Shown: one piece after another, positions 1 to 64,000 of the stretch
Layout: each line of letters starts with the position of its first letter
Numbering within the stretch: the stretch's first letter is position 1
Assembly (NCBI RefSeq): GCF_013409345.1
Contig: NZ_JACCBB010000001.1
Location: 2,790,001-2,854,000, forward strand
Length of the DNA: 64,000 nt
Source: Kineococcus aurantiacus
GTDB lineage: Bacteria > Actinomycetota > Actinomycetes > Actinomycetales > Kineococcaceae
Direction of reading: 5' to 3'
Program-made: the position numbers and the translations under genes
The notes under the pieces: model-generated
Told to the model about the DNA's origin: nothing
What the model saw: the letters and a program-made list of their open reading frames with translations, nothing else
The model's database searches: none

Positions 1-1318
1 CGGGGTCCGCGGGACCGCTCCAGGTGGCGGTGTGCTGGACCGTGGCGAGCGCCGTGCGCCACGGGAAGGCCGTCGCGTCGGCGGCGACGTCGGCGACCGC
101 GCCGCCCAGGGCGTCGAACGACATCCCCGCCTCGACGAGCCCGGCGGGGGCCCGCAGCTCCCGCACCGCGGCCAGGGCGGCGTCGAGACCGGCCTGCGGC
201 AGCTCGGTGCCGAGCATCGAGCTGGTCGCGGCGAACGGCTGGCGGTGCGCGCCGTCCAGCGCCCGCGCCGTGCAGGCCTGCGCGTCCAGGCCCGAGCAGC
301 CGGCCTCGTAGAGCATGGCGTCGAGGTACCCCAGGGTGCGGTGGGTGTTCGCCGCCGGGGGCGGCAGCTCGGCGAGCAGCCCCGACAGGTCCAGCGCCGC
401 CGTCCCCGTCCAGGCCCCGGAGACCTGCACGCGGTCGCCGTCGGCGGGGTTGCGCAGCAGCTTGCACGTCGACCACAGCTCCCGGGGCGCGGTGGGGGCC
501 CACCGCTGCCAGGCGGCCAGGACGTCCGCGCCCCGTTCCAGGCCCCAGCGCAGGAAGAACACCGTCACGCGCGGCGCGGAACGGACGGCGACCGTCCACG
601 ACGTGACGGCCGCGATCCCGCCGCCCCCGCCGCGCAGCGCCCAGAACAGGTCGGGGTCGTTCCCGGCGTCGACCGTGCGGGACGTCCCGTCGGCGGTCAC
701 GACGTCGATCGAGCGGACCTGGTCGCACGTCAGCCCGAACGAGCGGGCCAGGACCCCGACGCCCCCGCCGAGGGTGAGCCCGCTGAAACCCACCGTCGGG
801 CAGGACCCGGCTCCGATCGCGACCCCCTGCGCGCCGAGCGCGGTGTAGACGTCGACGAGCCGCGCCCCGGCGCCGATCCGGGCGGTCCGGCCGTCGGCGG
901 CGAGTTCCACCGCGTCCATCCCGGCCAGGTCCGCGACCAGACCGTCACCGGCCGACCAGCCCCCGTAGGAGTGCCCGCCCGCGCGCAGCCGCAGTCCGGT
1001 GCCGGTCCGCCCCGCGTGGCGCACGCAGGCCGCGACGTCGTCGGCGGTGCGGCAGTGCGCGACGGCCTGCGGGGCGGGGGAGAAGCGCGGGTTGTAGAGC
1101 AGGGTCGAGGGGTCGTACCCGGCCTGGCCCGGGCGGGAGAGGCCGCCGGAGACTTCGAGGTCCGACCAGCCGGGGGTCGTCGGGGGGCTGCTGGGACCAC
1201 CACCGGGGTCGCCACCGGGGGTGGGTGGGCTCTGCGCACCGCCGTCGGTGCAGCCCGCGGTCGCGAGGGCGAGTCCGGTGGCGAGCAGCGCCCGGCGGGT
1301 GGGTCGTCCGTGGTCCAC
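1..1318 (-). CDS. Exported FAD-linked oxidase, BBE type (C-terminus outside window)
   Basis: Flavin-dependent oxidase of the FAD_binding_4/BBE class, probably oxidising sugars or alcohols outside the membrane; the substrate cannot be read from sequence. The N-terminus has a twin arginine (TRRALL, residues 7-12) and a lipobox ending at Cys23, followed by a Gly/Pro/Ser linker, so it should be a Tat-exported lipoprotein. His116 in GGHSYGG and Cys173 in GSCPTVG match the two residues that bind FAD covalently in bicovalent members, and GLTLGGGVG follows. The GTG at 1318 is the only plausible start. The frame stays open to base 1, so the BBE C-terminal segment is missing. It diverges from the peptide transporter operon. 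Confidence 0.85.
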   Translation of the reverse strand, partial: MDHGRPTRRALLATGLALATAGCTDGGAQSPPTPGGDPGGGPSSPPTTPGWSDLEVSGGLSRPGQAGYDPSTLLYNPRFSPAPQAVAHCRTADDVAACVRHAGRTGTGLRLRAGGHSYGGWSAGDGLVADLAGMDAVELAADGRTARIGAGARLVDVYTALGAQGVAIGAGSCPTVGFSGLTLGGGVGVLARSFGLTCDQVRSIDVVTADGTSRTVDAGNDPDLFWALRGGGGGIAAVTSWTVAVRSAPRVTVFFLRWGLERGADVLAAWQRWAPTAPRELWSTCKLLRNPADGDRVQVSGAWTGTAALDLSGLLAELPPPAANTHRTLGYLDAMLYEAGCSGLDAQACTARALDGAHRQPFAATSSMLGTELPQAGLDAALAAVRELRAPAGLVEAGMSFDALGGAVADVAADATAFPWRTALATVQHTATWSGPADP

Positions 1319-1523
1319 GGGCGCAGTCTGCCCGGCGGGTGGCCCGGACGGACGGGAGGTGGGCGGCGCGGACGTGACACCGACGTATCCCGAACGTAAC
1401 AAGCTGGACAAAATACGGGGCTACTGTAACCATCGCTACAACGGTGCAGCTGTGGCGCACGTCCCCTGTCCCACCACGAAACCCCCGGCGCCCTCGCGGG
1501 TGCAGAGACGAGTGAGGCTCCCG
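1319..1523. promoter_or_regulatory. Divergent promoter region, oxidase / peptide transporter
   Basis: This 205-bp gap between divergent genes contains the only clearly AT-richer stretch nearby (about 1388-1445), with candidate elements TGGACA (1405-1410) and TACTGT (1422-1427). These two are too close together to be one -35/-10 pair, so the promoter itself is not resolved. Confidence 0.4.
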
Positions 1524-3089
1524 ATGAGAAGACGTTTCGGAGTGGTCGGGGCACTGGCCCTGACGATGGCGCTCGCCCTCGGCGGGTGCGGTGCGGCCGA
1601 CGACGGGGGCAGTGGCACCGCCGCGGGCGGCGCTCCCGTCAAGGGCGGCGACCTGGTCATGGCGCGGTCCGCGGACATCATCTCGATGGACAAGACCACG
1701 ACGTTCGACAACAACTCCATCCGCGTGATGGAGCAGATCATGGAGCCGCTGTTCCACTCCAGCGCCGACGGGACGAAGGTCGAACCCTGGCTCGCCACGG
1801 GGTACACGATCTCGCCGGACGGTCTGACCTACACGATCCCGCTGCGCAAGGACGTCGTGTTCTCCGACGGGACCCCGATGACCGCCGAGGACGTCAAGTT
1901 CTCGATCGACGAGGACACCAAGACGGGAGCGGCCGGCTGGGGCTTCATCAACGCGGCCATCGACTCCGTCGAGGCGACCGACGACTCCACGGTCACCATC
2001 AAGCTCAAGTACGCCTGGGCGCCCCTGATCGCCGACCTGTCGCTCTTCTCCAACGGCGTCATCCCCGTGGACTACGGCGGCAAGACGGCCGAGGAGTTCT
2101 ACGCCGCTCCCGTCGGCACCGGCCCCTACGTCTGGGAGAGCTGGACGAAGGGGCAGTCGCTCAAGCTGACCGCGAACACCAAGTACTGGCAGAAGGGCAA
2201 GCCGTACCTGTCCAGCGTCCAGTGGAACGTCGTCCCCGACGCCAACACCCGCAAGCTGCAGGTGCAGGGCGGGCAGATCGACATCGACGACACCCCGGAC
2301 TGGTCCAGCCTGGCGTCGTTGAAGTCCGCCCCCGGGGTGAACGCCCAGACGTTCCCCTCGACCCAGATCGACTACGTGGCGTTCAACCAGACGCGGGCGC
2401 CGTTCGACGACGTCCACGTCCGCCGCGCGATCTCCTACGCCATCGACCGTCAGGCGATGGTCAAGGCCGTCCTGTTCGGCAACGGCGAGGTGGCGAACTC
2501 CCTGCTCTCGCCCGGAACCCCCTACTACGACGAGAACGCCGGCGGGGCGACGCTCGACGTCGCCAAGGCGAAGGCGGAGCTCGCGCAGTCGTCGAAGCCC
2601 GGCGGGTTCAGCACGACCCTGCTGATCGCCTCGGGGAACCCCAACCAGGCGTCGGTCGCGCAGATCCTGCAGTCCGAGCTCAAGGACATCGGGATCACGA
2701 TGGAGATCAAGCAGCTCGACCCGACCGCGAACAAGAAGGCGCGGCTCGCGTCCGACTTCGACATGACCCTCTCGGCCTGGACCATGGACATCCCCGACCC
2801 CGACCAGTGGACGTCCTTCGCGGTCGACCCGACGGGCGGGTCGAAGTCGGCCTTCACCTCCTACGACAACCCCGAGGTCGTCGACCTGAACAAGCAGGCG
2901 CAGCGGGAGACCGACAGCGCCAAGCGTCAGCAGCTCTACTCGCAGCTGCAGCAGAAGACGAGCGAGGACGCGTTCCTCGCGTACCTGTACTACTCGCCGT
3001 ACGTGTACGCCTCGACCGACAAGGTCAAGGGTTTCAGCGTGACCCCGCTCGGCGGGTACCTGCTGCAGGACGTCTACAAGACCGAGTAG
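1524..3089 (+). CDS. ABC transporter substrate-binding lipoprotein, family 5
   Basis: Extracellular peptide-binding component (SBP_bac_5, DppA/OppA type) of 521 aa. The signal peptide ends in the lipobox LGGC with lipid-attachment Cys22. The mature part opens with GDLVMARSADIISMD and keeps family segments such as VEPWLATGYTISPDG and the late AFNQTRAPFDDVHVRRAISYAID region (split here as AFNQTRAPFDD and VRRAISYAID). The ATG at 1524 has GTGAGG 6 nt upstream; a GTG at 1512 is also in frame but has no better site. It is the first gene of the transporter operon, with an 83-bp gap before the permease. Peptides are the likely ligand from the downstream peptidases, but nickel and sugars are known ligands of the family too. 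Confidence 0.9.
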   Translation: MRRRFGVVGALALTMALALGGCGAADDGGSGTAAGGAPVKGGDLVMARSADIISMDKTTTFDNNSIRVMEQIMEPLFHSSADGTKVEPWLATGYTISPDGLTYTIPLRKDVVFSDGTPMTAEDVKFSIDEDTKTGAAGWGFINAAIDSVEATDDSTVTIKLKYAWAPLIADLSLFSNGVIPVDYGGKTAEEFYAAPVGTGPYVWESWTKGQSLKLTANTKYWQKGKPYLSSVQWNVVPDANTRKLQVQGGQIDIDDTPDWSSLASLKSAPGVNAQTFPSTQIDYVAFNQTRAPFDDVHVRRAISYAIDRQAMVKAVLFGNGEVANSLLSPGTPYYDENAGGATLDVAKAKAELAQSSKPGGFSTTLLIASGNPNQASVAQILQSELKDIGITMEIKQLDPTANKKARLASDFDMTLSAWTMDIPDPDQWTSFAVDPTGGSKSAFTSYDNPEVVDLNKQAQRETDSAKRQQLYSQLQQKTSEDAFLAYLYYSPYVYASTDKVKGFSVTPLGGYLLQDVYKTE

Positions 3090-3172
3090 CCGTCGCACCG
3101 GGGGTGTCCGTCCACGTGACGGGCACCCCCGTCCCCGAGCGGTCGAACCCTCGAGAACAAGGAGGTGGGGCG

Positions 3173-4132
3173 GTGCTGCACCGTCTGCGATTCATCCCGG
3201 GCCGCCTGGTCCAGTCGATCCCCGTCGCCTTCGGCGTCACGCTGATCGTCTTCCTCCTGGCCCACCTGCTGCCCGGCAACGCAGCCCTCGCCCTCCTCGG
3301 CGAACGGGCGACCGAGCAGAGCGTCGCGGCCCTGACCGCCCAGCTCGGCCTCGACGAACCGCTCTGGCGGCAGTACCTCCTCTTCCTCCGTCAGCTGGTC
3401 CACGGAGACCTCGGCACCAGCCTCACCTACCAGACCCCGGTGACGCAGCTGGTGCTGCAGGCGATCCCGGTGACGTTGTCCCTGCTGCTCTACGCGCTGC
3501 TGCTCGCCCTGGTCATCAGCGTCCCCCTCGCCGCGCTGGCCGCGTTCCGTCCCGGGGGTGCGCGCGACCTGGGCGTCCGGGGGTTCACCCTCCTGGGCCA
3601 GGGCATGCCGCAGTTCTGGGTCGGCATCATGCTCATCCTGCTGCTCGGGGTCAGCCTCCGCGCCTTCCCGGTGGGTGGCTACGGCGAGGGCGCGCTCGCC
3701 CACCTCTACTACCTGTTCCTGCCCGCGGCGACCCTGGCGATCGCCATGTCCCCCACGATCATCCGCAGCCTCCGGTCGTCGATGATCTCGGTGCTGGGCT
3801 CGGAGTACGTGGGGACCGCCAAGATGAAGGGGGCCGCCGGCGTGCAGCTCTTCCGCGGTCACGTCCTGCGCAACGCGGCGATCCCCACCGTCTCCATCGT
3901 CGGGGTGAACCTCGGGTACCTGGTGGGCGGTTCGCTCGTCATCGAGCGGGTCTTCGCCCTCCCCGGTCTCGGCTCACTGATGATCAACTCCATCTTCACC
4001 CGCGACTTCCCGACCATCCAGGGCGTCACCCTCTTCGTGGCGTTGTTCGTGGTGGTCGTCGGCATCCTCACCGACGTCGTCTACACGGCCCTCGACCCCC
4101 GGGTCGACCTCAGCAGGACGGCCCGCGCATGA
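3173..4132 (+). CDS. dppB: Peptide ABC transporter permease, DppB/OppB type
   Basis: Inner-membrane permease of 319 aa with about six transmembrane helices and an N-terminal segment typical of DppB (FIPGRLVQSIPVAFGVTLIVF), divided here only for description. The EAA-like loop lies near AKMKGAAGVQLFRGHVLRNA. Start GTG 3173 has a strong AAGGAGGTG site at 3159-3167. The stop overlaps the next ATG (ATGA, 4129-4132), so the two permeases are translationally coupled. It should pair with the following DppC-type protein to form the channel. Confidence 0.9.
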   Translation: MLHRLRFIPGRLVQSIPVAFGVTLIVFLLAHLLPGNAALALLGERATEQSVAALTAQLGLDEPLWRQYLLFLRQLVHGDLGTSLTYQTPVTQLVLQAIPVTLSLLLYALLLALVISVPLAALAAFRPGGARDLGVRGFTLLGQGMPQFWVGIMLILLLGVSLRAFPVGGYGEGALAHLYYLFLPAATLAIAMSPTIIRSLRSSMISVLGSEYVGTAKMKGAAGVQLFRGHVLRNAAIPTVSIVGVNLGYLVGGSLVIERVFALPGLGSLMINSIFTRDFPTIQGVTLFVALFVVVVGILTDVVYTALDPRVDLSRTARA

Positions 4133-5013
4133 GCACCCCCACCGCTGTCCTCGTCGCCCGCGGCCAGCGCCGCCGCGCCGCGCGCTCCCGGTCGCTGCGG
4201 CCCTGGTACCGCAGCGGCACGCTGGTGGCCGGCATGGTGATCGTCGGGCTCCTCGTCCTCGTGGCGGTCCTCGCGCCCGTGCTCGCCCCCTTCGACCCGG
4301 TCCAGCAGGACCTGGCGAACGCCCTGCAGTCGCCGTCGGCGACCCACCCGCTGGGCACCGACAAGTACGGCCGCGACGTGCTGTCCCGGCTGATCTGGGG
4401 CGCGCGGGTCGACCTGCGCGTCGGGTTCCTCGCGGTCCTCATCCCGTTCGTCGTCGGCACCGTCGTCGGCGGGATCGCGGGCTACGCGGGGGGCTGGCTC
4501 GACACGGTCCTGATGCGCGTCGTCGACGTGTTCTTCGCCTTCCCGTTCTACGTGATGGTCATCGTCCTGGTCTTCGTCTTCGGCTCGGGCGAGTTCAGCA
4601 TCTACATCGCCATCGCCGCCGTGTCGTGGGTCTCCTACGCCAAGATCGTGCGCGGTGAGGTGCTGGTGGCCAAGGAGCAGGACTACGTGGTCGCGGCCCG
4701 CCTCGGCGGCATGTCCCACGCGCGGATCCTGGTCCGCCACATCGGACCGAACGTGCTGTCGCAGGCGATCATCTACGGCATGAGCGACATCGTCATGGAC
4801 ATCATGGCGATCGTCACCCTCGGGTACCTCGGGCTCGGCATCGCCCCGCCCACAGCCGAGTGGGGTTCGATGATCAACGACGGCCAGGAGTTCATCACCA
4901 CCCAGTGGCAGCAGGCGACCATCCCCGGTCTCGTCGTCGTCGTCACGAGCCTGGGCCTGTCCTGGCTCGGCGACGGGATCTCCGACCTCCTGAACCCCGA
5001 GAGGAGGAAGTGA
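4129..5013 (+). CDS. dppC: Peptide ABC transporter permease, DppC/OppC type
   Basis: Second permease subunit, 294 aa. A basic cytoplasmic N-terminus (RGQRRRAARSR) precedes the first helix. The family motif HPLGTDKYGRDVLSRL, at about residues 76-91, marks the DppC/OppC subunit, and the EAA loop follows later (VVAARLGGMSHARILVRHI). It starts at an ATG overlapping the dppB stop and ends 2 bp before the GTG chosen for the first ATPase, whose GAGGAGG ribosome site lies inside this gene's 3' end. Confidence 0.9.
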   Translation: MSTPTAVLVARGQRRRAARSRSLRPWYRSGTLVAGMVIVGLLVLVAVLAPVLAPFDPVQQDLANALQSPSATHPLGTDKYGRDVLSRLIWGARVDLRVGFLAVLIPFVVGTVVGGIAGYAGGWLDTVLMRVVDVFFAFPFYVMVIVLVFVFGSGEFSIYIAIAAVSWVSYAKIVRGEVLVAKEQDYVVAARLGGMSHARILVRHIGPNVLSQAIIYGMSDIVMDIMAIVTLGYLGLGIAPPTAEWGSMINDGQEFITTQWQQATIPGLVVVVTSLGLSWLGDGISDLLNPERRK

Positions 5014-5015
5014 CC

Positions 5016-6008
5016 GTGGCCGCTTCCCTGCTCAGCGTCTCCGACCTCACCCTCGGCGTGCGCCGTCGCGGCCGCCCCGACACCCGCATCGTCGAGGACC
5101 TCAGCCTGGACATCGCCGCGGGGGAGCGCTTCGGCATCGTCGGCGAGTCCGGGTCCGGCAAGTCGCTCACGCTGCGCGCGATCGCCGGGCTGCTGCCCCG
5201 GGGCGTGGAGGTGCTGTCGGGGAGCATCCGCTACGACGGCCGCGAACTCGTCGGGATGCCCGCCGCGCAGCGCCGGCGCCTCACGGGTCCCGAGATCGCG
5301 ATGGTCTTCCAGGAACCCATGACCGCGCTCAACCCGGTCGTGCGGGTGGGGGACCAGATCGCCGAGGGACCCCGGCGCCACCTCGGGCTGTCCAGGGCCG
5401 ACGCCGCGCAGCTGGCCGTGGAGATGATGGCCAGGACCGGGATCCCCGACCCGGCCCGGCGGGCGCGCGCCTACCCGCACGAGCTCTCCGGCGGCCTGCG
5501 CCAGCGCATCGTGATCGCCATGGCCGTCGCGTGCGGACCGCGCCTGCTGCTGTGCGACGAGCCGACGACCGCGCTCGACGTCACGGTGCAGCACCAGGTC
5601 CTCAAGCTCCTCGAAGCCCTGTGCGACGACACCGGCACCGCGCTGGCCTTCGTCACCCACGACCTGGCCGTCGTGAACCAGACGTGCTCGGACGTGGCCG
5701 TCATGTACTCCGGCCACGTCGTGGAGCACGGGTCGGTGCGCGACGTGCTCGCCGACCCGCGGCACCCCTACACGAAGGGGCTGCTGGACTCCGCCCCGGA
5801 CTTCGACCAGCCCGACCGCCGTCTCGTCCCCATCCCCGGTTTCCCCCCGAACCTGACCTCCCGGCCCCCCGGCTGCCCGTTCGCCCCCCGCTGCGGGTTC
5901 GCCGTGGACGCCTGCACCACCGCCGTGCCCCCGCGCGAGACCGTCGCCCCCGGGCACGACGCGGCGTGCATCGAGTCCGCCCGCATCTTCGAAGGAGCTC
6001 CCGCGTGA
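5016..6008 (+). CDS. dppD: Peptide ABC transporter ATPase, DppD/OppD type
   Basis: Nucleotide-binding subunit of 330 aa. Walker A is GESGSGKS (residues 43-50), the signature is LSGGLRQR, and Walker B is LLLCDEPTTALD. The C-terminal oligopeptide domain keeps cysteines in CPFAPRCGF, PxxACIE-like spacing, typical of Opp/Dpp ATPases. GTG 5016 was preferred over GTG 5010 because GAGGAGG (5001-5007) lies 8 nt from the former and only 2 nt from the latter. It pairs with the next ATPase, with a GTGA overlap. Confidence 0.9.
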   Translation: MAASLLSVSDLTLGVRRRGRPDTRIVEDLSLDIAAGERFGIVGESGSGKSLTLRAIAGLLPRGVEVLSGSIRYDGRELVGMPAAQRRRLTGPEIAMVFQEPMTALNPVVRVGDQIAEGPRRHLGLSRADAAQLAVEMMARTGIPDPARRARAYPHELSGGLRQRIVIAMAVACGPRLLLCDEPTTALDVTVQHQVLKLLEALCDDTGTALAFVTHDLAVVNQTCSDVAVMYSGHVVEHGSVRDVLADPRHPYTKGLLDSAPDFDQPDRRLVPIPGFPPNLTSRPPGCPFAPRCGFAVDACTTAVPPRETVAPGHDAACIESARIFEGAPA

Positions 6009-7096
6009 ACGGGACGACCACCCCGGTCCTGCGGGCCGAGGGCATCGCCAAGACGTACCGGTCGCGGCCCTCGCTGGCGGCGCGCGTGACCCGCACCGAC
6101 TCCCGGGCGGACCTGCGGGCCCTCGACGGGGTCGACCTGGAGCTGCGCCGGGGGGAGGTCCTCGCGCTGGTCGGGGAGTCCGGTTCGGGCAAGTCCACCC
6201 TGGCCAAGGTGCTCGTCGGCAGCACCACCCCGAGCGCGGGGTCCCTGGAGCACGACGGCGAACCCGTCCCGGCGCGGCGCGGCAAGGACGCGAGCCGCCG
6301 GATCCAGATGGTGTTCCAGGACCCCTACTCCTCCCTGAACCCCCGCATCCCCGTGGCCTCGATGCTGCGCGAGCTGCTCCTGCTGCACCGCGTCGTGCCC
6401 CGCTCCCAGGTGCGGGCCGAGAGCGTCCGGCTGCTGAACCTCGTCGGGCTGGAGGAGGACGCCCTCGACGCCTACCCGAGCCAGTTCTCCGGCGGGCAGC
6501 GCCAGCGGCTGGCCATCGCCCGGGCGCTGGCCGTGCGGCCCGACGTGCTCATCGCCGACGAGCCGGTCTCCGCGCTCGACGTGTCCGTGCAGGCCACGAT
6601 CCTCGACCTGTTCGCGCGGCTGCAGCGCGAACTCGGCCTGAGCGTCCTGTTCATCGCCCACAACCTCGCCGTCGTGCAGCACCTGAGCCAGCGCGTCGCG
6701 GTGATGTACCTGGGGCGCATCGTGGAGGTCGCCGAGACCACCGAGCTGTTCGCCAACCCCCGGCACCCCTACACCCGCGCCCTCGTCGACTCCATCCCCC
6801 GGATGCGGGCGGGCAGCGTCAACGAGGAGTTCGTGCTCGAGGGGGAACCGCCCAGCCCCTACGACGTCGCGGCCGGGTGCCGCTTCAACCCCCGCTGCCC
6901 GTACGCCGTCGACGCCTGCCGCAGCGTCGACCCCGCCCTGGAGACCGTCGCGGCCGGGCACGTCAGCGCGTGCCTGCGCGCGGCGGAACTCCCCCCGTTC
7001 CAGTCCTCCCCGGACCCCGCGTCGAGCATCGACCGGGCCGACGTCCGGGAGGACCTGCTCGAAGAACCCACGCACACAAGGAGCACCGCACCGTGA
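6005..7096 (+). CDS. dppF: Peptide ABC transporter ATPase, DppF/OppF type
   Basis: Second ATPase, 363 aa, with Walker A GESGSGKST, signature FSGGQRQRLAIA and Walker B VLIADEPVSALD. The C-terminal domain carries CRFNPRCPYAVDAC, typical of OppF/DppF. Start GTG overlaps the dppD stop (GTGA) and has AAGGAG at 5992-5997. The last codons overlap the GTG of the D-aminopeptidase, so uptake and the first hydrolase are translated together. Confidence 0.9.
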   Translation: MNGTTTPVLRAEGIAKTYRSRPSLAARVTRTDSRADLRALDGVDLELRRGEVLALVGESGSGKSTLAKVLVGSTTPSAGSLEHDGEPVPARRGKDASRRIQMVFQDPYSSLNPRIPVASMLRELLLLHRVVPRSQVRAESVRLLNLVGLEEDALDAYPSQFSGGQRQRLAIARALAVRPDVLIADEPVSALDVSVQATILDLFARLQRELGLSVLFIAHNLAVVQHLSQRVAVMYLGRIVEVAETTELFANPRHPYTRALVDSIPRMRAGSVNEEFVLEGEPPSPYDVAAGCRFNPRCPYAVDACRSVDPALETVAAGHVSACLRAAELPPFQSSPDPASSIDRADVREDLLEEPTHTRSTAP

Positions 7097-7926
7097 AGGT
7101 CTGGATGTCGCTGGACATGGAGGGGGTGGCCGGGATCGTCGACTGGGACCAGTGCCGCCCCGGCAGCCCCGGGTACGCGCTGGGCTGCGAACTGCTGCAG
7201 GCCGAGGTGAACGCCGCCGTCGAGGGGGCGATCGCCGGCGGTGCCACCGAGGTCGTCCTCAACGACTCCCACAGCCGGATGGCGAACCTCGACCCCCGGC
7301 TCGTCGCCGGGGAGGCGAAGTACCTGTCCGGCCGGCACAAGCCGATGTACATGATGCAGGGGCTCGACGAGACCGTGGACGCCGCCTTCTTCGTCGGCTA
7401 CCACGGGTCGATCTCGGGGGAGGCCTCGACGATGTCGCACACGTACAACCCCGAGGTGTTCTCCGGGGCCCGGCTCAACGGCCGTCCCGTGGGTGAGAGC
7501 GGCATCAACGCCCTCGTCGCCGACCACTACGGCGTCCCCATCGCCTTCGTCTCCGGGGACGAGGTGACGTGGGAGGAGACCGCGCCCTTCGCCGAGGGTG
7601 CGGTGAACGTCGTCACCAAGCGGTCCGTCACCCGGGCCAGCGCCCTGAACCTGCACCCGAGCGAGTCCTGCCGCCTCATCCGCGCCGGCGCCGAGGAGGC
7701 CGTGCGCCGGGTGGCCGCCGGTCGCGTGCAGCTGCCGCGCGTCGAGCGCCCCGCCGTCCTGGACCTGGACGTGCAGACCGCCGACATGGCCGACGTCGCC
7801 ACCTGGGCCCGCGGGGCCGAGCGCACCGGTGTCCGCGAGGTGCGGATCGAGGGCGAGGACCTGCTGGGCGTGTTCCGCTCGTTCGTCGCGGTGAACTACA
7901 TCACCCGTCAGGCGGGGGGCCGGTGA
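7093..7926 (+). CDS. dppA: D-aminopeptidase, peptidase family M55 (DppA type)
   Basis: Zinc-dependent D-aminopeptidase of 277 aa, predicted to release D-amino acids from the N-terminus of imported peptides. Residues match the Bacillus subtilis DppA scheme with almost identical numbering: Asp8 and Glu10 (SLDMEG), His60 (NDSH), His104 (GYHG), with Glu135 in GESG the likely fifth ligand and His116 nearby. The start GTG overlaps the dppF stop and the stop overlaps the next ATG. Its place behind a Dpp-type transporter is the classical dpp arrangement, and points to D-Ala-containing or other D-peptides as substrate. Which peptide is used is inference. Confidence 0.9.
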   Translation: MKVWMSLDMEGVAGIVDWDQCRPGSPGYALGCELLQAEVNAAVEGAIAGGATEVVLNDSHSRMANLDPRLVAGEAKYLSGRHKPMYMMQGLDETVDAAFFVGYHGSISGEASTMSHTYNPEVFSGARLNGRPVGESGINALVADHYGVPIAFVSGDEVTWEETAPFAEGAVNVVTKRSVTRASALNLHPSESCRLIRAGAEEAVRRVAAGRVQLPRVERPAVLDLDVQTADMADVATWARGAERTGVREVRIEGEDLLGVFRSFVAVNYITRQAGGR

Positions 7927-8882
7927 TGCGCGACACGCGTGACGAGGAGTCCGTGGCCCGCCCCGGCGAGACCCGCCTGTGGTCGGTGCCCGCGCAGGGG
8001 CCGTTCTCGCTGGCCCTGCACGGCGGGGCCGGCGGCCGGATCGAGGAGCTGTCCGCCGAGCGCCGCGAGTCGTTCGAGGCCGGGCTGCGCCGGGCGCACG
8101 GGGCCGGCCGCGCCGTGCTGGCCGACGGCGGGACGGCGCTGGACGCCGTCTGCGCCGCCGTCGAGCAGCTCGAGGACGACCCCCTGTTCAACGCCGGCCG
8201 CGGCGCGGCCCTGGCCGCCGATGGGACCGTCGAGCACGACGCGGCCGTCATGGACGACGACGGGCGCGCCGGGGCCGTCGCGGTGTCCCGCCACGCCAAG
8301 AACCCGGTCCGGCTCGCGCGCGCCGTCCTGGAGAACAGCACGCACCTGCTGCTCGTCGACCCCTCCCGCGACCTGGCCACCGGCTGGGACCTGGAGGTGC
8401 GCGAGCAGGAGTACTTCGTCACGCAGGCCCGCCGCGAGCAGCTCGAGCGCATCCACGCCCTGCGCCTGGCCGCGCCCCGGCACGGCACGGTCGGCGCCGT
8501 CGCGCGCGACCGGCGGGGCCGGGTCGCCGCGGCCACCTCGACGGGCGGCATGGCCGCGCAGAGCACCGGCCGGGTCGGGGACAGCCCCGTGATCGGCGCG
8601 GGGACGTACGCGCGCGGCGACTCCCTGGCCGTGTCCTGCACGGGCGAGGGGGAGGCGTTCATCCGCGGCGTCGTGTCGTACGACATCGCCGCCCGGATGC
8701 GCTACCTCGGCTCGTCCCTGCCGGACGCCGTCCGCGCCACGGTCCACGCCGAGCTGACGGCCAAGGGGGCCAGCGGTGGCCTCGTCGCGGTCGCCCCCGA
8801 CGGTAGCGTCGTCGCCGCCCACAACTCGCCCACCATGTTCGCCGCCTTCGAGGGGCAGGACGGACTCGTCCTGCTGACCTGA
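7926..8882 (+). CDS. Isoaspartyl peptidase/L-asparaginase, family T2
   Basis: Ntn hydrolase of 318 aa that should self-cleave before Thr188 (RHGTVGAV), giving alpha and beta chains. Family motifs are present: LHGGAGG near residue 31, NAGRGAALAADG near residue 89, and TSTGGMAAQ just after the nucleophile. Such enzymes hydrolyse isoaspartyl dipeptides or asparagine. The start is the ATG overlapping the previous TGA by one base; a GTG three bases earlier is possible. Its position beside a D-aminopeptidase fits an operon handling damaged or non-canonical peptide bonds. Confidence 0.88.
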   Translation: MRDTRDEESVARPGETRLWSVPAQGPFSLALHGGAGGRIEELSAERRESFEAGLRRAHGAGRAVLADGGTALDAVCAAVEQLEDDPLFNAGRGAALAADGTVEHDAAVMDDDGRAGAVAVSRHAKNPVRLARAVLENSTHLLLVDPSRDLATGWDLEVREQEYFVTQARREQLERIHALRLAAPRHGTVGAVARDRRGRVAAATSTGGMAAQSTGRVGDSPVIGAGTYARGDSLAVSCTGEGEAFIRGVVSYDIAARMRYLGSSLPDAVRATVHAELTAKGASGGLVAVAPDGSVVAAHNSPTMFAAFEGQDGLVLLT

Positions 8883-8916
8883 GCGGGGGCGGCGTGCACG
8901 TCACGGAGGTAGCACC

Positions 8917-9816
8917 ATGACCATCGACGAGGAGATCTTCGCCCGCATGGGCGAGCTGAGCCCCGCCGAGAAGAAGGTGGCGCGCGTCCTCCTGGCCTCC
9001 TGGCCCAGCGCGGGGCTGGAGAGCGCGGCGGCCGTGGCCAAGGCGGCGGGCACGAGCACGCCCACCGTCCTGCGCCTGGTGACGCGCCTGGGCATCGGGG
9101 GGTACCCCGACTTCCAGCGGCGGCTGCGCGAGGAGGTCACGCACCGCATGAGCAGCCCGGTCAGCCGCACCCAGCAGGGCGCCCGCGAGCACGCCGAACG
9201 GCCGGTGCTGCAGGCGGCGATCGCGGAACGGGCCGGGCTCGTGGAGCAGCTGGCCGCGTCCGTGCCGCCCAGCGAGTTCGACCGCGCCGTCGAGGCCCTG
9301 GCGGGGAAGGCCAAGCAGGTCGCGGTCATGGGCGGCTACTTCAGCCGCTTCTCCGCCGAGCTGCTGGCCACGCAGCTCGACCAGGTGATCCCCTGCGTGG
9401 ACTTCGTGGAGCAGCCGCTGGGCCACGACATCGGCAAGCTCCTGCGGCTGTGCGCGGGGTCGGTGGCGGTGGTCTTCGACTTCCGCCGGTACGAGCTGAC
9501 CGCCAAGCAGGCCGCCGCCATCGCCAAGGGCCGCGGGGCCAAGGTCGTCGTCATCACCGACCAGGACCTGTCACCGGCCACCGAGAGCGCCGACGTGGTG
9601 CTCCCGGTCCCGGTGGACGGTCTGCCCTTCGACTCGGTGGTGGGCACGATCACCCTCGTCGAGGCCCTCGTCGAGGCCGTCCTGCTCGCCACCGGCAGCC
9701 GGGGCATCGAGCGCATGAAGCAGTGGGAGGACACCGTGCAGATCGCCCGCGCCCACCGCGGGGCCCCCGACCCCGCACCCCGACCCAGCACCGGACCAGC
9801 CGAGGAGCGCACGTGA
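8917..9816 (+). CDS. MurR/RpiR-family transcriptional regulator
   Basis: Regulator of 299 aa with an N-terminal RpiR helix-turn-helix (about residues 5-75; SPAEKKVARVLL, AAGTSTPTVLRLVTRLG) and a C-terminal SIS domain (about 125-260) that usually binds a phosphosugar or related ligand. ATG 8917 is preceded by GGAGGT. It sits mid-operon and probably controls the surrounding peptide genes. RpiR proteins often respond to amino sugars or MurNAc-phosphate, so a cell-wall-derived inducer is possible but not shown. Confidence 0.88.
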   Translation: MTIDEEIFARMGELSPAEKKVARVLLASWPSAGLESAAAVAKAAGTSTPTVLRLVTRLGIGGYPDFQRRLREEVTHRMSSPVSRTQQGAREHAERPVLQAAIAERAGLVEQLAASVPPSEFDRAVEALAGKAKQVAVMGGYFSRFSAELLATQLDQVIPCVDFVEQPLGHDIGKLLRLCAGSVAVVFDFRRYELTAKQAAAIAKGRGAKVVVITDQDLSPATESADVVLPVPVDGLPFDSVVGTITLVEALVEAVLLATGSRGIERMKQWEDTVQIARAHRGAPDPAPRPSTGPAEERT

Positions 9817-10511
9817 CGGACCTGAGGGGACGGACCGCGGTCGTGACCGGCACGGCCCAGGGCATCGGCCGGGCCATCGCCGAGCGGCTCCAGGACGCCG
9901 GAGCCGCGGTGCGGGGGGTCGACCGCGACGAGGTCGACCTGTCGGACACGGCCCGGGTCGAGGACTTCTTCACCGCCGTCGGCGACGTCGACGTCCTCGT
10001 CAACTGCGCCGGCGGGGTCGTCGGCCAGACCCACACCCCCGTCGACGAACTCACGGACGAGGCCTGGGACGCGGTCGTGCGGGCCAACGTCGTGACGATG
10101 CGCAACTGCACCCGGGCCGCCGCCCGGTCGATGAAGCGCCGGCGCTTCGGGCGCATCGTCACCATCTCCTCCGGCGCGGGGCGCAGCGTCAGCCTCACCG
10201 GCATCCAGGCCTACACGACGTCCAAGGCCGCGCAGATCGGGTTCACCCGGCAGATGGCCCACGAACTGGGCCCCTTCGGGATCACCGCGAACTGCATCGC
10301 CCCGGGGTTCGTGCTGTCCAACCCCACCACGCAGGCGCAGTGGGACTCCTACGGCCCGGACGGGCAGCGGGCGCTGCTGGAACGGATCGCCGTGCGCCGC
10401 ACGGGGACGCCGGACGACATCGCCCGCGGCGTCCTGTTCTTCGCCGACCCGGACGCGTCCTGGGTCAGCGGCCAGACCCTGTCGATCGACGGCGGGCACT
10501 CCCTCTTCTGA
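9813..10511 (+). CDS. Short-chain dehydrogenase/reductase
   Basis: Classical SDR of 232 aa with the cofactor motif TGTAQGIG, the NCAGG segment, and the catalytic triad Ser (ISSGAG), Tyr and Lys (AYTTSK). The C-terminal part (ADPDASWVSGQTLSIDGG) is typical of FabG-like members. The start GTG overlaps the rpiR stop. It probably oxidises or reduces a hydroxy or keto acid made from the imported peptide, but the substrate is unknown. Confidence 0.85.
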   Translation: MTDLRGRTAVVTGTAQGIGRAIAERLQDAGAAVRGVDRDEVDLSDTARVEDFFTAVGDVDVLVNCAGGVVGQTHTPVDELTDEAWDAVVRANVVTMRNCTRAAARSMKRRRFGRIVTISSGAGRSVSLTGIQAYTTSKAAQIGFTRQMAHELGPFGITANCIAPGFVLSNPTTQAQWDSYGPDGQRALLERIAVRRTGTPDDIARGVLFFADPDASWVSGQTLSIDGGHSLF

Positions 10512-10536
10512 GGGGGTCCCGCGAGGACGGAACCAC

Positions 10537-12249
10537 GTGACGACGACCACCCCCGCGCAACAGCTGGCCGAGCTCGGCGAGCGGTACTTCCAGCTGCAGC
10601 ACACCTACGACCCGTACAACGCGACCCTCCTGGGCCTCACCGAGTTCGACCACCTGCCCGGGGACCCCTCCCGGGCGGCGAGCGAGCGGGCCGCCGCCGG
10701 TCTGGCCGAGGTGGCCCGCGCGGCGGAGGCGCTCGACCCCGCCGGGCTCGACGAGGAGCAGCTCGTCGACCGCGGGGTGCTCACCGCCCTGGCCCGCGGC
10801 GCCGCGCAGGACGCCGAGCACTCCCTGTGGGCGGCGAACGCCTCGGCGAAGGGGTACGTGAGCCGGCAGGGCCTGGTGTTCCAGGCGGTCCCGGCGATGT
10901 CGACGACCGACGCGGCGGGCCGGCAGCGCTACCTGAGCCGGCTGGCCGGGCTGCCCGGTTTCTTCACCGCCCTCGGGGAGCGGTACGCCCAGGAGGCCGC
11001 CGCCGGCCGCCGCCCCACCCGCCTCGGGGTGCAGCACTCCCTCGAGCAGCTCGAGGGGCACCTCGCGCTGCCCGTCGGGACGGACGCCCTGCTCGCCCCG
11101 GCCCGGGCCTCGGGCGACCCCACCACGCTGCGCGAGGCCACCCGCCTGGTGCGCGAGGAGGTGCACCCCGCGCTGCGCGCGCTCGCCGGGCGGATGCGCA
11201 CCGAGCTCCTGCCGCTGGGGCGCGAGGGCGAGGACGTGGGGATCCACGCCGTCCCGGGCGGCCGGGAGGGGTACGCGGCCGCCGTGCGCCGGCACACCAC
11301 CACCGACCTGACCCCCGAGCAGATCCACCGCACCGGGCTCGACGTGCTGGAGGAGATGCGCGCCGAGTGGAGCGCGGTCGGGGCCCGGGCGCTGGGGGAG
11401 ACCGGCTTCGACCGGATCGCCGAGCGCCTGCGCAGCGACCCCGCGCTGCGGTTCGGGACGAGCGAGGAGATCCTCGCCGTCGCGCACGCCGCCCTCGCCC
11501 GGGCGCAGGCGGCCCGCGACGCGTGGTTCCCGGACCTGCCGATCCCCGACTGCGCGATCGAGGAGATCAACCCGGTCGACGCCGCCGGCAGCGCGCTGGG
11601 CCACTACCGGCCCCCGGCGGTCGACGGCAGCCGCCCCGGCGCGTACTGCGTGCTCGCCGCCGACGCCCCGAGCCACTTCCGCTACGAGTACGAGTCGCTG
11701 TCCTTCCACGAGGCCGTCCCGGGTCACCACCTGCAGCTGGCCACGGCGCAGCTGCTCGACGTCCCGCGCTACCGGCGCCACCTCGACGTCGAGGCGTGCA
11801 GCTTCAACGAGGGCTGGGGGCTGTACTCCGAGCAGCTGGCCGACGAGATGGGCCTGTTCACCGGCGACCTCGACCGGCTCGGCATGCTGTCGTTCCGGGC
11901 GCTGCGCGCGTGCCGGCTCGTCGTGGACACCGGGATCCACCACTTCGGCTGGACCCGGGAACGGGCCGTGGAGTTCATGTACGCGAACACCGCGACCACC
12001 CGCGAGCACGTCGAGAGCGAGGTCGACCGCTACGTCGCCTGGCCCGGTCAGGCCCTGGCCTACATGATCGGCTGCCGCGAGGTCCTGCGGCTGCGCGCCG
12101 TCGCCGAACAGGCCCTGGGAGGACGCTTCTCGATCGTCGAGTTCCACCGGGCGGTCCTGTCGTCCGGCGCCGTACCGCTCACCGTGCTCGGCGGCATCGT
12201 CGAGCGCCACGTCGCCGGCGCGCTCGCGTCGGCCCCCGCTGCGAACTGA
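10537..12249 (+). CDS. DUF885 family protein, predicted metallopeptidase
   Basis: Protein of 570 aa in the DUF885 family, mostly uncharacterised proteins thought to be zinc peptidases. The hallmark HEAVPGHHLQ is at about residues 389-398, with FNEGWGLYSEQLADEMG downstream supplying a probable further metal ligand. There is no signal peptide, so it should act in the cytoplasm on imported peptides. GTG 10537 follows the SDR stop by 25 bp. Its presence with the D-aminopeptidase suggests a complementary peptidase. Confidence 0.85.
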   Translation: MTTTTPAQQLAELGERYFQLQHTYDPYNATLLGLTEFDHLPGDPSRAASERAAAGLAEVARAAEALDPAGLDEEQLVDRGVLTALARGAAQDAEHSLWAANASAKGYVSRQGLVFQAVPAMSTTDAAGRQRYLSRLAGLPGFFTALGERYAQEAAAGRRPTRLGVQHSLEQLEGHLALPVGTDALLAPARASGDPTTLREATRLVREEVHPALRALAGRMRTELLPLGREGEDVGIHAVPGGREGYAAAVRRHTTTDLTPEQIHRTGLDVLEEMRAEWSAVGARALGETGFDRIAERLRSDPALRFGTSEEILAVAHAALARAQAARDAWFPDLPIPDCAIEEINPVDAAGSALGHYRPPAVDGSRPGAYCVLAADAPSHFRYEYESLSFHEAVPGHHLQLATAQLLDVPRYRRHLDVEACSFNEGWGLYSEQLADEMGLFTGDLDRLGMLSFRALRACRLVVDTGIHHFGWTRERAVEFMYANTATTREHVESEVDRYVAWPGQALAYMIGCREVLRLRAVAEQALGGRFSIVEFHRAVLSSGAVPLTVLGGIVERHVAGALASAPAAN

Positions 12250-12257
12250 GGAGGACC

Positions 12258-13109
12258 GTGGACGTCACCATCAACGGCGCGCGCCTGAACGTCGAGGTGC
12301 TGGGCCCCGAGGACGGTCCGGTCCTCATCGCCCACCACGGCGGCGGCGGCATCGGCTCGCTGGCCGAACCCCGCTCCACCTTCGGGCCGCTGGCCGACCG
12401 CTTCCGCGTCGTCGTCTTCGACGCGCGCGGCTGCGGGCTCAGCGAAGGGGTCGGGCCCTACTCCCACGAGCAGTGGGCCGCGGACGTGGACGGGTTGCGG
12501 CAGTGGGCCGGCGCCGAGCGGGTGACCGTGGCCGGCGGCTCCTACGGGGGTTTCATCGCCCTGGAGTACGCCGTGCGCTACCCGCAGCACGTCGAGGCCG
12601 TGGTCCTGCGCGACACCTCCGCCGACGGGTCGAACCTGGAACTGGCGTTCGAGAACGCCCGGAACCAGACCCGCGTCGAGATCGACTGGGAGCACTTCGA
12701 CCGGTACTGGGGCGGGACCGTGCGCAGCGACGCCGAGCTCAAGGAGCTCTGGCGCGAACTCATCCCGCTGTACGACGCCGACTACGACGAGGCGCGCTCG
12801 ACCGCCGCGGTCGAGGCCGGGATCTACCGGCACGAGGCGCACAACGCCTGCTTCCAGGAGAACTTCCCCACCTACGACCTCAAACCCGACCTGCCGCACC
12901 TGAGGGTCCCCGTCCTGGTGACCGTCGGGCGCCACGACTGGGTGACCCCCGTCAGCGCCTCGGAGACCATCGCCCGCCTGGTGCCGGGGGCCGAGCTCGT
13001 GGTGTTCGAGAACTCGGGCCACTCGCCGCAGAACGAGGAGCGCGAGGAGTTCCAGCGGGTGCTGCGGGACTTCGTCGACCGGGCCGTCCCGGCGGGGGTG
13101 GCGGCGTGA
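12258..13109 (+). CDS. Alpha/beta hydrolase, proline-iminopeptidase-like
   Basis: Alpha/beta-hydrolase of 283 aa. The nucleophile is Ser in AGGSYGG, the acid is Asp in GRHDWVTP, and the base is His in NSGHSPQNEE. HHGGGG near residue 23 forms the oxyanion region. The sequence style is that of S33 prolyl aminopeptidases, which would suit a peptide operon, but esterase or lactonase activity cannot be excluded. The start GTG lies 8 bp after the DUF885 stop with GAGGA upstream; the stop overlaps the next gene (GTGA). Confidence 0.85.
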   Translation: MDVTINGARLNVEVLGPEDGPVLIAHHGGGGIGSLAEPRSTFGPLADRFRVVVFDARGCGLSEGVGPYSHEQWAADVDGLRQWAGAERVTVAGGSYGGFIALEYAVRYPQHVEAVVLRDTSADGSNLELAFENARNQTRVEIDWEHFDRYWGGTVRSDAELKELWRELIPLYDADYDEARSTAAVEAGIYRHEAHNACFQENFPTYDLKPDLPHLRVPVLVTVGRHDWVTPVSASETIARLVPGAELVVFENSGHSPQNEEREEFQRVLRDFVDRAVPAGVAA

Positions 13110-14068
13110 CGCTGTTCATCGTCGGCGCCGGGGCCATCGGGGGGACCCTGGGCGCGCACGCGTTCCGGGCCGGTCACGACGTGACCCTCGTCGACGCCGA
13201 CGCCGCGCACGTGGCGGCGATCCAGCGCGACGGGCTGCGGATCGAGGGACCCGTGGAGCAGTTCACCGTCCGCGTCCCGGCGATCGTGCCCGCCGAGCTG
13301 CCCGACACCGTCGAGCGGGCGGTCGTCGCGGTCAAGAGCCTGCACACCGCCTCGGCCGCCGAGCTCCTGCGCCACCGACTCGCCCCGGACGGGTACGTCC
13401 TGACGGTCCAGAACGGGCTCACGGCCGACGTCCTCGTCGAGGCGGTCGGGCGGGAGCGGGTGCTGTCCGGTTTCATCAACGTCGGGGCGGACCTGATGGC
13501 CCCCGGGGTCGTGCTGCAGGGCAACGTCGCCACGTTCCGCATCGGCGAGCTCACCGGCGGGACGGTCACGCAGCGCGTGCGGGAACTGGCCGAGGTCCTG
13601 CCCTACGCCGAACCCACCGACAACGTCCTGGGCTACCTGTGGGGCAAGGAGGTGTACGGCGCGATGATGTGGGCCGGGGCCGTCTCCGACCTGCCCATCG
13701 CCGAGACGCTGGAACGGCCCGAGTACCGCGAGCTCATGACCGCGCTGTCGCAGGAGGTCCTCGCGCAGGCACCGGTGACCGTCGAGGGTTTCGACGGGTT
13801 CGAACCCGACGACCTGCCCGGGTCGTTCGACCGGCTGGCCGCCTTCAACCGCCGCAGCGCCAAGACGCACTCCGGCATCTACCGCGACCTGGTGGTCCGC
13901 AAGCGCAAGACCGAGGTGGACGAGGTCCACAAGGACATCCAGGGACCGATCTTCGACCGGGTCGTGGAGGTGATCCACGACATCGAGGAGGGCCGGCGGA
14001 CGTGCGAGGTGGCGAACCTCGACGAGCTCGCCCGCTTCGTCGCCGGACGCCGGGGGTTGCCGGCCTGA
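13106..14068 (+). CDS. Ketopantoate-reductase-family oxidoreductase (PanE/ApbA)
   Basis: NADPH-dependent 2-keto acid reductase family member of 320 aa. The N-terminus holds the dinucleotide motif VGAGAIGGTLG; AVKS near residue 74 and NGL near residue 95 are family landmarks, and the C-terminal ApbA_C domain follows. True pantothenate PanE is possible, but the gene is the last of the peptide operon and is translationally coupled to the hydrolase. An operon-specific role reducing a keto acid product is therefore more likely. Confidence 0.82.
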   Translation: MTLFIVGAGAIGGTLGAHAFRAGHDVTLVDADAAHVAAIQRDGLRIEGPVEQFTVRVPAIVPAELPDTVERAVVAVKSLHTASAAELLRHRLAPDGYVLTVQNGLTADVLVEAVGRERVLSGFINVGADLMAPGVVLQGNVATFRIGELTGGTVTQRVRELAEVLPYAEPTDNVLGYLWGKEVYGAMMWAGAVSDLPIAETLERPEYRELMTALSQEVLAQAPVTVEGFDGFEPDDLPGSFDRLAAFNRRSAKTHSGIYRDLVVRKRKTEVDEVHKDIQGPIFDRVVEVIHDIEEGRRTCEVANLDELARFVAGRRGLPA

Positions 14069-14139
14069 TCCCGCCGGGCGGGGTGGGCCGTCCGGCGGTC
14101 GCCCTTCCCCGCCGGGACGCCGTGCGGCACACTGCCGCC

Positions 14140-15204
14140 GTGGACGCCACCCCCGGTGACCCGGTGCCCCGCGGACCCCGGCGCATGCACCTGGTCGGCA
14201 CCCTGCCCCAGTTCCACGACCCCGGCGCGGCGCTGTCCTGGCAGCGCACCGCGCTCGCCGGCCGGGTCCGCCGGCTCACCGGCGGGGAGACCGGCGACCG
14301 CGCGAACTGGATCGTCCCCGTCGTGCAGCGGCTGGCGCGCGAACCGGTGGTGCGGCGCGTGCGGTCGGGGGGCTGGACCGGCTACGACGACGTGGACCGG
14401 TTCGCCGTGCGGCGCGGGCAGCGCCTGGGACCGGAGCACCTGGACCTGCGGGTCGCCCGCTACGGCTCCGAGGAGCTGGACCTGCTGGCCGGCTCCGGGC
14501 ACCCGGCCACGGAGGAACTTCCCCTGCAGGTGGGGGTCCCCGGCAGCTTCGACGTGGCCCTGTTCAGCTTCGGCCCGGCGGCGGCCCTGCGGCTGGAGCC
14601 GGTGTTCCGCCGCCGGCTGGGGCAGGACGTCGCGGCGCTGCACGCCCGGGCCGGGCGTGCCGTGGTCTTCCAGCTGGAGGCGCCGGTCGAGCTGGTCGCC
14701 GTCGCCGCCGCCCCCGAACCCCTGCGGCCGGTGGTCGCGCGGGTGGTGGCGCGCCCGCTGCTGCGGCAGGTGGCGCAGGCCCCGCCCGGGACCCGGTTCG
14801 GGGTGCACCTGTGCCTGGGCGACCTGGGTCACCGCGCGTTGCGCCAGCTCCAGGACGCGGCGCCGCTGGTCCACCTGACGAACGCCCTGGTGCGCCGCTG
14901 GCCCGCCGGCCGGTCGCTGGACTTCGTGCACCTGCCCCTGTCGGGCGGGGACCGGCCGCCGTCGACCGACCCGCGGTTCCACGCGCCGCTGCGCGCCCTG
15001 CGCTCCACGGTGCCCGCGACCACCGAGGTGGCCGCCGGGTTCGCGCACGAGGAGCAGGACCTCGCCGACCAGGTGCGCGTCCGCGACCTGGTCGAGCAGG
15101 CCCTGGGCCGGACGGTCGACGTGGCCACCTCGTGCGGTCTGGGGCGCCGGTCCCCGGAGGCGGCCGACGCGGCGGTGCGCCGCACGCTCGAACTGCTCGG
15201 CTGA
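14140..15204 (+). CDS. Stand-alone MetE C-terminal-domain-like protein
   Basis: Protein of 354 aa resembling the catalytic half of cobalamin-independent methionine synthase (UROD/MetE-like). It carries the HxC zinc pair (GVHLCLGD, about residues 222-229) and a late SCGLGRR that aligns with the C-terminal zinc Cys. The usual intervening Glu ligand is not obvious: VHLPL stands where VHLE-type sequence is expected. It lacks the N-terminal MetE domain, so it may be a methyltransferase with another methyl donor or acceptor. A -10-like CACACT (14128-14133) lies 6 nt before the GTG, suggesting a leaderless mRNA separate from the preceding operon. Alternative starts exist at internal GTG and ATG codons. 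Confidence 0.65.
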   Translation: MDATPGDPVPRGPRRMHLVGTLPQFHDPGAALSWQRTALAGRVRRLTGGETGDRANWIVPVVQRLAREPVVRRVRSGGWTGYDDVDRFAVRRGQRLGPEHLDLRVARYGSEELDLLAGSGHPATEELPLQVGVPGSFDVALFSFGPAAALRLEPVFRRRLGQDVAALHARAGRAVVFQLEAPVELVAVAAAPEPLRPVVARVVARPLLRQVAQAPPGTRFGVHLCLGDLGHRALRQLQDAAPLVHLTNALVRRWPAGRSLDFVHLPLSGGDRPPSTDPRFHAPLRALRSTVPATTEVAAGFAHEEQDLADQVRVRDLVEQALGRTVDVATSCGLGRRSPEAADAAVRRTLELLG

Positions 15205-15208
15205 GGCC

Positions 15209-15232
15209 CGGGACCGGCGGACCGCAGTCCCG
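15209..15232. terminator. Possible weak bidirectional terminator
   Basis: CGGGAC and GTCCCG flank a 12-nt loop in the short gap between convergent genes. The stem is only 6 bp and there is no U-tract, so this is tentative. Confidence 0.3.
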
Positions 15233-15234
15233 CG

Positions 15235-16965
15235 TCAGTCGATCCGGGCGAGGGCGGCCTCGGCGGCGACGCCGTCCCCGGGCCGGGCCAGCAGGGTGAT
15301 CCGGCCGTCGCGGTGGGCCAGGACGGGCGTCTCCATCTTCATGGCCTCCACCGCGCCGACGGCGTCCCCGGCCCGGACATCGGCGCCGTCCGGCACGTGC
15401 CAGGTCACCAGCGTCCCCGCGACGGGGGCGGTCAGCGCGGCGGGGTCGCTCCCGGTCCGCGCCGCCGGTCCCACCGCCTGGTCCGCGGCCGGTCCCGCGG
15501 CCGGGACGGCGCGGGTGAGGGCGGCGGGCAGGGCCAGCGTCATCCGGCGGCCGTCGACCTCGACCCAGGTCCGGACGACCCCGGGGTCGGCCACCGCCTC
15601 GGGCCGGTCCTCGGCGAGGCTCTCCAGCCACGCGCACTCGGTCTCGATCCAGCGGGTGTGCACGGCGAAGTCCGTGGTGAACGCCGGGTCCTCCAGCAGC
15701 CGGCGGTGGAACCCGGCGACGGTGGGCACCCCTTCGACGCGCAGTTCGGCCAGCGCCTGCCGCGCCCGGCGCAGGGCGTGCTCGCGGTCGGCGCCCGTCA
15801 CGACGAGCTTGGCGACGAGGGAGTCGAACGCCGCCGGCACCGCACCCCCCGCGACCACGCCGGCGTCCACCCGCACCCCCGGCCCCCCGGGGACGTCGAA
15901 GCGGTGCACCGGGCCCGGCGCGGGCAGGAAACCCCGGCCGGGGTCCTCGGCGTTGAGCCGGAACTCGAACGCGTGGCCCACGGGGTCGGGGGTCCGGTCG
16001 AGTTCCAGCGGCAGGCCGTCGGCGACGAGCAGCTGCTGGCGGACGAGGTCCACCCCGGTCGTCTGCTCGGTCACCGGGTGCTCGACCTGCAGCCGGGTGT
16101 TCACCTCCAGGAACGAGACGGTCCCGTCCGCCCCCACGAGGAACTCCACCGTGCCCGCGCCGCGGTAGTCCACGGCGGCGCAGATCGCCCGCGCCGCGTC
16201 GGTGACGGCCCGCTCCTGCGCGGGCGTGAGGAACGGGGCGGGGGCCTCCTCGACGAGCTTCTGGTTGCGCCGCTGGACCGAGCAGTCGCGGGTCCCGACG
16301 ACGACGACCGTGCCCCTGCCGTCGCCGAGGACCTGGGCCTCGACGTGCCGCGGCCGGTCGAGGTACTGCTCGACGAAGCACTCACCGCGCCCGAACGCCG
16401 CGACGGCCTCGCGCACGGCCGAGGCGTACGCCTCGGGGATCTCCGCGGCGTCGTGCACGACCCGCATCCCGCGGCCACCGCCGCCGAAGGCCGCCTTGAC
16501 GACCAGCGGCAGGCCGTGGTCGCGGGCGAACGCCACGACCTCCTCGACCCCGGACACCGGGCCCGGGCTGCCGGCGGCCAGCGGCGCGCCGACGGCGCGG
16601 GCGATCTCGCGGGCGGACGTCTTGTCCCCCAGCCGTTCGATGGTCGCGGGGGTCGGGCCGACCCAGGTGAGCCCGGCCTCCTCGACGGCCCGGGCGAAAC
16701 CCGCGTCCTCGGACAGGAACCCGTACCCGGGGTGGACGGCGTCGGCGCCGCTGGCCCGCGCGACCGCCAGCAGCTTCGCCGCGTCGAGGTAGGTCTGCGC
16801 GGGGGAGCCCCCCGGCAGCGCCCACGCCTCGGTGGCCGTCCGCACGTGCAGCGCGTCGGCGTCGGGGTCGGCGTAGACGGCGACCGAGGCGACGCCGTAG
16901 TCGGCGCAGCCGCGGGCGATGCGCACGGCGATCTCGCCGCGGTTGGCGATGAGGACCTTCTTCAC
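15235..16965 (-). CDS. accC: Biotin carboxylase fused to biotin carboxyl carrier domain
   Basis: Protein of 576 aa: biotin carboxylase N-domain ([16 protein letters not shown] at the start), ATP-grasp domain ([22 protein letters not shown]), BC C-domain, and a C-terminal biotinyl domain with EAMKMET, predicted biotin Lys543. No carboxyltransferase subunit is encoded nearby. The start GTG overlaps the pxpBC stop, so it is the last gene of the 5-oxoprolinase operon. PxpC-type domains are named biotin-dependent carboxyltransferases by homology, so a functional link to PxpC is possible, though Escherichia coli PxpABC works as an ATP-dependent 5-oxoprolinase. It could also serve an acyl-CoA carboxylase elsewhere. 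Confidence 0.88.
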
Positions 16966-18557
16966 GCGGGTTCTCCCTCTCGGAGGACGGGGTGGAACCG
17001 CACGCGGGCTCCGGCGGGGACCTGCGCGAGCAGGTCGAGGTGGTGGGCGGCGACGCAGGCGATCACCGGGTACCCGCCGGTGACCGGGTGGTCGGCGGCG
17101 AACACGACGGGGCGGCCGTCGGGCGGGACCTGCACGGCGCCGGGGACGGTCCCCTCGCTGGGCAGTTCCCCGGTGACCGCGCGTTCCAGCGGTTCCCCGT
17201 CCAGCCGCAGGCCCACCCGGTTCGAGCGCGGCGTCACGACCCACTCCTGGTCGCAGAACCGCCGCACCGCGGCCGGGGTGAACCAGTCGTCGCGGGGGCC
17301 GAGGACCACGTCGAGCACCACGACGTCACCGGCCGCCGGCGGTTCGGGGTCCGGGTCCGTCCACGGGACGACGGCGCCGCCCGGCGCGGCCCCGACGGGC
17401 AGCCGGTCGCCGGCGCGCACCGGGGCGGGGCCGGTGCCGGAGAGCAGGTCGGTGGAACTGCTGCCCAGGACGGCGGTCGCGGCGACGCCGCCGCGCACGG
17501 CGAGCACGGAACGCACCCCGCGGGGCGGGGTCCCCACGTGCAGCTCCTCGCCGTCGTCGAGGGCGAAGGGGCGCTGGGCGGGGACCTCGACCGTCCCGGT
17601 GCGGGTGGAGACCAGCAGCGGGGCCGGCGCCCCGGTCAGGGCCAGGACCGACCGGCCGTGGGCGCGCACGCGCAGGCCCCCGGCGGCGACCTCGAGGGCG
17701 GGGGCGCCGGGGGGGTTCCCGACGAGCCGGTTCGCGCGCCGCAGCGCGCCGCGGTCCACCGCCCCGGAACGGGACAGTCCCTGCGCCGAGCGGCCGGGCC
17801 GGCCGAGGTCCTCGACGAGCGTCTGCGCGCCCGGCGCCAGCACCTCCAGGAACGGTTCGGGGGTTTCCTCGAGCCCCGGAACTCCTGGAACTCCCGGGAC
17901 CGTCGGGGGTCCGGGCGCCGGTCCGCCGGCCGGGACCTCGACGAACCGCACCCGCACCCCTGGTCGCAGCAGGGCCGGTTCGGGACGCGTGAGGTCCCAC
18001 ACGGCCAGCTCGGTGCGGCCCAGCAGCTGCCAGCCGCCCGGGCTGGCCCGCGGGTACACGCCGCTGAACCGGCCGGCCAGGCCGACCGCCCCGGCGGGGA
18101 TGGCGGTGCGCGGGGAACTGCGGCGGGGGACGTCCAGGACGGGGTCGTCCCCGGCGAGGTAGGCGAAACCCGGGGCGAAACCCGTGAACGCCACCGTCCA
18201 GGTCGCGCCGGTGTGCCGCCGGACGACCTCGGCCGGGGTGGTGCCGCACAGCCGGGCGACCTCCTCGAGGTCCGCCCCGTCGTAGTGCACGGGAACCTCG
18301 ACCAGGGCGCCGGGTCCGGCGGGCGCGGCCGTCAGCGGCCGCTCGCGGATCCGCGCGGCGAGTTCGGCGGCGTCGGTGAGCTCGGGGCGGAACCGGACCA
18401 GGACGGTGCGGGCCGCGGGCACGAGTTCGGTGGTGCCGGGCAGCGGGTCGGCGTGCAGCGAGGCGTGCAGGGCCAGGGACTCCTCGAGACCGGCGACCTC
18501 CACGAGCAGGCCGTCGGAGCCGCAGGGCAGGAACCGCACCGCCGCGCCGGTGCTCAC
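16962..18557 (-). CDS. pxpBC: Fused 5-oxoprolinase subunits PxpB-PxpC (KipI-KipA)
   Basis: Fusion of 531 aa. Residues about 1-205 are the PxpB/KipI (CT_C_D) domain, with [27 protein letters not shown] and a GGWQLLG segment. A proline/glycine-rich linker ([10 protein letters not shown]) leads to the PxpC/KipA (CT_A_B) domain, about 220-531, with [19 protein letters not shown] and [11 protein letters not shown]. Together with PxpA it should open 5-oxoproline to glutamate with ATP. The two subunits are separate genes in Escherichia coli and Bacillus. GTGA overlaps join it to pxpA upstream and the biotin carboxylase downstream. Confidence 0.9.
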
Positions 18558-19330
18558 CGCGGGTCCGCTCCCCGGAAGGGCCGGAGCGTGATCCCGGCGT
18601 CCTCCAGCCCGGAGCGGACGGCGCGGGCCATCTCGACCGCGCCGGGGGAGTCGCCGTGCACGCAGACGGACTCGCCCCGCACGCGCACCTGCGAACCGTC
18701 GACGGCCGTCATCGCGCCGGTCCGCGCCCACCGCACCACCCGCTCGGCCACCTCCTGCGGGTCGTGCAGGACCGCACCGGGCTCCCGGCGCGGGACCAGG
18801 GTCCCCGCAGGGGTGTAGGCGCGGTCGGCGAACACCTCGGCGACGACGGTCAGGCCGGCGGCCCGGGCGGTCTCCAGCAGCGGCGAACCGGCCAGGCCCA
18901 CCAGCGGCAGCGCGGGGTCGACGAGCTGCACGGCCGTGATCACGGCGCGGGCGTGGCGCTCGTCGGAGGCGATGGTGTTGTAGAGGGCGCCGTGGGGTTT
19001 GACGTAGCCGACGTGCGCCCCGACCGAGCGCGCGATGGCCTGCAGCGCCCCGATCTGGTAGACGACGTCGCCGGTCAGCTCGGCCTCGGTGGCGTCGACG
19101 TAGCGGCGGCCGAACCCGGCGAGGTCGCGGTAGGAGACGTGCGCGCCGATGCCGACCCCGCGCGCGTGCGCGGTGCGCACCGTGCGGGTCATGGTGGCCG
19201 GGTCCCCGGCGTGGAAGCCGCAGGCGACGTTGGCGCTGGTCACCGTGGCCAGCACGGCGTCGTCGTCGCCGAGCTCCCAGCGGCCGAAGCCCTCGCCGAC
19301 GTCCGCGTTGAGGTCCAGGGTGGCTGCCAC
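18554..19330 (-). CDS. pxpA: 5-oxoprolinase subunit PxpA (LamB/YcsF family)
   Basis: LamB/YcsF protein of 258 aa, nearly the standard family length. It begins with [11 protein letters not shown] and holds [22 protein letters not shown] and [10 protein letters not shown], the metal/substrate-binding landmarks. It is the first gene of the leftward operon. GTG 19330 was chosen because translation from it starts right at the conserved LDLNADVGE block, and a CAGGAT -10 (19342-19337) lies 6 nt upstream, giving a leaderless message. The predicted GntR operator sits just behind that -10. Confidence 0.92.
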
Positions 19331-19336
19331 GACCCG

Positions 19337-19342
19337 ATCCTG
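19337..19342 (-). promoter_or_regulatory. Leaderless -10 element of pxpA
   Basis: CAGGAT on the minus strand, 6 nt from the GTG start; the same CAGGAT/GTG geometry recurs at the acyl-reductase and thioesterase genes. Confidence 0.6.
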
Positions 19343-19345
19343 CCG

Positions 19346-19358
19346 ATCGTTCAACGAT
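19346..19358. promoter_or_regulatory. Predicted GntR operator 1 (pxp promoter)
   Basis: Perfect palindrome ATCGTTCAACGAT (6-bp arms, 1-bp centre), 3 bp upstream of the pxpA -10 and about 70 bp from the gntR start. The same core recurs at 21461-21473. Its position between -10 and -35 predicts repression by steric block. Confidence 0.7.
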
Positions 19359-19426
19359 TCCGCAAGGGCCGGGGCGTGGTCCCCCGGTGGTAGCGTCGGG
19401 GCGCCGTCCCACCCGAGGAGCGTTCC

Positions 19427-20101
19427 TTGACCGCGTTCAGCACAGCGGCACTGAGTCGTTCCGGACGCTCGCACGCGGTCGCCGACCAGGTCCGCGACGC
19501 CATCCTCGACGGCACCTACCGCCTCGGCGCCCGGCTGCCCGAACCCGAGCTGTGCGCGGCCTTCGACGTCTCGCGCAACACCCTGCGCGAGAGCTTCCGG
19601 GTGCTCGGCGAGGAGCGCCTCGTCGTCCACGAGCTGAACCGCGGGGTGTTCGTCCGGGTCCCCACCGAGCAGGACGTGCGCGAGCTGTACGACGCGCGCC
19701 GCCTCGTCGAGTGCGCCGCCGTGCGCGACCACGGCCGGCGCACCGAGGGCCTGGCCGCGGTGGCGGAGACCCTCGAGCGCGCCAAGCGGCTGGCCGCCGC
19801 CGGCGACTGGGTCGGGGTCGGGACGGCCGACATCGACTTCCACCGCGCGCTGACGGCGCTGGGCAGCGTCCGCGTCGAGGCGCTCATGCAGAGCATCTGG
19901 AACGAGATGCGGCTGGCCTTCCACGTCGTGGGCCGGCCCGACGAGTTCCACGGGACCTACCTCGCCCGCAACCACGTGGTCCTCGACACCCTCGTGCAGC
20001 GCGGCGGGGCCGCCGCCGCCAAGGAGCTGCGCGCCTACCTCGACGAGGCCGAGCAGCGGGTGCTGCGGGCCTACCGGACCCGCGCCGCCGGCCGTGCGTG
20101 A
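19427..20101 (+). CDS. GntR-family (FCD) regulator of the pyroglutamate island
   Basis: Regulator of 224 aa with an N-terminal winged helix-turn-helix (about residues 15-78; [31 protein letters not shown]) and an all-helical FCD ligand domain (about 85-215). It starts at TTG 19427 with GAGGAG 7 nt upstream; a TAGCGT near 19390 may be its -10. It diverges from pxpA with operator 1 between them. Members of this subfamily usually repress and respond to a small carboxylic acid, so 5-oxoproline is the natural candidate ligand (inference). Confidence 0.88.
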
Positions 20102-20132
20102 GCACCCCCGGGGGTGAGCGCCGCACGGCCGG
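20088..20132. terminator. Bidirectional hairpin between convergent genes
   Basis: Nested inverted repeat: outer arms CCGGCCGTGCG (20088-20098) and CGCACGGCCGG (20122-20132) enclose a gapless palindrome CACCCCCGGGGGTG (20103-20116). It straddles the gntR stop and ends 8 bp before the stop of the convergent C15-like gene. There is no U-tract. Confidence 0.6.
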
Positions 20133-20139
20133 GCGGTGA

Positions 20140-21390
20140 TCACGCCTCGCGGCGGGCGAGCACGGCCTGCGCGGCGGCGCGCACGAGCGCGACCGTCTGC
20201 TCGACGACCGCGCGGCGGTCGGCCGCGAACGCCTCGTCGGTCAGGGCCGCGGGATCGGCGGGGTCGAGCAGGGCCGAGACGTGCAGGTGCCCGCCGGGGA
20301 CGTCGTCCGCGCCGAACGCCTGCCGCAGCCGGTTCGAGCGGTACATGCTCTCGTTGCTCAGGTAGTCCCCGCCGGTCCCGGCGGCCGGGGTGCTGCCCGG
20401 GGTGGGGTCGTCGCCCGAGCGCAGCGCCGCGGGGTCGGGGAAGGTCCCGGCCGGCCACTCCCGGACCCCGTCGCGCAGCACGACCGGCCAGGGCCCGGTG
20501 CCGGCCGCGACCATCGCCTCGTGGGGCAGCGTCGTCTCGATCCACTCCGGCGACGGGTCCGGCTGCGGCCACCGCGCGGCGCGCGCGACGGGGCCGAAGT
20601 GCTGGTCGCGGTTGTTGTCCGGGGCGCCGCCGCGGGCGTCGGCGGCCCACTTCTCGACGTCCATGCGCCCCCGCGCGGTCATGCTGATCGTGGTGATGAG
20701 GTCGGCCCGCTCCGGCCCGGGCCGCAGGACCGGCCCGAAGGCGTCCTCGACGACGCCCTGGTCGAAGTCGCCGTAGTTCACCGGGAGCACGACGGCCCGC
20801 ACCACGGCGGTCCCCTGCGCGAACTCGAACCGGGCGCCGTCGAGCTGCAGCGCCGCGGCGCCGGAGGGGTTGGAGTGCCGCACGTCGGCGTCGAGCTGGT
20901 AGACGTCGAACCCGCTGACGGCCACCCGCAGGTCACCGGGGGCGGCCGTGGGCCACAGCGGCCGGTCGATGCCGCGGGAGGTGCGGTCCAGCACGTGCAG
21001 CAGGGCGAACCGCTGGTGCTGCACCGTGAGGTGCTCGCTGTCCAGGGTGCGCAGGGCGGCGCTCATCGCGGTCCGCGCCCAGTACAGGGGCCGGTCGTCC
21101 ACCCGGTCGAGGACGCGGTCGAGGGGACCGGTGGGTTCCGGTCCCCGGGCGCGGGTCACCGCGGCGTCCCAGAGCCCGGCGCCGTGCTCGCGGACCACGG
21201 CGAGGAGTCCGGGCAGCGAGGTCGCCGCCCGCAGCGCGGCCTCGAACGCGGCGGGGAACCGGTCGAACCCGGAGGCGCTGAGGACCTGCTGCGCCACCGG
21301 CGCGCCGCCGGGGACGGCGGGCGTCGCCAGGCGGGACTCCTCGACCGTCAGGGGGGCGGGACGGGGCGGGGCGGGGTGCGGTGCGGTCAC
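20140..21390 (-). CDS. Pyroglutamyl-peptidase-like protein (C15), Cys-to-Ser variant
   Basis: Protein of 416 aa whose C-terminal half follows the peptidase C15 plan: [38 protein letters not shown] (aligns with the catalytic Glu of Pcp, here Glu246), APDNNRDQ and GGHLHVS (catalytic His, His370). The catalytic Cys position (FVCNHxMY in Pcp) reads YLSNESMY, so Ser345 replaces it. The N-terminal 150 residues are an extension absent from bacterial Pcp. GTG 21390 has GAGG at 5 nt; GTG 21396 is in frame but overlaps that site. Expected role is release of N-terminal pyroglutamate, or a non-peptidase binding role if Ser is inactive. Confidence 0.7.
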
Positions 21391-21443
21391 GGTCACCTCG
21401 GGTGCGGGGGAGGGGAGCGGAGTTGCTCCGGGAAACTGCTCCG

Positions 21444-21449
21444 ACCGTA
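21444..21449 (-). promoter_or_regulatory. Candidate -10 of the C15-like gene
   Basis: TACGGT on the minus strand, 10 bp from operator 2 and facing away from the DUF969 promoter. Confidence 0.45.
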
Positions 21450-21459
21450 CCCCTTGTGC

Positions 21460-21474
21460 GATCGTTCAACGATC
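21460..21474. promoter_or_regulatory. Predicted GntR operator 2 (divergent promoter)
   Basis: Perfect 15-bp palindrome GATCGTTCAACGATC centred between divergent genes. A rightward -10 candidate TACCGT (21477-21482) and a leftward TACGGT (21449-21444) flank it, so one bound dimer could block both promoters. It contains the 13-bp core found at operator 1. Confidence 0.72.
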
Positions 21475-21529
21475 CCTACCGTCACCGGAAACGCTCGACC
21501 TCCCGTCCGTCCTGGCGAAAGGCGCGGAA

Positions 21530-22225
21530 GTGCTCGTTCTCCTCGGAATCCTGGTGGTGGTCGCGGGCTTCGCCCTGCGGCTGAACCCCATGCTCGTGGT
21601 CACGGTGGCCGGTCTGGTGACCGGTTTCCTCGGCGGCATGTCGCCCGTGGAGGTGCTCGACGCCTTCGGCACCGGTTTCGCCGGCAGCCGCTCGGTCAGC
21701 ATCTTCCTGCTGGTCCTGCCCGTGATCGGCCTGGTGGAACGCAACGGCCTGCAGGAGCAGGCGCGGCGCCTGGTCTCGCGGATGTCCCGGCTGACCACCG
21801 GTGGGATCCTCGCGGGGTACTTCGTCCTGCGGCAGGTCACCGCGGCCATCGGGCTGATGAGCATCGGCGGGCACGCCCAGACGGTGCGCCCCCTGGTCGC
21901 GCCGATGGCCGAGGCCGCCGCGGTCCGGCGCTTCGGCACGCTGCCCGACGCGGTCTCCCAGCGCATCCGCGCGTTCGCGGCCAGCACCGACAACGTCGGG
22001 GCGTTCTTCGGCGAGGACATCTTCGTCGCCGTCGGCGCGGTGCTGCTCATCACCTCCTTCGTCGACACGACGTACGGCTACACCCTCGAACCGCTGCAGG
22101 TGGCGTTGTGGGCCATCCCCACCGCCGTGGTCGCGCTGCTGATCCACGGGGCGCGCAGCCTGCACACCGACCGGGCCCTGACCAAGGCGATCGCGGAGTT
22201 CCAGCCGACGGAGGTGGCCCGGTGA
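21530..22225 (+). CDS. DUF969 membrane protein (predicted 5-oxoproline transport)
   Basis: Integral membrane protein of 231 aa with about six helices; the N-terminus VLVLLGILVVVAGFALRLNP is typical of DUF969. GTG 21530 has AAAGG about 8 nt upstream. It overlaps the DUF979 gene by GTGA. DUF969/DUF979 pairs recur beside pyrrolidone-carboxylate peptidase and 5-oxoprolinase genes in Firmicutes and actinomycetes, which makes a two-part carrier for 5-oxoproline or pyroglutamyl peptides the best guess. I know of no direct proof of the substrate. Confidence 0.85.
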   Translation: MLVLLGILVVVAGFALRLNPMLVVTVAGLVTGFLGGMSPVEVLDAFGTGFAGSRSVSIFLLVLPVIGLVERNGLQEQARRLVSRMSRLTTGGILAGYFVLRQVTAAIGLMSIGGHAQTVRPLVAPMAEAAAVRRFGTLPDAVSQRIRAFAASTDNVGAFFGEDIFVAVGAVLLITSFVDTTYGYTLEPLQVALWAIPTAVVALLIHGARSLHTDRALTKAIAEFQPTEVAR

Positions 22226-23286
22226 TCCAGGTCGAGTGGTTCTACTGGCTCACGGGGTTGTTCTTCGTCGCGGTCGGCGTGCTCGTCGCCCGTGACCGGA
22301 CGAACCCCCGCCGGACCTCCAGCGGCGCGTTCTGGGCCCTGGTGGGGCTCTGCTTCCCCTACAGCTCCTTCGTCGTGACCGGCACCGCACCCGCGTGGGT
22401 GCTCGGCCTGGGTCTCGTCGTCATCGCCGCGATCGCCGGCACCGGGCGCCTGGCCCGCAGCGGGTCCGCCGTGGCGGCCGGTGCGGCCGGGGACGTGGAC
22501 GGGCTGGAGGCCGACCGCGGGGGTGAGGGCGCCGCGCGCGCCGCCGCGCCGCTGCGCGCGGCCGGCACGGCGGTCCTGGCCTCGCGCGAGGCGCTGGCCG
22601 CGCGCTTCGGGAACCGGTTGTTCGTGCCGGTCCTCATCATCCCGGTCGTCACCGCGCTGTGCGCCACGGTGGGCAAGGACATCTCCGTCGGCGGGCAGCC
22701 GCTGCTGCAGAGCGGGAACGAGACCGTCATCGGCCTGGCCGCGGCGGGCATCGTCGCGATCCCCGTCGGCATGTGGCTGTTCCGCCAGCGCACCCCCGCG
22801 CTCGCGCTGACCGAGGGCCGCCGGCTCACCGAGGACCTCGGCTGGGCGCTCGTGCTGCCGCAGCTGCTGTCGGTGCTGGGGCTCGTCTTCGCGACCGCCG
22901 GTGTCGGCGACGCCATCGGGAGCACCGTCTCCGCGGTCCTGCCCGACGGGGCGCTGCTGCCGGCGGTGGTCCTCTACTGCGTCGGCATGGCCGTGTTCAC
23001 GGTCATCATGGGCAACGCGTTCGCCGCGTTCCCGGTGCTGACCGCGGCCATCGGCTACCCGGTGCTGGTGCAGGCGATGGGCGGGAACCCGCCGGCCGTG
23101 TTCGCCATCGGCATGCTCTCGGGGTACTGCGGGACCCTGTGCACCCCGATGGCCGCGAACTTCAACGTGGTGCCCGTCGCGCTGCTGGAGCTCAAGAGCA
23201 ACTACGCGGTCATCAGGGCGCAGATCCCGACCGCCGTGCCGCTGCTCGTCGCGAACGTCGTCCTCATGTACGTCCTGGCGTTCTGA
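22222..23286 (+). CDS. DUF979 membrane protein, partner of DUF969
   Basis: Membrane protein of 354 aa with about nine hydrophobic segments. It begins VEWFYWLTGLFFVAVGVLV and ends with SGYCGTLCTPMAANFNVVP and a final helix, all DUF979 features. A cytoplasmic loop (about 75-130) is Ala/Arg-rich and longer than I expect for Firmicute members. The start GTG overlaps the DUF969 stop, indicating a stoichiometric pair. Confidence 0.87.
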   Translation: MIQVEWFYWLTGLFFVAVGVLVARDRTNPRRTSSGAFWALVGLCFPYSSFVVTGTAPAWVLGLGLVVIAAIAGTGRLARSGSAVAAGAAGDVDGLEADRGGEGAARAAAPLRAAGTAVLASREALAARFGNRLFVPVLIIPVVTALCATVGKDISVGGQPLLQSGNETVIGLAAAGIVAIPVGMWLFRQRTPALALTEGRRLTEDLGWALVLPQLLSVLGLVFATAGVGDAIGSTVSAVLPDGALLPAVVLYCVGMAVFTVIMGNAFAAFPVLTAAIGYPVLVQAMGGNPPAVFAIGMLSGYCGTLCTPMAANFNVVPVALLELKSNYAVIRAQIPTAVPLLVANVVLMYVLAF

Positions 23287-23287
23287 G

Positions 23288-24307
23288 GTGACGGACCTCG
23301 GGGAACTCGCCGGGACGCTCGCCGCGACCGCGGTCGCCAACGCGACCCGGGAGTTCCCCTACGCCCCCGGCACGGTGCTGCGCGGCCCGGAGGACCTCGT
23401 GCTGCCCCGCGTCGCGCACCCCGCCTTCCACGGCTGCTACGACTGGCACTCCGCCGTGCACACGCACTGGCTGCTCGTGCACCTGCTGCGCCGCTACCCC
23501 TCGGCCCTGGACGCGGCGGCCGTGCGCGCCGTCCTCACCGCCCACCTGACCGTAGAGCACCTGGCCACCGAGACCACGACCCTGCGCGCGTCGCCGGGGT
23601 TCGAGCGCCCCTACGGCTGGGCGTGGCTCGCGGCGCTCGCGGCCGAGTGCCGCGGCTGGTCCGACGAGGCCGGCAGCCCCGCCGAGGTCCGGGACTGGGC
23701 CGCGGCGCTGGCCCCGGCGGCCGACGCGGTCGCCGACCTGGTGCTCGACTGGCTGCCGCGGGCGGGACGGCCCGTGCGGGCCGGCACCCACGCCAACACC
23801 GCGTTCGCCCTCGGCCTGCTCCTGGACGCCGCGCCCCGGCTGGGCCGGGCCGACCTCGCCGAGGCGGTGCGCACGACGACCACCACCTGGTTCGGGCCCG
23901 ACCGCGACGCACCGCTGCACTGGGAACCCTCGGGGGAGGACTTCCTCTCACCCGGGCTGGCCGAGGCCGACCTGGTGCGCCGGGTGCTGCCCGCGCCGGA
24001 GTTCGGCCGCTGGCTGGACGGCTTCTGGCCCGGCCTCGCCGCGGGCGCACCCCGCAGCGTGCTGGAACCGGTCACGGTCGCCGACCGGACCGACGGCCAC
24101 CTCGGCCACCTCGACGGGCTCAACCTGTCCCGGGCCGCGGCCCTGCGCGCCCTCGCCGCCGCCCTCGGCGCCGACGACCCCCGCGGCGCCGTCCTGCGCG
24201 GGTCCGCCGCGGCGCACCGGGCCCGCGGGCTGGAGGCGCTGGCCGCCGACGGCTACCTCAGCACCCACTGGCTGGGCACGTTCGCGGTCCTGGCCCTGCA
24301 GGACTGA
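23288..24307 (+). CDS. DUF2891 family protein
   Basis: Soluble protein of 339 aa, all-alpha in character, starting one base after the DUF979 stop. HPAFHGCYDWHSAVHTHW (about residues 41-58) is the DUF2891 hallmark, with several His and Asp residues that could bind metal or form an active site, plus GLNLSRAAALRAL and STHWLGTFAVLAL near the end. The family is uncharacterised. Its repeated company with DUF969/DUF979 and pyroglutamate enzymes suggests it processes the transported compound. Confidence 0.85.
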   Translation: MTDLGELAGTLAATAVANATREFPYAPGTVLRGPEDLVLPRVAHPAFHGCYDWHSAVHTHWLLVHLLRRYPSALDAAAVRAVLTAHLTVEHLATETTTLRASPGFERPYGWAWLAALAAECRGWSDEAGSPAEVRDWAAALAPAADAVADLVLDWLPRAGRPVRAGTHANTAFALGLLLDAAPRLGRADLAEAVRTTTTTWFGPDRDAPLHWEPSGEDFLSPGLAEADLVRRVLPAPEFGRWLDGFWPGLAAGAPRSVLEPVTVADRTDGHLGHLDGLNLSRAAALRALAAALGADDPRGAVLRGSAAAHRARGLEALAADGYLSTHWLGTFAVLALQD

Positions 24308-24371
24308 CCCGCGGAGCGCCGGCGGGCGGACCGCGCGGGTGGTGCCACCGGGCCTCCGGCCCCGGCCCCCG

Positions 24372-24387
24372 GCTCCCGCCGGGGAGC
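24372..24387 (+). terminator. Possible terminator after DUF2891
   Basis: Hairpin GCTCCC/GGGAGC with a 4-nt loop, 65 bp past the DUF2891 stop, without a U-tract. Confidence 0.35.
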
Positions 24388-24537
24388 GGCCGCGGACACC
24401 GCTGACTACGCTGCTCACCACCGGTCCCACCCGTGCACGGTGTCCCTGGCAGCCCGACGGACCCCGGGAGGCCACGGCCAGTCCCGACGACCTCGCTCAG
24501 GTCGTGCAGATCGCCCGGTCCGCCGAGGAGCCGCTGG

Positions 24538-25014
24538 ATGGACCGCTTCGAACTGGACGTCGGCGTCCCGGAGCTCCCCGCCGACTTCACGGCCGCCGGT
24601 GCCGCCTCGACGCTGCCGCCGCGCCCGCCGGGGCTGATGGCGCAACTGCAGGAGATCGTCCTCGACGTCTTCGCGGACTCCGACGAGCTCCTGACCCTGG
24701 ACGCGGTCCGGCGGGAGGTGTGGCTGCGCCTGCCCGAGGACCTGCGCAGCTCCTGGCTGGTGCTGGTGGTCGGGGGCAACGTCAGCGCGACCCTCGCGCA
24801 CCTCAGCGACACCGGTCACCTCGTCAGGCACCGCAGGGGCTGGAGCAGCAGGCGCCACCCGGCGCGCGGGGACGGGTCGCCGACCGCCGCGGCCCCGGCG
24901 GCTCCCCGCGACACCTCCGCCCCCCGGGCTGCCGCACGACCGCGCGAGACCCCCCGCGCTCCCCACGGTCCCCCTCCCCTGGCCGACGGCTGGGAGCAGG
25001 ACCCGCTCCTCTGA
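24538..25014 (+). CDS. Hypothetical protein, possible winged-helix fold
   Basis: Unrecognised 158-aa protein. ATG 24538 has GAGGAG 9 nt upstream. Residues about 35-105 (LMAQLQEIVLDVFADSDELL; LDAVRREVWLRLP; VSATLAHLSDTGHLVRHRRG) have the length and rhythm of a winged helix-turn-helix. The last 50 residues are a low-complexity Pro/Ala/Arg tail. It lies directly upstream of clpB but ends before the HAIR operator, so it is a separate unit. A longer form starting at 24433 is possible but has no ribosome site. Confidence 0.55.
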   Translation: MDRFELDVGVPELPADFTAAGAASTLPPRPPGLMAQLQEIVLDVFADSDELLTLDAVRREVWLRLPEDLRSSWLVLVVGGNVSATLAHLSDTGHLVRHRRGWSSRRHPARGDGSPTAAAPAAPRDTSAPRAAARPRETPRAPHGPPPLADGWEQDPLL

Positions 25015-25034
25015 CCCGTCGCCCGGACGACGCA

Positions 25035-25065
25035 CCAGAGTTGAGCGGAACAAGCTCAACTCTGG
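25035..25065. promoter_or_regulatory. HAIR-like (HspR) operator upstream of clpB
   Basis: Inverted repeat CCAGAGTTGAGC - 7 nt - GCTCAACTCTGG with perfect 12-bp arms. Spacing and the TTGAG/CTCAA core match the HspR-associated inverted repeat that controls actinobacterial clpB and dnaK. A further half-like CAGAGTTG follows at 25066-25073. Confidence 0.8.
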
Positions 25066-25116
25066 CAGAGTTGTCTCCAGCGAACGCAGTCGTCCACTCA
25101 CGTCTGGAGGTAGCCA

Positions 25117-27753
25117 GTGGACCTCAAGCTCACCACCCGCGCCCAGGAGGCGCTGGCTGACGCCGTCGGCCGCGCCACCACCGCCGGGCACGCCCAGGTC
25201 GAGCCCCTGCACGTCCTCGCCGCCCTGCTCGACCAGGAGAACGGCGTCGCCGGGCACCTGCTGCAGGCCGTCGGCGCCGACCAGGGCACCGTCGCCCGCC
25301 GCGTCTCCGGGGCCCTCGCCTCGCTGCCCAGCGCGTCCGGCTCCTCCGTGAGCCAGCCGCAGCTGTCCCGCCCCGCCCTGGCCCTCATGCAGGCCGCCGG
25401 CGACGAGGCGCGCGCCCTCGACGACGCCTACGTCTCCACCGAGCACCTGCTGCTCGGCGCCGCCGCGTCCACCTCGGCCGCCGGGGAGGCCCTGCGCGCC
25501 GTCGGCGCCACCCGCGACACCCTGCTCGACGCCCTGCCCTCCGTCCGCGGCGGGCAGAAGGTCACCTCGCCCGACCCCGAGGGCACCTACAAGTCCCTCG
25601 AGAAGTACGGCGTCGACCTCACCGAGCAGGCCCGCCAGGGCCGCCTCGACCCCGTCATCGGCCGCGACGCCGAGATCCGCCGCGTCGTGCAGGTCCTGTC
25701 CCGCCGCACCAAGAACAACCCCGTGCTCATCGGCGAACCCGGCGTCGGCAAGACCGCCGTCGTCGAGGGCCTCGCCCAGCGCATCGTCGCCGGCGACGTC
25801 CCCGAGTCGCTGCGCGGCAAGCGGCTCATCTCCCTCGACCTCGCCTCCATGGTCGCCGGCGCGAAGTACCGCGGCGAGTTCGAGGAACGCCTCAAGGCCG
25901 TCCTGAAGGAGATCCAGGACTCCGACGGGCAGGTCGTCACCTTCATCGACGAGCTGCACACCGTCGTCGGCGCGGGCGCCGGCGAGGGCGCCATGGACGC
26001 GGGCAACATGCTCAAGCCCATGCTCGCCCGCGGCCAGCTCCGCCTCGTCGGGGCCACCACCCTCGACGAGTACCGCGAGCGCATCGAGAAGGACCCCGCC
26101 CTCGAACGCCGCTTCCAGCAGGTCTTCGTCGGCGAACCCTCCGTGCCGGACACCATCGGCATCCTGCGCGGGCTGCGCGAACGGTACGAGGCGCACCACA
26201 AGGTCGCCATCTCCGACGCCGCCCTCGTCGCCGCCGCCACGCTGTCCGACCGGTACATCACCGCGCGCCAGCTCCCGGACAAGGCCATCGACCTCATCGA
26301 CGAGGCCGCGTCCCGGCTGCGCATGGAGATCGACTCCTCGCCCGTCGAGATCGACGAGCTCCGCCGCGCCGTCGACCGCATGAAGATGGAGGAGCTCGCC
26401 CTCTCCAAGGAGGACGACGCCGCCAGCCGCGAACGCCTCGACGCGCTGCGCCACAACCTCGCCGACCGGCAGGAGCAGCTCACCGCCCTCACCGCCCGGT
26501 GGGAGCAGGAGAAGGCCGGCCTCAACCGCGTCGGCGACCTCAAGCACCAGGTCGACGAACTGCGCTCGCAGGCCGAACGCCTCCAGCGCGAGGGCGACCT
26601 CGGCGGCGCCAGCGAGATCCTCTACGGGCGCATCCCCGCCCTCGAACGCGAACTCGCCACGGCGCAGGAGGCCGAGCAGGACGTCGCCGCGTCCGCGCCC
26701 ATGGTCGCCGACGAGGTCGGCCCCGACGACATCGCCGAGGTCATCGCCGGCTGGACCGGCATCCCCGCCGGCCGCCTGCTGGAGGGCGAGACCGAGAAGC
26801 TGCTGCGCATGGAGGAGTTCCTCGGCGCCCGGCTCATCGGCCAGACCACCGCGGTGCGGGCCGTCTCCGACGCCGTCCGGCGCTCGCGGGCCGGGGTCAA
26901 CGACCCCGACCGCCCGACGGGTTCGTTCCTGTTCCTCGGGCCTACCGGGGTCGGGAAGACCGAGCTGGCCAAGGCCCTGGCCGACTTCCTCTTCGACGAC
27001 GAGCGCGCCATGGTCCGCATCGACATGAGCGAGTACTCCGAGAAGCACGCCGTCGCCCGTCTCGTCGGGGCCCCTCCGGGGTACGTCGGCTACGAGGAGG
27101 GCGGTCAGCTCACCGAGGCCGTCCGGCGCCGGCCCTACTCGGTCGTCCTGCTCGACGAGGTCGAGAAGGCCCACCCGGAGGTGTTCGACATCCTCCTGCA
27201 GGTCCTCGACGACGGTCGCCTCACCGACGGCCAGGGCCGCACGGTCGACTTCCGCAACGTCATCCTCGTGCTGACCTCGAACCTGGGTTCGCAGTTCCTC
27301 GTCGACCCGGAACTGTCCCGGGCCACCAAGCACGACGCCGTCATGACGGCCGTCCGGGGGAACTTCAAGCCCGAGTTCCTCAACCGGCTCGACGACGTCG
27401 TGGTGTTCGACCCGCTGTCCACGACGGAGCTGTCCCGGATCGTCGAGATCCAGGTGCAGACCATGGCGAACCGGCTCGCCGACCGCCGCCTCACGCTCGA
27501 CGTCACCGACGCCGCGAAGGACTGGCTGGCCCTCACCGGCTACGACCCCGCCTACGGCGCCCGGCCGCTGCGCCGCCTCGTGCAGCGCGAGATCGGCGAC
27601 CGGCTCGCCCGGGCGATCCTGTCCGGCGAGGTCCGCGACGGCGACACCGTCGAGGTGGACGTCGCCCGCGGCAGCTTCGACCTCGACGACCCCGCCTCGG
27701 CCGAGCCGGCCGGGCTCGTCGTCCGGCGCGCCGAGACGCCGATGACGGTCTGA
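25117..27753 (+). CDS. clpB: ATP-dependent disaggregase ClpB
   Basis: Hsp100 chaperone of 878 aa that works with DnaK to rescue aggregated proteins. Order: Clp N-domain (about 1-145), AAA1 with Walker A GEPGVGKT (from residue 206), coiled-coil middle domain (about 410-525; [14 protein letters not shown]-like heptads), and AAA2 with Walker A GPTGVGKT (from 608). [19 protein letters not shown] linker precedes AAA1. GTG 25117 has GGAGGT 5-6 nt upstream. The HAIR operator 51 bp upstream predicts HspR repression and heat induction. Confidence 0.97.
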
Positions 27754-27766
27754 CCCGACCGCAGGC

Positions 27767-27802
27767 AGCGGGGCGGGGGTTCCCTGGAACCCCCGCCCCG
27801 CT
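27767..27802 (+). terminator. Strong hairpin terminator after clpB
   Basis: Perfect inverted repeat with 17-bp arms (AGCGGGGCGGGGGTTCC) and a 2-nt loop, 13 bp past the clpB stop. Its last bases run into the first 16-bp repeat unit. Confidence 0.8.
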
Positions 27803-27937
27803 GTGCTCGACCACCGCTGTGCTTGATCACCGCTGTGCTTGATCACCGCTGTGCTTGATCACCGGGAGGTGGGTCGACCACCAGCCTTCGGTGATCAAGC
27901 ACTCCCGTGATCAAGCACTTCGGTGATCAAGCACTCC
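27800..27937. repeat. 16-bp repeat cluster A: four direct then three inverted units
   Basis: Forward units start at 27800, 27816, 27832 and 27848; the consensus is GCTGTGCTTGATCACC, and the first reads GCTGTGCTCGACCACC. After a 26-nt centre (27864-27889), inverted units start at 27890, 27906 and 27922 (GGTGATCAAGCACTCC and variants). All are exactly 16 bp apart. The units fold back as one long hairpin. The cluster lies between convergent clpB and the DUF1772-like gene, and the last unit contains that gene's stop codon. An equivalent cluster is at 50039-50172. Confidence 0.85.
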
Positions 27938-28373
27938 TGCGGGCCGCGAGGGCGGTGGCCGCGGCCACGACCACCAGCGCGCGGCGCACGACGTGCGCCC
28001 GCTCCCACCGCGCCCGCGCCTCCCGCCAGCCCGGGGCCTCGTGCCCCGGCCGCCAGGTGCGCAGCCGCTCGTTGACCGGCACGTGCACCCGGACGGTCAG
28101 CACGACCGCGCCCGCGACCGCGGCCACCGACGCCGCCCGCCACGGCGCGGACCGGGGCCGGGCCGCGGCCGCGAGCACGCCGGTCGTCGCGGCGGCCACC
28201 GACAGCGCGGGGGCCAGCCGGCGCATGACCGCGTCGGCGCGCTGCTGGTGCCGGACGTAGTCGTCGAAACCCATGGCCCGGCGTCGCCGGCCGAAGGGCT
28301 CGGGGACGACCGCCAGCACCAGGGCGGCGGTGCAGACGTCGTGGGCGAGGGCCGCGCGGGTCGGGAGGTCCAC
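27927..28373 (-). CDS. DUF1772-like membrane protein
   Basis: Small membrane protein of 148 aa. It has hydrophobic segments at about 10-25, 55-72, 80-95 and 130-145, and the VHVPVNERLRTW ... WREARARWERAHVVRR pattern of the DUF1772 (anthrone-oxygenase-like) family. GTG 28373 has GAGGAT 6 nt upstream, the leaderless geometry. The TGA stop lies inside the last inverted 16-bp repeat, so the C-terminus was set where the repeat begins. Function unknown. Confidence 0.7.
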   Translation of the reverse strand: MDLPTRAALAHDVCTAALVLAVVPEPFGRRRRAMGFDDYVRHQQRADAVMRRLAPALSVAAATTGVLAAAARPRSAPWRAASVAAVAGAVVLTVRVHVPVNERLRTWRPGHEAPGWREARARWERAHVVRRALVVVAAATALAARRSA

Positions 28374-28401
28374 GCCCCGATCCTCCCGCAGCGGGGTCCG
28401 T

Positions 28402-29133
28402 TCAGCCGCGCGCGGCGCGCTCGACGATCTCGGCGGCGAGGTCGCGCAGCTTGCGGTTGGTGTTCTGGGACTGCTTGGCCAGGTGCGCGAACGCCTCCTC
28501 GGGGGTGCAGTGCAGGCTGGCCACCAGCACGCCCTTGGCCTGCTCGATGGTCGCCCGCGACCGCATGGCCAGCTGCAGGTTCTCGCTCAGCGCCACCGCC
28601 GAGGCGTACAGAGCGTGGTTGGCCAGGGCGACCGCCGCGTACCCGGCGAACACCTGCAGCAGCTGCACCGCCTCGTCGTCCAGGGGGCCGTCCTCGAAGC
28701 GGTAGACGTTGATCCCGCCGAGGACCGGCTGCGGCATCGGCAGGCCCAGGGACAGGGAGTTGCGGACTCCCTGGCGGGCGGCCGCGCGGGCGAAGTCCGG
28801 GTACACCTCGTCGGTGGCGGTGTCGTCGACCCGGATCAGCACCCCGCCCTGGGCGGCGTCGACGCAGGGGCCGAAGCCGCGCTCGTACTGCCGCTCGTCC
28901 AGGGCGGCGGCCAGCGAACCGGTGAAGGCGGCGCTGTGGCCCTTCTCGCCCTCCAGCAGCGTCACCGACACCTCGTCGGCGCCGGGCACGCACCGCTGCG
29001 TCAGCTCGGCGACCCGGCCCAGGACCTCGGACAGCGGGGTCTGGCCCACGACGAGCCGGCTCAGCTCGGTGAAGGCGTCGGCGGGGTCCAGCAGCTGCCC
29101 GGCGGACGGGGACGGCTGGGGGGTCTCGGGCAC
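28402..29133 (-). CDS. GAF-ANTAR antitermination regulator
   Basis: Cytoplasmic regulator of 243 aa. A GAF domain (about 20-170; YERGFGPCVDAAQGG, GVRNSLSLGLPM) is joined to a C-terminal ANTAR RNA-binding domain (about 185-240; RATIEQAKGVLVA, TPEEAFAHLAKQSQNTNRKLRDLA). ANTAR proteins bind paired hexaloop hairpins in nascent RNA and prevent termination. The GAF domain may sense a small ligand or redox state. GTG 29133 has GGAGGAG 5 nt upstream. Target RNAs are not visible here. Confidence 0.9.
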   Translation of the reverse strand: MPETPQPSPSAGQLLDPADAFTELSRLVVGQTPLSEVLGRVAELTQRCVPGADEVSVTLLEGEKGHSAAFTGSLAAALDERQYERGFGPCVDAAQGGVLIRVDDTATDEVYPDFARAAARQGVRNSLSLGLPMPQPVLGGINVYRFEDGPLDDEAVQLLQVFAGYAAVALANHALYASAVALSENLQLAMRSRATIEQAKGVLVASLHCTPEEAFAHLAKQSQNTNRKLRDLAAEIVERAARG

Positions 29134-29291
29134 GGGATCTCCTCCGTGGTCGGCGCGACGCGCGGGCACGCTCCGCAGTGGACGCCGGGCCCGCGGGCCC
29201 GGCACCTGCGGGAGCTGTGGGTTCAACCCGCCGTCGCGCCCCCCGGGGGCGGCGCCACGGTGACGCAGTACCGCCAGGCTAGGTCCCCGCC

Positions 29292-29362
29292 CCACCGACG
29301 GCCACCGCACCGACGGCCCGCACGGACGGCACGCACCGGCGGCACGCACCGACGGCACGGGG
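29292..29362. repeat. Degenerate GCACCGACGGC repeats upstream of prfC
   Basis: About five imperfect copies of an 11-14-bp motif around GCACCGACGGC/GCACGGACGGC occur in the divergent gap before prfC. They may be spacer DNA or weak binding sites. Confidence 0.5.
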
Positions 29363-29391
29363 CACCCCCGCGGGGCGGGGATGATGGGGGG

Positions 29392-31008
29392 GTGAGCGCC
29401 GCCGACACCGTGACCCCGATCGACACCCCGGCCGAGCAGGTCGTGGCCGAGGCGCGCCGTCGCCGCACCATCGCCGTCATCTCCCACCCCGACGCCGGCA
29501 AGTCCACCCTCACCGAGGCCCTGGCCCTGCACGCCCGGGCGCTGCGCGAGGCCGGGCACGTCCACGGCAAGGCGGGCCGGGCGGGTGTCGTCACCGACTG
29601 GCAGGACATGGAGAAGCAGCGCGGGATCTCCATCAGCTCCGCCGTGCTGCAGCTGGACCACCGCGACACGGTCGTCAACGTCGTCGACACCCCCGGGCAC
29701 GCCGACTTCTCCGAGGACACCTACCGCGCGCTGACGGCCGTCGACGCGGTGATCATGCTGGTGGACGCGGCCCGCGGCATGGAGGTCCAGACCCGCAAGC
29801 TGTTCGGCGTCTGCAAGCAGCGCGGCCTGCCCGTCATCACCGTGGTCAACAAGTGGGACCGCCCCGGCCAGGAGGCCCTCGCCCTGCTCGACGAGGTGGA
29901 GACGGTGACGGGGCTGCGGCCCACGCCCGTGACGTGGCCCGTCGGCATCGCCGGGGACTTCCGCGGCCTGCTCGACCGCACCACCGGCGCCTACACGAAG
30001 TACACCAAGGCCCCCGGCGGGGCGACGCTCGCCGTCGAGCAGCACTTCGACGCCGCCGGCGCGGCCGAGGTCGAGGGGGCCGCCTGGCGGAGCGCCGTCG
30101 AGGAGCACGAGCTCCTGGCCGCCACCGGCGCCGACCACGACGAGGCCTCCTTCCTGGCGTTCGAGACGACCCCGGTGTTCTTCACCGCGGCCGTCGCCAA
30201 CACCGGGGTCGGGCAGGTCCTCGACGCCATCGTCGACATCGCCCCCGCCCCGCACGACCAGCCCGACGTCAAGGGCGAGGTCCGCGCCGTGACGGGCGGT
30301 TTCAGCGCCCAGGTCTTCAAGACCCAGACCGGGATGAACCCCGCCCACCGCGACCGGCTCGCGTTCGCCCGCATCCACTCCGGGGTGTTCCACCGCGGCA
30401 TGACCGTGCGCGACGACCGCAGCGGGCGCCCGATGGTCCTCAAGCACGTGCAGACGGTGTTCGGCTCGGACCGCTCCACCGTCGACGTGGCCTGGCCCGG
30501 GGACGTCATCGGCCTCGTCAACGCCCGGCACGTCAACGTGGGGGACACCCTGTCGGAGAACGGCCGGATCGCCTACCCGCCGCTGCCGGTGTTCGCCCCC
30601 GAGCACTTCCGCACCGTCCGCCCCAAGGACCTCGGCGCCGGCAAGCAGTTCCGCCAGGGGCTGCGGGAACTGGACGCCGAGGGGGTCGTGCGCGTCCTCA
30701 CCTCCGACTCCCGCGGCGACGGCGAACCGGTCCTGTCCGCCGTCGGGGCGCTGCAGTTCGACGTCGTGCAGTACCGCATGACGCACGAGTTCCGCTCGCC
30801 CGTGCTGTTCACCGAGCTGCCCTTCACCACCGCCCGCATCATCGACGCCAAGGACGCCCCGCTGCTGCGCGCCCACCGCGGGGCCGAGGTCGTCCAGCAC
30901 GCCGACGGCCGGGTGTTCGCCCTGTTCACCGACGAGTGGCGGGTCCGCAGCTTCGAGCGGGACAACCCCGACGTCCGGCTGGAGCAGCTCGTCGCGACCA
31001 GCGACTGA
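29392..31008 (+). CDS. prfC: Peptide chain release factor 3
   Basis: Translational GTPase RF3, 538 aa, which recycles RF1/RF2 after termination. G1 is SHPDAGKST, switch region KQRGISISSAV, G3 DTPGHADF, G4 NKWDRPG. The C-terminal RF3 domain contains PVFAPEHFRTVRPKD and GALQFDVVQYRM. GTG 29392 is preceded by GATGAT 6 nt upstream and has no ribosome site, so it is probably leaderless. Not every actinomycete has prfC. Confidence 0.95.
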   Translation: MSAADTVTPIDTPAEQVVAEARRRRTIAVISHPDAGKSTLTEALALHARALREAGHVHGKAGRAGVVTDWQDMEKQRGISISSAVLQLDHRDTVVNVVDTPGHADFSEDTYRALTAVDAVIMLVDAARGMEVQTRKLFGVCKQRGLPVITVVNKWDRPGQEALALLDEVETVTGLRPTPVTWPVGIAGDFRGLLDRTTGAYTKYTKAPGGATLAVEQHFDAAGAAEVEGAAWRSAVEEHELLAATGADHDEASFLAFETTPVFFTAAVANTGVGQVLDAIVDIAPAPHDQPDVKGEVRAVTGGFSAQVFKTQTGMNPAHRDRLAFARIHSGVFHRGMTVRDDRSGRPMVLKHVQTVFGSDRSTVDVAWPGDVIGLVNARHVNVGDTLSENGRIAYPPLPVFAPEHFRTVRPKDLGAGKQFRQGLRELDAEGVVRVLTSDSRGDGEPVLSAVGALQFDVVQYRMTHEFRSPVLFTELPFTTARIIDAKDAPLLRAHRGAEVVQHADGRVFALFTDEWRVRSFERDNPDVRLEQLVATSD

Positions 31009-31026
31009 CGACCCCTCGGTCGAGCC

Positions 31027-31755
31027 TCAGTCGAGCAGGCGCGCGACCTCGGCCCACGAGCGCACCACCGCGAACGCCCCGGCCTCGCGCAGCGCGGCCT
31101 CCCGGGCGGGGCGCTCGCCCTCGGGGACGAACTGCACCGTCCCGATCGTGGGGAACCCCGCGGCCACCGCGGACAGCGCCCCGTTGATCGAGTCCTCCAC
31201 GGCGACGGCCGTGTCCGGGCTCACCCCGAGCCGTCGCCCGGCCAGGGCGTAGACGGCCGGGTCCGGCTTCGAGGTCGGCACCGGCAGGGAGTCCTCGGCG
31301 CTGAACCGGCGGTCGGGGTCGAACAGGTCGGCCAGCCCCGCGACCTCCAGGCAGGCGTCCAGGCGGGAGGAGGCGCTGGAGGTCACCGCGGCCAGGACGA
31401 ACCGCCCGGACAGGGCCCGCAGGGGGCCCTGGACCGACGGGTCCGGGACCAGCACGGTGCGCAGGTGCGCCGTGACGACGTCCTTCTCCTGCGCGACCCA
31501 CCCGTCCAGCTCCGGGCCGGCCAGGTCCCGCCCGTACCCGCGGGCCAGTTCCTGCGCGGCCGCCCGGAAGTTCTTCCCGTTCGTCATGGCCTGCAGCTCC
31601 TCGGGGGCGAACTCCCGCTCGGCGCCCAGCTCGGTGAGGAACCTGTTCGTCACCCCCGCCGAGGCCGCGTAGGCGGGTTCCTCGGAGGGGAACAGGGTCC
31701 CGTCGGCGTCGCACAGGACCGTGGTGACCCGCTCCAGCGGGGCGGCCGGGCTCAC
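31027..31755 (-). CDS. HAD-family phosphatase/phosphomutase
   Basis: HAD hydrolase of 242 aa with motif I DADGTLFPSE, motif II TSSAS, motif III KPDP and motif IV VEDSINGA, in the style of beta-phosphoglucomutase or sugar-phosphate phosphatases. It is the last gene of the polyol operon, with its GTG overlapping the dehydrogenase stop. It may dephosphorylate a polyol or sugar phosphate, so that the dehydrogenase can act on the free polyol (inference). Confidence 0.88.
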   Translation of the reverse strand: MSPAAPLERVTTVLCDADGTLFPSEEPAYAASAGVTNRFLTELGAEREFAPEELQAMTNGKNFRAAAQELARGYGRDLAGPELDGWVAQEKDVVTAHLRTVLVPDPSVQGPLRALSGRFVLAAVTSSASSRLDACLEVAGLADLFDPDRRFSAEDSLPVPTSKPDPAVYALAGRRLGVSPDTAVAVEDSINGALSAVAAGFPTIGTVQFVPEGERPAREAALREAGAFAVVRSWAEVARLLD

Positions 31756-33254
31756 CAGCCCGCCCCCGTCGCCAGGTCCAGGTACAACCCGATGACCTCC
31801 CGCGGCCCCTGCTCCTCCAGCGCCCGCAGCGCCACCTCGACGCCGGACACGAACCCGGGGTCGTCGCGCAGGTCGCCGAACACGGTCTTCTCGCTCATCA
31901 ACGGCTCCGGTTCCTCCTGCCCCTGCCGGGCCAGCTCCACGAGCCGGTCGGCCAGCGGGCCCTCGACCGGGATCTGCTGCCCGGCGTAGTCGTACCCTCG
32001 CAGGAACCTCATCCACCCCGCCACCGCGAGCAGCAGCAACTGGTGCGGACGGCCCGCGTCCACGGCCGCCGTGATGGAGGGGAACACGTAGTTCGGCATC
32101 TTCGTGGACCCGCGCCGGCCCAGCCGGGTCAGCTGGTCACCCATCTGCGGGTTGGAGAACCGCTGCACGAGGGTCTGCTGGTACCGGTCCAGGTCGATGC
32201 CCGGCACCGGCGGCAGCAGCGGGGCGATCTCGTCGGCCAGCAGGTGCTCGAAGTAGGCGCGGAACACCCAGTCGCCCAGCACCTCGTCGATCGTGGAGTA
32301 CCCGGCGAGGATCCCCAGGTAGGCCAGGGCGCAGTGGCCGGCGTTGAGCATCCGCGTCTTCATCGCCTCGTAGGGGGCGACGTCGTCGACGAACTGCACC
32401 CCGACGCGGTCCAGCGGGGGACGGCCGCAGGCGAAGGTGTCCTCGACGATCCACTGGCGGAACGGTTCAGTGACGACCGGCCACCGGTCGTCGACCCCGA
32501 ACCGCCCGACCACCGCCTCGCGCTCGCCCGGTGTCGTGGTCGGGGTGATGCGGTCGACCATGCTGCTGGGGAACGCGCCCTCGGCCTCGATCCAGTCGGC
32601 CAGCTCCCCGTCGCGCAACCGCGCGAACGAGGTGACCGCGGTGCGGGCGGCCGTCCCGTTGTCGGGCATGTTGTCGCACGACAGGACGGTGAACGGCGGC
32701 AGCCCGTCGCGGCGCCGCCGGTCCAGGGCCTCGACGAGGAAACCGAACACCGTCCGCGGCGTGGCCGGGTCGGCCAGGTCCGCGCGCAGGTCGTCGTCGT
32801 CGGCGTCGAACTCGCCCGTGTGCGGGTCGATGCGGTAGCCCGTGCCCGTGATGGTGAGCGTCACGACCCGCGTCGTCGCCGCGGCCAGCGCATCCAGCAC
32901 GGCGCCGGGGTCGTCGGGGGCGAACAGGTAGTGCGTCAGCACGCCGACGACGCGGGCCCGTTCCTCCTCACCGCCGCGTTCGACGACGAGGAACAGGTCG
33001 TCCTGGTCGGCGAGGACCTGACCCATCTGCGGGCTGCGCAGGCCGACGCCCACCAGCCCCCAGCCGGTCTCGCCGGTGCGGGCCAGGTCGTCCAGGTACA
33101 CCGCCTGGTGGGCGCGGTGGAAACCGCCCACCCCGATGTGGACCACGGACGGCTGCAGCGCCGCCCGGTCGTAGCGGGGGGCGTCCACCCCGTCGGGCAG
33201 GTCGGCGAGGGTGTCGTCCCGCAGCGGGACGGGGGTGCCGGTCACCGCGTTCAC
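31752..33254 (-). CDS. Mannitol dehydrogenase family polyol dehydrogenase
   Basis: Long-chain polyol dehydrogenase (MtlK/MtlD superfamily) of 500 aa. The N-terminal Rossmann domain holds VVHIGVGGFHRAHQAVY and TLTITGTGY; LSCDNMPDNG follows. The catalytic KxxxxNxxH is present as KTRMLNAGH. It should oxidise mannitol, arabitol or a related polyol to a ketose with NAD+. GTG 33254 overlaps the SDR stop as GTGA; GTG 33263 is in frame but would overlap more. A decayed paralogue lies two genes upstream in the same operon. Confidence 0.9.
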   Translation of the reverse strand: MNAVTGTPVPLRDDTLADLPDGVDAPRYDRAALQPSVVHIGVGGFHRAHQAVYLDDLARTGETGWGLVGVGLRSPQMGQVLADQDDLFLVVERGGEEERARVVGVLTHYLFAPDDPGAVLDALAAATTRVVTLTITGTGYRIDPHTGEFDADDDDLRADLADPATPRTVFGFLVEALDRRRRDGLPPFTVLSCDNMPDNGTAARTAVTSFARLRDGELADWIEAEGAFPSSMVDRITPTTTPGEREAVVGRFGVDDRWPVVTEPFRQWIVEDTFACGRPPLDRVGVQFVDDVAPYEAMKTRMLNAGHCALAYLGILAGYSTIDEVLGDWVFRAYFEHLLADEIAPLLPPVPGIDLDRYQQTLVQRFSNPQMGDQLTRLGRRGSTKMPNYVFPSITAAVDAGRPHQLLLLAVAGWMRFLRGYDYAGQQIPVEGPLADRLVELARQGQEEPEPLMSEKTVFGDLRDDPGFVSGVEVALRALEEQGPREVIGLYLDLATGAGW

Positions 33255-34228
33255 CTCGCCCACCGGGCCCGCAGCGCCAGCAGGGCCTCACCGGGGCGGG
33301 GGAGGCGTTCGCTGACGGTCGTGAACAGGTCCCGGCGCACCAGGTGGCTCACGTGGTCACCGTGCACCTGCCCGGGGCCGGGGGTGGGCGTGTCCAGGAT
33401 GTCCGTCCCGGTGTCGGGCCGGTCGCTGGTCTGCATCCTGCGCCCCAGCACGCTCAGCACGGCGTCGGTCAGCCCCGGGTTCAGCTTCTCCCCGAGCAGG
33501 AACCCCAGGGAGGCGCCGCCGACCACGGCCTGCCGGCGCGGGTGCGTCGCCATCCGCGCGACGACGGCGGCGACCAGTTCGGGCGCGTACACCGGCGGCG
33601 GGGGTTTCGTGAGGCTGCCGGTGCGGTTGCGCGAGTGCTCCCAGAACGGGGTGCCGATGCCCGCGGGCAGGATCGTGCTCACCTTCGTCCGCGCACCGTC
33701 CGCGGCCAGTTCCACGCGCAGCGCGTCGTAGAACGAGCGGACCGCGAACTTCGACGCCGTGTACGGGGCGTGCAGGGGCAGGGAGCGGACGCCCTCGACC
33801 GAGGCCATGCCGACGAGGACCCCGCCGCCGGAGCGTTCCAGCGCCGGGACGGCGACCTGCGCGGCCGCGACGTGCCCGAGGTAGTTCACCTCGCTGACGC
33901 GGCGGAACTCCTCGAGCGGGATCTGCGCGATCGTCCCGTAGACGCTCACCCCGGCCATCGTGACCCAGGTGTCGAGGTGGCCGTGGGTGATCTCGGCCTC
34001 GGCGACCAGCGCCTGCAGGTCGTCGGGCCGGGTGATGTCGGTCCGCACGGCGTGCGCGCGGCCACCGGCGGCGGTGATCTGGTCCACGAGGGTGTTCAGG
34101 GCGTCGACGCCGCGGGAGGCGCACAGGACGGTGGCGCCGGCGCGGGCGAACCTCAGGGCCGTGGCGCGGCCGATGCCGCTGGAGGCGCCGAGGACGACGA
34201 CGACCTGGTCGGTCAGGGGTCTGGTCAC
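33251..34228 (-). CDS. Short-chain dehydrogenase with C-terminal extension
   Basis: SDR of 325 aa with cofactor motif GASSGIG, the Ser (GMASVEG) and YTASK catalytic residues, and an extra C-terminal segment of about 100 residues ending in GEALLALRARWAR. Such long SDRs are common in actinomycetes and often annotated only as oxidoreductases. It lies between the two mannitol-dehydrogenase paralogues with GTGA overlaps on both sides, so it probably acts on the same polyol or its ketose. Confidence 0.85.
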   Translation of the reverse strand: MTRPLTDQVVVVLGASSGIGRATALRFARAGATVLCASRGVDALNTLVDQITAAGGRAHAVRTDITRPDDLQALVAEAEITHGHLDTWVTMAGVSVYGTIAQIPLEEFRRVSEVNYLGHVAAAQVAVPALERSGGGVLVGMASVEGVRSLPLHAPYTASKFAVRSFYDALRVELAADGARTKVSTILPAGIGTPFWEHSRNRTGSLTKPPPPVYAPELVAAVVARMATHPRRQAVVGGASLGFLLGEKLNPGLTDAVLSVLGRRMQTSDRPDTGTDILDTPTPGPGQVHGDHVSHLVRRDLFTTVSERLPRPGEALLALRARWAR

Positions 34229-35460
34229 GAGAACTCCGCAGGGGTGGGGGAGGAGGGGGTCAGCACGTGCAGGGCCCGCTGCAGCTCGGCGGGCAGGTGC
34301 GGTTCGTCGGCGAGGGTCCCCAGGACGTCGTGGTGCCGTCGCAGCAGGTCGGCGGCCCCACCCGGGCCGCCGGTCGCCAGGAGCCAGCCGGCCAGCGCCT
34401 GGACCAGCCGTTCCCGGGGCCCGTCGTGGTCGACCGCCTGCCGCAGCGACGGCAGGACGTCGGCCCGGAACCGTTCCGGCCCGGGAACGTGGGGTTCCCG
34501 CCCGGGGTCGGCCGCCAGCCGGGCGAGCACGGCGGCGCGGTACTCGTCGAGCTCGTCGGCGGGAACCCCGAGGACCTGCTGCGCGGCCTCGGCCAGGAAA
34601 CCCTCCAGGAACTCGCGGACCCCGGGGACCGCCAGCGCCGCCCCCGCGGTCCGGGCCCCGGCGGCGGCGGCCGCGACGGCCAGCGCGTCGTGGGCGCCGT
34701 CGTGCAGGCGGGTGCGCAGGAGTTCGTGCGGGACGGTGCTGGGGACGAACCGGACGCCGACCCGGTCCAGCGGTGGGCGGCCGTCGGCGAAGTCGTCCTC
34801 GACGACCCAGCGCGGGCAGCCGGACTCCCCGGGCAGGCAGGGGTCGCAGACGCTGTTCGGGAAGGCGCCGTGCTCCCCGATCCACGCGGCCAGCCCGTCG
34901 TCGACGTCGCCGGCCAGGGCGAGCACCGCCTCCCGCAGCCGGGAACCGTTGCGCGGCGCGGCGGCGCAGCTGAGGGCCGTGAAGGGCCGGTGCCCGGCCG
35001 CGCGCCGGCGGGCCAGGGCCCCGACGAGGTACCCCACGGCGACCCGGGCCAGCGGGTCGTCCACCTCCCCGTCCACGTCCACGTCCACCAGCACCAGCCG
35101 GGTCGAGGGGGCGGCCAGCAGGGCCAGCTGCTCCTCCGAGCCGCCCGTCAGGCAGACGTGGTCGGTCAGCACCGTCACCTCGCGGGGAGGGTCGGTCAGC
35201 ACCTCGCGCCGGCGCAGCAGGTCCAGGTCCAGCGCGGTGCCGGGGGGCAGCAGCTCGACGCGGACCAGGCCCCAGTCGGTGCTGACGCGCCGCTGGGCGA
35301 GGTCGTCGACGTGGACGGCGTGGTAGGCGTGCTGCAGGCCCCGCACGCCGAGGTGGACGACGGCGGGGGTGAGCAGGTCGGGGTCGAGGGGCACGTCCGG
35401 CGGCAGGGTCGCCGTGCCGGCCGGAGGGGAGGGGTGGGACGTGCGGGAAGGGTCGATCAC
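34225..35460 (-). CDS. Degenerate mannitol dehydrogenase paralogue, predicted inactive
   Basis: Protein of 411 aa clearly built like the intact dehydrogenase (31752-33254) but with the key sites replaced. The Rossmann block GVGGFHRAH reads GVRGLQHAY, LSCDNMPDNG reads LSCAAAPRNG, and the catalytic KxxxxNxxH (KTRMLNAGH) reads RTRLHDGAH, losing the Lys and Asn. The frame is intact over its whole length, so it is expressed rather than a broken remnant. GTG 35460 has CGAGG 6 nt upstream. It may be a regulatory or structural partner of the active enzyme. It is the first gene of the operon after araC. Confidence 0.75.
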   Translation of the reverse strand: MIDPSRTSHPSPPAGTATLPPDVPLDPDLLTPAVVHLGVRGLQHAYHAVHVDDLAQRRVSTDWGLVRVELLPPGTALDLDLLRRREVLTDPPREVTVLTDHVCLTGGSEEQLALLAAPSTRLVLVDVDVDGEVDDPLARVAVGYLVGALARRRAAGHRPFTALSCAAAPRNGSRLREAVLALAGDVDDGLAAWIGEHGAFPNSVCDPCLPGESGCPRWVVEDDFADGRPPLDRVGVRFVPSTVPHELLRTRLHDGAHDALAVAAAAAGARTAGAALAVPGVREFLEGFLAEAAQQVLGVPADELDEYRAAVLARLAADPGREPHVPGPERFRADVLPSLRQAVDHDGPRERLVQALAGWLLATGGPGGAADLLRRHHDVLGTLADEPHLPAELQRALHVLTPSSPTPAEFS

Positions 35461-35559
35461 GGTGGACCTCGCGGACAGGGCGGGCCTGGCCGCTGCTGGA
35501 CCGGAACCTCGGAGGAGCGGCCGCAGCTTGGACCGTGGGGCGCGACCTGGGGCGGCGCC

Positions 35560-35588
35560 GGGGTCGGTCCGCACCGCGGACCGACCCC
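35560..35588 (-). terminator. Hairpin between araC and the polyol operon
   Basis: Perfect 13-bp arms (GGGGTCGGTCCGC) around a 3-nt loop, 47 bp past the araC stop in its direction of transcription and 100 bp before the next gene. It would separate araC from the operon or attenuate read-through. Confidence 0.65.
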
Positions 35589-35634
35589 GTCACTCCACCA
35601 CCGCCCGTGCGGGGCGGCAACCCGGCCGGGCCGC

Positions 35635-36435
35635 TCAGCCCGCGGCGAACGCGCCGGGGGTGGTCCCCAGGACGCGGCGGAAGTGCCGGTTCAGGTGCGG
35701 CTGGTCGTGGAAACCCGCCAGGACCGCCGCCTCGGCCGGCCGGTGCCCCGCCAGCAGCAGCCGGCGGGCGAGGTCGACGCGCCGGGCCGTGAGGTAGGCG
35801 TGCGGGGGCATCCCGACCTCGCGGGTGAAGGTCCGCACCAGGTGCGCCGCCGACACCCCCAGCTGCGCCGAGGCGTCGGTGAGCCGCACTCCCTCCACGA
35901 CGTGCCCGTCCAGCAGCGCGCGCAGGCGGCGGGCCAGCGGGACGTCGCGGACGGCCCGCGCCGGGGCCCGGCGCAGGTGCGCACCGACGGTGTCGAGGAG
36001 CACGGCCGCGCGGGACTCGACGTCGAGGGCGTCGGGACCGGGGCCACCGGGGCCGCCGGGTCCGGTGGCCAGCCGGGCGTGCAGGTCCCGGACGGCCGTC
36101 ACCAGCCGCGGGTCCGGCAGCTCGGGCGCGTCGACGGCCCGGCCCGCGAACCCCGGCGGCAGGGCGTCCTCGTCGAGGTACAGCACCTTCTTGCGGAACC
36201 CCGTGGCCGTCGCGGCCCGCCCGTCGTGCGGGACGTGCGGGGGCAGCAGCGTCAGCAGCGCGCCCGTGTCGTGGCCGCGGCGGCCGAGGTCGTAGTGGAC
36301 GGCGCCGTCCTCCACGAGCAGCAGCGTCCACGTGTCGTGGGTGTGCAGGGGGTAGGCGTGCTCCACGAAGCGGGCGTGCAGGACCTCGGCGACCCCGGGG
36401 AGCCCGGGCCGCCAGCTGCGCACCACCTCGCCCAC
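35635..36435 (-). CDS. AraC-family regulator
   Basis: Regulator of 266 aa with an N-terminal cupin-like ligand domain (HTHDTWTLLLVEDGAVHY, LLPPHVPHDGR) and a C-terminal pair of AraC helix-turn-helices (about 170-266; SAAHLVRTFTREVGMPPHAY, RRVDLARRLL, HDQPHLNRHFRRVLG). GTG 36435 has TACGTT 6 nt upstream on its strand, so it is probably leaderless. It precedes the polyol operon in the same direction and is its likely activator. Confidence 0.87.
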   Translation of the reverse strand: MGEVVRSWRPGLPGVAEVLHARFVEHAYPLHTHDTWTLLLVEDGAVHYDLGRRGHDTGALLTLLPPHVPHDGRAATATGFRKKVLYLDEDALPPGFAGRAVDAPELPDPRLVTAVRDLHARLATGPGGPGGPGPDALDVESRAAVLLDTVGAHLRRAPARAVRDVPLARRLRALLDGHVVEGVRLTDASAQLGVSAAHLVRTFTREVGMPPHAYLTARRVDLARRLLLAGHRPAEAAVLAGFHDQPHLNRHFRRVLGTTPGAFAAG

Positions 36436-36484
36436 GTCACGAACGTACAAGACCGGCCCGGTGGCCCCGGGCACTGTGGTGGGC

Positions 36485-36904
36485 GTGAACGACACCCGCT
36501 TCGACACGAAGATCGCCGTCGCCGTCCGCGACGACCTGCAGCCCTGGCAGCGCCTCAACGTCACCGCCTTCCTCGTCAGCGGCATCGCCGCCGCGCACCC
36601 CGAGCTGGTCGGGCAGCCCTACGCCGACGCCGACGCCAACGGCTACCTGCCGCTGCTGGGTCAGCCGGTGGTCGTGCTGGAGGCCGACGCGGCCACGTTG
36701 CGGGCGGCGCGGGGCAGGGCGGTGGGCCGCGGGCTCGACACGGCGCTGTTCACGGCAGAGATGTTCAGCACCGGGCACGACGGCGCGAACCGGGCCGCGG
36801 TCGCGGCCGTCGCCGCCGACGACCTCGACGTCGTGGGGCTGGCCGTGCACGGGCCGCGCAACCCCGTCGACAAGGTGCTCAAGGGGGCCCGCGCGCACCC
36901 CTGA
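36485..36904 (+). CDS. DUF2000 family protein
   Basis: Small protein of 139 aa with the DUF2000 pattern: DTKIAVAVRDDLQPWQRLNV at the start, FLVSGIAA, LPLLGQPVVVL, and FTAEMFSTGHDGANRAAVA. The fold is related to peptidyl-tRNA hydrolase II-like proteins, and its role is unknown. GTG 36485 has CACTGT 7 nt upstream; three other GTG codons shortly upstream are in or near frame, so the exact start is uncertain. Confidence 0.8.
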   Translation: MNDTRFDTKIAVAVRDDLQPWQRLNVTAFLVSGIAAAHPELVGQPYADADANGYLPLLGQPVVVLEADAATLRAARGRAVGRGLDTALFTAEMFSTGHDGANRAAVAAVAADDLDVVGLAVHGPRNPVDKVLKGARAHP

Positions 36905-36913
36905 CTCTGGCGT

Positions 36914-36919
36914 TACATT
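36914..36919 (+). promoter_or_regulatory. Leaderless -10 element of the STAS gene
   Basis: TACATT, 6 nt before the GTG start, 9 bp after the previous stop codon. Confidence 0.6.
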
Positions 36920-36925
36920 CGCCCG

Positions 36926-37261
36926 GTGACCTCGAACGACGCGTTCTCCGGGCCCCCCGGGTCGGTGGACGTGCGGCTCACCGGCGACCACGTCGTGGTC
37001 TGCCTGGCCGGTGAGGTCGACGCCTACCTCGGCCCCGACCTGGTCCGCTGCGTCGACCAGGCGCTCGCGGCGCGCCTGCCCGTCGTCGTCGAGGCCGCGC
37101 GCGTGACGTTCATGGACTCGACGGGGCTGGGCTTCCTGGCCCGGCTGGCCTCCCGCAGCGGCGAGCGCCGCATCACCCTCGACGGGGCGCCCGACGTCGT
37201 GCGCCACCTCGTCCACCGGGCCAGGCTGGACGGCATGATCGACTTCACCCCCGCCCCGTGA
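36926..37261 (+). CDS. STAS-domain anti-sigma factor antagonist
   Basis: Single STAS domain of 111 aa, the SpoIIAA/RsbV type. The phosphorylatable residue is Ser65 in FMDSTGLGFL, and LAGEVDAY marks the first strands. It would bind an anti-sigma kinase when unphosphorylated and release a sigma factor. No kinase or phosphatase partner is encoded in this window. The stop overlaps the DUF1684 start (GTGA). Confidence 0.87.
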   Translation: MTSNDAFSGPPGSVDVRLTGDHVVVCLAGEVDAYLGPDLVRCVDQALAARLPVVVEAARVTFMDSTGLGFLARLASRSGERRITLDGAPDVVRHLVHRARLDGMIDFTPAP

Positions 37262-37854
37262 ACCGCCTCGACGTCCTGGACTGGCGCCGCCGCGTCGGTG
37301 CCCTGTACGCCGCCGTGCGCGCGTCCACCCCGGCCGACGGGCACGCCCTGTGGGTCGCCGGCCGCGACGAGCTGTTCGCCGGCCACCCCGCCAGCCCGCT
37401 CCTGCCGGCCGACCGCGCCTCCTTCACGGGCCTGCCCGTCGCCCCGTACGACCCGGCGCTGCGCTTCGAGGTCCCCGTCGAGCCCGCCGAGCCGCTGACC
37501 CGCGAGGCCGTCACCGGTACCGACGGCACCGTCACCTTCGAACGGGTTGGGACCGTCGCGCTGCCCGGCGTCGGGACCCTCGACGTGTGGTGGCTCGACC
37601 AGTACGGCGGCGGCCTGTTCCTGCCGCTGAAGGACCCCGGGCCCGGGTACGGCGGCGGGCGCTACCTGCTCGACACCGTCAAGGGCGCCGACCTCGGCGG
37701 CACCGCGGCCGGGCTCGTCGTCGACCTCAACTTCGCCTACCCGCCCAGCTGCGCGTACGACCCCGAGTGGGCCTGCCCGCTGCCGCCGCCGGGCAACGTC
37801 GTCGACGTCCCCGTCCACGCCGGCGAGGTCGCCGGTCCCTGGTCCGCGGGCTGA
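37258..37854 (+). CDS. DUF1684 family protein
   Basis: Protein of 198 aa with the DUF1684 signature: GRDELFAGHPASPL, a central FLPLKDPGPGYGGGRYL, and the C-terminal LNFAYPPSCAYDPEWACPL (shown in pieces). Two conserved Cys residues may bind metal or form a disulfide. The family has no assigned activity. It is translationally coupled to the STAS gene, which may be coincidental. Confidence 0.85.
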   Translation: MNRLDVLDWRRRVGALYAAVRASTPADGHALWVAGRDELFAGHPASPLLPADRASFTGLPVAPYDPALRFEVPVEPAEPLTREAVTGTDGTVTFERVGTVALPGVGTLDVWWLDQYGGGLFLPLKDPGPGYGGGRYLLDTVKGADLGGTAAGLVVDLNFAYPPSCAYDPEWACPLPPPGNVVDVPVHAGEVAGPWSAG

Positions 37855-37873
37855 GCCGGACCCCGGTCCGGGG

Positions 37874-38425
37874 TCAGTCCCGGGGGGCGCTGGGGGCGGG
37901 CACCCGCTCGCGCAGGTCGACGGTGCGGGGACCGCGCCCGCGCCGCCACGCCCCCAGCAGCTGCTCGACGGCGTCCTCGTCGCCCGCGCAGCGGAACATG
38001 CCCAGCGTGTAGATCCGCGAGGCCTCCTCCGCCAGCCCGTGCCAGGAGAACTCCTCACCCAGCTGCAGGTGCACCTCGACGTCGCCGCGGCGGCTGTCGA
38101 GGACCTCGTCGGCCAGGGCCACCGCCTCGCGCAGGTGACCGCACACCAGCAGCGCCGACACCACGTAGCAGCGCGTGTCCGGCGCGACGTGGTCGCCGGT
38201 CGCCAGGGCCTCCCGCGCCAGCCGCAGGGCCCGGCGCGCGTCCCCGGCGAACGCCGCGTGCTCGCTGGCGGCGACGAACAACCGGCCGCGCGACACCGAG
38301 TCCCCCGGCACCGCGCGGCGGGCCCAGGAGTGCAGGAGGTCGGCCACGGCGCGTTGCCCCCGGACGTCGTTGGCTGCGCTCAGTTCGACCCGTTCCAGGT
38401 CGTCGCAGGTGACAGGTGCTCGCAC
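37874..38425 (-). CDS. TPR-like hypothetical protein
   Basis: Soluble protein of 183 aa with alternating Ala/Leu-rich helices (ARRALRLAREALATGDHV, AVALADEVLDSRRG, AEEASRIYTLGMFRCAGDEDA) typical of tetratricopeptide arrays. GTG 38425 has TAGATT 7 nt upstream and starts a better-supported leaderless reading than the longer form beginning at 38491. Function unknown. Confidence 0.7.
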   Translation of the reverse strand: MRAPVTCDDLERVELSAANDVRGQRAVADLLHSWARRAVPGDSVSRGRLFVAASEHAAFAGDARRALRLAREALATGDHVAPDTRCYVVSALLVCGHLREAVALADEVLDSRRGDVEVHLQLGEEFSWHGLAEEASRIYTLGMFRCAGDEDAVEQLLGAWRRGRGPRTVDLRERVPAPSAPRD

Positions 38426-38487
38426 CTCTCGGAATCTAGTGAGGGTGAGCGTCCCCGTCTCCCCCCCGGAGCCCGTTCGGGCAGGGT

Positions 38488-39288
38488 TCACGCGTTCGGG
38501 TCAAGCTCCACGACGACGGGCGCGTGGTCGGAGGCGCCCTTGCCCTTGCGCTCCTCGCGGTCGATCGTCGCCCCGGTCACCCGGGCCTGCAGGGCCGGGG
38601 ACCCCAGGACGAAGTCGATCCGCATGCCCTGCCGCTTCGGGAAGCGCAGCTGCGTGTAGTCCCAGTACGTGTACGTGCCCGGCCCCGGCGCGAAGGGGCG
38701 GACCGTGTCGGCGTACCCCGCCTCCAGCAGCCCCCGGAAGGCCGCGCGCTCGGGCTCGGACACGTGGGTGGCCCCCGCGAAGACGTCCACGTCCCACACG
38801 TCCTCGTCCTGCGGGGCGATGTTGAAGTCGCCCACCAGCGCCACCTGCGCGCCGGGGTCCTGCGCCAGCCACGACGCCCCGGCCCGGCGCAGCTCCTCCA
38901 GCCACAGCAGCTTGTAGGCGTAGTGCGGGTCGTCCAGGCCGCGGCCGTTCGGCACGTACAGGCTCCACACCCGCACCCCGCCGCACAGCGCCCCGACGGC
39001 CCGGGCCTCCACCACGGCCGGGTCCCCGAACGCCGGCACGTCGGGGGAGAAGCGCGTCGAGACGTCCTCCAGCCCCACCCGCGAGAGCAGGGCCACCCCG
39101 TTCCACTGCGACAGCCCGTGGTGGGCGACCTCGTACCCGGCGTCGCGGAACGCCTGCTCGGGGAACTGCTCGTCCTTGCACTTCGTCTCCTGCAGCGCCA
39201 GGACGTCGACGTCGCTGCGGTCGATCCAGGCCAGGACCCGGTCCAGGCGGGCACGGACGGAGTTCACGTTCCAGGTCGCGAGGCGCAC
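38488..39288 (-). CDS. xth: Exodeoxyribonuclease III
   Basis: AP endonuclease/3'-exonuclease of 266 aa for base-excision repair. The N-terminus MRLATWNVNSVRARL, the Mg-binding Glu in LQETKC, LVGDFNIAP, and the C-terminal RIDFVLGSP and GASDHAPVVV with the catalytic Asp-His pair are all present. GTG 39288 is preceded by TAGCGT at 7 nt, again leaderless. It diverges from pyrE. Confidence 0.95.
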   Translation of the reverse strand: MRLATWNVNSVRARLDRVLAWIDRSDVDVLALQETKCKDEQFPEQAFRDAGYEVAHHGLSQWNGVALLSRVGLEDVSTRFSPDVPAFGDPAVVEARAVGALCGGVRVWSLYVPNGRGLDDPHYAYKLLWLEELRRAGASWLAQDPGAQVALVGDFNIAPQDEDVWDVDVFAGATHVSEPERAAFRGLLEAGYADTVRPFAPGPGTYTYWDYTQLRFPKRQGMRIDFVLGSPALQARVTGATIDREERKGKGASDHAPVVVELDPNA

Positions 39289-39333
39289 GCGGGGGACGCT
39301 ACCCGCGTGCCCGGCCCCGGGCCCGGCAGCACC

Positions 39334-39339
39334 TAGGAT
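39334..39339 (+). promoter_or_regulatory. Leaderless -10 element of pyrE
   Basis: TAGGAT, 8 nt before GTG 39348, with no ribosome binding site between. Confidence 0.65.
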
Positions 39340-39347
39340 CGGGCCCC

Positions 39348-39914
39348 GTGAGCACCGATCGAGAACGCCTCGCCGACCTCGTCACCGCCAAGGCCGTCGT
39401 CCGCGGCAAGGTGACGCTGTCCAGCGGCAAGGAGGCCGACCACTACGTCGACCTGCGCCGCATCAGCCTCGACGGTGAGGCGTCCGCGCTCGTCGGCCCG
39501 GTGCTGCTCGACCTCGTCGCCGACTGGGACTTCGAGGCCGTCGGCGGCCTGACGATGGGCGCCGACCCCGTCGCCCTCGCCATGGTCCACGCCGCCAACG
39601 CCCGCGGCTGGGCCGACGCCCACGGCGGCCGCCCCCTCGACGCCTTCGTCGTCCGCAAGGCCGAGAAGACCCACGGCCTGCAGCGCCGCATCGAGGGCCC
39701 CGACGTCGCCGGCCGCAAGGTCCTGGCCGTGGAGGACACCTCCACCACCGGCGGGTCCGTGCTCACCGCCGTCGAGGCCCTGCGCGCCGCCGGCGCCGAC
39801 GTCGTGGGCGTCGCCGTGATCGTCGACCGCGACACCGGCGCCCGGGAGAAGGTCGAGGCGCAGGGCCTGCCCTACCGCTACGCCTTCGGCCTGGCCGACA
39901 TCGGGCTCGCCTGA
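39348..39914 (+). CDS. pyrE: Orotate phosphoribosyltransferase
   Basis: Pyrimidine biosynthesis enzyme of 188 aa that joins orotate to PRPP to make OMP. The PRPP-binding motif is VLAVEDTSTTGGS, and GKVTLSSGKEADHYVDLR and VRKAEKTHG are typical of PyrE. It stands apart from other pyr genes, as usual in actinomycetes. Its TGA overlaps the ATG of the next gene. Confidence 0.95.
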   Translation: MSTDRERLADLVTAKAVVRGKVTLSSGKEADHYVDLRRISLDGEASALVGPVLLDLVADWDFEAVGGLTMGADPVALAMVHAANARGWADAHGGRPLDAFVVRKAEKTHGLQRRIEGPDVAGRKVLAVEDTSTTGGSVLTAVEALRAAGADVVGVAVIVDRDTGAREKVEAQGLPYRYAFGLADIGLA

Positions 39915-40288
39915 TGGGCGCCGCCGGCACCGTCGTGCTGGTCCTCGTCGTCCTGCTCGTCCTCGTCGTCGCCCTCTACGCCGTGAGCACCCGCGCCGCG
40001 CTCGTGCGGCTGCGCGACCTGGCCGTCGAGGCGGGCGCCCTGGCCGAGCAGCGCCGCAGCCGCCTGGCCGACCTGTCCTCGCACGTCGCCGCCCAGCAGG
40101 CCGCCGACGCCGAACCGGACCCGCAGACCGTCAAGGCCCTCGCCGACGCCGAGCACCGCCTGGCCGGGGACGTGGCTTTCCACTCCGCGGCCGTGCGCGC
40201 CTACGACGCCCGCCTGCACCGCGTCCCGGCCTCCTGGGTGGGGGCCCTGTCCGGGCTGCACCCCCTCGGCGCCGCGGCGGAGAACTGA
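39914..40288 (+). CDS. Short LemA-like membrane protein
   Basis: Protein of 124 aa: one N-terminal transmembrane helix (about 5-25; Val/Leu-rich) followed by a helical cytoplasmic or periplasmic part. The end, FHSAAVRAYDARLHRVPASWVGAL, resembles the last helices of LemA, but the LemA core (KRRxDLIPNLV) is reduced to LAEQRRSRLADLSSHV. It is probably a short derivative of that family. It is coupled to pyrE (TGATG) and to the following methyltransferase (CTGA). Confidence 0.65.
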   Translation: MGAAGTVVLVLVVLLVLVVALYAVSTRAALVRLRDLAVEAGALAEQRRSRLADLSSHVAAQQAADAEPDPQTVKALADAEHRLAGDVAFHSAAVRAYDARLHRVPASWVGALSGLHPLGAAAEN

Positions 40289-41103
40289 GCGCGCTCGCCG
40301 CCGTCGTCCCCGCCCTGCGCTGCCCCGTGGGCGGCGGGGGGCTGACCCTGGCCGGGCGCACCCTGGGCTGCGCCGACGGCCACCGCTTCGACCTCGCCCG
40401 GCAGGGGTACGTCAACCTCGCCGTGGGCAGCCGGACCACCGGTGACACGGCCGGCATGGTCGCCGCCCGCGAGCGGTTCCTCGGCGCCGGCCACTACGCG
40501 CCCGTCGCGGCGGCGCTCGCCGACCGCGCCGGGCCGGGGTTCGCCGTCGACGTCGGGGGTGGCACCGGGTACTACCTGGCCGCCGTCGTGGAGCGCACGG
40601 GCGGGACGGGCGTGGTCCTGGAGCCGTCCACCCCGGCGCTGCGCCGGGCCGCGCGCGCCCACCCGCGCGTCGCGGCCGTCGGCGGGGACGTGTGGCGCGG
40701 CCTGCCGTTCGCCGACGCCTGCGCCGACCTCGTGACGACCGTCTTCGCCCCCCGCGGCGCGGCCGAGGTGCGCCGCGTCCTGCGCCCCGGCGGGTCGTGG
40801 GTCGTCGTCACGCCCCTGCCCGAGCACCTGGCGGAGGTGCGCGGGCCCCTGGGCATGGTGGGCGTGGAGGAGGGCAAGGCCGAGCGGCTGCACGCCGACC
40901 TCGCGGGTCTGGAGGTCGTGTCCGAGGACGAGCTGCGGTTCACCCGCCGCCTGGCGCACGAGGACTTGCAGGACCTGGTGCTCATGGGTCCCAGCGCCTT
41001 CCACACCGACGAGGAGGCGCTGCGCGCCCGGCTCGACGCGCTCCCGGGGGCCGTCGACGTCACCGTCGCCGTCCGCCTCACCGTGGCCCGCGCCCCGCGC
41101 TGA
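40285..41103 (+). CDS. RlmA-like 23S rRNA guanine-N1 methyltransferase
   Basis: Methyltransferase of 272 aa if started at CTG 40285, which overlaps the previous TGA (CTGA) in the same way as the GTGA/ATGA junctions nearby. The first GTG (40327) would give 258 aa and cut off the Cys of LRCPVG. The RlmA zinc knuckle CPxC...CxxxH is present as CPVG...CADGH, with the second Cys replaced by Gly. GCADGHRFDLARQGYVNL, the SAM motif VDVGGGTGYY and TTVFAPRG identify the RlmA/TlrB family, which methylates G745/G748 in 23S rRNA. Tylosin-type resistance is a possible side effect. Confidence 0.8.
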   Translation: MSALAAVVPALRCPVGGGGLTLAGRTLGCADGHRFDLARQGYVNLAVGSRTTGDTAGMVAARERFLGAGHYAPVAAALADRAGPGFAVDVGGGTGYYLAAVVERTGGTGVVLEPSTPALRRAARAHPRVAAVGGDVWRGLPFADACADLVTTVFAPRGAAEVRRVLRPGGSWVVVTPLPEHLAEVRGPLGMVGVEEGKAERLHADLAGLEVVSEDELRFTRRLAHEDLQDLVLMGPSAFHTDEEALRARLDALPGAVDVTVAVRLTVARAPR

Positions 41104-41107
41104 CCGC

Positions 41108-41737
41108 TCAGTCGGGCAGGGGCCGGACGGCCCGGCCGAGGGGTTCGGCGCCCGCCCGCAGGCCCGCCGCGGCGAGCCCGGCGCGCAGGTCTCCCAGCGC
41201 GCCCGCGGGGACGGCCACGACGGCCCGCCACCCGTCGGCGGCCCACTGCACGTCCTCCACCTCCCGGCCGCGGCGCAGCTCGGCCTCTACCCGGCCCCCG
41301 TCGGCCAGCGCCGCGCGCACCTCCACGAGGTCGACCCACCGCCGCCGCACCACCCCGGCCTCGGCGAGGGCCGCGCCGACGGACCCGCCGTAGGCGCGGA
41401 CCAGCCCGCCGGTGCCCAGCAGCACACCCCCGAACCACCGGGTCACGACGGCGACCACGTCCGTCACCCCCGCCCCGCGCAGCGCCGCGAGCATCGGGGC
41501 GCCGGCCGTCCCGGCGGGTTCGCCGTCGTCGCCGGAGCGCTGCAGCTGCCCGTCCTGCCCCAGCACGCAGGCCGTGCAGTAGTGGCGGGCGTCGGGGAAC
41601 TCCCGGCGCACGCGGGCCACCACGGCGTCGGCCGCGGCGACGTCACCCACCGGTTCGAGGGTCGTGAGGAACCGCGAGCGCTCCACGACGAGCTCGGTCC
41701 GGACCGCGCGGGCCGGGACGGGCAGGGGTCCGCTCAC
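41108..41737 (-). CDS. YigZ/IMPACT family protein
   Basis: Protein of 209 aa of the UPF0029 (IMPACT) family. ERSRFLTTLEPV, ARHYCTACVLG, SGDDGEPAGTAGAPML and TRWFGGVLLGTGGLVRAYG are the full set of family motifs. Eukaryotic IMPACT regulates translation stress; the bacterial role is unclear. GTG 41737 overlaps the DedA stop as GTGA. Confidence 0.9.
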   Translation of the reverse strand: MSGPLPVPARAVRTELVVERSRFLTTLEPVGDVAAADAVVARVRREFPDARHYCTACVLGQDGQLQRSGDDGEPAGTAGAPMLAALRGAGVTDVVAVVTRWFGGVLLGTGGLVRAYGGSVGAALAEAGVVRRRWVDLVEVRAALADGGRVEAELRRGREVEDVQWAADGWRAVVAVPAGALGDLRAGLAAAGLRAGAEPLGRAVRPLPD

Positions 41738-42357
41738 GCGCGCGCCGACCGGCGGCGGCGGCGCACCCAGGACACGACCGGCGCCACGATCGAGGCCAGG
41801 ATCGCCACCCCCGCGATGGAGTACGCGACGGTCCGCACCCACGGCAGCGAGTCGGCCGCGTACCCGGCCAGGACCAGCAGCGCGCCCCAGCACAGCGCGC
41901 CGGTGACGTTGGCGGCGAAGAACTTCGCGTACGGCATGGCCGCCGTTCCCGCGATGATCGGCGTGAAGGCCCGCAGCCAGGGGATGAAGCGGCACGCGAC
42001 GACGGCGAACCAGCCCCACTTCAGGTAGAACGCCTCGGCCTTGGGCAGGTGCGCGGCGGCCTTCCCGGCCCGGCGCAGCAGCCAGGGGCGGCCGAGCCGG
42101 CGCCCGGACCAGTACCCGACGGTGTCGCCGAGGACCGCCGCGAGCACCACCCCGACGACCAGGACCGGCAGCGACACGGGGGAGCCGTCCCGCCCGGCGA
42201 GCAGCCCGGCCGTGAACAGGACGCTGCTGCCGGGCAGCCAGAAGCCCACGAGGGTGCCCGTCTCGGCGAAGACGATGCCGAAGACCAGGGCGTACAGCCC
42301 CAGCGCGCCGAGCTCGTCGAGCTGTGGGTCGGCCAGGTGGGCGAGCCAGTCGGACAC
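41734..42357 (-). CDS. DedA-family membrane protein (first copy)
   Basis: Polytopic membrane protein of 207 aa with the DedA motif GFWLPGSS near the N-terminus, re-entrant helices, and VACRFIPWLRAFTPIIAG in the middle. DedA proteins act as scramblase-like transporters, some for undecaprenyl phosphate. GTG 42357 has GATGAT 6 nt upstream. A second DedA gene lies 0.5 kb away in the same direction. Confidence 0.88.
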   Translation of the reverse strand: MSDWLAHLADPQLDELGALGLYALVFGIVFAETGTLVGFWLPGSSVLFTAGLLAGRDGSPVSLPVLVVGVVLAAVLGDTVGYWSGRRLGRPWLLRRAGKAAAHLPKAEAFYLKWGWFAVVACRFIPWLRAFTPIIAGTAAMPYAKFFAANVTGALCWGALLVLAGYAADSLPWVRTVAYSIAGVAILASIVAPVVSWVRRRRRSARA

Positions 42358-42387
42358 CGACCGATCATCCCAGAGGGAAGGCGACCC

Positions 42388-42798
42388 TCAGCCGGCGAGG
42401 GCCGTCAGGCGGGCCCGCTCGTCGTCCGCGAGGCGCCGGGGGCGGCCGGTGTCGAAGTCGTAGGAGACGCACACCGTGGAGGCGCGCACGTACGTCCTGG
42501 AGTCGTCGGGTTCGCGGATCTCGTAGTCCACCTCGAAGCTGGCCCCGCCCGTGCGCCCGACCCACAGGTCCACGGCGACCGGTTCGGGGCGGTAGTCCAG
42601 CGGCAGCAGGTACTCGACGGTGTGCTTGGCCACGACCGTGCCCGTCGCGAGCATCGACGCGGAGCCGTCGGGGGCGGCGACGCCGAAGGCGCGCACGCGC
42701 GCCTCCTCCAGCAGCCGCAGGACCTCGACGTTGTTGACGTGGCGGTAGGCGTCCATGTCCCCCCAGCGCAGGGACAGGAGCAAGCGTCGACGGGCCAC
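42388..42798 (-). CDS. Acyl-CoA thioesterase, 4HBT hotdog fold
   Basis: Hotdog-fold thioesterase of 136 aa with WGDMDAYRHVNNVEVLRLLEE, the 4HBT/FcbC-type active-site segment (Asp and His pair). It probably hydrolyses a short or medium acyl-CoA. GTG 42798 has CAGGAT 6 nt upstream, so it should be leaderless. It is flanked by DedA genes without overlap. Confidence 0.87.
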   Translation of the reverse strand: MARRRLLLSLRWGDMDAYRHVNNVEVLRLLEEARVRAFGVAAPDGSASMLATGTVVAKHTVEYLLPLDYRPEPVAVDLWVGRTGGASFEVDYEIREPDDSRTYVRASTVCVSYDFDTGRPRRLADDERARLTALAG

Positions 42799-42821
42799 GG
42801 GAGCATCCTGCCCCGGGCGGG

Positions 42822-43553
42822 TCAGTGCTGGTTCTCGGGGGTCCTCGGCCCGGTCCCGGCCTCGGCCCCGGCCTGGCGGCGGTCCTTGGCGCGGCCGCGC
42901 AGGTACTCGATGCCGACGGGGATGAGGGAGAGCACCACGAGCAGCAGGAGGCCGACCTCGAGGTTGTTGCGGATGAGGGACACGCTGCCCAGGGCGTAGC
43001 CGAGCAGGGTGATGCCGGTGGCCCAGGCGACCGCGCCGATGGCCGAGAACGTCAGGAACACCCTGCGGGACATGGCCCCGGCGCCCGCGGCGAGGGTGAT
43101 GAAGGTGCGCACGACGGGCACGAAGCGGGCCAGGATGATCGCGCGAGCGCCGTACTTCTCGAAGAACTCACGCGTCTGGGCGATGCGCTTGGGGGTGAGG
43201 ATCTTCGAGCCCGGCCGGTCGAAGAGCGCCGGCCCGGCCTTGCGGCCGATCTCGTAGCCGGCGACGTTGCCGAGGAACGCCGCGACCGACAGCAGCAGGC
43301 ACGACAGCCACAGCGGGTCCTTGAGGATCCCCGAGTGGGTGAACAGGCCCACGGTGAACAGCAGGGAGTCGCCGGGCAGGAAGAACATGAACAGCCCGCA
43401 CTCGACGAACACGATCGCGATCGCCACCCACAGCGCCGCGGGGCCGAGGGAGTCGAGGAAGTGCTCGGGGCTGGCCCAGTCCGGCAGGAGCGCGGGGACG
43501 GCGGACGGTGCGGAGGACGTCAGCGCGGCCGAGAACTCGGCGAGGAAGGACAC
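42822..43553 (-). CDS. DedA-family membrane protein (second copy)
   Basis: DedA protein of 243 aa, longer than its neighbour, with FMFFLPGDSLLF near residue 56, GYEIGRKAG, and FVPVVRTFITLAAGAGAMSR. Hydrophobic segments cover about residues 40-65, 75-95, 160-185 and 195-215. GTG 43553 has TACCCT 6 nt upstream. The divergent region to its right holds several palindromes. Confidence 0.88.
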   Translation of the reverse strand: MSFLAEFSAALTSSAPSAVPALLPDWASPEHFLDSLGPAALWVAIAIVFVECGLFMFFLPGDSLLFTVGLFTHSGILKDPLWLSCLLLSVAAFLGNVAGYEIGRKAGPALFDRPGSKILTPKRIAQTREFFEKYGARAIILARFVPVVRTFITLAAGAGAMSRRVFLTFSAIGAVAWATGITLLGYALGSVSLIRNNLEVGLLLLVVLSLIPVGIEYLRGRAKDRRQAGAEAGTGPRTPENQH

Positions 43554-43596
43554 GACCCCAGGGTAAGTCCCGATCCGGCGGCCCAGGACGGCCCCG

Positions 43597-43643
43597 GGCT
43601 GGAGATCAGCCCAGAGGATGACCGGAGGCGGCTGGGATCAGCC
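43597..43643. promoter_or_regulatory. Two GGCTG...CAGCC palindromes, candidate operators
   Basis: GGCTGGAGATCAGCC (43597-43611) and GGCTGGGATCAGCC (43630-43643) are near-identical inverted repeats about 33 bp apart, between divergent dedA and the ankyrin gene. Confidence 0.45.
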
Positions 43644-43686
43644 GGTCGGCGGACCGCTGCGCACCGGGCGTGGGGTTGCGATCGCT

Positions 43687-43721
43687 GTGACCACGCTGCC
43701 GATCACCGGCAGCGTGGTCAC
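43687..43721. repeat. Perfect 15-bp-arm inverted repeat
   Basis: GTGACCACGCTGCCG and its complement flank a 5-nt loop (ATCAC), with partial outer symmetry GCGATCG/CGATCGC. It is upstream of the ankyrin gene's -10, so it is not a terminator for either divergent neighbour. Confidence 0.6.
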
Positions 43722-43767
43722 GACGATCGCCACCGCGCCCCCTCGGCGGCCCGGTTACGATCCGTCG

Positions 43768-44163
43768 GTGACCGAGGCTTTGAGCGAGGACGAGCTGCGC
43801 TTCCTGCAGGAGACGTTCGACCTGGCCCGCGAGGGCGAGACCGCGGCCCTGGCCGAGCGCGTCGACGCGGGGGTGCCGGTGAACCTCACCAACTCGGTCG
43901 GGGACACGCTGCTGATCCTGGCGGCCTACCACGCGCACGCCGAGACGGTGCGGGCCCTCGTCAAGCGGGGCGCGGACCACTCCCGGGTCAACGACAAGGG
44001 CCAGACCGCGCTGGGGGCGGCGGTGTTCCGGCAGGCCCGGCCCGTCGTGGAGACCCTCCTGGACGCCGGGGCCGACCCGGCGCTGGGCCGGCAGTCCGGG
44101 CTCGCCGTGGCGCAGGTCTTCGACCTGCCGGAGATGACCGAGCTGCTCACCACCCCCCGCTGA
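43768..44163 (+). CDS. Ankyrin-repeat protein
   Basis: Protein of 131 aa with about three ankyrin repeats (NSVGDTLLILAAYHAHAETV; RALVKRGADHSRVNDKGQTAL; LLDAGADP, quoted in pieces). Small bacterial ankyrin proteins usually bind a partner protein, here unknown. GTG 43768 has TACGAT 6 nt upstream (43756-43761), so the mRNA is probably leaderless. A longer in-frame start at 43618 would cross the palindrome and is unlikely. Confidence 0.82.
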   Translation: MTEALSEDELRFLQETFDLAREGETAALAERVDAGVPVNLTNSVGDTLLILAAYHAHAETVRALVKRGADHSRVNDKGQTALGAAVFRQARPVVETLLDAGADPALGRQSGLAVAQVFDLPEMTELLTTPR

Positions 44164-44206
44164 CCGCACCTGCGGCTGTGGGCGCCGCGCCGAACCGCAC
44201 CTGCGG
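44164..44206. promoter_or_regulatory. Twin CCGCACCTGCGG operators of the molybdate locus
   Basis: The 12-bp palindrome CCGCACCTGCGG occurs at 44164-44175 and 44195-44206, exactly 31 bp (three helical turns) apart. The second ends 1 bp before the -10 TAGCAT (44208-44213). This is a likely autoregulatory site for the TOBE regulator that follows. Confidence 0.6.
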
Positions 44207-44219
44207 CTAGCATCGGGTC

Positions 44220-44630
44220 GTGGCCCAGTACCGGATCCGCGACGTCGCCGACCTCCTCGGCGTCTCCGACGACACCGCCCGCCGCTGGACCGACTCCGGG
44301 ACGCTGCCCAGCAGCAAGGACGACGCCGGGCGCACCGTCGTCGGGGGCGCCGACCTGGCCCGGTTCGCCACCGAGCACGCCGCGGCCGCCGCCCCCGACA
44401 CCACGGGCGTCGCCCGCTCGGCCCGCAACCGCTTCGCCGGGCTCGTCACGCGCGTCGTCCTCGACGGCGTCATGGCCCAGGTCGAGATGCAGTGCGGTCC
44501 GCACCGCGTCGTCTCCCTCATGAGCCGCGAGGCCGCCGAGGAGCTCGGGCTCGCACCGGGCAGCCGGGCGACCGCCGTCGTCAAGGCCACCACCGTCATC
44601 GTCGAGACCCCCGACGGGGGCACCTCGTGA
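44220..44630 (+). CDS. HTH-TOBE molybdate-responsive regulator
   Basis: Protein of 136 aa: an N-terminal excisionase/MerR-like helix-turn-helix ([19 protein letters not shown]) and a C-terminal Mop/TOBE domain (about 68-131; [46 protein letters not shown]) that binds molybdate. It differs from Escherichia coli ModE, which has a LysR-like HTH and two Mop repeats. It heads the modABC operon, GTGA-coupled to modA. GTG 44220 has TAGCAT 6 nt upstream. Confidence 0.88.
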
Positions 44631-45406
44631 GGCCGCGCCCGCTGCTCGCCCTGGTCGCCGCCGGGGCCCTGCTCACCTCCTGCGGGACCCCCGCCGACGG
44701 CGCCCCCGGCGCGGCGGGAACGGGGGCGGGGACGCTGACGGTCTTCGCCGCCGCCTCCCTGCAGGCCAGCTTCACGCGCATCGGCGCGCGGTTCGAGCAG
44801 GCCCACCCCGGCGCGCGGGTGCGGTTCTCCTTCGCCGGTTCCTCCGACCTCGCCGCCCAGCTCACCGAGGGCGCCCCCGCGGACGTGTTCGCCTCGGCCG
44901 ACGAGCGGAACATGGCGAAGGTCACCGCCGCCTCCCTGACCGCCGGGGACCCCGTCGACTTCGCGACCAACGTCCTGGAGATCGCCACCGCGCCGGGCAA
45001 CCCCGCGGGCGTCACGGGGTTCGCCGACCTGGCGCGGCCGGGGCTGAAGGTCGTCGTCTGCGCGGCGCAGGTCCCCTGCGGGGCCGCCGCGCAGACCCTC
45101 CAGGACGAGACCGGCGTCACGCTCGCGCCCGTCAGCGAGGAGTCCTCGGTCACCGACGTCCTCGGCAAGGTCACCTCCGGGGAGGCCGACGCGGGCCTGG
45201 TGTACGTCACCGACGTCGCCGCCGCGGGCGACGCCGTCACCGGGGTGGCGTTCCCCGAGGCCGCCGGGGCCGTGAACACCTACCCGATCGCGGCGCTGCG
45301 CGACAGCGGCGACGCCGGCCTCGCGGCGGAGTTCGTCGCCTTCGTCACCGGGCCGCAGGGGCGCCCGGTCCTGAGCGCCGCCGGGTTCGGCACCCCCGCG
45401 CCGTGA
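44627..45406 (+). CDS. modA: Molybdate-binding lipoprotein ModA
   Basis: Periplasmic-type binding lipoprotein of 259 aa with lipobox LTSC near residue 18-21. [39 protein letters not shown] and the late [13 protein letters not shown] are ModA landmarks whose Ser, Ala and Tyr residues contact the oxyanion. It delivers molybdate (or tungstate) to ModBC. Confidence 0.93.
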
Positions 45407-46203
45407 CCCGCCGCGGCGGTGCGGCGGAGGGCAGCGCGCTGCCGCGCTGGGTGCTCGCGCCCGCCGCCCTGGGCCTGCTGCTGTTCGCCCTCCCGCTGCT
45501 CGGGGTGGTCTCGCGCGTGGACTGGGCCCGCTTCGTCCCGCTCGTCACCTCCGACTCCTCGCGCGCGGCCCTGGCCCTGAGCCTGCGGACCGCCACCGCC
45601 AGCACCCTGCTGTGCCTGCTGCTGGGGGTCCCGATGGCCCTCGTCCTGGCCCGCGGCAGCTTCCCCGGGCTGCGCGCGCTGCGCTCGGTCGTCCTGCTGC
45701 CCCTCGTACTGCCACCCGTCGTCGGCGGGTTCGCCCTGCTCTCCGCCCTGGGCCGCAACGGGTTGCTCGGTCCCGCGCTGTCGGCGTTCGGGGTCACGGT
45801 GCCGTTCACGACGCTCGCCGTCGTCGTCGCGCAGACGTTCGTGTCGCTGCCGTTCCTCGTCCTGAGCCTGGAGGGGACCCTGCGCACCGCCGGCCGGCGC
45901 TACGAGTCGGTCGCCGCGACCCTGGGCGCCTCACCCAGCCGGGTGCTGTTCCGCATCACCCTGCCGCTCGTCGCGCCCGGTGTCCTGTCCGGCGCGGTCC
46001 TGGCCTTCGCGCGTGCGCTGGGGGAGTTCGGCGCGACCCTCACCTTCGCGGGCAGCCTGCAGGGCGTCACCCGCACCCTGCCGCTGGAGGTCTACCTGCA
46101 GCGCGAGACCGACCCCGACGCCGCGGCCGCGCTGTCCCTGGTCCTCGTCGTCGTCGCGGTCGTCGTGGTCGTCGCCGTGCGGGGGCGGCGGGGCGCGCTG
46201 TGA
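45403..46203 (+). CDS. modB: Molybdate ABC transporter permease ModB
   Basis: Permease of 266 aa with about five or six helices, GTGA-coupled to modA and to mod[29 protein letters not shown] and the EAA loop [19 protein letters not shown] identify ModB/CysT-type permeases. It ends in an Ala/Val-rich helix and a short basic tail. Confidence 0.93.
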
Positions 46204-47252
46204 GCCTGGACGTCCACGTCGAGTTCGCCCCCCGCGGGGTGGCCCTGGACCTCGACGTCCCGGCGGGGGAGGTCCTGGCCGTCCTCGGCCCGAACGGCGC
46301 CGGGAAGTCGACGCTGCTGGGGCTGCTCGCCGGGCTGCTGCGGCCCACCGCCGGGCGCGTCGTCCTCGACGGCCGCGTCCTCGCCGGGGACGGCGTCTTC
46401 GTCCCCCCGCACCGGCGCGGCACCGCCCTGCTCGCCCAGGACGCCCTGCTGTTCCCCCACCTGAGCGTCGAGGCCAACGTCGCCTTCGGACCGCGCAGCA
46501 CCGGGACGCCCCGGGCGCAGGCGCTGGCCCGGGCCCGCGAGCTGCTCGCCGACGTCGGGCTGGCCGACCTGGCCCGCCGCCGCCCCCGGGAGCTGTCCGG
46601 CGGCCAGGCCCAGCGCGCCGCGCTCGCCCGCGCCCTGGCCACCGGGCCCCGGCTGCTGCTGCTCGACGAGCCGCTGGCCGCCCTCGACGTCACGGCCGCC
46701 CCGCAGGTCCGGCAGGTGCTGCGCCGCGTGCTGCGCGCACCGGGCCGCTCGGCGGTGCTCGTCACGCACGACCCGCTGGACGCCCTCGCCCTCGCCGACC
46801 GGGTCGTCGTCGTCGAGGACGGCCGCGTCGCCGAGCGCGGCCCCGTGCAGGACGTCCTGTCCCGCCCGCGCAGCGCGTTCGGCGCCCAGCTGGCCGGGCT
46901 CGTGCTGCTGCCCGGGACCCTCACCGCCGGGGGCCTGCGCACCGACGACGGGACCGTCGTCGCCGGGGCGGTGACGGGGGAGGCGGGCGAGCGCGGGGTC
47001 GCCCTGTTCAGCCCCACCGCCGTCTCGGTCCACGCCACCGACCCCGGTGGCAGCCCGCGCAACCGCTGGAGCGCGACCGTCCTGGACGTCACGCCCCGCG
47101 GGGAGGTGGTGCGGCTGCGCGCCGCCCTGGGCGGGCACGACGTCCTGGCCGACCTCACCGTCGCCGCGGCCGCCGAGCTCGACCTGGTCCCCGGGACGGT
47201 CGTGCACCTGGCCGTCAAGGCCACCGCGGTGCGGGTCCACGCCACCCCCTAG
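46200..47252 (+). CDS. modC: Molybdate ABC transporter ATPase ModC
   Basis: ATPase of 350 aa with Walker [10 protein letters not shown], signature [12 protein letters not shown] and Walker [13 protein letters not shown], followed by a C-terminal TOBE domain (about 285-350; [32 protein letters not shown]) expected to bind molybdate and give feedback inhibition. It closes the molybdate operon. Confidence 0.93.
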
Positions 47253-47304
47253 CCGTGCGGTGGACTTAGACGTTCGGTGGACGCGGCCCCTCCCAGCCGG
47301 TGCA

Positions 47305-47310
47305 TAGGTT
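47305..47310 (+). promoter_or_regulatory. Leaderless -10 of the ABC-2 exporter operon
   Basis: TAGGTT, 6 nt before GTG 47317. Confidence 0.6.
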
Positions 47311-47316
47311 CGGTGC

Positions 47317-48207
47317 GTGCTCGTCCTCGACAACATCACCCGCAGGTTCGGTGACCGCCTCGCCCTCGACGACGTCAGCCTCAGCGTCCCCGACGGGCGC
47401 ATGGTCGGTTTCGTCGGCGCGAACGGTGCCGGGAAGACCACGACGATGCGGATCGCCCTGGGTGTCCTGGCCGCCGACTCCGGGACGGTCACCTTCCGCG
47501 GGCAGGTGCCGGACCTGGCCCTGCGCCGCCGCTTCGGGTACATGCCCGAGGAACGCGGCCTCTACCCCAAGGGCCGGTTGCTGGAGCAGCTCGTCTTCCT
47601 CGCCCGCCTGCACGGCGTCGACCGCGGTGTCGCGGCCCGGCGCGGCCGGGAACTCCTGAACCGCCTCGGGCTGGGGGACCGCGCGGACGACAAGCTGGAG
47701 TCGCTGTCGCTGGGGAACCAGCAGCGCGTGCAGGTCGCGGCCTCCCTCGTCCACGACCCCGAGCTCCTCGTCCTCGACGAACCGTTCTCCGGCCTGGACC
47801 CGCTCGCGGTCGACGCCATGGCGGACCTGCTGCGGGAGAAGACCGCGGCCGGGGTGGGGGTGCTGTTCTCCAGCCACCAGCTCGACCTCGTCGACCGCCT
47901 CTGCGACGACCTCGTCATCCTGCACCGCGGCCGCGTCGTGGCGTCGGGGGAACCGGAGAAGCTGCGCCGCGAGCGCGGCGGGTCCCGCTACGAGCTCGTC
48001 TCCGACGCCGACCTGGACTGGGTCCGCGACGTCCCCGGCGTGCGCCTGGTCGAGCGCCGCCCGCGGGGCGTGGTCCTCGAACTCCTCGACGGCCGCCCCG
48101 ACCTGGACCAGCAGGTCCTGGCCGAGGCCGTCCGCCGCGGCCCGGTGCGCTCCTTCGCGCCGCTGCTGCCCACCTTGTCCGAACTGTTCCAGGAGGTGTC
48201 CCGGTGA
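47317..48207 (+). CDS. ABC-2 exporter ATPase
   Basis: ATPase of 296 aa in the NatA/DUF4162 group: Walker A GANGAGKTT, a short LSLGNQQRVQVAASL signature, Walker B LLVLDEPFSGLD and a C-terminal DUF4162 region. The partner permease overlaps its stop (GTGA). Substrates of this group include Na+, drugs and peptides; nothing here decides between them. Confidence 0.9.
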   Translation: MLVLDNITRRFGDRLALDDVSLSVPDGRMVGFVGANGAGKTTTMRIALGVLAADSGTVTFRGQVPDLALRRRFGYMPEERGLYPKGRLLEQLVFLARLHGVDRGVAARRGRELLNRLGLGDRADDKLESLSLGNQQRVQVAASLVHDPELLVLDEPFSGLDPLAVDAMADLLREKTAAGVGVLFSSHQLDLVDRLCDDLVILHRGRVVASGEPEKLRRERGGSRYELVSDADLDWVRDVPGVRLVERRPRGVVLELLDGRPDLDQQVLAEAVRRGPVRSFAPLLPTLSELFQEVSR

Positions 48208-49379
48208 GGGGCCAGTGGTGGATCGTCGCGCAGCGCGAGATGACCGAGCGGTTGCGGGACAAGGGGTTCATCTTCTCGACGCTGCTCCTCTTCCTCATCG
48301 TCGCCGCCGCGGCGGTCCTGCCGGGGGTGTTCTCCGGCGGGACGAACGACTACGACGTGGCCGTCACGGCGGAGTCCCGGCCCCTCGTCGCGACGGCGCT
48401 GCCGGCCGAGGACCGCGACGACCGGGTCCACCTGCGCGAGGCCGCCGACGTCGCCGCGGCCGAGGCCGCCGTGCGCGCCGGTGACGTCGACGCCGCCGTC
48501 CTCGTGGGGCCGGACGCGGTCTCGATCGTGGGGGACCGCACCGTCCCCGACACCCTCACCTCGATCCTCACCGGCCGGGTCACCGCGGCCCGGACCGTCG
48601 CCGGGTTCGAGGCCTTCGGCGTCGACCGCGCCGACGTCGAGCGGGTCCTGTCGCTGCCGCCGCCGACGACGCGGCTGCTGGCCCCCGACGCGGTGGACCC
48701 GCTGACGGTCTACCTGCTGGGGCTGGCGTTCGCGATCATCTTCTTCCAGATCGTCATCATCTTCGGGTACTCCATCGCCCAGAGCGTGGTGCAGGAGAAG
48801 CAGACCCGCGTCATTGAACTGCTCGTGACGACGGTCCCGGTGCGCCAGCTGCTCATCGGCAAGATCCTGGGCAACGGGATCCTCGCGTTCGGGCAGGTGG
48901 TCCTCCTCGTCGCCGCGGGCGTGGGGGCGCTGGCGGTCGCCCAGCCGGACCTGCTGTCCTCCATCCCGGGCATCCCGACCGCGGCGGTCTGGTTCCTGGT
49001 GTTCTTCCTCTTCGGGTTCGCGATGCTGTCCTGCCTGTGGGCGGCGGCCGGTGCGATGGCCAGCCGGCTGGAGGACCTGCAGTCGACCGCGACGCCCGTG
49101 CAGATGTTCGTCATGCTGCCGTTCTTCGCGACGTTCTTCACCAACGACCCGGGGACGCTGCAGACCGTCCTGAGCTACGTCCCGCTGACGTCGCCGATGG
49201 TGATGCCGAAGCGGGTCGTGCAGGGCGACGTCGCGCTGTGGGAACCGTTGGTGTCGCTGGGCGTCATCGCCCTGACGGCGGTCCTGTTCGTCAGCGTCGC
49301 GCGCCGCCTGTACGAGAACAGCCTGCTGCAGACGGGGCGGTCGCTGGGGCTGCGGTCGGCGTGGCGGAAGGCGGCCTGA
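48204..49379 (+). CDS. ABC-2 exporter permease
   Basis: NatB-like permease of 391 aa: one N-terminal helix (about 25-45), a large extracytoplasmic domain (about 50-165), then five or six helices (about 170-370). QEKQTRVIELLVTTVPVRQLLIGKI, a conserved cytoplasmic loop, is shown here in two overlapping parts: QEKQTRVIELLVTT and PVRQLLIGKILG. It works with the preceding ATPase. Confidence 0.9.
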   Translation: MRGQWWIVAQREMTERLRDKGFIFSTLLLFLIVAAAAVLPGVFSGGTNDYDVAVTAESRPLVATALPAEDRDDRVHLREAADVAAAEAAVRAGDVDAAVLVGPDAVSIVGDRTVPDTLTSILTGRVTAARTVAGFEAFGVDRADVERVLSLPPPTTRLLAPDAVDPLTVYLLGLAFAIIFFQIVIIFGYSIAQSVVQEKQTRVIELLVTTVPVRQLLIGKILGNGILAFGQVVLLVAAGVGALAVAQPDLLSSIPGIPTAAVWFLVFFLFGFAMLSCLWAAAGAMASRLEDLQSTATPVQMFVMLPFFATFFTNDPGTLQTVLSYVPLTSPMVMPKRVVQGDVALWEPLVSLGVIALTAVLFVSVARRLYENSLLQTGRSLGLRSAWRKAA

Positions 49380-49398
49380 ACCCTGGGATGATCCTGGG

Positions 49399-50025
49399 GT
49401 GAGCGAGGCGGAGCAGCGGGTCGTCGGCGTCGGGCCCTGGGAAGGGGACTGGCCCGACGACCCGCGCTACGACCCGGAGCTGCTGCGCGAGGGGGACCGG
49501 CGCAACGTGCTCGACGGGTACCGCTACTGGTCGAACGCCGCCATCGTCGCCGACCTCGACACCCGCCGGAACCCGCTGCACGTCGCGGTGGAGAACTGGC
49601 AGCACGACGCGAACATCGGCTCGGTCGTGCGGACGGCCAACGCGGTGAACGCCGCCGGCGCCCACGTCGTGGGGAACCGCCGGTGGAACCGCCGCGGGGC
49701 CATGGTCACCGACCGGTACCTCAGCACCCACCACCACGCCGACGTGGCGGCGCTGGCGGCGTGGGCCGCCGAGCGGGGCCTGCCGATCGTGGGCATCGAC
49801 AACGTCGAGGGGTCGGTCCCGCTGGAGACCTACGACCTGCCCCGCGAGTGCGTGATGCTCTTCGGGCAGGAGGGGCCGGGGCTGACCGGCGAGGCCGTCG
49901 GCCACTGCGTCGACGTCCTGGCCATCGCCCAGTTCGGCTCCACCCGCTCGATCAACGTGGGAGCCGCCGCCGCGGTCGCCATGCACGCGTGGGTGCGGCG
50001 GCACGTGTTCGGCCAGCGGCCCTGA
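49399..50025 (+). CDS. SpoU-family RNA methyltransferase
   Basis: TrmH/SpoU 2'-O-ribose methyltransferase of 208 aa with the three knot motifs: NIGSVVRTANA, MLFGQEGPGLT and STRSINVGAAAAVAMHAW. Target could be tRNA or 23S rRNA. GTG 49399 has GATGAT 6 nt upstream, the same arrangement as prfC. Repeat cluster B begins 13 bp after its stop. Confidence 0.92.
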   Translation: MSEAEQRVVGVGPWEGDWPDDPRYDPELLREGDRRNVLDGYRYWSNAAIVADLDTRRNPLHVAVENWQHDANIGSVVRTANAVNAAGAHVVGNRRWNRRGAMVTDRYLSTHHHADVAALAAWAAERGLPIVGIDNVEGSVPLETYDLPRECVMLFGQEGPGLTGEAVGHCVDVLAIAQFGSTRSINVGAAAAVAMHAWVRRHVFGQRP

Positions 50026-50038
50026 CCCGCACCGCCCC

Positions 50039-50172
50039 GCGGTGCTCGACCACCGTCGTGCTCGACCACCGTCGTGCTTGATCACCGTCGTGCTTGATCA
50101 CCACGAGGGGGGATGCCTCCCGGTGGTGATCAAGCACTCTCGTGATCGAGCACTCCCGTGATCGAGCACGTG
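50039..50172. repeat. 16-bp repeat cluster B: four direct then three inverted units
   Basis: Forward units start at 50039, 50055, 50071 and 50087. The first two carry GTGCTCGACCACC; the last two read GTCGTGCTTGATCACC. After a 22-nt centre (50103-50124), inverted units start at 50125, 50141 and 50157 (GGTGATCAAGCACTCT, CGTGATCGAGCACTCC and CGTGATCGAGCACGTG). Period is exactly 16 bp, and copy numbers (4+3) match cluster A. It lies between convergent genes. Confidence 0.85.
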
Positions 50173-50212
50173 CGGGGCCGGCGCGCGGCGCCGGGGGTCG
50201 AGCGCGCCCGGG

Positions 50213-52028
<1,816 letters not shown>

Positions 52029-52156
52029 CCTTCGGTCCCCAGCACCCGCGGTCCGCTGCGACCGGGACGGGGACTGCTCGACGGTGCGGAGTTCACACCG
52101 CGCATCCTGCCACGCGGGTCCCCGGCGGGGTCCGCGGCGCCCTGTCGGCCCGTGCG

Positions 52157-54448
52157 TCAGTCGGTGCCCGCCAGCACCTGCTGCGGCACCCGCAGTCGCC
52201 GCGCCGGCGACGACGCGGCCCAGTCCGCGACGGGCCAGCGGGAGCCGCGCGCCACCCGGAACAGCGGCACGTCCGGCGAGACGGCGGTGGGGTTGCCCAC
52301 CGACTTCAGCAGCGGCAGGTCCACGTGGGAGTCGGCGTAGGCGTAGCTGGCGGACAGGTTCGCGCCCTCGACCTCGGCGTAGCGGCGCACCCAGGCCGCG
52401 CGCGCCTCACCCACCAGCGGCGGGGAGGTGAGGAACCCGCTGGCGCGGCGGGTGCCGTCCACGACGGCCTCGTCGAGCTCGGTGCACACGACCTCGTCGA
52501 ACAGCCCCGCCAGCGGCCGGGTGACCTGGCGGACGTCGCCGGTCATGAGGACCGTGCGGTGCCCGGCGTCGCGGTGGGCCTGGATGCGGCGCAGCGCGTC
52601 GGAGGAGATCGAGGCCAGGAAGCCCGGGGCGAAGACGTCGTCGACGTACTGCTCCAGCGCGTCGAGGTCGACGCCGGCGTACCCGCGGAACAGCGAGCGC
52701 AGGAAGCTGCCGCGGTCGCGGCGCTCGGCGGCGATCCAGCCCGGCAGGTGGCGCATGACCCGGCCGAACTCCGCGATGCGCGCGGGGGCGTCCAGCGAGG
52801 ACAGTCGCAGCGTGAGGTAGGTGTCGACGACCGTGCCCGGCAGCAGGGTCCCGGCGAGGTCGAAGACCGCCAGGACGGGGGCGTCGCCCGCGGCGACCGG
52901 CTGCAGCGCGCGGGGCCCGGAGGCCTCGGCCTGCTTGCGGCGGCGGCGGATCTCCTCGTACTTGCGCATCTGGGCCGTGACGCTGGGGCAGTGCGACTCC
53001 AGCCAGTAGTGCCGCCAGTCGACCTGGGAGGTGTCGAAGCCGAACAGCTCCACGTCGGCCGGGTCCAGCGCCCGGTGCAGGGCCAGGGTGTTGTCGTCGA
53101 CGAACCGCAGCTCGGCCTCGGTGTACGCCTTGTACAGGTCCATGTAGCGGCGGGCGAAGTCGATCTGGCGGCGCGCCCCGTCCAGCTTGCGGGACGCCTC
53201 GCGCACCTTGCGCGAGCGCGGGGCGAAGGCCAGCAGCCGGTCGCCCGCACCCGTCAGCAGCTCCCCGGCGCGGATCTTGCGCTCGACGGCGCGGCCCCCG
53301 GGGAAGTCCCACGTCGGCATGACCGCGGGGGAGGAGTCGAACGGGTGCGCGGTGAAGTACTCGCGGATGTACTCGTAGATCTCCCGGAACGTCAGCGGGT
53401 TCCGGGCCCCGGAGGACACGTGGTAGTACGCCGGCTGCGACAGCGGCGGCGGGGTCGCCGACGCCTTGAGGATGGCGTTGACGACGTGGTCGATCGGCAC
53501 GACGTCCATCACCGAGTCGGGGGCGGCCGGGAACTCGGTCAGCTCCCCGCGCCCGTAGGCCAGGATGATCGGCTCGGCCATCTTGAAGCCCTCGATCCAG
53601 CCGGGGCTGGGGTGCTTCACGGCCGACTCGACGATGCTCGGGCGCAGCACGGTCGTCGGGATCACGGGGGCCGCGATCTCCTCGACCAGCCGCTCGCCCA
53701 TGGCCTTGGTGAACGTGTAGCAGTCCGTCCAGCCCAGCGTGCGCGCCCGCTCCAGGCCCGCGGCCTTCTGCTGGGCGACGACCCACTTCACGCGGCGCTC
53801 CTCGGCGCCGGCGGCCACCGACAGCGGCCCGGCGCGGCCGTGGTCGCGCTCGGCGGCGCGCAGGAACCCCTTCAGGCGCTCCTCCAGGCGGGAGTCCTCC
53901 TCGATGCGCGCGGCCAGCCGCAGCCCGGCCTCGGTCTCGCTGCGCCAGTCGACGTCGTGCTCGACGGCCCGCTCGGGGACCGCGCCGCGGCGGCGGCCGC
54001 CGACGTAGGCGGTGGACACGTGCACGTAGTGCACGGCCCCGTGGCCGCGCCCGCTGGCCTCCAGGGTGCGCTCGACCAGCGCCCGGGTGCCGACGACGTT
54101 GGTGGTGAAGGCGTCCTGGATCAGCGGGTCGAACGACACGTCGCCCGCGCAGTGCACGACGACGTCGATGTCGGAGGGCAGCTCCGGCACGTTCGACAGG
54201 TCGCCCTCGAGGGCCTCCACGCGCGTCTTGAGCAGGTCGTCGACCTCGCCGGCGGCGCGGAAGATCGGCTTGCGCAGCAGCGACCGCAGCCGGTCCTCAC
54301 CGCTCTGGCCGGGCTTGGGCCGCACCAGGGCCACGGCCGTCGTCCCGGGGAGGTCGACCAGCAGACGCTGCAGCAACGCCTCACCGATGAAGCCCGTCAC
54401 CCCGGTCAGGAGGAAACGCTTGCCGTCGAGCTGCTCAGCCAATCGCAC
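52157..54448 (-). CDS. Fatty acyl reductase-like SDR fused to HAD-IB domain
   Basis: Fusion of 763 aa. Residues about 1-400 are a NAD_binding_4 (fatty acyl-CoA/thioester reductase) domain: LTGVTGFIGEALLQRLL, VVHCAGDVSFD, YVHVSTAYVGG, and YTFTKAMGE as the catalytic YxxxK. A FAR C-terminal-like helical part follows, then a HAD-IB (SerB-like) domain from about 525. HAD motif I reads FDLAGTL, so the general-acid Asp at +2 is Ala; MTGD and a late YADSHVDLPLL are retained. GTG 54448 has CAGGAT 7 nt upstream (54461-54456), preferred over the longer form from 54475. It may make fatty aldehyde or alcohol for wax or ether lipids (inference). Confidence 0.83.
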   Translation of the reverse strand: MRLAEQLDGKRFLLTGVTGFIGEALLQRLLVDLPGTTAVALVRPKPGQSGEDRLRSLLRKPIFRAAGEVDDLLKTRVEALEGDLSNVPELPSDIDVVVHCAGDVSFDPLIQDAFTTNVVGTRALVERTLEASGRGHGAVHYVHVSTAYVGGRRRGAVPERAVEHDVDWRSETEAGLRLAARIEEDSRLEERLKGFLRAAERDHGRAGPLSVAAGAEERRVKWVVAQQKAAGLERARTLGWTDCYTFTKAMGERLVEEIAAPVIPTTVLRPSIVESAVKHPSPGWIEGFKMAEPIILAYGRGELTEFPAAPDSVMDVVPIDHVVNAILKASATPPPLSQPAYYHVSSGARNPLTFREIYEYIREYFTAHPFDSSPAVMPTWDFPGGRAVERKIRAGELLTGAGDRLLAFAPRSRKVREASRKLDGARRQIDFARRYMDLYKAYTEAELRFVDDNTLALHRALDPADVELFGFDTSQVDWRHYWLESHCPSVTAQMRKYEEIRRRRKQAEASGPRALQPVAAGDAPVLAVFDLAGTLLPGTVVDTYLTLRLSSLDAPARIAEFGRVMRHLPGWIAAERRDRGSFLRSLFRGYAGVDLDALEQYVDDVFAPGFLASISSDALRRIQAHRDAGHRTVLMTGDVRQVTRPLAGLFDEVVCTELDEAVVDGTRRASGFLTSPPLVGEARAAWVRRYAEVEGANLSASYAYADSHVDLPLLKSVGNPTAVSPDVPLFRVARGSRWPVADWAASSPARRLRVPQQVLAGTD

Positions 54449-54497
54449 GCGGAGGATCCTGCCACGGATGGGCACCCGCTCCGCGCGCCTCGACCCC

Positions 54498-54503
54498 TAG
54501 GGT
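54498..54503 (+). promoter_or_regulatory. Leaderless -10 of the nitrilase gene
   Basis: TAGGGT, 7 nt before GTG 54511; back to back with the CAGGAT of the divergent reductase, only 36 bp apart. Confidence 0.6.
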
Positions 54504-54510
54504 CGCCCGC

Positions 54511-55305
54511 GTGGACATCGCCTGCCTCCAGACCGCCGGGACCACCGGCGACCCCGCGGCCAACCTCGCCGCGCTCGACCGGGCCGCCGCCGAGGCCGTC
54601 TCCCGCGGCGCCGGGCTGCTCATCACCCCCGAGATGTTCCTCACCGGCTACGACCTGGGGCCCGACACCCCCGCCCGCGTCCGCGCGCTGGCCCCCGGCC
54701 TGCTCGAAGGGGTCGTGGCGATCGCCCGGGAGCGCTCCGTGGCCCTCCTGGTGGGGATGCCGGAGGTCGAGGGGGACGCCTGCTTCAACACGGCCGTCTT
54801 CGTCGCCCCCGACGGCGAGGTCCTCGGCCGCCACCGCAAGGTCCACCTGTTCGGCGAGATCGACCGCGCGGCGTTCACCGCTGGTGACCGGCTCGTGACG
54901 ACCGTCGACTTCGGCGGGCTGCGCATCGCGGTGCTCATCTGCTACGACGTGGAGTTCCCCGAGGCGGTCCGGGCGGCGGCGCTCGCCGGAGCCCACCTCG
55001 TGGCCGTCCCGACGGCGCAGATGCACCCCTTCGAGTGGGTCGCCGAGCAGCTGGTCCGGGCCCGGGCGTGGGAGAACCAGGTGCACGTCGCCTACGTCGA
55101 CCACGACGGCCGGGAGGGGGCGTTCGACTACGTGGGCCGCAGCAGCGTCGTCGGCCCGGACGGGTCGGTCCTGGCCTCGGTCGAGCACGGGGAGGCGCTG
55201 CTGGTGGCGCGGGTCGACCCCGGGGCGGTGGAGCGGGCCCAGCGGGAGAACCCGTACCTGGCCGACCGGCGCGCGGAGCTGTACGGGCCCCTCACCGACG
55301 GGTAG
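54511..55305 (+). CDS. Carbon-nitrogen hydrolase (nitrilase superfamily)
   Basis: Nitrilase-superfamily amidase of 264 aa with the complete catalytic triad: Glu41 (ITPEMF), Lys110 (HRKVHLF) and Cys144 (LICYDVEFPE). The size and motifs suit omega-amidase, N-carbamoylputrescine amidase or aliphatic amidase types. The exact substrate is unknown. It diverges from the acyl-reductase fusion with a 62-bp gap. Confidence 0.9.
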   Translation: MDIACLQTAGTTGDPAANLAALDRAAAEAVSRGAGLLITPEMFLTGYDLGPDTPARVRALAPGLLEGVVAIARERSVALLVGMPEVEGDACFNTAVFVAPDGEVLGRHRKVHLFGEIDRAAFTAGDRLVTTVDFGGLRIAVLICYDVEFPEAVRAAALAGAHLVAVPTAQMHPFEWVAEQLVRARAWENQVHVAYVDHDGREGAFDYVGRSSVVGPDGSVLASVEHGEALLVARVDPGAVERAQRENPYLADRRAELYGPLTDG

Positions 55306-55367
55306 TCGCGTGGTGACTGTGCGAGTCTGCTCAGCGCACGCGCAGTCGAACCGCGAGGAGGCGGGAC

Positions 55368-57533
55368 GTGGCCCGGTCCGAGTCCGATCAGCTCGAGGTG
55401 GCGCCGCGCCGGCGCCCCTCGGTCCGTTCCGTGGTGGTGTGGACGGCCGTGGCCGTCGTGGGCGCCGCCTGCTGGACGGTCCTCGCCCTGGCCCGGGGCG
55501 AGGACGTCAACGCGCTGTGGGTCCTCTTCGCGGCCCTGGCGTCGTACGCCATCGCGTACCGCTTCTACTCCCGCTTCATCACCGACCGGGTGCTGCGGGC
55601 CGACGACCGCCGCGCGACCCCGGCCGAGCGGTACGAGAACGGCGTCGACTTCGAGGTGACCGACCGGCGGGTGCTCTTCGGGCACCACTTCGCCGCCATC
55701 GCCGGTGCCGGACCGCTCGTGGGCCCCGTCCTGGCCGCCCAGATGGGCTACCTGCCCGGGACGATCTGGATCGTCGTCGGCGTGATCTTCGCCGGGGCCG
55801 TGCAGGACCTGACCGTCCTGTTCTTCTCCATGCGCCGCGGCGGCAAGAGCCTGGGGCAGATGGTGCGCGAGGAGATCGGCCTCGTCGGCGGCGTCGCCGC
55901 GCTGATCGCGGTCTTCGCCATCATGGTCATCATCCTGGCCGTGCTGGCGCTCATCGTCGTCAACGCCCTCGCCGAGTCGCCCTGGGGCGTCTTCTCCATC
56001 GCGCTGACCGTGCCCATCGCCCTCTTCATGGGCGTCTACCTGCGGTTCCTGCGGCCCGGTCGCGTGCTGGAGGCGACCGGGATCGGGGTCGTGCTGCTGC
56101 TGCTCGCCGTCGTCGGCGGCGGCTACGTCGAGCGCTGGGGGCTGGCGGAGTCGCTGACCCTGTCGCCCGAGACGCTCGTCGTCGCGCTCGTCGTCTACGG
56201 GTTCGTGGCCTCGGTCCTGCCCGTGTGGCTGCTGCTGACCCCGCGCGACTACCTCTCGACGTTCATGAAGGTCGGCGTCATCGCCCTGCTGGCCCTCAGC
56301 CTCGTCGTGGCCCGCCCCGTCCTGGCCAACGACGCCGTCACGTCCTTCGCCCGCGAGGGGAACGGCCCCGTCTTCGCCGGGTCGCTGTTCCCGTTCGTCT
56401 TCATCACCATCGCCTGCGGCGCGCTGTCCGGGTTCCACGCCCTCATCTCCTCCGGCACGACGCCGAAGATGGTCGCCAAGGAGCGGCAGGTCCGGCTCAT
56501 CGGCTACGGCGGGATGCTCACGGAGAGCTTCGTCGCCATCAGCGCCCTCATCGCCGCCTCCGTCATCGACCAGGGGCTCTACTACGCCGTGAACTCCCCG
56601 GCCGGGGCGACGGGCGGGACCGCCGCGTCGGCGGCGGGCTTCGTCTCCGGGCTCGGGTTCACGACGTCCCCCGAGGCCCTGGCCGCCGCGGCGCGGGCCG
56701 TGGGGGAGGAGAGCGTCGTGTCCCGCACGGGCGGGGCGCCCGCCCTGGCCCTGGGCATCTCGCAGGTGTTCCACGAGGCGTTCGGCGGTGGTCTGCAGGC
56801 GTTCTGGTACCACTTCGCGATCATGTTCGAGGCCCTGTTCATCCTCACGGCCGTCGACGCCGGCACCCGCGTCGGCCGGTTCATGCTCCAGGACACCCTG
56901 GGCAACGTGTGGAAGAGGTTCGGCGACCTGTCCTGGCGCCCGGGCAACGTCCTCGCCAGCGCCGTCGTCGTCGGTGCCTGGGGCTACTTCCTCTACACCG
57001 GCGTCACCGACCCCCTGGGCGGCGTCAACCAGCTGTTCCCGCTCTTCGGCATCGCCAACCAGTTGCTCGCCGCCATCGCCCTGACCCTCGTGACGACCCT
57101 GCTCGTCAAGCACGGCCGGGTCCGGTACGCCTGGGTCACCGCGGTGCCGCTCGGCTGGGACCTCGTCACGACGATGACCGCGGGTTACCAGAAGGTGTTC
57201 TCCGACAACCCCGCGATCGGCTACTTCGCCCAGCGCGCCAGGTACGCCGACGCCCTCGCCGCGGGGGACGTGCTGGCCCCCGCGAAGGACGCCGCGCAGA
57301 TGCAGCAGGTCGTGACGAACTCCACCGTCAACGGCGTGCTGCAGGCCCTGTTCGCCCTGCTGGTGCTGGTCGTCGCCGTCAACGCGGCCGTCGTGGTCGT
57401 CCGCGCCCTGCGCGCCGGGGGCCTGCCGACCACGGAGGAACCGGCGGTGGAGTCCCGGCTGGCCGAACCGGCCGGGATCGTCGTCCTGCCCGCCGAGCGC
57501 CGCGCGCTGGAACGGTCGCGGGGGCGGTCGTGA
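55368..57533 (+). CDS. cstA: Carbon starvation protein CstA
   Basis: Large membrane protein of 721 aa with about 16-18 helices, a pyruvate/peptide transporter of the CstA family. YRFYSRFITDRVL, HHFAAIAGAGPLVGPVLAAQ and GFHALISSGTTPKM are family hallmarks, and DAGTRVGRFMLQD lies in the second half. GTG 55368 follows GCGAGGAGGCGGG. The stop overlaps the ybdD start (GTGA). Confidence 0.95.
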   Translation: MARSESDQLEVAPRRRPSVRSVVVWTAVAVVGAACWTVLALARGEDVNALWVLFAALASYAIAYRFYSRFITDRVLRADDRRATPAERYENGVDFEVTDRRVLFGHHFAAIAGAGPLVGPVLAAQMGYLPGTIWIVVGVIFAGAVQDLTVLFFSMRRGGKSLGQMVREEIGLVGGVAALIAVFAIMVIILAVLALIVVNALAESPWGVFSIALTVPIALFMGVYLRFLRPGRVLEATGIGVVLLLLAVVGGGYVERWGLAESLTLSPETLVVALVVYGFVASVLPVWLLLTPRDYLSTFMKVGVIALLALSLVVARPVLANDAVTSFAREGNGPVFAGSLFPFVFITIACGALSGFHALISSGTTPKMVAKERQVRLIGYGGMLTESFVAISALIAASVIDQGLYYAVNSPAGATGGTAASAAGFVSGLGFTTSPEALAAAARAVGEESVVSRTGGAPALALGISQVFHEAFGGGLQAFWYHFAIMFEALFILTAVDAGTRVGRFMLQDTLGNVWKRFGDLSWRPGNVLASAVVVGAWGYFLYTGVTDPLGGVNQLFPLFGIANQLLAAIALTLVTTLLVKHGRVRYAWVTAVPLGWDLVTTMTAGYQKVFSDNPAIGYFAQRARYADALAAGDVLAPAKDAAQMQQVVTNSTVNGVLQALFALLVLVVAVNAAVVVVRALRAGGLPTTEEPAVESRLAEPAGIVVLPAERRALERSRGRS

Positions 57534-57718
57534 GGGGCGCCCTGCGGACGGGCCTGGAGGCGCTGCGCTGGGCCCGTCGCCAGATCGACGGCCAGGACCG
57601 CTGGGAGGCCTACCTGGAGCGCTGCGCCGCCCACGGGCACCCGCCCCTGGACCGGGCGGCGTTCGAGCGGCGGCGCGCCGACGCGAAGGCCGCCGCGCCG
57701 GGGGCCCGGTGCTGCTGA
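57530..57718 (+). CDS. ybdD: YbdD/YjiX family small protein
   Basis: Protein of 62 aa, DUF466 family: a DRWEAYLERCAAHGHPPLDRAAFERRR core replaces the usual YxxYxxHxxxxHPxxPxxxxxEFxR (quoted loosely). It ends in a double Cys. It almost always accompanies cstA, and in Escherichia coli the pair BtsT-YjiX/CstA-YbdD takes up pyruvate. The start overlaps the cstA stop. Confidence 0.82.
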   Translation: MRGALRTGLEALRWARRQIDGQDRWEAYLERCAAHGHPPLDRAAFERRRADAKAAAPGARCC

Positions 57719-57780
57719 ACCGCCGGGGCCGCTGCGCCGTGGTGCCGCCGGGGACCGACCTGAGACGGAGCTGAGACCAG

Positions 57781-58113
57781 ATGTTCGACAGCCGGCGACG
57801 ACGCGGTGACCATCGACGCATGCGACCTGAGCTCCACCGCTACCGGGTGACCGTCATCGCCCACCGGCGCGCGCCGGTGAGCCACCTGCCGGCCGCGCCG
57901 GCGCGCGCCGAGTCCGGGATCGTCCACGTGCGGACCCTGCGGGCCCCGGACCCGGCCCTGGCCCGCGACCTGGCCCTGGTCCACGTGCACGCCGAGTCCG
58001 CGCTGGTCGCCGACGTGCGCGTCGGGGTGGACGCGGTGCTCGTGGAGCGGCTGCGCTGGGGCCGGCCCCCGGTGCGCGAGCTCGACAGCCGCCGGGTCGC
58101 CGTGGTCCGCTGA
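57781..58113 (+). CDS. Hypothetical protein
   Basis: Unrecognised 110-aa protein rich in Arg, Ala and Val with no membrane segment. ATG 57781 has only GGAG 10 nt upstream; ATG 57820 (MRPELHRYRVTV) would give 97 aa and may be the real start. The end is 4 bp before the metallopeptidase start, so the two may be cotranscribed. Reality of the gene rests on frame and spacing only. Confidence 0.45.
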   Translation: MFDSRRRRGDHRRMRPELHRYRVTVIAHRRAPVSHLPAAPARAESGIVHVRTLRAPDPALARDLALVHVHAESALVADVRVGVDAVLVERLRWGRPPVRELDSRRVAVVR

Positions 58114-58117
58114 GGCG

Positions 58118-58474
58118 GTGGTCCAGCTCTCGCGCGAGGAGTTCGAGGAGGCCGTCGCCGACGCCCTCGACACCGTCCCCGCCGACCTGGCGCGGGCCAT
58201 GGACAACGTCGTCGTCCTCGTCGAGGACGACCCGCCGGAGGAGTTCGGGCCGGACCTGCTGGGCCTGTACGAGGGGACGCCGCTGACCGAGCGCGGGTCG
58301 TGGTGGGCCTCCGGTGCCCTGCCGGACCGCATCACCGTCTTCCGCCGCCCCACCCTGGCCATCGCCCGCGACCGCGACGACGTCGTCGCGCAGGTGCGGG
58401 TCACCGTGGTGCACGAGATCGCCCACCACTTCGGGATCGGCGACGCCCGCCTGCACGAGCTGGGCTGGGGCTGA
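58118..58474 (+). CDS. Minimal zincin-like metallopeptidase
   Basis: Protein of 118 aa with a zincin motif HEIAHHFGI (residues 99-107) followed by LHELGW, the PF06262/DUF1025 pattern. The N-terminal SREEFEEAVADALDTVPADL and VVLVEDDPPE are also typical. These small single-domain zincins are common beside housekeeping genes in actinomycetes; substrates are unknown. GTG start. Confidence 0.88.
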   Translation: MVQLSREEFEEAVADALDTVPADLARAMDNVVVLVEDDPPEEFGPDLLGLYEGTPLTERGSWWASGALPDRITVFRRPTLAIARDRDDVVAQVRVTVVHEIAHHFGIGDARLHELGWG

Positions 58475-58596
58475 CCTGCTCCTCCTCGGCTCCGGCGAAC
58501 TCGACCGAGCGGCGCCGGTCCCCGAGGGGAACCCGTCCCGGGCGCGGCCCGCACGCCGCCCGGAATCAGCGCGGCCGGGGCAGGGTTGGAGACCGT

Positions 58597-58914
58597 GTGA
58601 ACATCGACCTGCTCAGCTTCGAGATGGCCCGCGACGCCTTCGACGAGCGCCGGTTCACCGACGCCGTCCGGTCGCTGGAACCCCTGGTGCGCCGGCACCC
58701 CGACGACCGTTCCCTGCGGGAACTGCTCGCCCGCAGCTACTTCGGTGCCGCCATGCTCGGCAAGGCCGAGGAGCAGGCGCGGGACCTGGTGCGCCGCAGC
58801 CCTTCCGACGCGTTCGCGCACCTGCTCCTGTCCCGCGCCCTGGAGCGGCAGAGCCGTCACTCCGAGGCCCGCGGGCACCGCGTGATGGCGCACGTCCTCG
58901 GCGCGGAGGTCTGA
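58597..58914 (+). CDS. Tetratricopeptide-repeat protein
   Basis: Small protein of 105 aa with two to three TPR-like helix pairs (ARDAFDERRFTDAVRSLEPL; RELLARSYFGAAMLGKAEEQ; AHLLLSRALERQSRHSEARG). GTG 58597 has GGAG 5-6 nt upstream. It may mediate protein-protein contacts; no partner is evident. Confidence 0.8.
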   Translation: MNIDLLSFEMARDAFDERRFTDAVRSLEPLVRRHPDDRSLRELLARSYFGAAMLGKAEEQARDLVRRSPSDAFAHLLLSRALERQSRHSEARGHRVMAHVLGAEV

Positions 58915-58936
58915 GCCCGCGGGACACCTGACGGCC

Positions 58937-59716
58937 TCAGACGAGGTCGATCAGGTCCCCGATGCCGTCGACGACCTGGTGCGGCTGGAACGGGAACCGC
59001 CGCACCTGGTCGCGCCGGGTGGAACCGGTGAGGACGAGGAACGTCCGCAGCCCCGCCTCGATGCCCGCCACGACGTCGGTGTCCATCCGGTCCCCGATCA
59101 TGGCGGTCGTCTCCGAGTGCGCCTCGATCCGGTTCATCGCCGACCGGAACATCATCGGGTTCGGTTTGCCGACGAAGTACGGTTCGGCGCCCGTGGCCCG
59201 CGTGATGAGGGCCGCCACGGACCCCGTCGCCGGCAGCGACCCCTCCTTGGAGGGGCCGGTCGCGTCGGGGTTCGTCGCGATGAACCGGGCCCCGGCCTCC
59301 ACGAGCCGGATGGCCTTGGTGATGGCCTCGAACGAGTACGTCCGGGTCTCACCCAGGACCACGTAGTCGGGGTCGGTGTCGGTCGTCGTGTACCCGGCCT
59401 CGTACAGCGCCGTTGTCAGCCCCGACTCCCCGATGACGTACGCCGAACCGCCCGGGAGCTGACGGGACAGGAAGTCCGCCGTCGCCAGCGCCGACGTCCA
59501 GATGTTCTCCTCCGGGACCTCGATCCCGCTGCGCGACAGGCGCGCGGCGAGGTCGCGCGGGGTGAAGATCGAGTTGTTGGTCAGCACCAGGAAGCGGCGG
59601 CTGGAGTCGGCCAGCCGCTGCAGGAACTCCGCGGCGCCCGGCAGGGCGTGCTCCTCGTGCACGAGGACGCCGTCCATGTCGGTCAGCCAGCACTCGATGC
59701 CGTGCGGGGTGCTCAT
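58937..59716 (-). CDS. HAD-IIA family phosphatase (NagD-like)
   Basis: HAD phosphatase of 259 aa with motif I LTDMDGVLVHE, motif II VLTNNS, the large C2 cap, motif III GKPNPMMF and motif IV MIGDRMDTDVVAG. NagD-type enzymes dephosphorylate nucleotides or sugar phosphates. ATG 59716 has GGAGG 8 nt upstream; a GTG at 59731 is in frame. It begins 17 bp after the deoC stop, so the two form a likely operon for deoxyribose/nucleotide metabolism. Confidence 0.9.
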   Translation of the reverse strand: MSTPHGIECWLTDMDGVLVHEEHALPGAAEFLQRLADSSRRFLVLTNNSIFTPRDLAARLSRSGIEVPEENIWTSALATADFLSRQLPGGSAYVIGESGLTTALYEAGYTTTDTDPDYVVLGETRTYSFEAITKAIRLVEAGARFIATNPDATGPSKEGSLPATGSVAALITRATGAEPYFVGKPNPMMFRSAMNRIEAHSETTAMIGDRMDTDVVAGIEAGLRTFLVLTGSTRRDQVRRFPFQPHQVVDGIGDLIDLV

Positions 59717-59732
59717 CTCGTTGCCCTCCACC

Positions 59733-60395
59733 TCAGTCGGTCAAACCGCCCAGGACGGCCGCCGAACCCGACAGCCCCAGCCGCGTCGCGCCCGCGTCCA
59801 GCAGGGCGAGGGCGACCTCGGTGGTCCGGATCCCGCCGCTGGCCTTGATGCCGAGGCGCCCGCCGACGGTGGCGTGCATGACCTCCACCGCGTGGACCGT
59901 CGCCCCGCCGGCCGGGTGGAAACCCGTCGACGTCTTCACGAAGTCGGCCCCCGCGTCCTCGGCGGCCCGGCACACGGCCACCAGCACCTCGTCCGGCAGG
60001 GCCGCCGACTCCACGATGACCTTCAGGACCGTCGGGGACGGCGCGGCCGTGCGGACCGCGGCGATGTCGTCGCGCACGGCGTCGACGTCGCCCGCGAGCG
60101 CTGCGCCGACGTCGATGACCATGTCGACCTCGTGGGCGCCGGCCTGCACCGCGGCCGCGGCCTCGGCGGCCTTCACGGCGCTGGTGTGCTTGCCGGAGGG
60201 GAACCCGGCGACGGTCGCGACGACGAGGTCGCCCGCGTCGGTCAGGGGAAGCATGTTGGGGGACACGCAGACCGCCAGGACGCCGAGCTCTCGGGCGTCG
60301 GCGACCAGGGCCGCGACGTCCGCGGTCGTGGCCTCGGGCTTGAGCAGCGTGTGGTCGACCAGGCGGGCGACCTCGGGACGGGTGCGGGGGCTCAC
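59733..60395 (-). CDS. deoC: Deoxyribose-phosphate aldolase
   Basis: Class I aldolase of 220 aa that splits 2-deoxyribose-5-phosphate into acetaldehyde and glyceraldehyde-3-phosphate. The Schiff-base Lys is in DFVKTSTGF, the second Lys in GIKASGGIR, and [10 protein letters not shown] opens the barrel. GTG 60395 has CAGACT 7 nt upstream, a leaderless arrangement. Confidence 0.95.
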
Positions 60396-60430
60396 ACCGG
60401 CGAGTCTGCCACCCGGGGCCCGCGGCGGGC

Positions 60431-62755
60431 TCAGGCGCCCGCGGTGACCTCCCGGCCCGCCCGCGGGGCCGACCAGCAGCCGTCCGCGTCCAGCGCGGCG
60501 AACCACGCCGACAGCGCGGCGGCCGGCAGCGGCCGGCTCACGTGGTACCCCTGGGCCAGGTCGCAGCCCGCGGCGCGCAGCCGGCGCAGCACCGCGTCGT
60601 CCTCGACGCCCTCGGCGACCATGGCCAGCCCCAGGGAGTGCGCCAGCGCGACGGTCGACTCCACGATGGCCGCGGTCCGCGGGTCGGTGGCGAGGTTCCG
60701 CGTGAACGAGCGGTCCAGCTTCAGCTCGTCCAGCGGCAGTTCGCGCAGGTACGCCAGCGAGGAGTACCCCGTGCCGTAGTCGTCGATCGAGATGCGGACC
60801 CCCAGTTCCCGCAGCGCCGTCAGCACCGCCACCGACGTGTCCTTGTCGACCATGAACACGCCCTCGGTGATCTCGACGACCAGCGCCGACCCGGGCAGCC
60901 CCACCTCCTCCAGGAGGGCGGCCACCGTCCGCGGCAGGCCGACGTCGAGCAGCTCCGAGGTCGACAGGTTCACGGCCACGCTGAGGTCGAGCCCGCCCTC
61001 CCGCCAGGTCGCGCAGTCGCGCAGCGCCACCCGCAGGACCTGCGCGCTGAGGTCGGCGGACAGGCCGGCGTCCTGGACCAGCGGCAGGAACGCGTCCGGG
61101 GCCAGCAGCCCCCGCTCGGGGTGCTGCCAGCGCACGAGGGCCTCCACGCCCGTCACCCGCCCCGTGGACAGGGCGATCTTGGGCTGGTGGTGCACCACCA
61201 GCTGCCCCTGGGCGATGCCGGTCCGCAGCTCGTCCACCAGCCGCAACCGGTCCCGGCTGCCCTCGTCGAGGGCCTCGGCGTACTGGTGCGTCCGGCCGCC
61301 GTCCGCCTTGGCGCGGTACATCGCCACGTCCGCACGGCGCAGCAGCTCGGCGGCGCTCGCGGTCCCCGGGCCAGCGCTCGCCACGCCGATGCTCGCCCCG
61401 ACGTGGACGCGCACGCCGGACAGGACGAAGGGCTCGGCCAGGGACGCCGACAGGCGGGCCGCCACCTCCCGGCCCCCGCCGTCGGCGCCCGCGCGCACGA
61501 GGACGGCGAACTCGTCCCCGCCGAGGCGGGCCAGCAGGTCCCCGGCGCGCAGCACGGCCGCGAACCGGGCCCCCACCCCGACGAGGAGCTCGTCGCCGGC
61601 GGCGTGCCCGAGGCTGTCGTTGACCTCCTTGAAGCGGTCGAGGTCGACGAGCAGGACGGAGGGCCCGGGCCCGCCGGGCTCCAGGAGGGCGGTGAGGGTC
61701 TCGGTGAACCGGCGCCGGTTGGCCAGGCCCGTCAGCTCGTCGGTGCGCGCCTGGTTGCGGAACACCGTCAGGTCGCGCACCTGGCGGAACGTCACGGCGG
61801 TGCGGGCGATGCTGGTCAGGACGCCCCCGAGGGCCAGCAGGCTCACGAGGAGCGGCACGGGCCGCAGGGTCGCGACGAAGAGCACGGCCACCGACACGAC
61901 CGCGAACCCGGCGGGCACCACGAGGTCGGCCAGGCCGACGGGCCGGGTCAGGTGCCGCTGCGGCGGCTGCCAGGCCGCCGCCGCGATGAGCAGCAGCGGG
62001 ATGGGCCACCCGGCGTCGAGGAGGGTGTTCGGCCGCCAGGTCCCCTCGGCCAGCGCCATCGCGTACGCGGAGTCGGAGACGGCCTGCACGGCGAACCCGG
62101 CGCCCAGCAGCGTCCACACCCGGCCCGGCCGCCAGCCGAAGACGGCGACGACGGACGTCATCATCATGAGCAGCAGCAGGTCGCTGATCGGGTAGGCCAG
62201 ACCGGCCAGGGCGGGCAGCAGCTCGCCGGGGCTCATCCGCACCAGCCGGCCGATGAGCAGCAGGGCCGCCACGGCGCCGCCGGCGAAGGCGGCCAGCAGC
62301 GCGTCCAGCCACACCGTGCGCAGGAGCTGACCCGCCCGGGCGCGCAGCAGCAGCACCACCCCCACGTAGGCCAGGGGGTACAGCAGCAGCCAGGAGGCGT
62401 CGGACACCGAGGGGAACGGGACGACGGGGCGGAACTGGAGCACCGTGTAGTAGGTGAACGACCCCGTGGCGCCGGCCACCACGGCGGCGGCCAGGAACGA
62501 CCAGGCGAGGCGCTCGGCGCGGACCGCCACCGCGCGCCAGAGCGCGACGAGCGCGAACAGCGGCCACATCGCGTTCTTGAGGTAGAGGTCGAACACCGGG
62601 ATCGTCCGGCCGTTCGGCCGGAAGGGGGGCAGCAGGCTGAACAGGTAGAGGGCCACCCCGGCGGTCAGCAGCACCAGGAGCACCCGCACGGGTGCGGGGA
62701 CGACCCAGGTGTCGTCACCGGCCCCCGGGCTCCGGCGTTCCGCGCGTCTGCTCAC
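60431..62755 (-). CDS. Membrane GGDEF-EAL c-di-GMP protein
   Basis: Protein of 774 aa: an N-terminal membrane module of about nine or ten helices (about 20-300), GGDEF domain (about 330-490; [18 protein letters not shown]) and EAL domain (about 505-755; [43 protein letters not shown]). All key cyclase and phosphodiesterase residues are visible, so both activities are possible. The GTG at 62755 was chosen because the helices start soon after; a longer form reaches 62860. Its membrane module resembles that of the next gene. Confidence 0.9.
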
Positions 62756-62849
62756 CCCTAGAGGATCGGTCGGTGCGGCGGGCGGGTGAGGGGCCGAACG
62801 GGTTGCGCTCCCCGTCCCGGGCCCGCCGTCCCCGGGCCCACCGCGCCGC

Positions 62850-64000
62850 CTACCGGGCACGCCCGGTGGCGGGGTCGCCCGAGGCCCGCCCCGCCACCTC
62901 GCACCGGTCCCGGCCGGCGGCCTTCGCGGCGTACAGCGCCGCGTCCGCCCGCTGCAGCGTCGCGTCCGCGCTCTCGCCCTCGACCCACCGCGAGACCCCG
63001 ATGGAGCAGGTCTGGCCGTCGGGGACGACGGCGCGCAGCCCGTCGAGCCGGCGCTCGGCCTGCGCGGCCGGGCCGGTGACGACGGCCACGAACTCCTCCC
63101 CGCCCCAGCGGGCGAGGAAGCCGTCGGGGCCCAGGTCCTCCACCCACGCGGCCGCCGCGGACCGCAGGAGGTGGTCGCCGGCCTGGTGCCCGCGCGTGTC
63201 GTTGTAGCGCTTGAAGTGGTCGAGGTCGACGAGCGCCACGAACACGCCGTCGGCGCGGCCGGGCCGGCACAGGCGGGCCAGCTCGTGCTCCAGGGTGCGC
63301 CGGTTGGGCAGGCCCGTCAGGGGGTCGGTCCGCGCGAGGGCCTCCAGCTGCGCGGACTGCGACCGCAGGCGCTGCAGCAGGTCCCACACCCGGGCCACGA
63401 CGAGGGCGATGAGCGCGAGGGACCCGGCGGCCAGCCACCCCACGGCGACGGGCCGGTCCAGCAGGGCCATCACCACGAGCACGGCCGACGGCAGCGACGC
63501 GGCGACCGCCAGCAGGAACAGCCGGGGGGCCGTCAGCCCGCCGGTGGACGGGGACGCCGGCTCGGGGCGCCAGGGCGCGCGCGCGCTGGCGGCGGCGGTG
63601 GCCAGGCCCACGTAGTAGAGCAGCCACAGGGCGTTCAGCACGGGCCCGGAGGTGGTGCCGCCCACGGTGAGCTGCTGCAGGTTCCAGACCACGTCGGCGA
63701 CGATCGTGCTGGTGGTGCTGAGCACGAGCAGCCAGAACGCGGGGGGCCGCGCGCCCGGCCCGGTGACGAGGCGGGCGACGAGGAAGAAGAGCAGGACGTC
63801 GGCCACGGGGTAGGCGGAGCTGACGACCCGGGCCAGCGGCGGCTGGGCGGTGTCCGAGGCCACGGGCAGGACGACGAAGACCCCGAACAGGGTCGCCGCC
63901 GACAGCGACAGGATCGCCGCGTCCAGGAGGCTGCCGCGGTAGCGGCTGCTGGAGCGCTGCCGGTTCAGCGACAGCAGCCCGACCGTCACCGGGACGTAGG
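62850..64000 (-). CDS. Membrane GGDEF diguanylate cyclase (N-terminus outside window)
   Basis: Frame open to the window edge, so the N-terminal helices are missing. The visible 383 codons hold several helices, then a GGDEF domain (RTDPLTGLPNRR, LVDLDHFKRYND, RWGGEEFVAVV) with the GGEEF active site intact. There is no EAL domain. The visible helices align by eye with the second half of the neighbour's membrane module (YRGSLLDAAIL versus [11 protein letters not shown]), suggesting duplication. A GTG at 63989 is internal rather than the start. Confidence 0.87.
   Translation of the reverse strand, partial: YVPVTVGLLSLNRQRSSSRYRGSLLDAAILSLSAATLFGVFVVLPVASDTAQPPLARVVSSAYPVADVLLFFLVARLVTGPGARPPAFWLLVLSTTSTIVADVVWNLQQLTVGGTTSGPVLNALWLLYYVGLATAAASARAPWRPEPASPSTGGLTAPRLFLLAVAASLPSAVLVVMALLDRPVAVGWLAAGSLALIALVVARVWDLLQRLRSQSAQLEALARTDPLTGLPNRRTLEHELARLCRPGRADGVFVALVDLDHFKRYNDTRGHQAGDHLLRSAAAAWVEDLGPDGFLARWGGEEFVAVVTGPAAQAERRLDGLRAVVPDGQTCSIGVSRWVEGESADATLQRADAALYAAKAAGRDRCEVAGRASGDPATGRAR

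Follow-up and report, generated by a model that had tools for sequence, protein, structure and literature searches.

The window, by which we mean the whole 64,000-nucleotide stretch of DNA analysed here, corresponds to C1:2790001-2854000 of the 5,027,298-base genome (two contigs) of Kineococcus aurantiacus. Within it, clpB is followed by a terminator-like hairpin and by a cluster of 16-bp units, cluster A, which runs into the end of a gene of the opposite strand with an Anthrone_oxy domain (a family formerly named DUF1772). A second cluster, cluster B (50042-50169), has the same build of four direct and three inverted cores and lies between an rRNA methylase gene and a transglycosylase/LysM gene (Table 1).

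The preliminary description of this DNA had reported seven units at 16-bp steps, four direct and, beyond a 26-nt centre, three inverted, and we confirmed this arrangement at 27800-27937. Unit 1, which shares the last four bases of the clpB hairpin, has two mismatches (GCTGTGCTCGACCACC), and the inverted units have two, three and two mismatches, each outside the 12-bp core. The mismatch-free pairing claimed for the cores of units 2-4 was likewise found. The 4-nt spacers, which read cgct throughout the left arm and tccc or ttcg in the right one, do not pair, and the stem is therefore interrupted by internal loops. The description was also right that the last unit supplies a stop codon, the gene at 27927-28373 (-) ending on the TGA of that unit. 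Searching the window with up to three mismatches returned 12 unit matches (seven in cluster A, four in the second cluster and one elsewhere), compared with a mean of 0.36 and a maximum of two in 100 shuffles of the window.

Table 1. Features at and around clusters A and B (positions in the window)
Feature	Position	Strand	Remarks
clpB, upstream neighbour of cluster A	25117..27753	+	ORF; Pfam ClpB_D2-small, Clp_N, AAA_2
clpB terminator-like hairpin	27766..27803		18-bp perfect stem, 2-nt gap; inverted repeat 27766-27783/27786-27803
Cluster A, left arm	27800..27863	+	four direct 16-bp units (27800-27815, 27816-27831, 27832-27847, 27848-27863); every spacer CGCT
Cluster A, centre	27864..27889		26 nt
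Cluster A, right arm	27890..27937	-	three inverted 16-bp units (27890-27905, 27906-27921, 27922-27937); exact cores, differing spacers
Anthrone_oxy gene	27927..28373	-	Pfam PF08592; final codons and TGA from last cluster A unit
SpoU-type rRNA methylase gene, to the left of cluster B	49399..50025	+	ORF, Pfam
Cluster B, left arm	50042..50101	+	four 12-bp cores, 16-bp steps (two CTCGACC variants, two exact)
Cluster B, centre between cores	50102..50125		24 nt
Cluster B, right arm	50126..50169	-	three inverted cores (one exact, two CTCGATC variants)
Transglycosylase/LysM gene, to the right of cluster B	50213..51223	-	start codon uncertain

A repeat family of one genome

We counted the 12-bp core GTGCTTGATCAC across the 5.03-Mb genome and found 121 copies, with none for the reversed-pattern control. 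The sequence GTGCTYGAYCAC had 208 copies genome-wide (58 + 150; controls 6 + 0). With 121 exact cores, the concern that the unit might occur only once or twice per genome, in which case there would be no repeat family, can be set aside. To define clusters, 60 stretches around core matches were taken together with the window and resolved into 65 groups, six of which were dropped as a lone inexact unit, a lone inexact pair or a lone palindromic variant each. The remaining 59 clusters hold 218 units at up to two mismatches, and their 121 exact units equal the whole-genome total of exact cores; 59 is a possible undercount in that more decayed clusters may be missing. The 4+3 build noted at cluster A is found in two clusters of the window but is not a general rule.

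As the preliminary description had proposed, the search was extended to relatives, which were scored for tandem pairs of cores. There were 51 such pairs in the Kineococcus genome of origin and none in 58 others, 10 of them of the same genus; a looser tandem pattern gave 102 matches against none in the 58. The tandem core pattern was also absent from genome_contigs and viral_contigs (collections in which the genome of origin is perhaps not included), and a distant BLAST search with cluster A against plasmids and phages gave no match. A 400-kb stretch of one congener, G008, showed no excess of analogous repeats of period 16. The strongest 12-mers in two 400-kb stretches of G008 reached z 12 and 11, compared with z 80 for the core in its own loci, a set chosen around the clusters.

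At the corresponding locus of G008, clpB and the Anthrone_oxy gene are separated by a hairpin that differs from the one seen here, and the cluster is lacking. Judged by eye, the DNA that follows the clpB stop is different in almost every one of 10 Kineococcus genomes (L040-L049), and it is thus a variable spot in the genus. The part of the chromosome that was compared contains 27 gene pairs with a cluster. Synteny with G008 is kept at 11 of them, and five of these 11 hold at least 400 bp extra in that genome. Among 170 pairs without a cluster, 83 were syntenic and only five of them had at least 400 bp extra in G008 (p 0.002). We considered whether clusters had replaced lost genes, as the five sites suggested. 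Two variable sites were tested, and at both the extra gene has a patchy distribution among the congeners; we therefore claim site variability only and not gene loss through clusters.

These comparisons bear on the origin of the family. A selfish miniature mobile element of the REPIN or MITE kind, whose position at gene ends reflects tolerance of insertion and brings the host no benefit, would account for the absence of tandem pairs from the 58 relatives searched and for the variability of the sites, that after clpB included. On the other hand, a profile for the RAYT transposase (Y1_Tnp, PF01797) found nothing in the single genome of origin, with matches in five of 14 control genomes. Copies are not near-identical beyond the core and the centre, and no target duplication was seen, the G008 sites being too diverged to show one. 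Given the patchiness of the extra gene at two sites, the change there may also have had a cause other than the cluster. We give this explanation a substantial chance, somewhat short of even; it does not exclude the reading that we favour below, with which it overlaps on origin and from which it differs on function.

Anatomy and growth of the arms

Neighbouring units of the same direction are spaced at 16 bp in 112 of 116 cases, and the number of units per arm ranges from one to six. Where a minus unit is followed by a plus unit, so that the GTG ends face each other (head-to-head), the step is 24 bp in 15 of 23 cases. Orientation switches once in 41 of the 59 clusters and twice in one, leaving 17 with a single orientation (two single units and 15 clusters of two or more units). 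The one-switch clusters comprise 22 head-to-head and 19 tail-to-tail examples (plus then minus, like cluster A). The single giant hairpin described for cluster A is therefore a common form and not a defining one, given the 17 single-orientation clusters.

Two further modules recur besides the units. A 12-nt centre is present in 15 head-to-head clusters, as TCCTGTCCACAA in either direction in seven and as a variant in eight. The other is a G-rich stretch on the CAC side: G makes up 65% of the 12-nt flank beyond an outward CAC end and 33% beyond a GTG end. Given this bias, the repeat piece seems to be directional, consisting of centre, unit array and G-rich stretch. Tail-to-tail centres vary in length and by eye many are G-rich and then C-rich. 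The 12-nt centre of eight of the 15 head-to-head clusters contains TGTCCACA, which falls a single letter short of the DnaA box of actinobacteria. At another locus (L114 3037-4022; G000:C1:3291136-3292121), a gene of 274 aa lies between a half of three minus units, followed by TTGTGGACAACT, and a half of four plus units, an arrangement that looks as if the gene sat inside an opened head-to-head element. Its product has weak matches to REase_MTES_1575 and DUF559, both below the curated cut-off.

The 4-nt spacers (n=112) are CGAA (30), GGGA (15), CGGA (11), CGCA (11), CGCT (9) and others. Their distribution informs on how arms arose, as identical spacer pairs made up 43 of 61 comparisons within an arm, five of 61 between opposite arms and 706 of 6094 between different clusters. 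In 25 two-orientation clusters of at least four units, exact units were found at 20 of 50 outermost and 58 of 80 inner positions (p 4e-4). Because spacers are alike inside an arm and unlike between arms, arms appear to have grown by local duplication. The spacer and edge pattern fits local tandem duplication inside the arm with decay at its edges. It is not the pattern expected if one arm had been copied from the other.

Placement relative to genes and to the origin

We evaluated placement using gene calls from our own codon-usage ORF script, in which short genes and starts may be wrong. Among 58 gene pairs with a cluster, 28 are convergent, 24 tandem and six divergent, and the 349 pairs without one divide into 51, 232 and 66, respectively. 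Clusters are thus in excess at convergent gene ends (p 5e-8), which supports a repeat family with a strong positional preference. Distances from facing codons, measured for 58 clusters with L082 left out, point the same way: facing stop codons lie at a median of 18.5 bp from the cluster (58 of 80 within 30 bp), and facing start codons at a median of 76.5 bp (three of 36 within 30 bp). In 17 of the 28 convergent pairs neither stop is more than 30 bp from the cluster, which leaves no room for another hairpin. The earlier remark that the cluster need not serve as a terminator thus holds for clpB, which has its own hairpin, but does not extend to these 17 pairs.

Reading frames also end within the clusters. 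Sixteen flanking predicted genes terminate inside them, every one on TGA. TGA is found on each strand of an exact unit, on one strand of the C6 variants and on neither strand of the CGACC variants; since 16 is not a multiple of three, three exact units cover all three frames with TGA. A single exact copy of the core (L082) lies well inside a predicted gene.

On the chromosome, 48 of the 59 clusters fall within 1.21 Mb of a parS-like site at 2398797 (the sole one at up to one mismatch), that is, in the half of the chromosome closest to that site (p 1e-6); dnaA is at 2393221. This bias is among the reasons for considering that the 12-bp core is the site of a sequence-specific DNA-binding protein, acting as a roadblock to transcription or as a chromosome organiser, with inverted arms and hairpins as a by-product. 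Such a protein would also explain why the core is conserved and the spacers are free to vary from one arm or cluster to another, why one-orientation arrays of two or more units exist, and why the outermost units are less often exact. However, a 16-bp step sets neighbouring sites on opposite faces of the helix, the core is only partly symmetric, and no candidate protein emerged. Termination explains the strong preference for 3' ends over promoters equally well or better. We regard this protein-binding account as unlikely.

Folding of the predicted transcripts

With the clpB hairpin included, the predicted RNA of cluster A has a folding energy of -140.1 kcal/mol, compared with -75.4 in shuffles (sd 4.5); for cluster B the energy is -109.4 kcal/mol, compared with -70.6 (sd 4.0). 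A consensus scan for a GC hairpin followed by a T run found no terminator in the cluster A region (27300-28600). Intrinsic bidirectional terminators consist of a very stable hairpin between convergent stop codons. Cluster A differs from them in having no T run, and the family as a whole differs in its repeated core and in its 17 single-orientation clusters. That the clusters are ordinary intrinsic terminators, alike by chance, would be consistent with their position and hairpins. The 121 identical 12-mers, the common 16-bp step and the lack of tandem pairs in congeners exclude such chance likeness, and we consider this explanation refuted as a full account, with a negligible probability.

We also evaluated whether partner units in opposite arms match each other. 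At position 6 (T or C), partner units agreed in 50 of 68 cases; rank-matched shuffles averaged 35.8 and none of 5000 reached the observed value. Compared with shuffles within clusters there was no excess (34 of 46, reached by 1027 of 5000), so that agreement between arms may be due to shared origin and not to pairing. Upkeep of RNA pairing unit by unit was thus not borne out by the within-cluster test. For the outer arms of head-to-head clusters (22), pairing exceeds that of swapped arms: 43, 23, 7 and 28 of 5000 swaps were as good for 10, 14, 20 and 24 nt, respectively, and 33 of 5000 in another run at 14 nt. In clusters of the cluster A type, pairing was no better than in swapped arms, either for inner arms (13 of the 19 clusters, those with a centre of at least 16 nt) or for outer arms (all 19).

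Comparison with known repeat classes

The family resembles REP, BIME and REPIN sequences in being a species-specific short word of high copy number with hairpin-forming inverted pairs near 3' ends. Those elements are described as favouring convergent and unidirectional spacers near 3' ends (PMC3733652, PMC3116915). The inverted doublet typical of REPINs is present in the 41 one-switch clusters, with the 24-bp step between facing units. The Kineococcus core differs from these classes in being tandem at 16 bp inside each arm. REP sequences associated with REPINs and RAYTs carry a GTAG or CGTC tag at one end (PMC3733652). In the clusters with their 12-nt flanks, either strand considered, GTAG is found in one of 59 and CGTC in 20 of 59, at no constant place as read. 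With neither a RAYT match in the genome nor a constant tag in the clusters, the family does not belong to the REPINs. The main text of the REPIN paper nowhere uses the word 'Actinobacteria' (PMC3733652).

BOX elements of Streptococcus pneumoniae, in which boxA and boxC flank an array of boxB (PMC3049150), offer a second likeness: both are composite, folded repeats with an inner module in variable tandem number. They differ in that the Kineococcus arrays themselves form the two opposed arms of the stem. For MITEs the expected marks are terminal inverted repeats and a target site duplication. The outer arms of the 22 head-to-head clusters pair better than swapped ones, as given above, and the G008 sites are too diverged to show a duplication.

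A further candidate class is the DNA uptake sequence. Neisseria has a short species-specific word whose inverted pairs are proposed as terminators (PMC2267715), and an uptake signal would explain the short, fixed, species-specific core and its inverted pairs at gene ends here, with the pairs doubling as terminators. An uptake word should be frequent in genes as well, and here only one exact copy is found well inside a gene. With only 121 exact cores in 5.03 Mb, copies are also few for an uptake word, and tandem 16-bp arrays would not be expected. We consider this role very improbable.

Searches of the open-access literature for the letters of the core, on one strand each, returned papers that were unrelated as judged by title, and a search for Kineococcus with repeats found nothing related. 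This agrees with the remark in the preliminary description that no described family with this form was known to it, insofar as none was found in the open-access literature. Arrays that form both arms of a stem are not described in the parts of the REP, REPIN and BOX literature compared. The 16-bp unit family would represent a new type within a known class of genomic repeat, the REP/BOX kind.

A model for the family

The copy number, the modular build, the placement at 3' ends, the stops supplied by units, the absence from the relatives searched and the likeness of spacers within arms are observed, and the reading that we judge best, with somewhat better than even confidence, is a small interspersed repeat of the REP/BOX kind that is specific to one lineage, forms arrays and probably provides transcript-end hairpins and stop codons. 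The basic piece would be a directional half-element, with a 12-bp core (mostly AGTGCTYGATCAC) repeated one to six times at 16-bp steps and a G-rich stretch beyond the CAC end of the core array. Halves would be joined head-to-head, mostly around the 12-nt centre (TCCTGTCCACAA or variants), or tail-to-tail around a loop with G and C arms, or would stand alone. Copies may have dispersed to insertion-tolerant spots downstream of stop codons, where arms could afterwards have grown by local tandem duplication. In RNA, pairing of the inverted arms would give highly stable hairpins, which would delimit the transcripts arriving from either side and shield their 3' ends. The TGA of exact units, present on both strands and shifted by one frame with each 16-bp step, would close incoming reading frames. 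The clusters probably function, then, as a two-way transcript-end hairpin combined with a stop-codon cassette.

Several results stand against this transcript-end reading. The 17 single-orientation clusters cannot form the large hairpin, six of the 58 cluster-bearing gene pairs are divergent, and clpB retains a hairpin of its own. In addition, cluster A has no T-run terminator around it, and fine base-pair compensation between arms is not borne out by the within-cluster test. Arms of the cluster A type pair no better than swapped ones, C6 and CGACC variants lose TGA on one or both strands, and neither a RAYT mover nor a target duplication was found. The main rival on function is a protein that knows the core and, on benefit, a purely selfish element.

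A more far-reaching proposal, which we find doubtful, is that the family is an undescribed, array-forming mobile palindrome of Actinobacteria, built from a directional half-element of centre, 16-bp unit array and G-rich tail, that disperses to 3' ends by a route other than RAYT, is read by a species-specific factor that recognises the core, and rewires the ends of transcripts throughout the half of the chromosome nearest the origin. The data suggest that a set of gene ends in one species, the stops of 16 predicted genes among them, was refitted with a single repeat after the split from the congeners searched. The family is a clean system for studying how a repeat spreads without a known transposase and whether it sets transcript ends. 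The bias to the origin half and the fixed 16- and 24-bp steps make the search for a binding factor direct.

Other features of the window

Near cluster B, a c-di-AMP (ydaO/yuaA) riboswitch was found at 50936-51106 (-) with 52 bits, on the strand of the transglycosylase/LysM gene. It was the sole Rfam match at gathering score in the whole window, and its position implies that the listed start of the LysM ORF (51223) is probably too far upstream. Tandem repeats of 18 bp at 50375-50506 encode an Ala/Pro-rich linker in the same gene. Elsewhere in the window, at 43653-43755, there is an imperfect 49-bp inverted repeat with a 5-nt gap and 76% complementarity, which has GTGACCACGCTGCCG and CGGCAGCGTGGTCAC near its middle and differs from the core of the 16-bp unit family.
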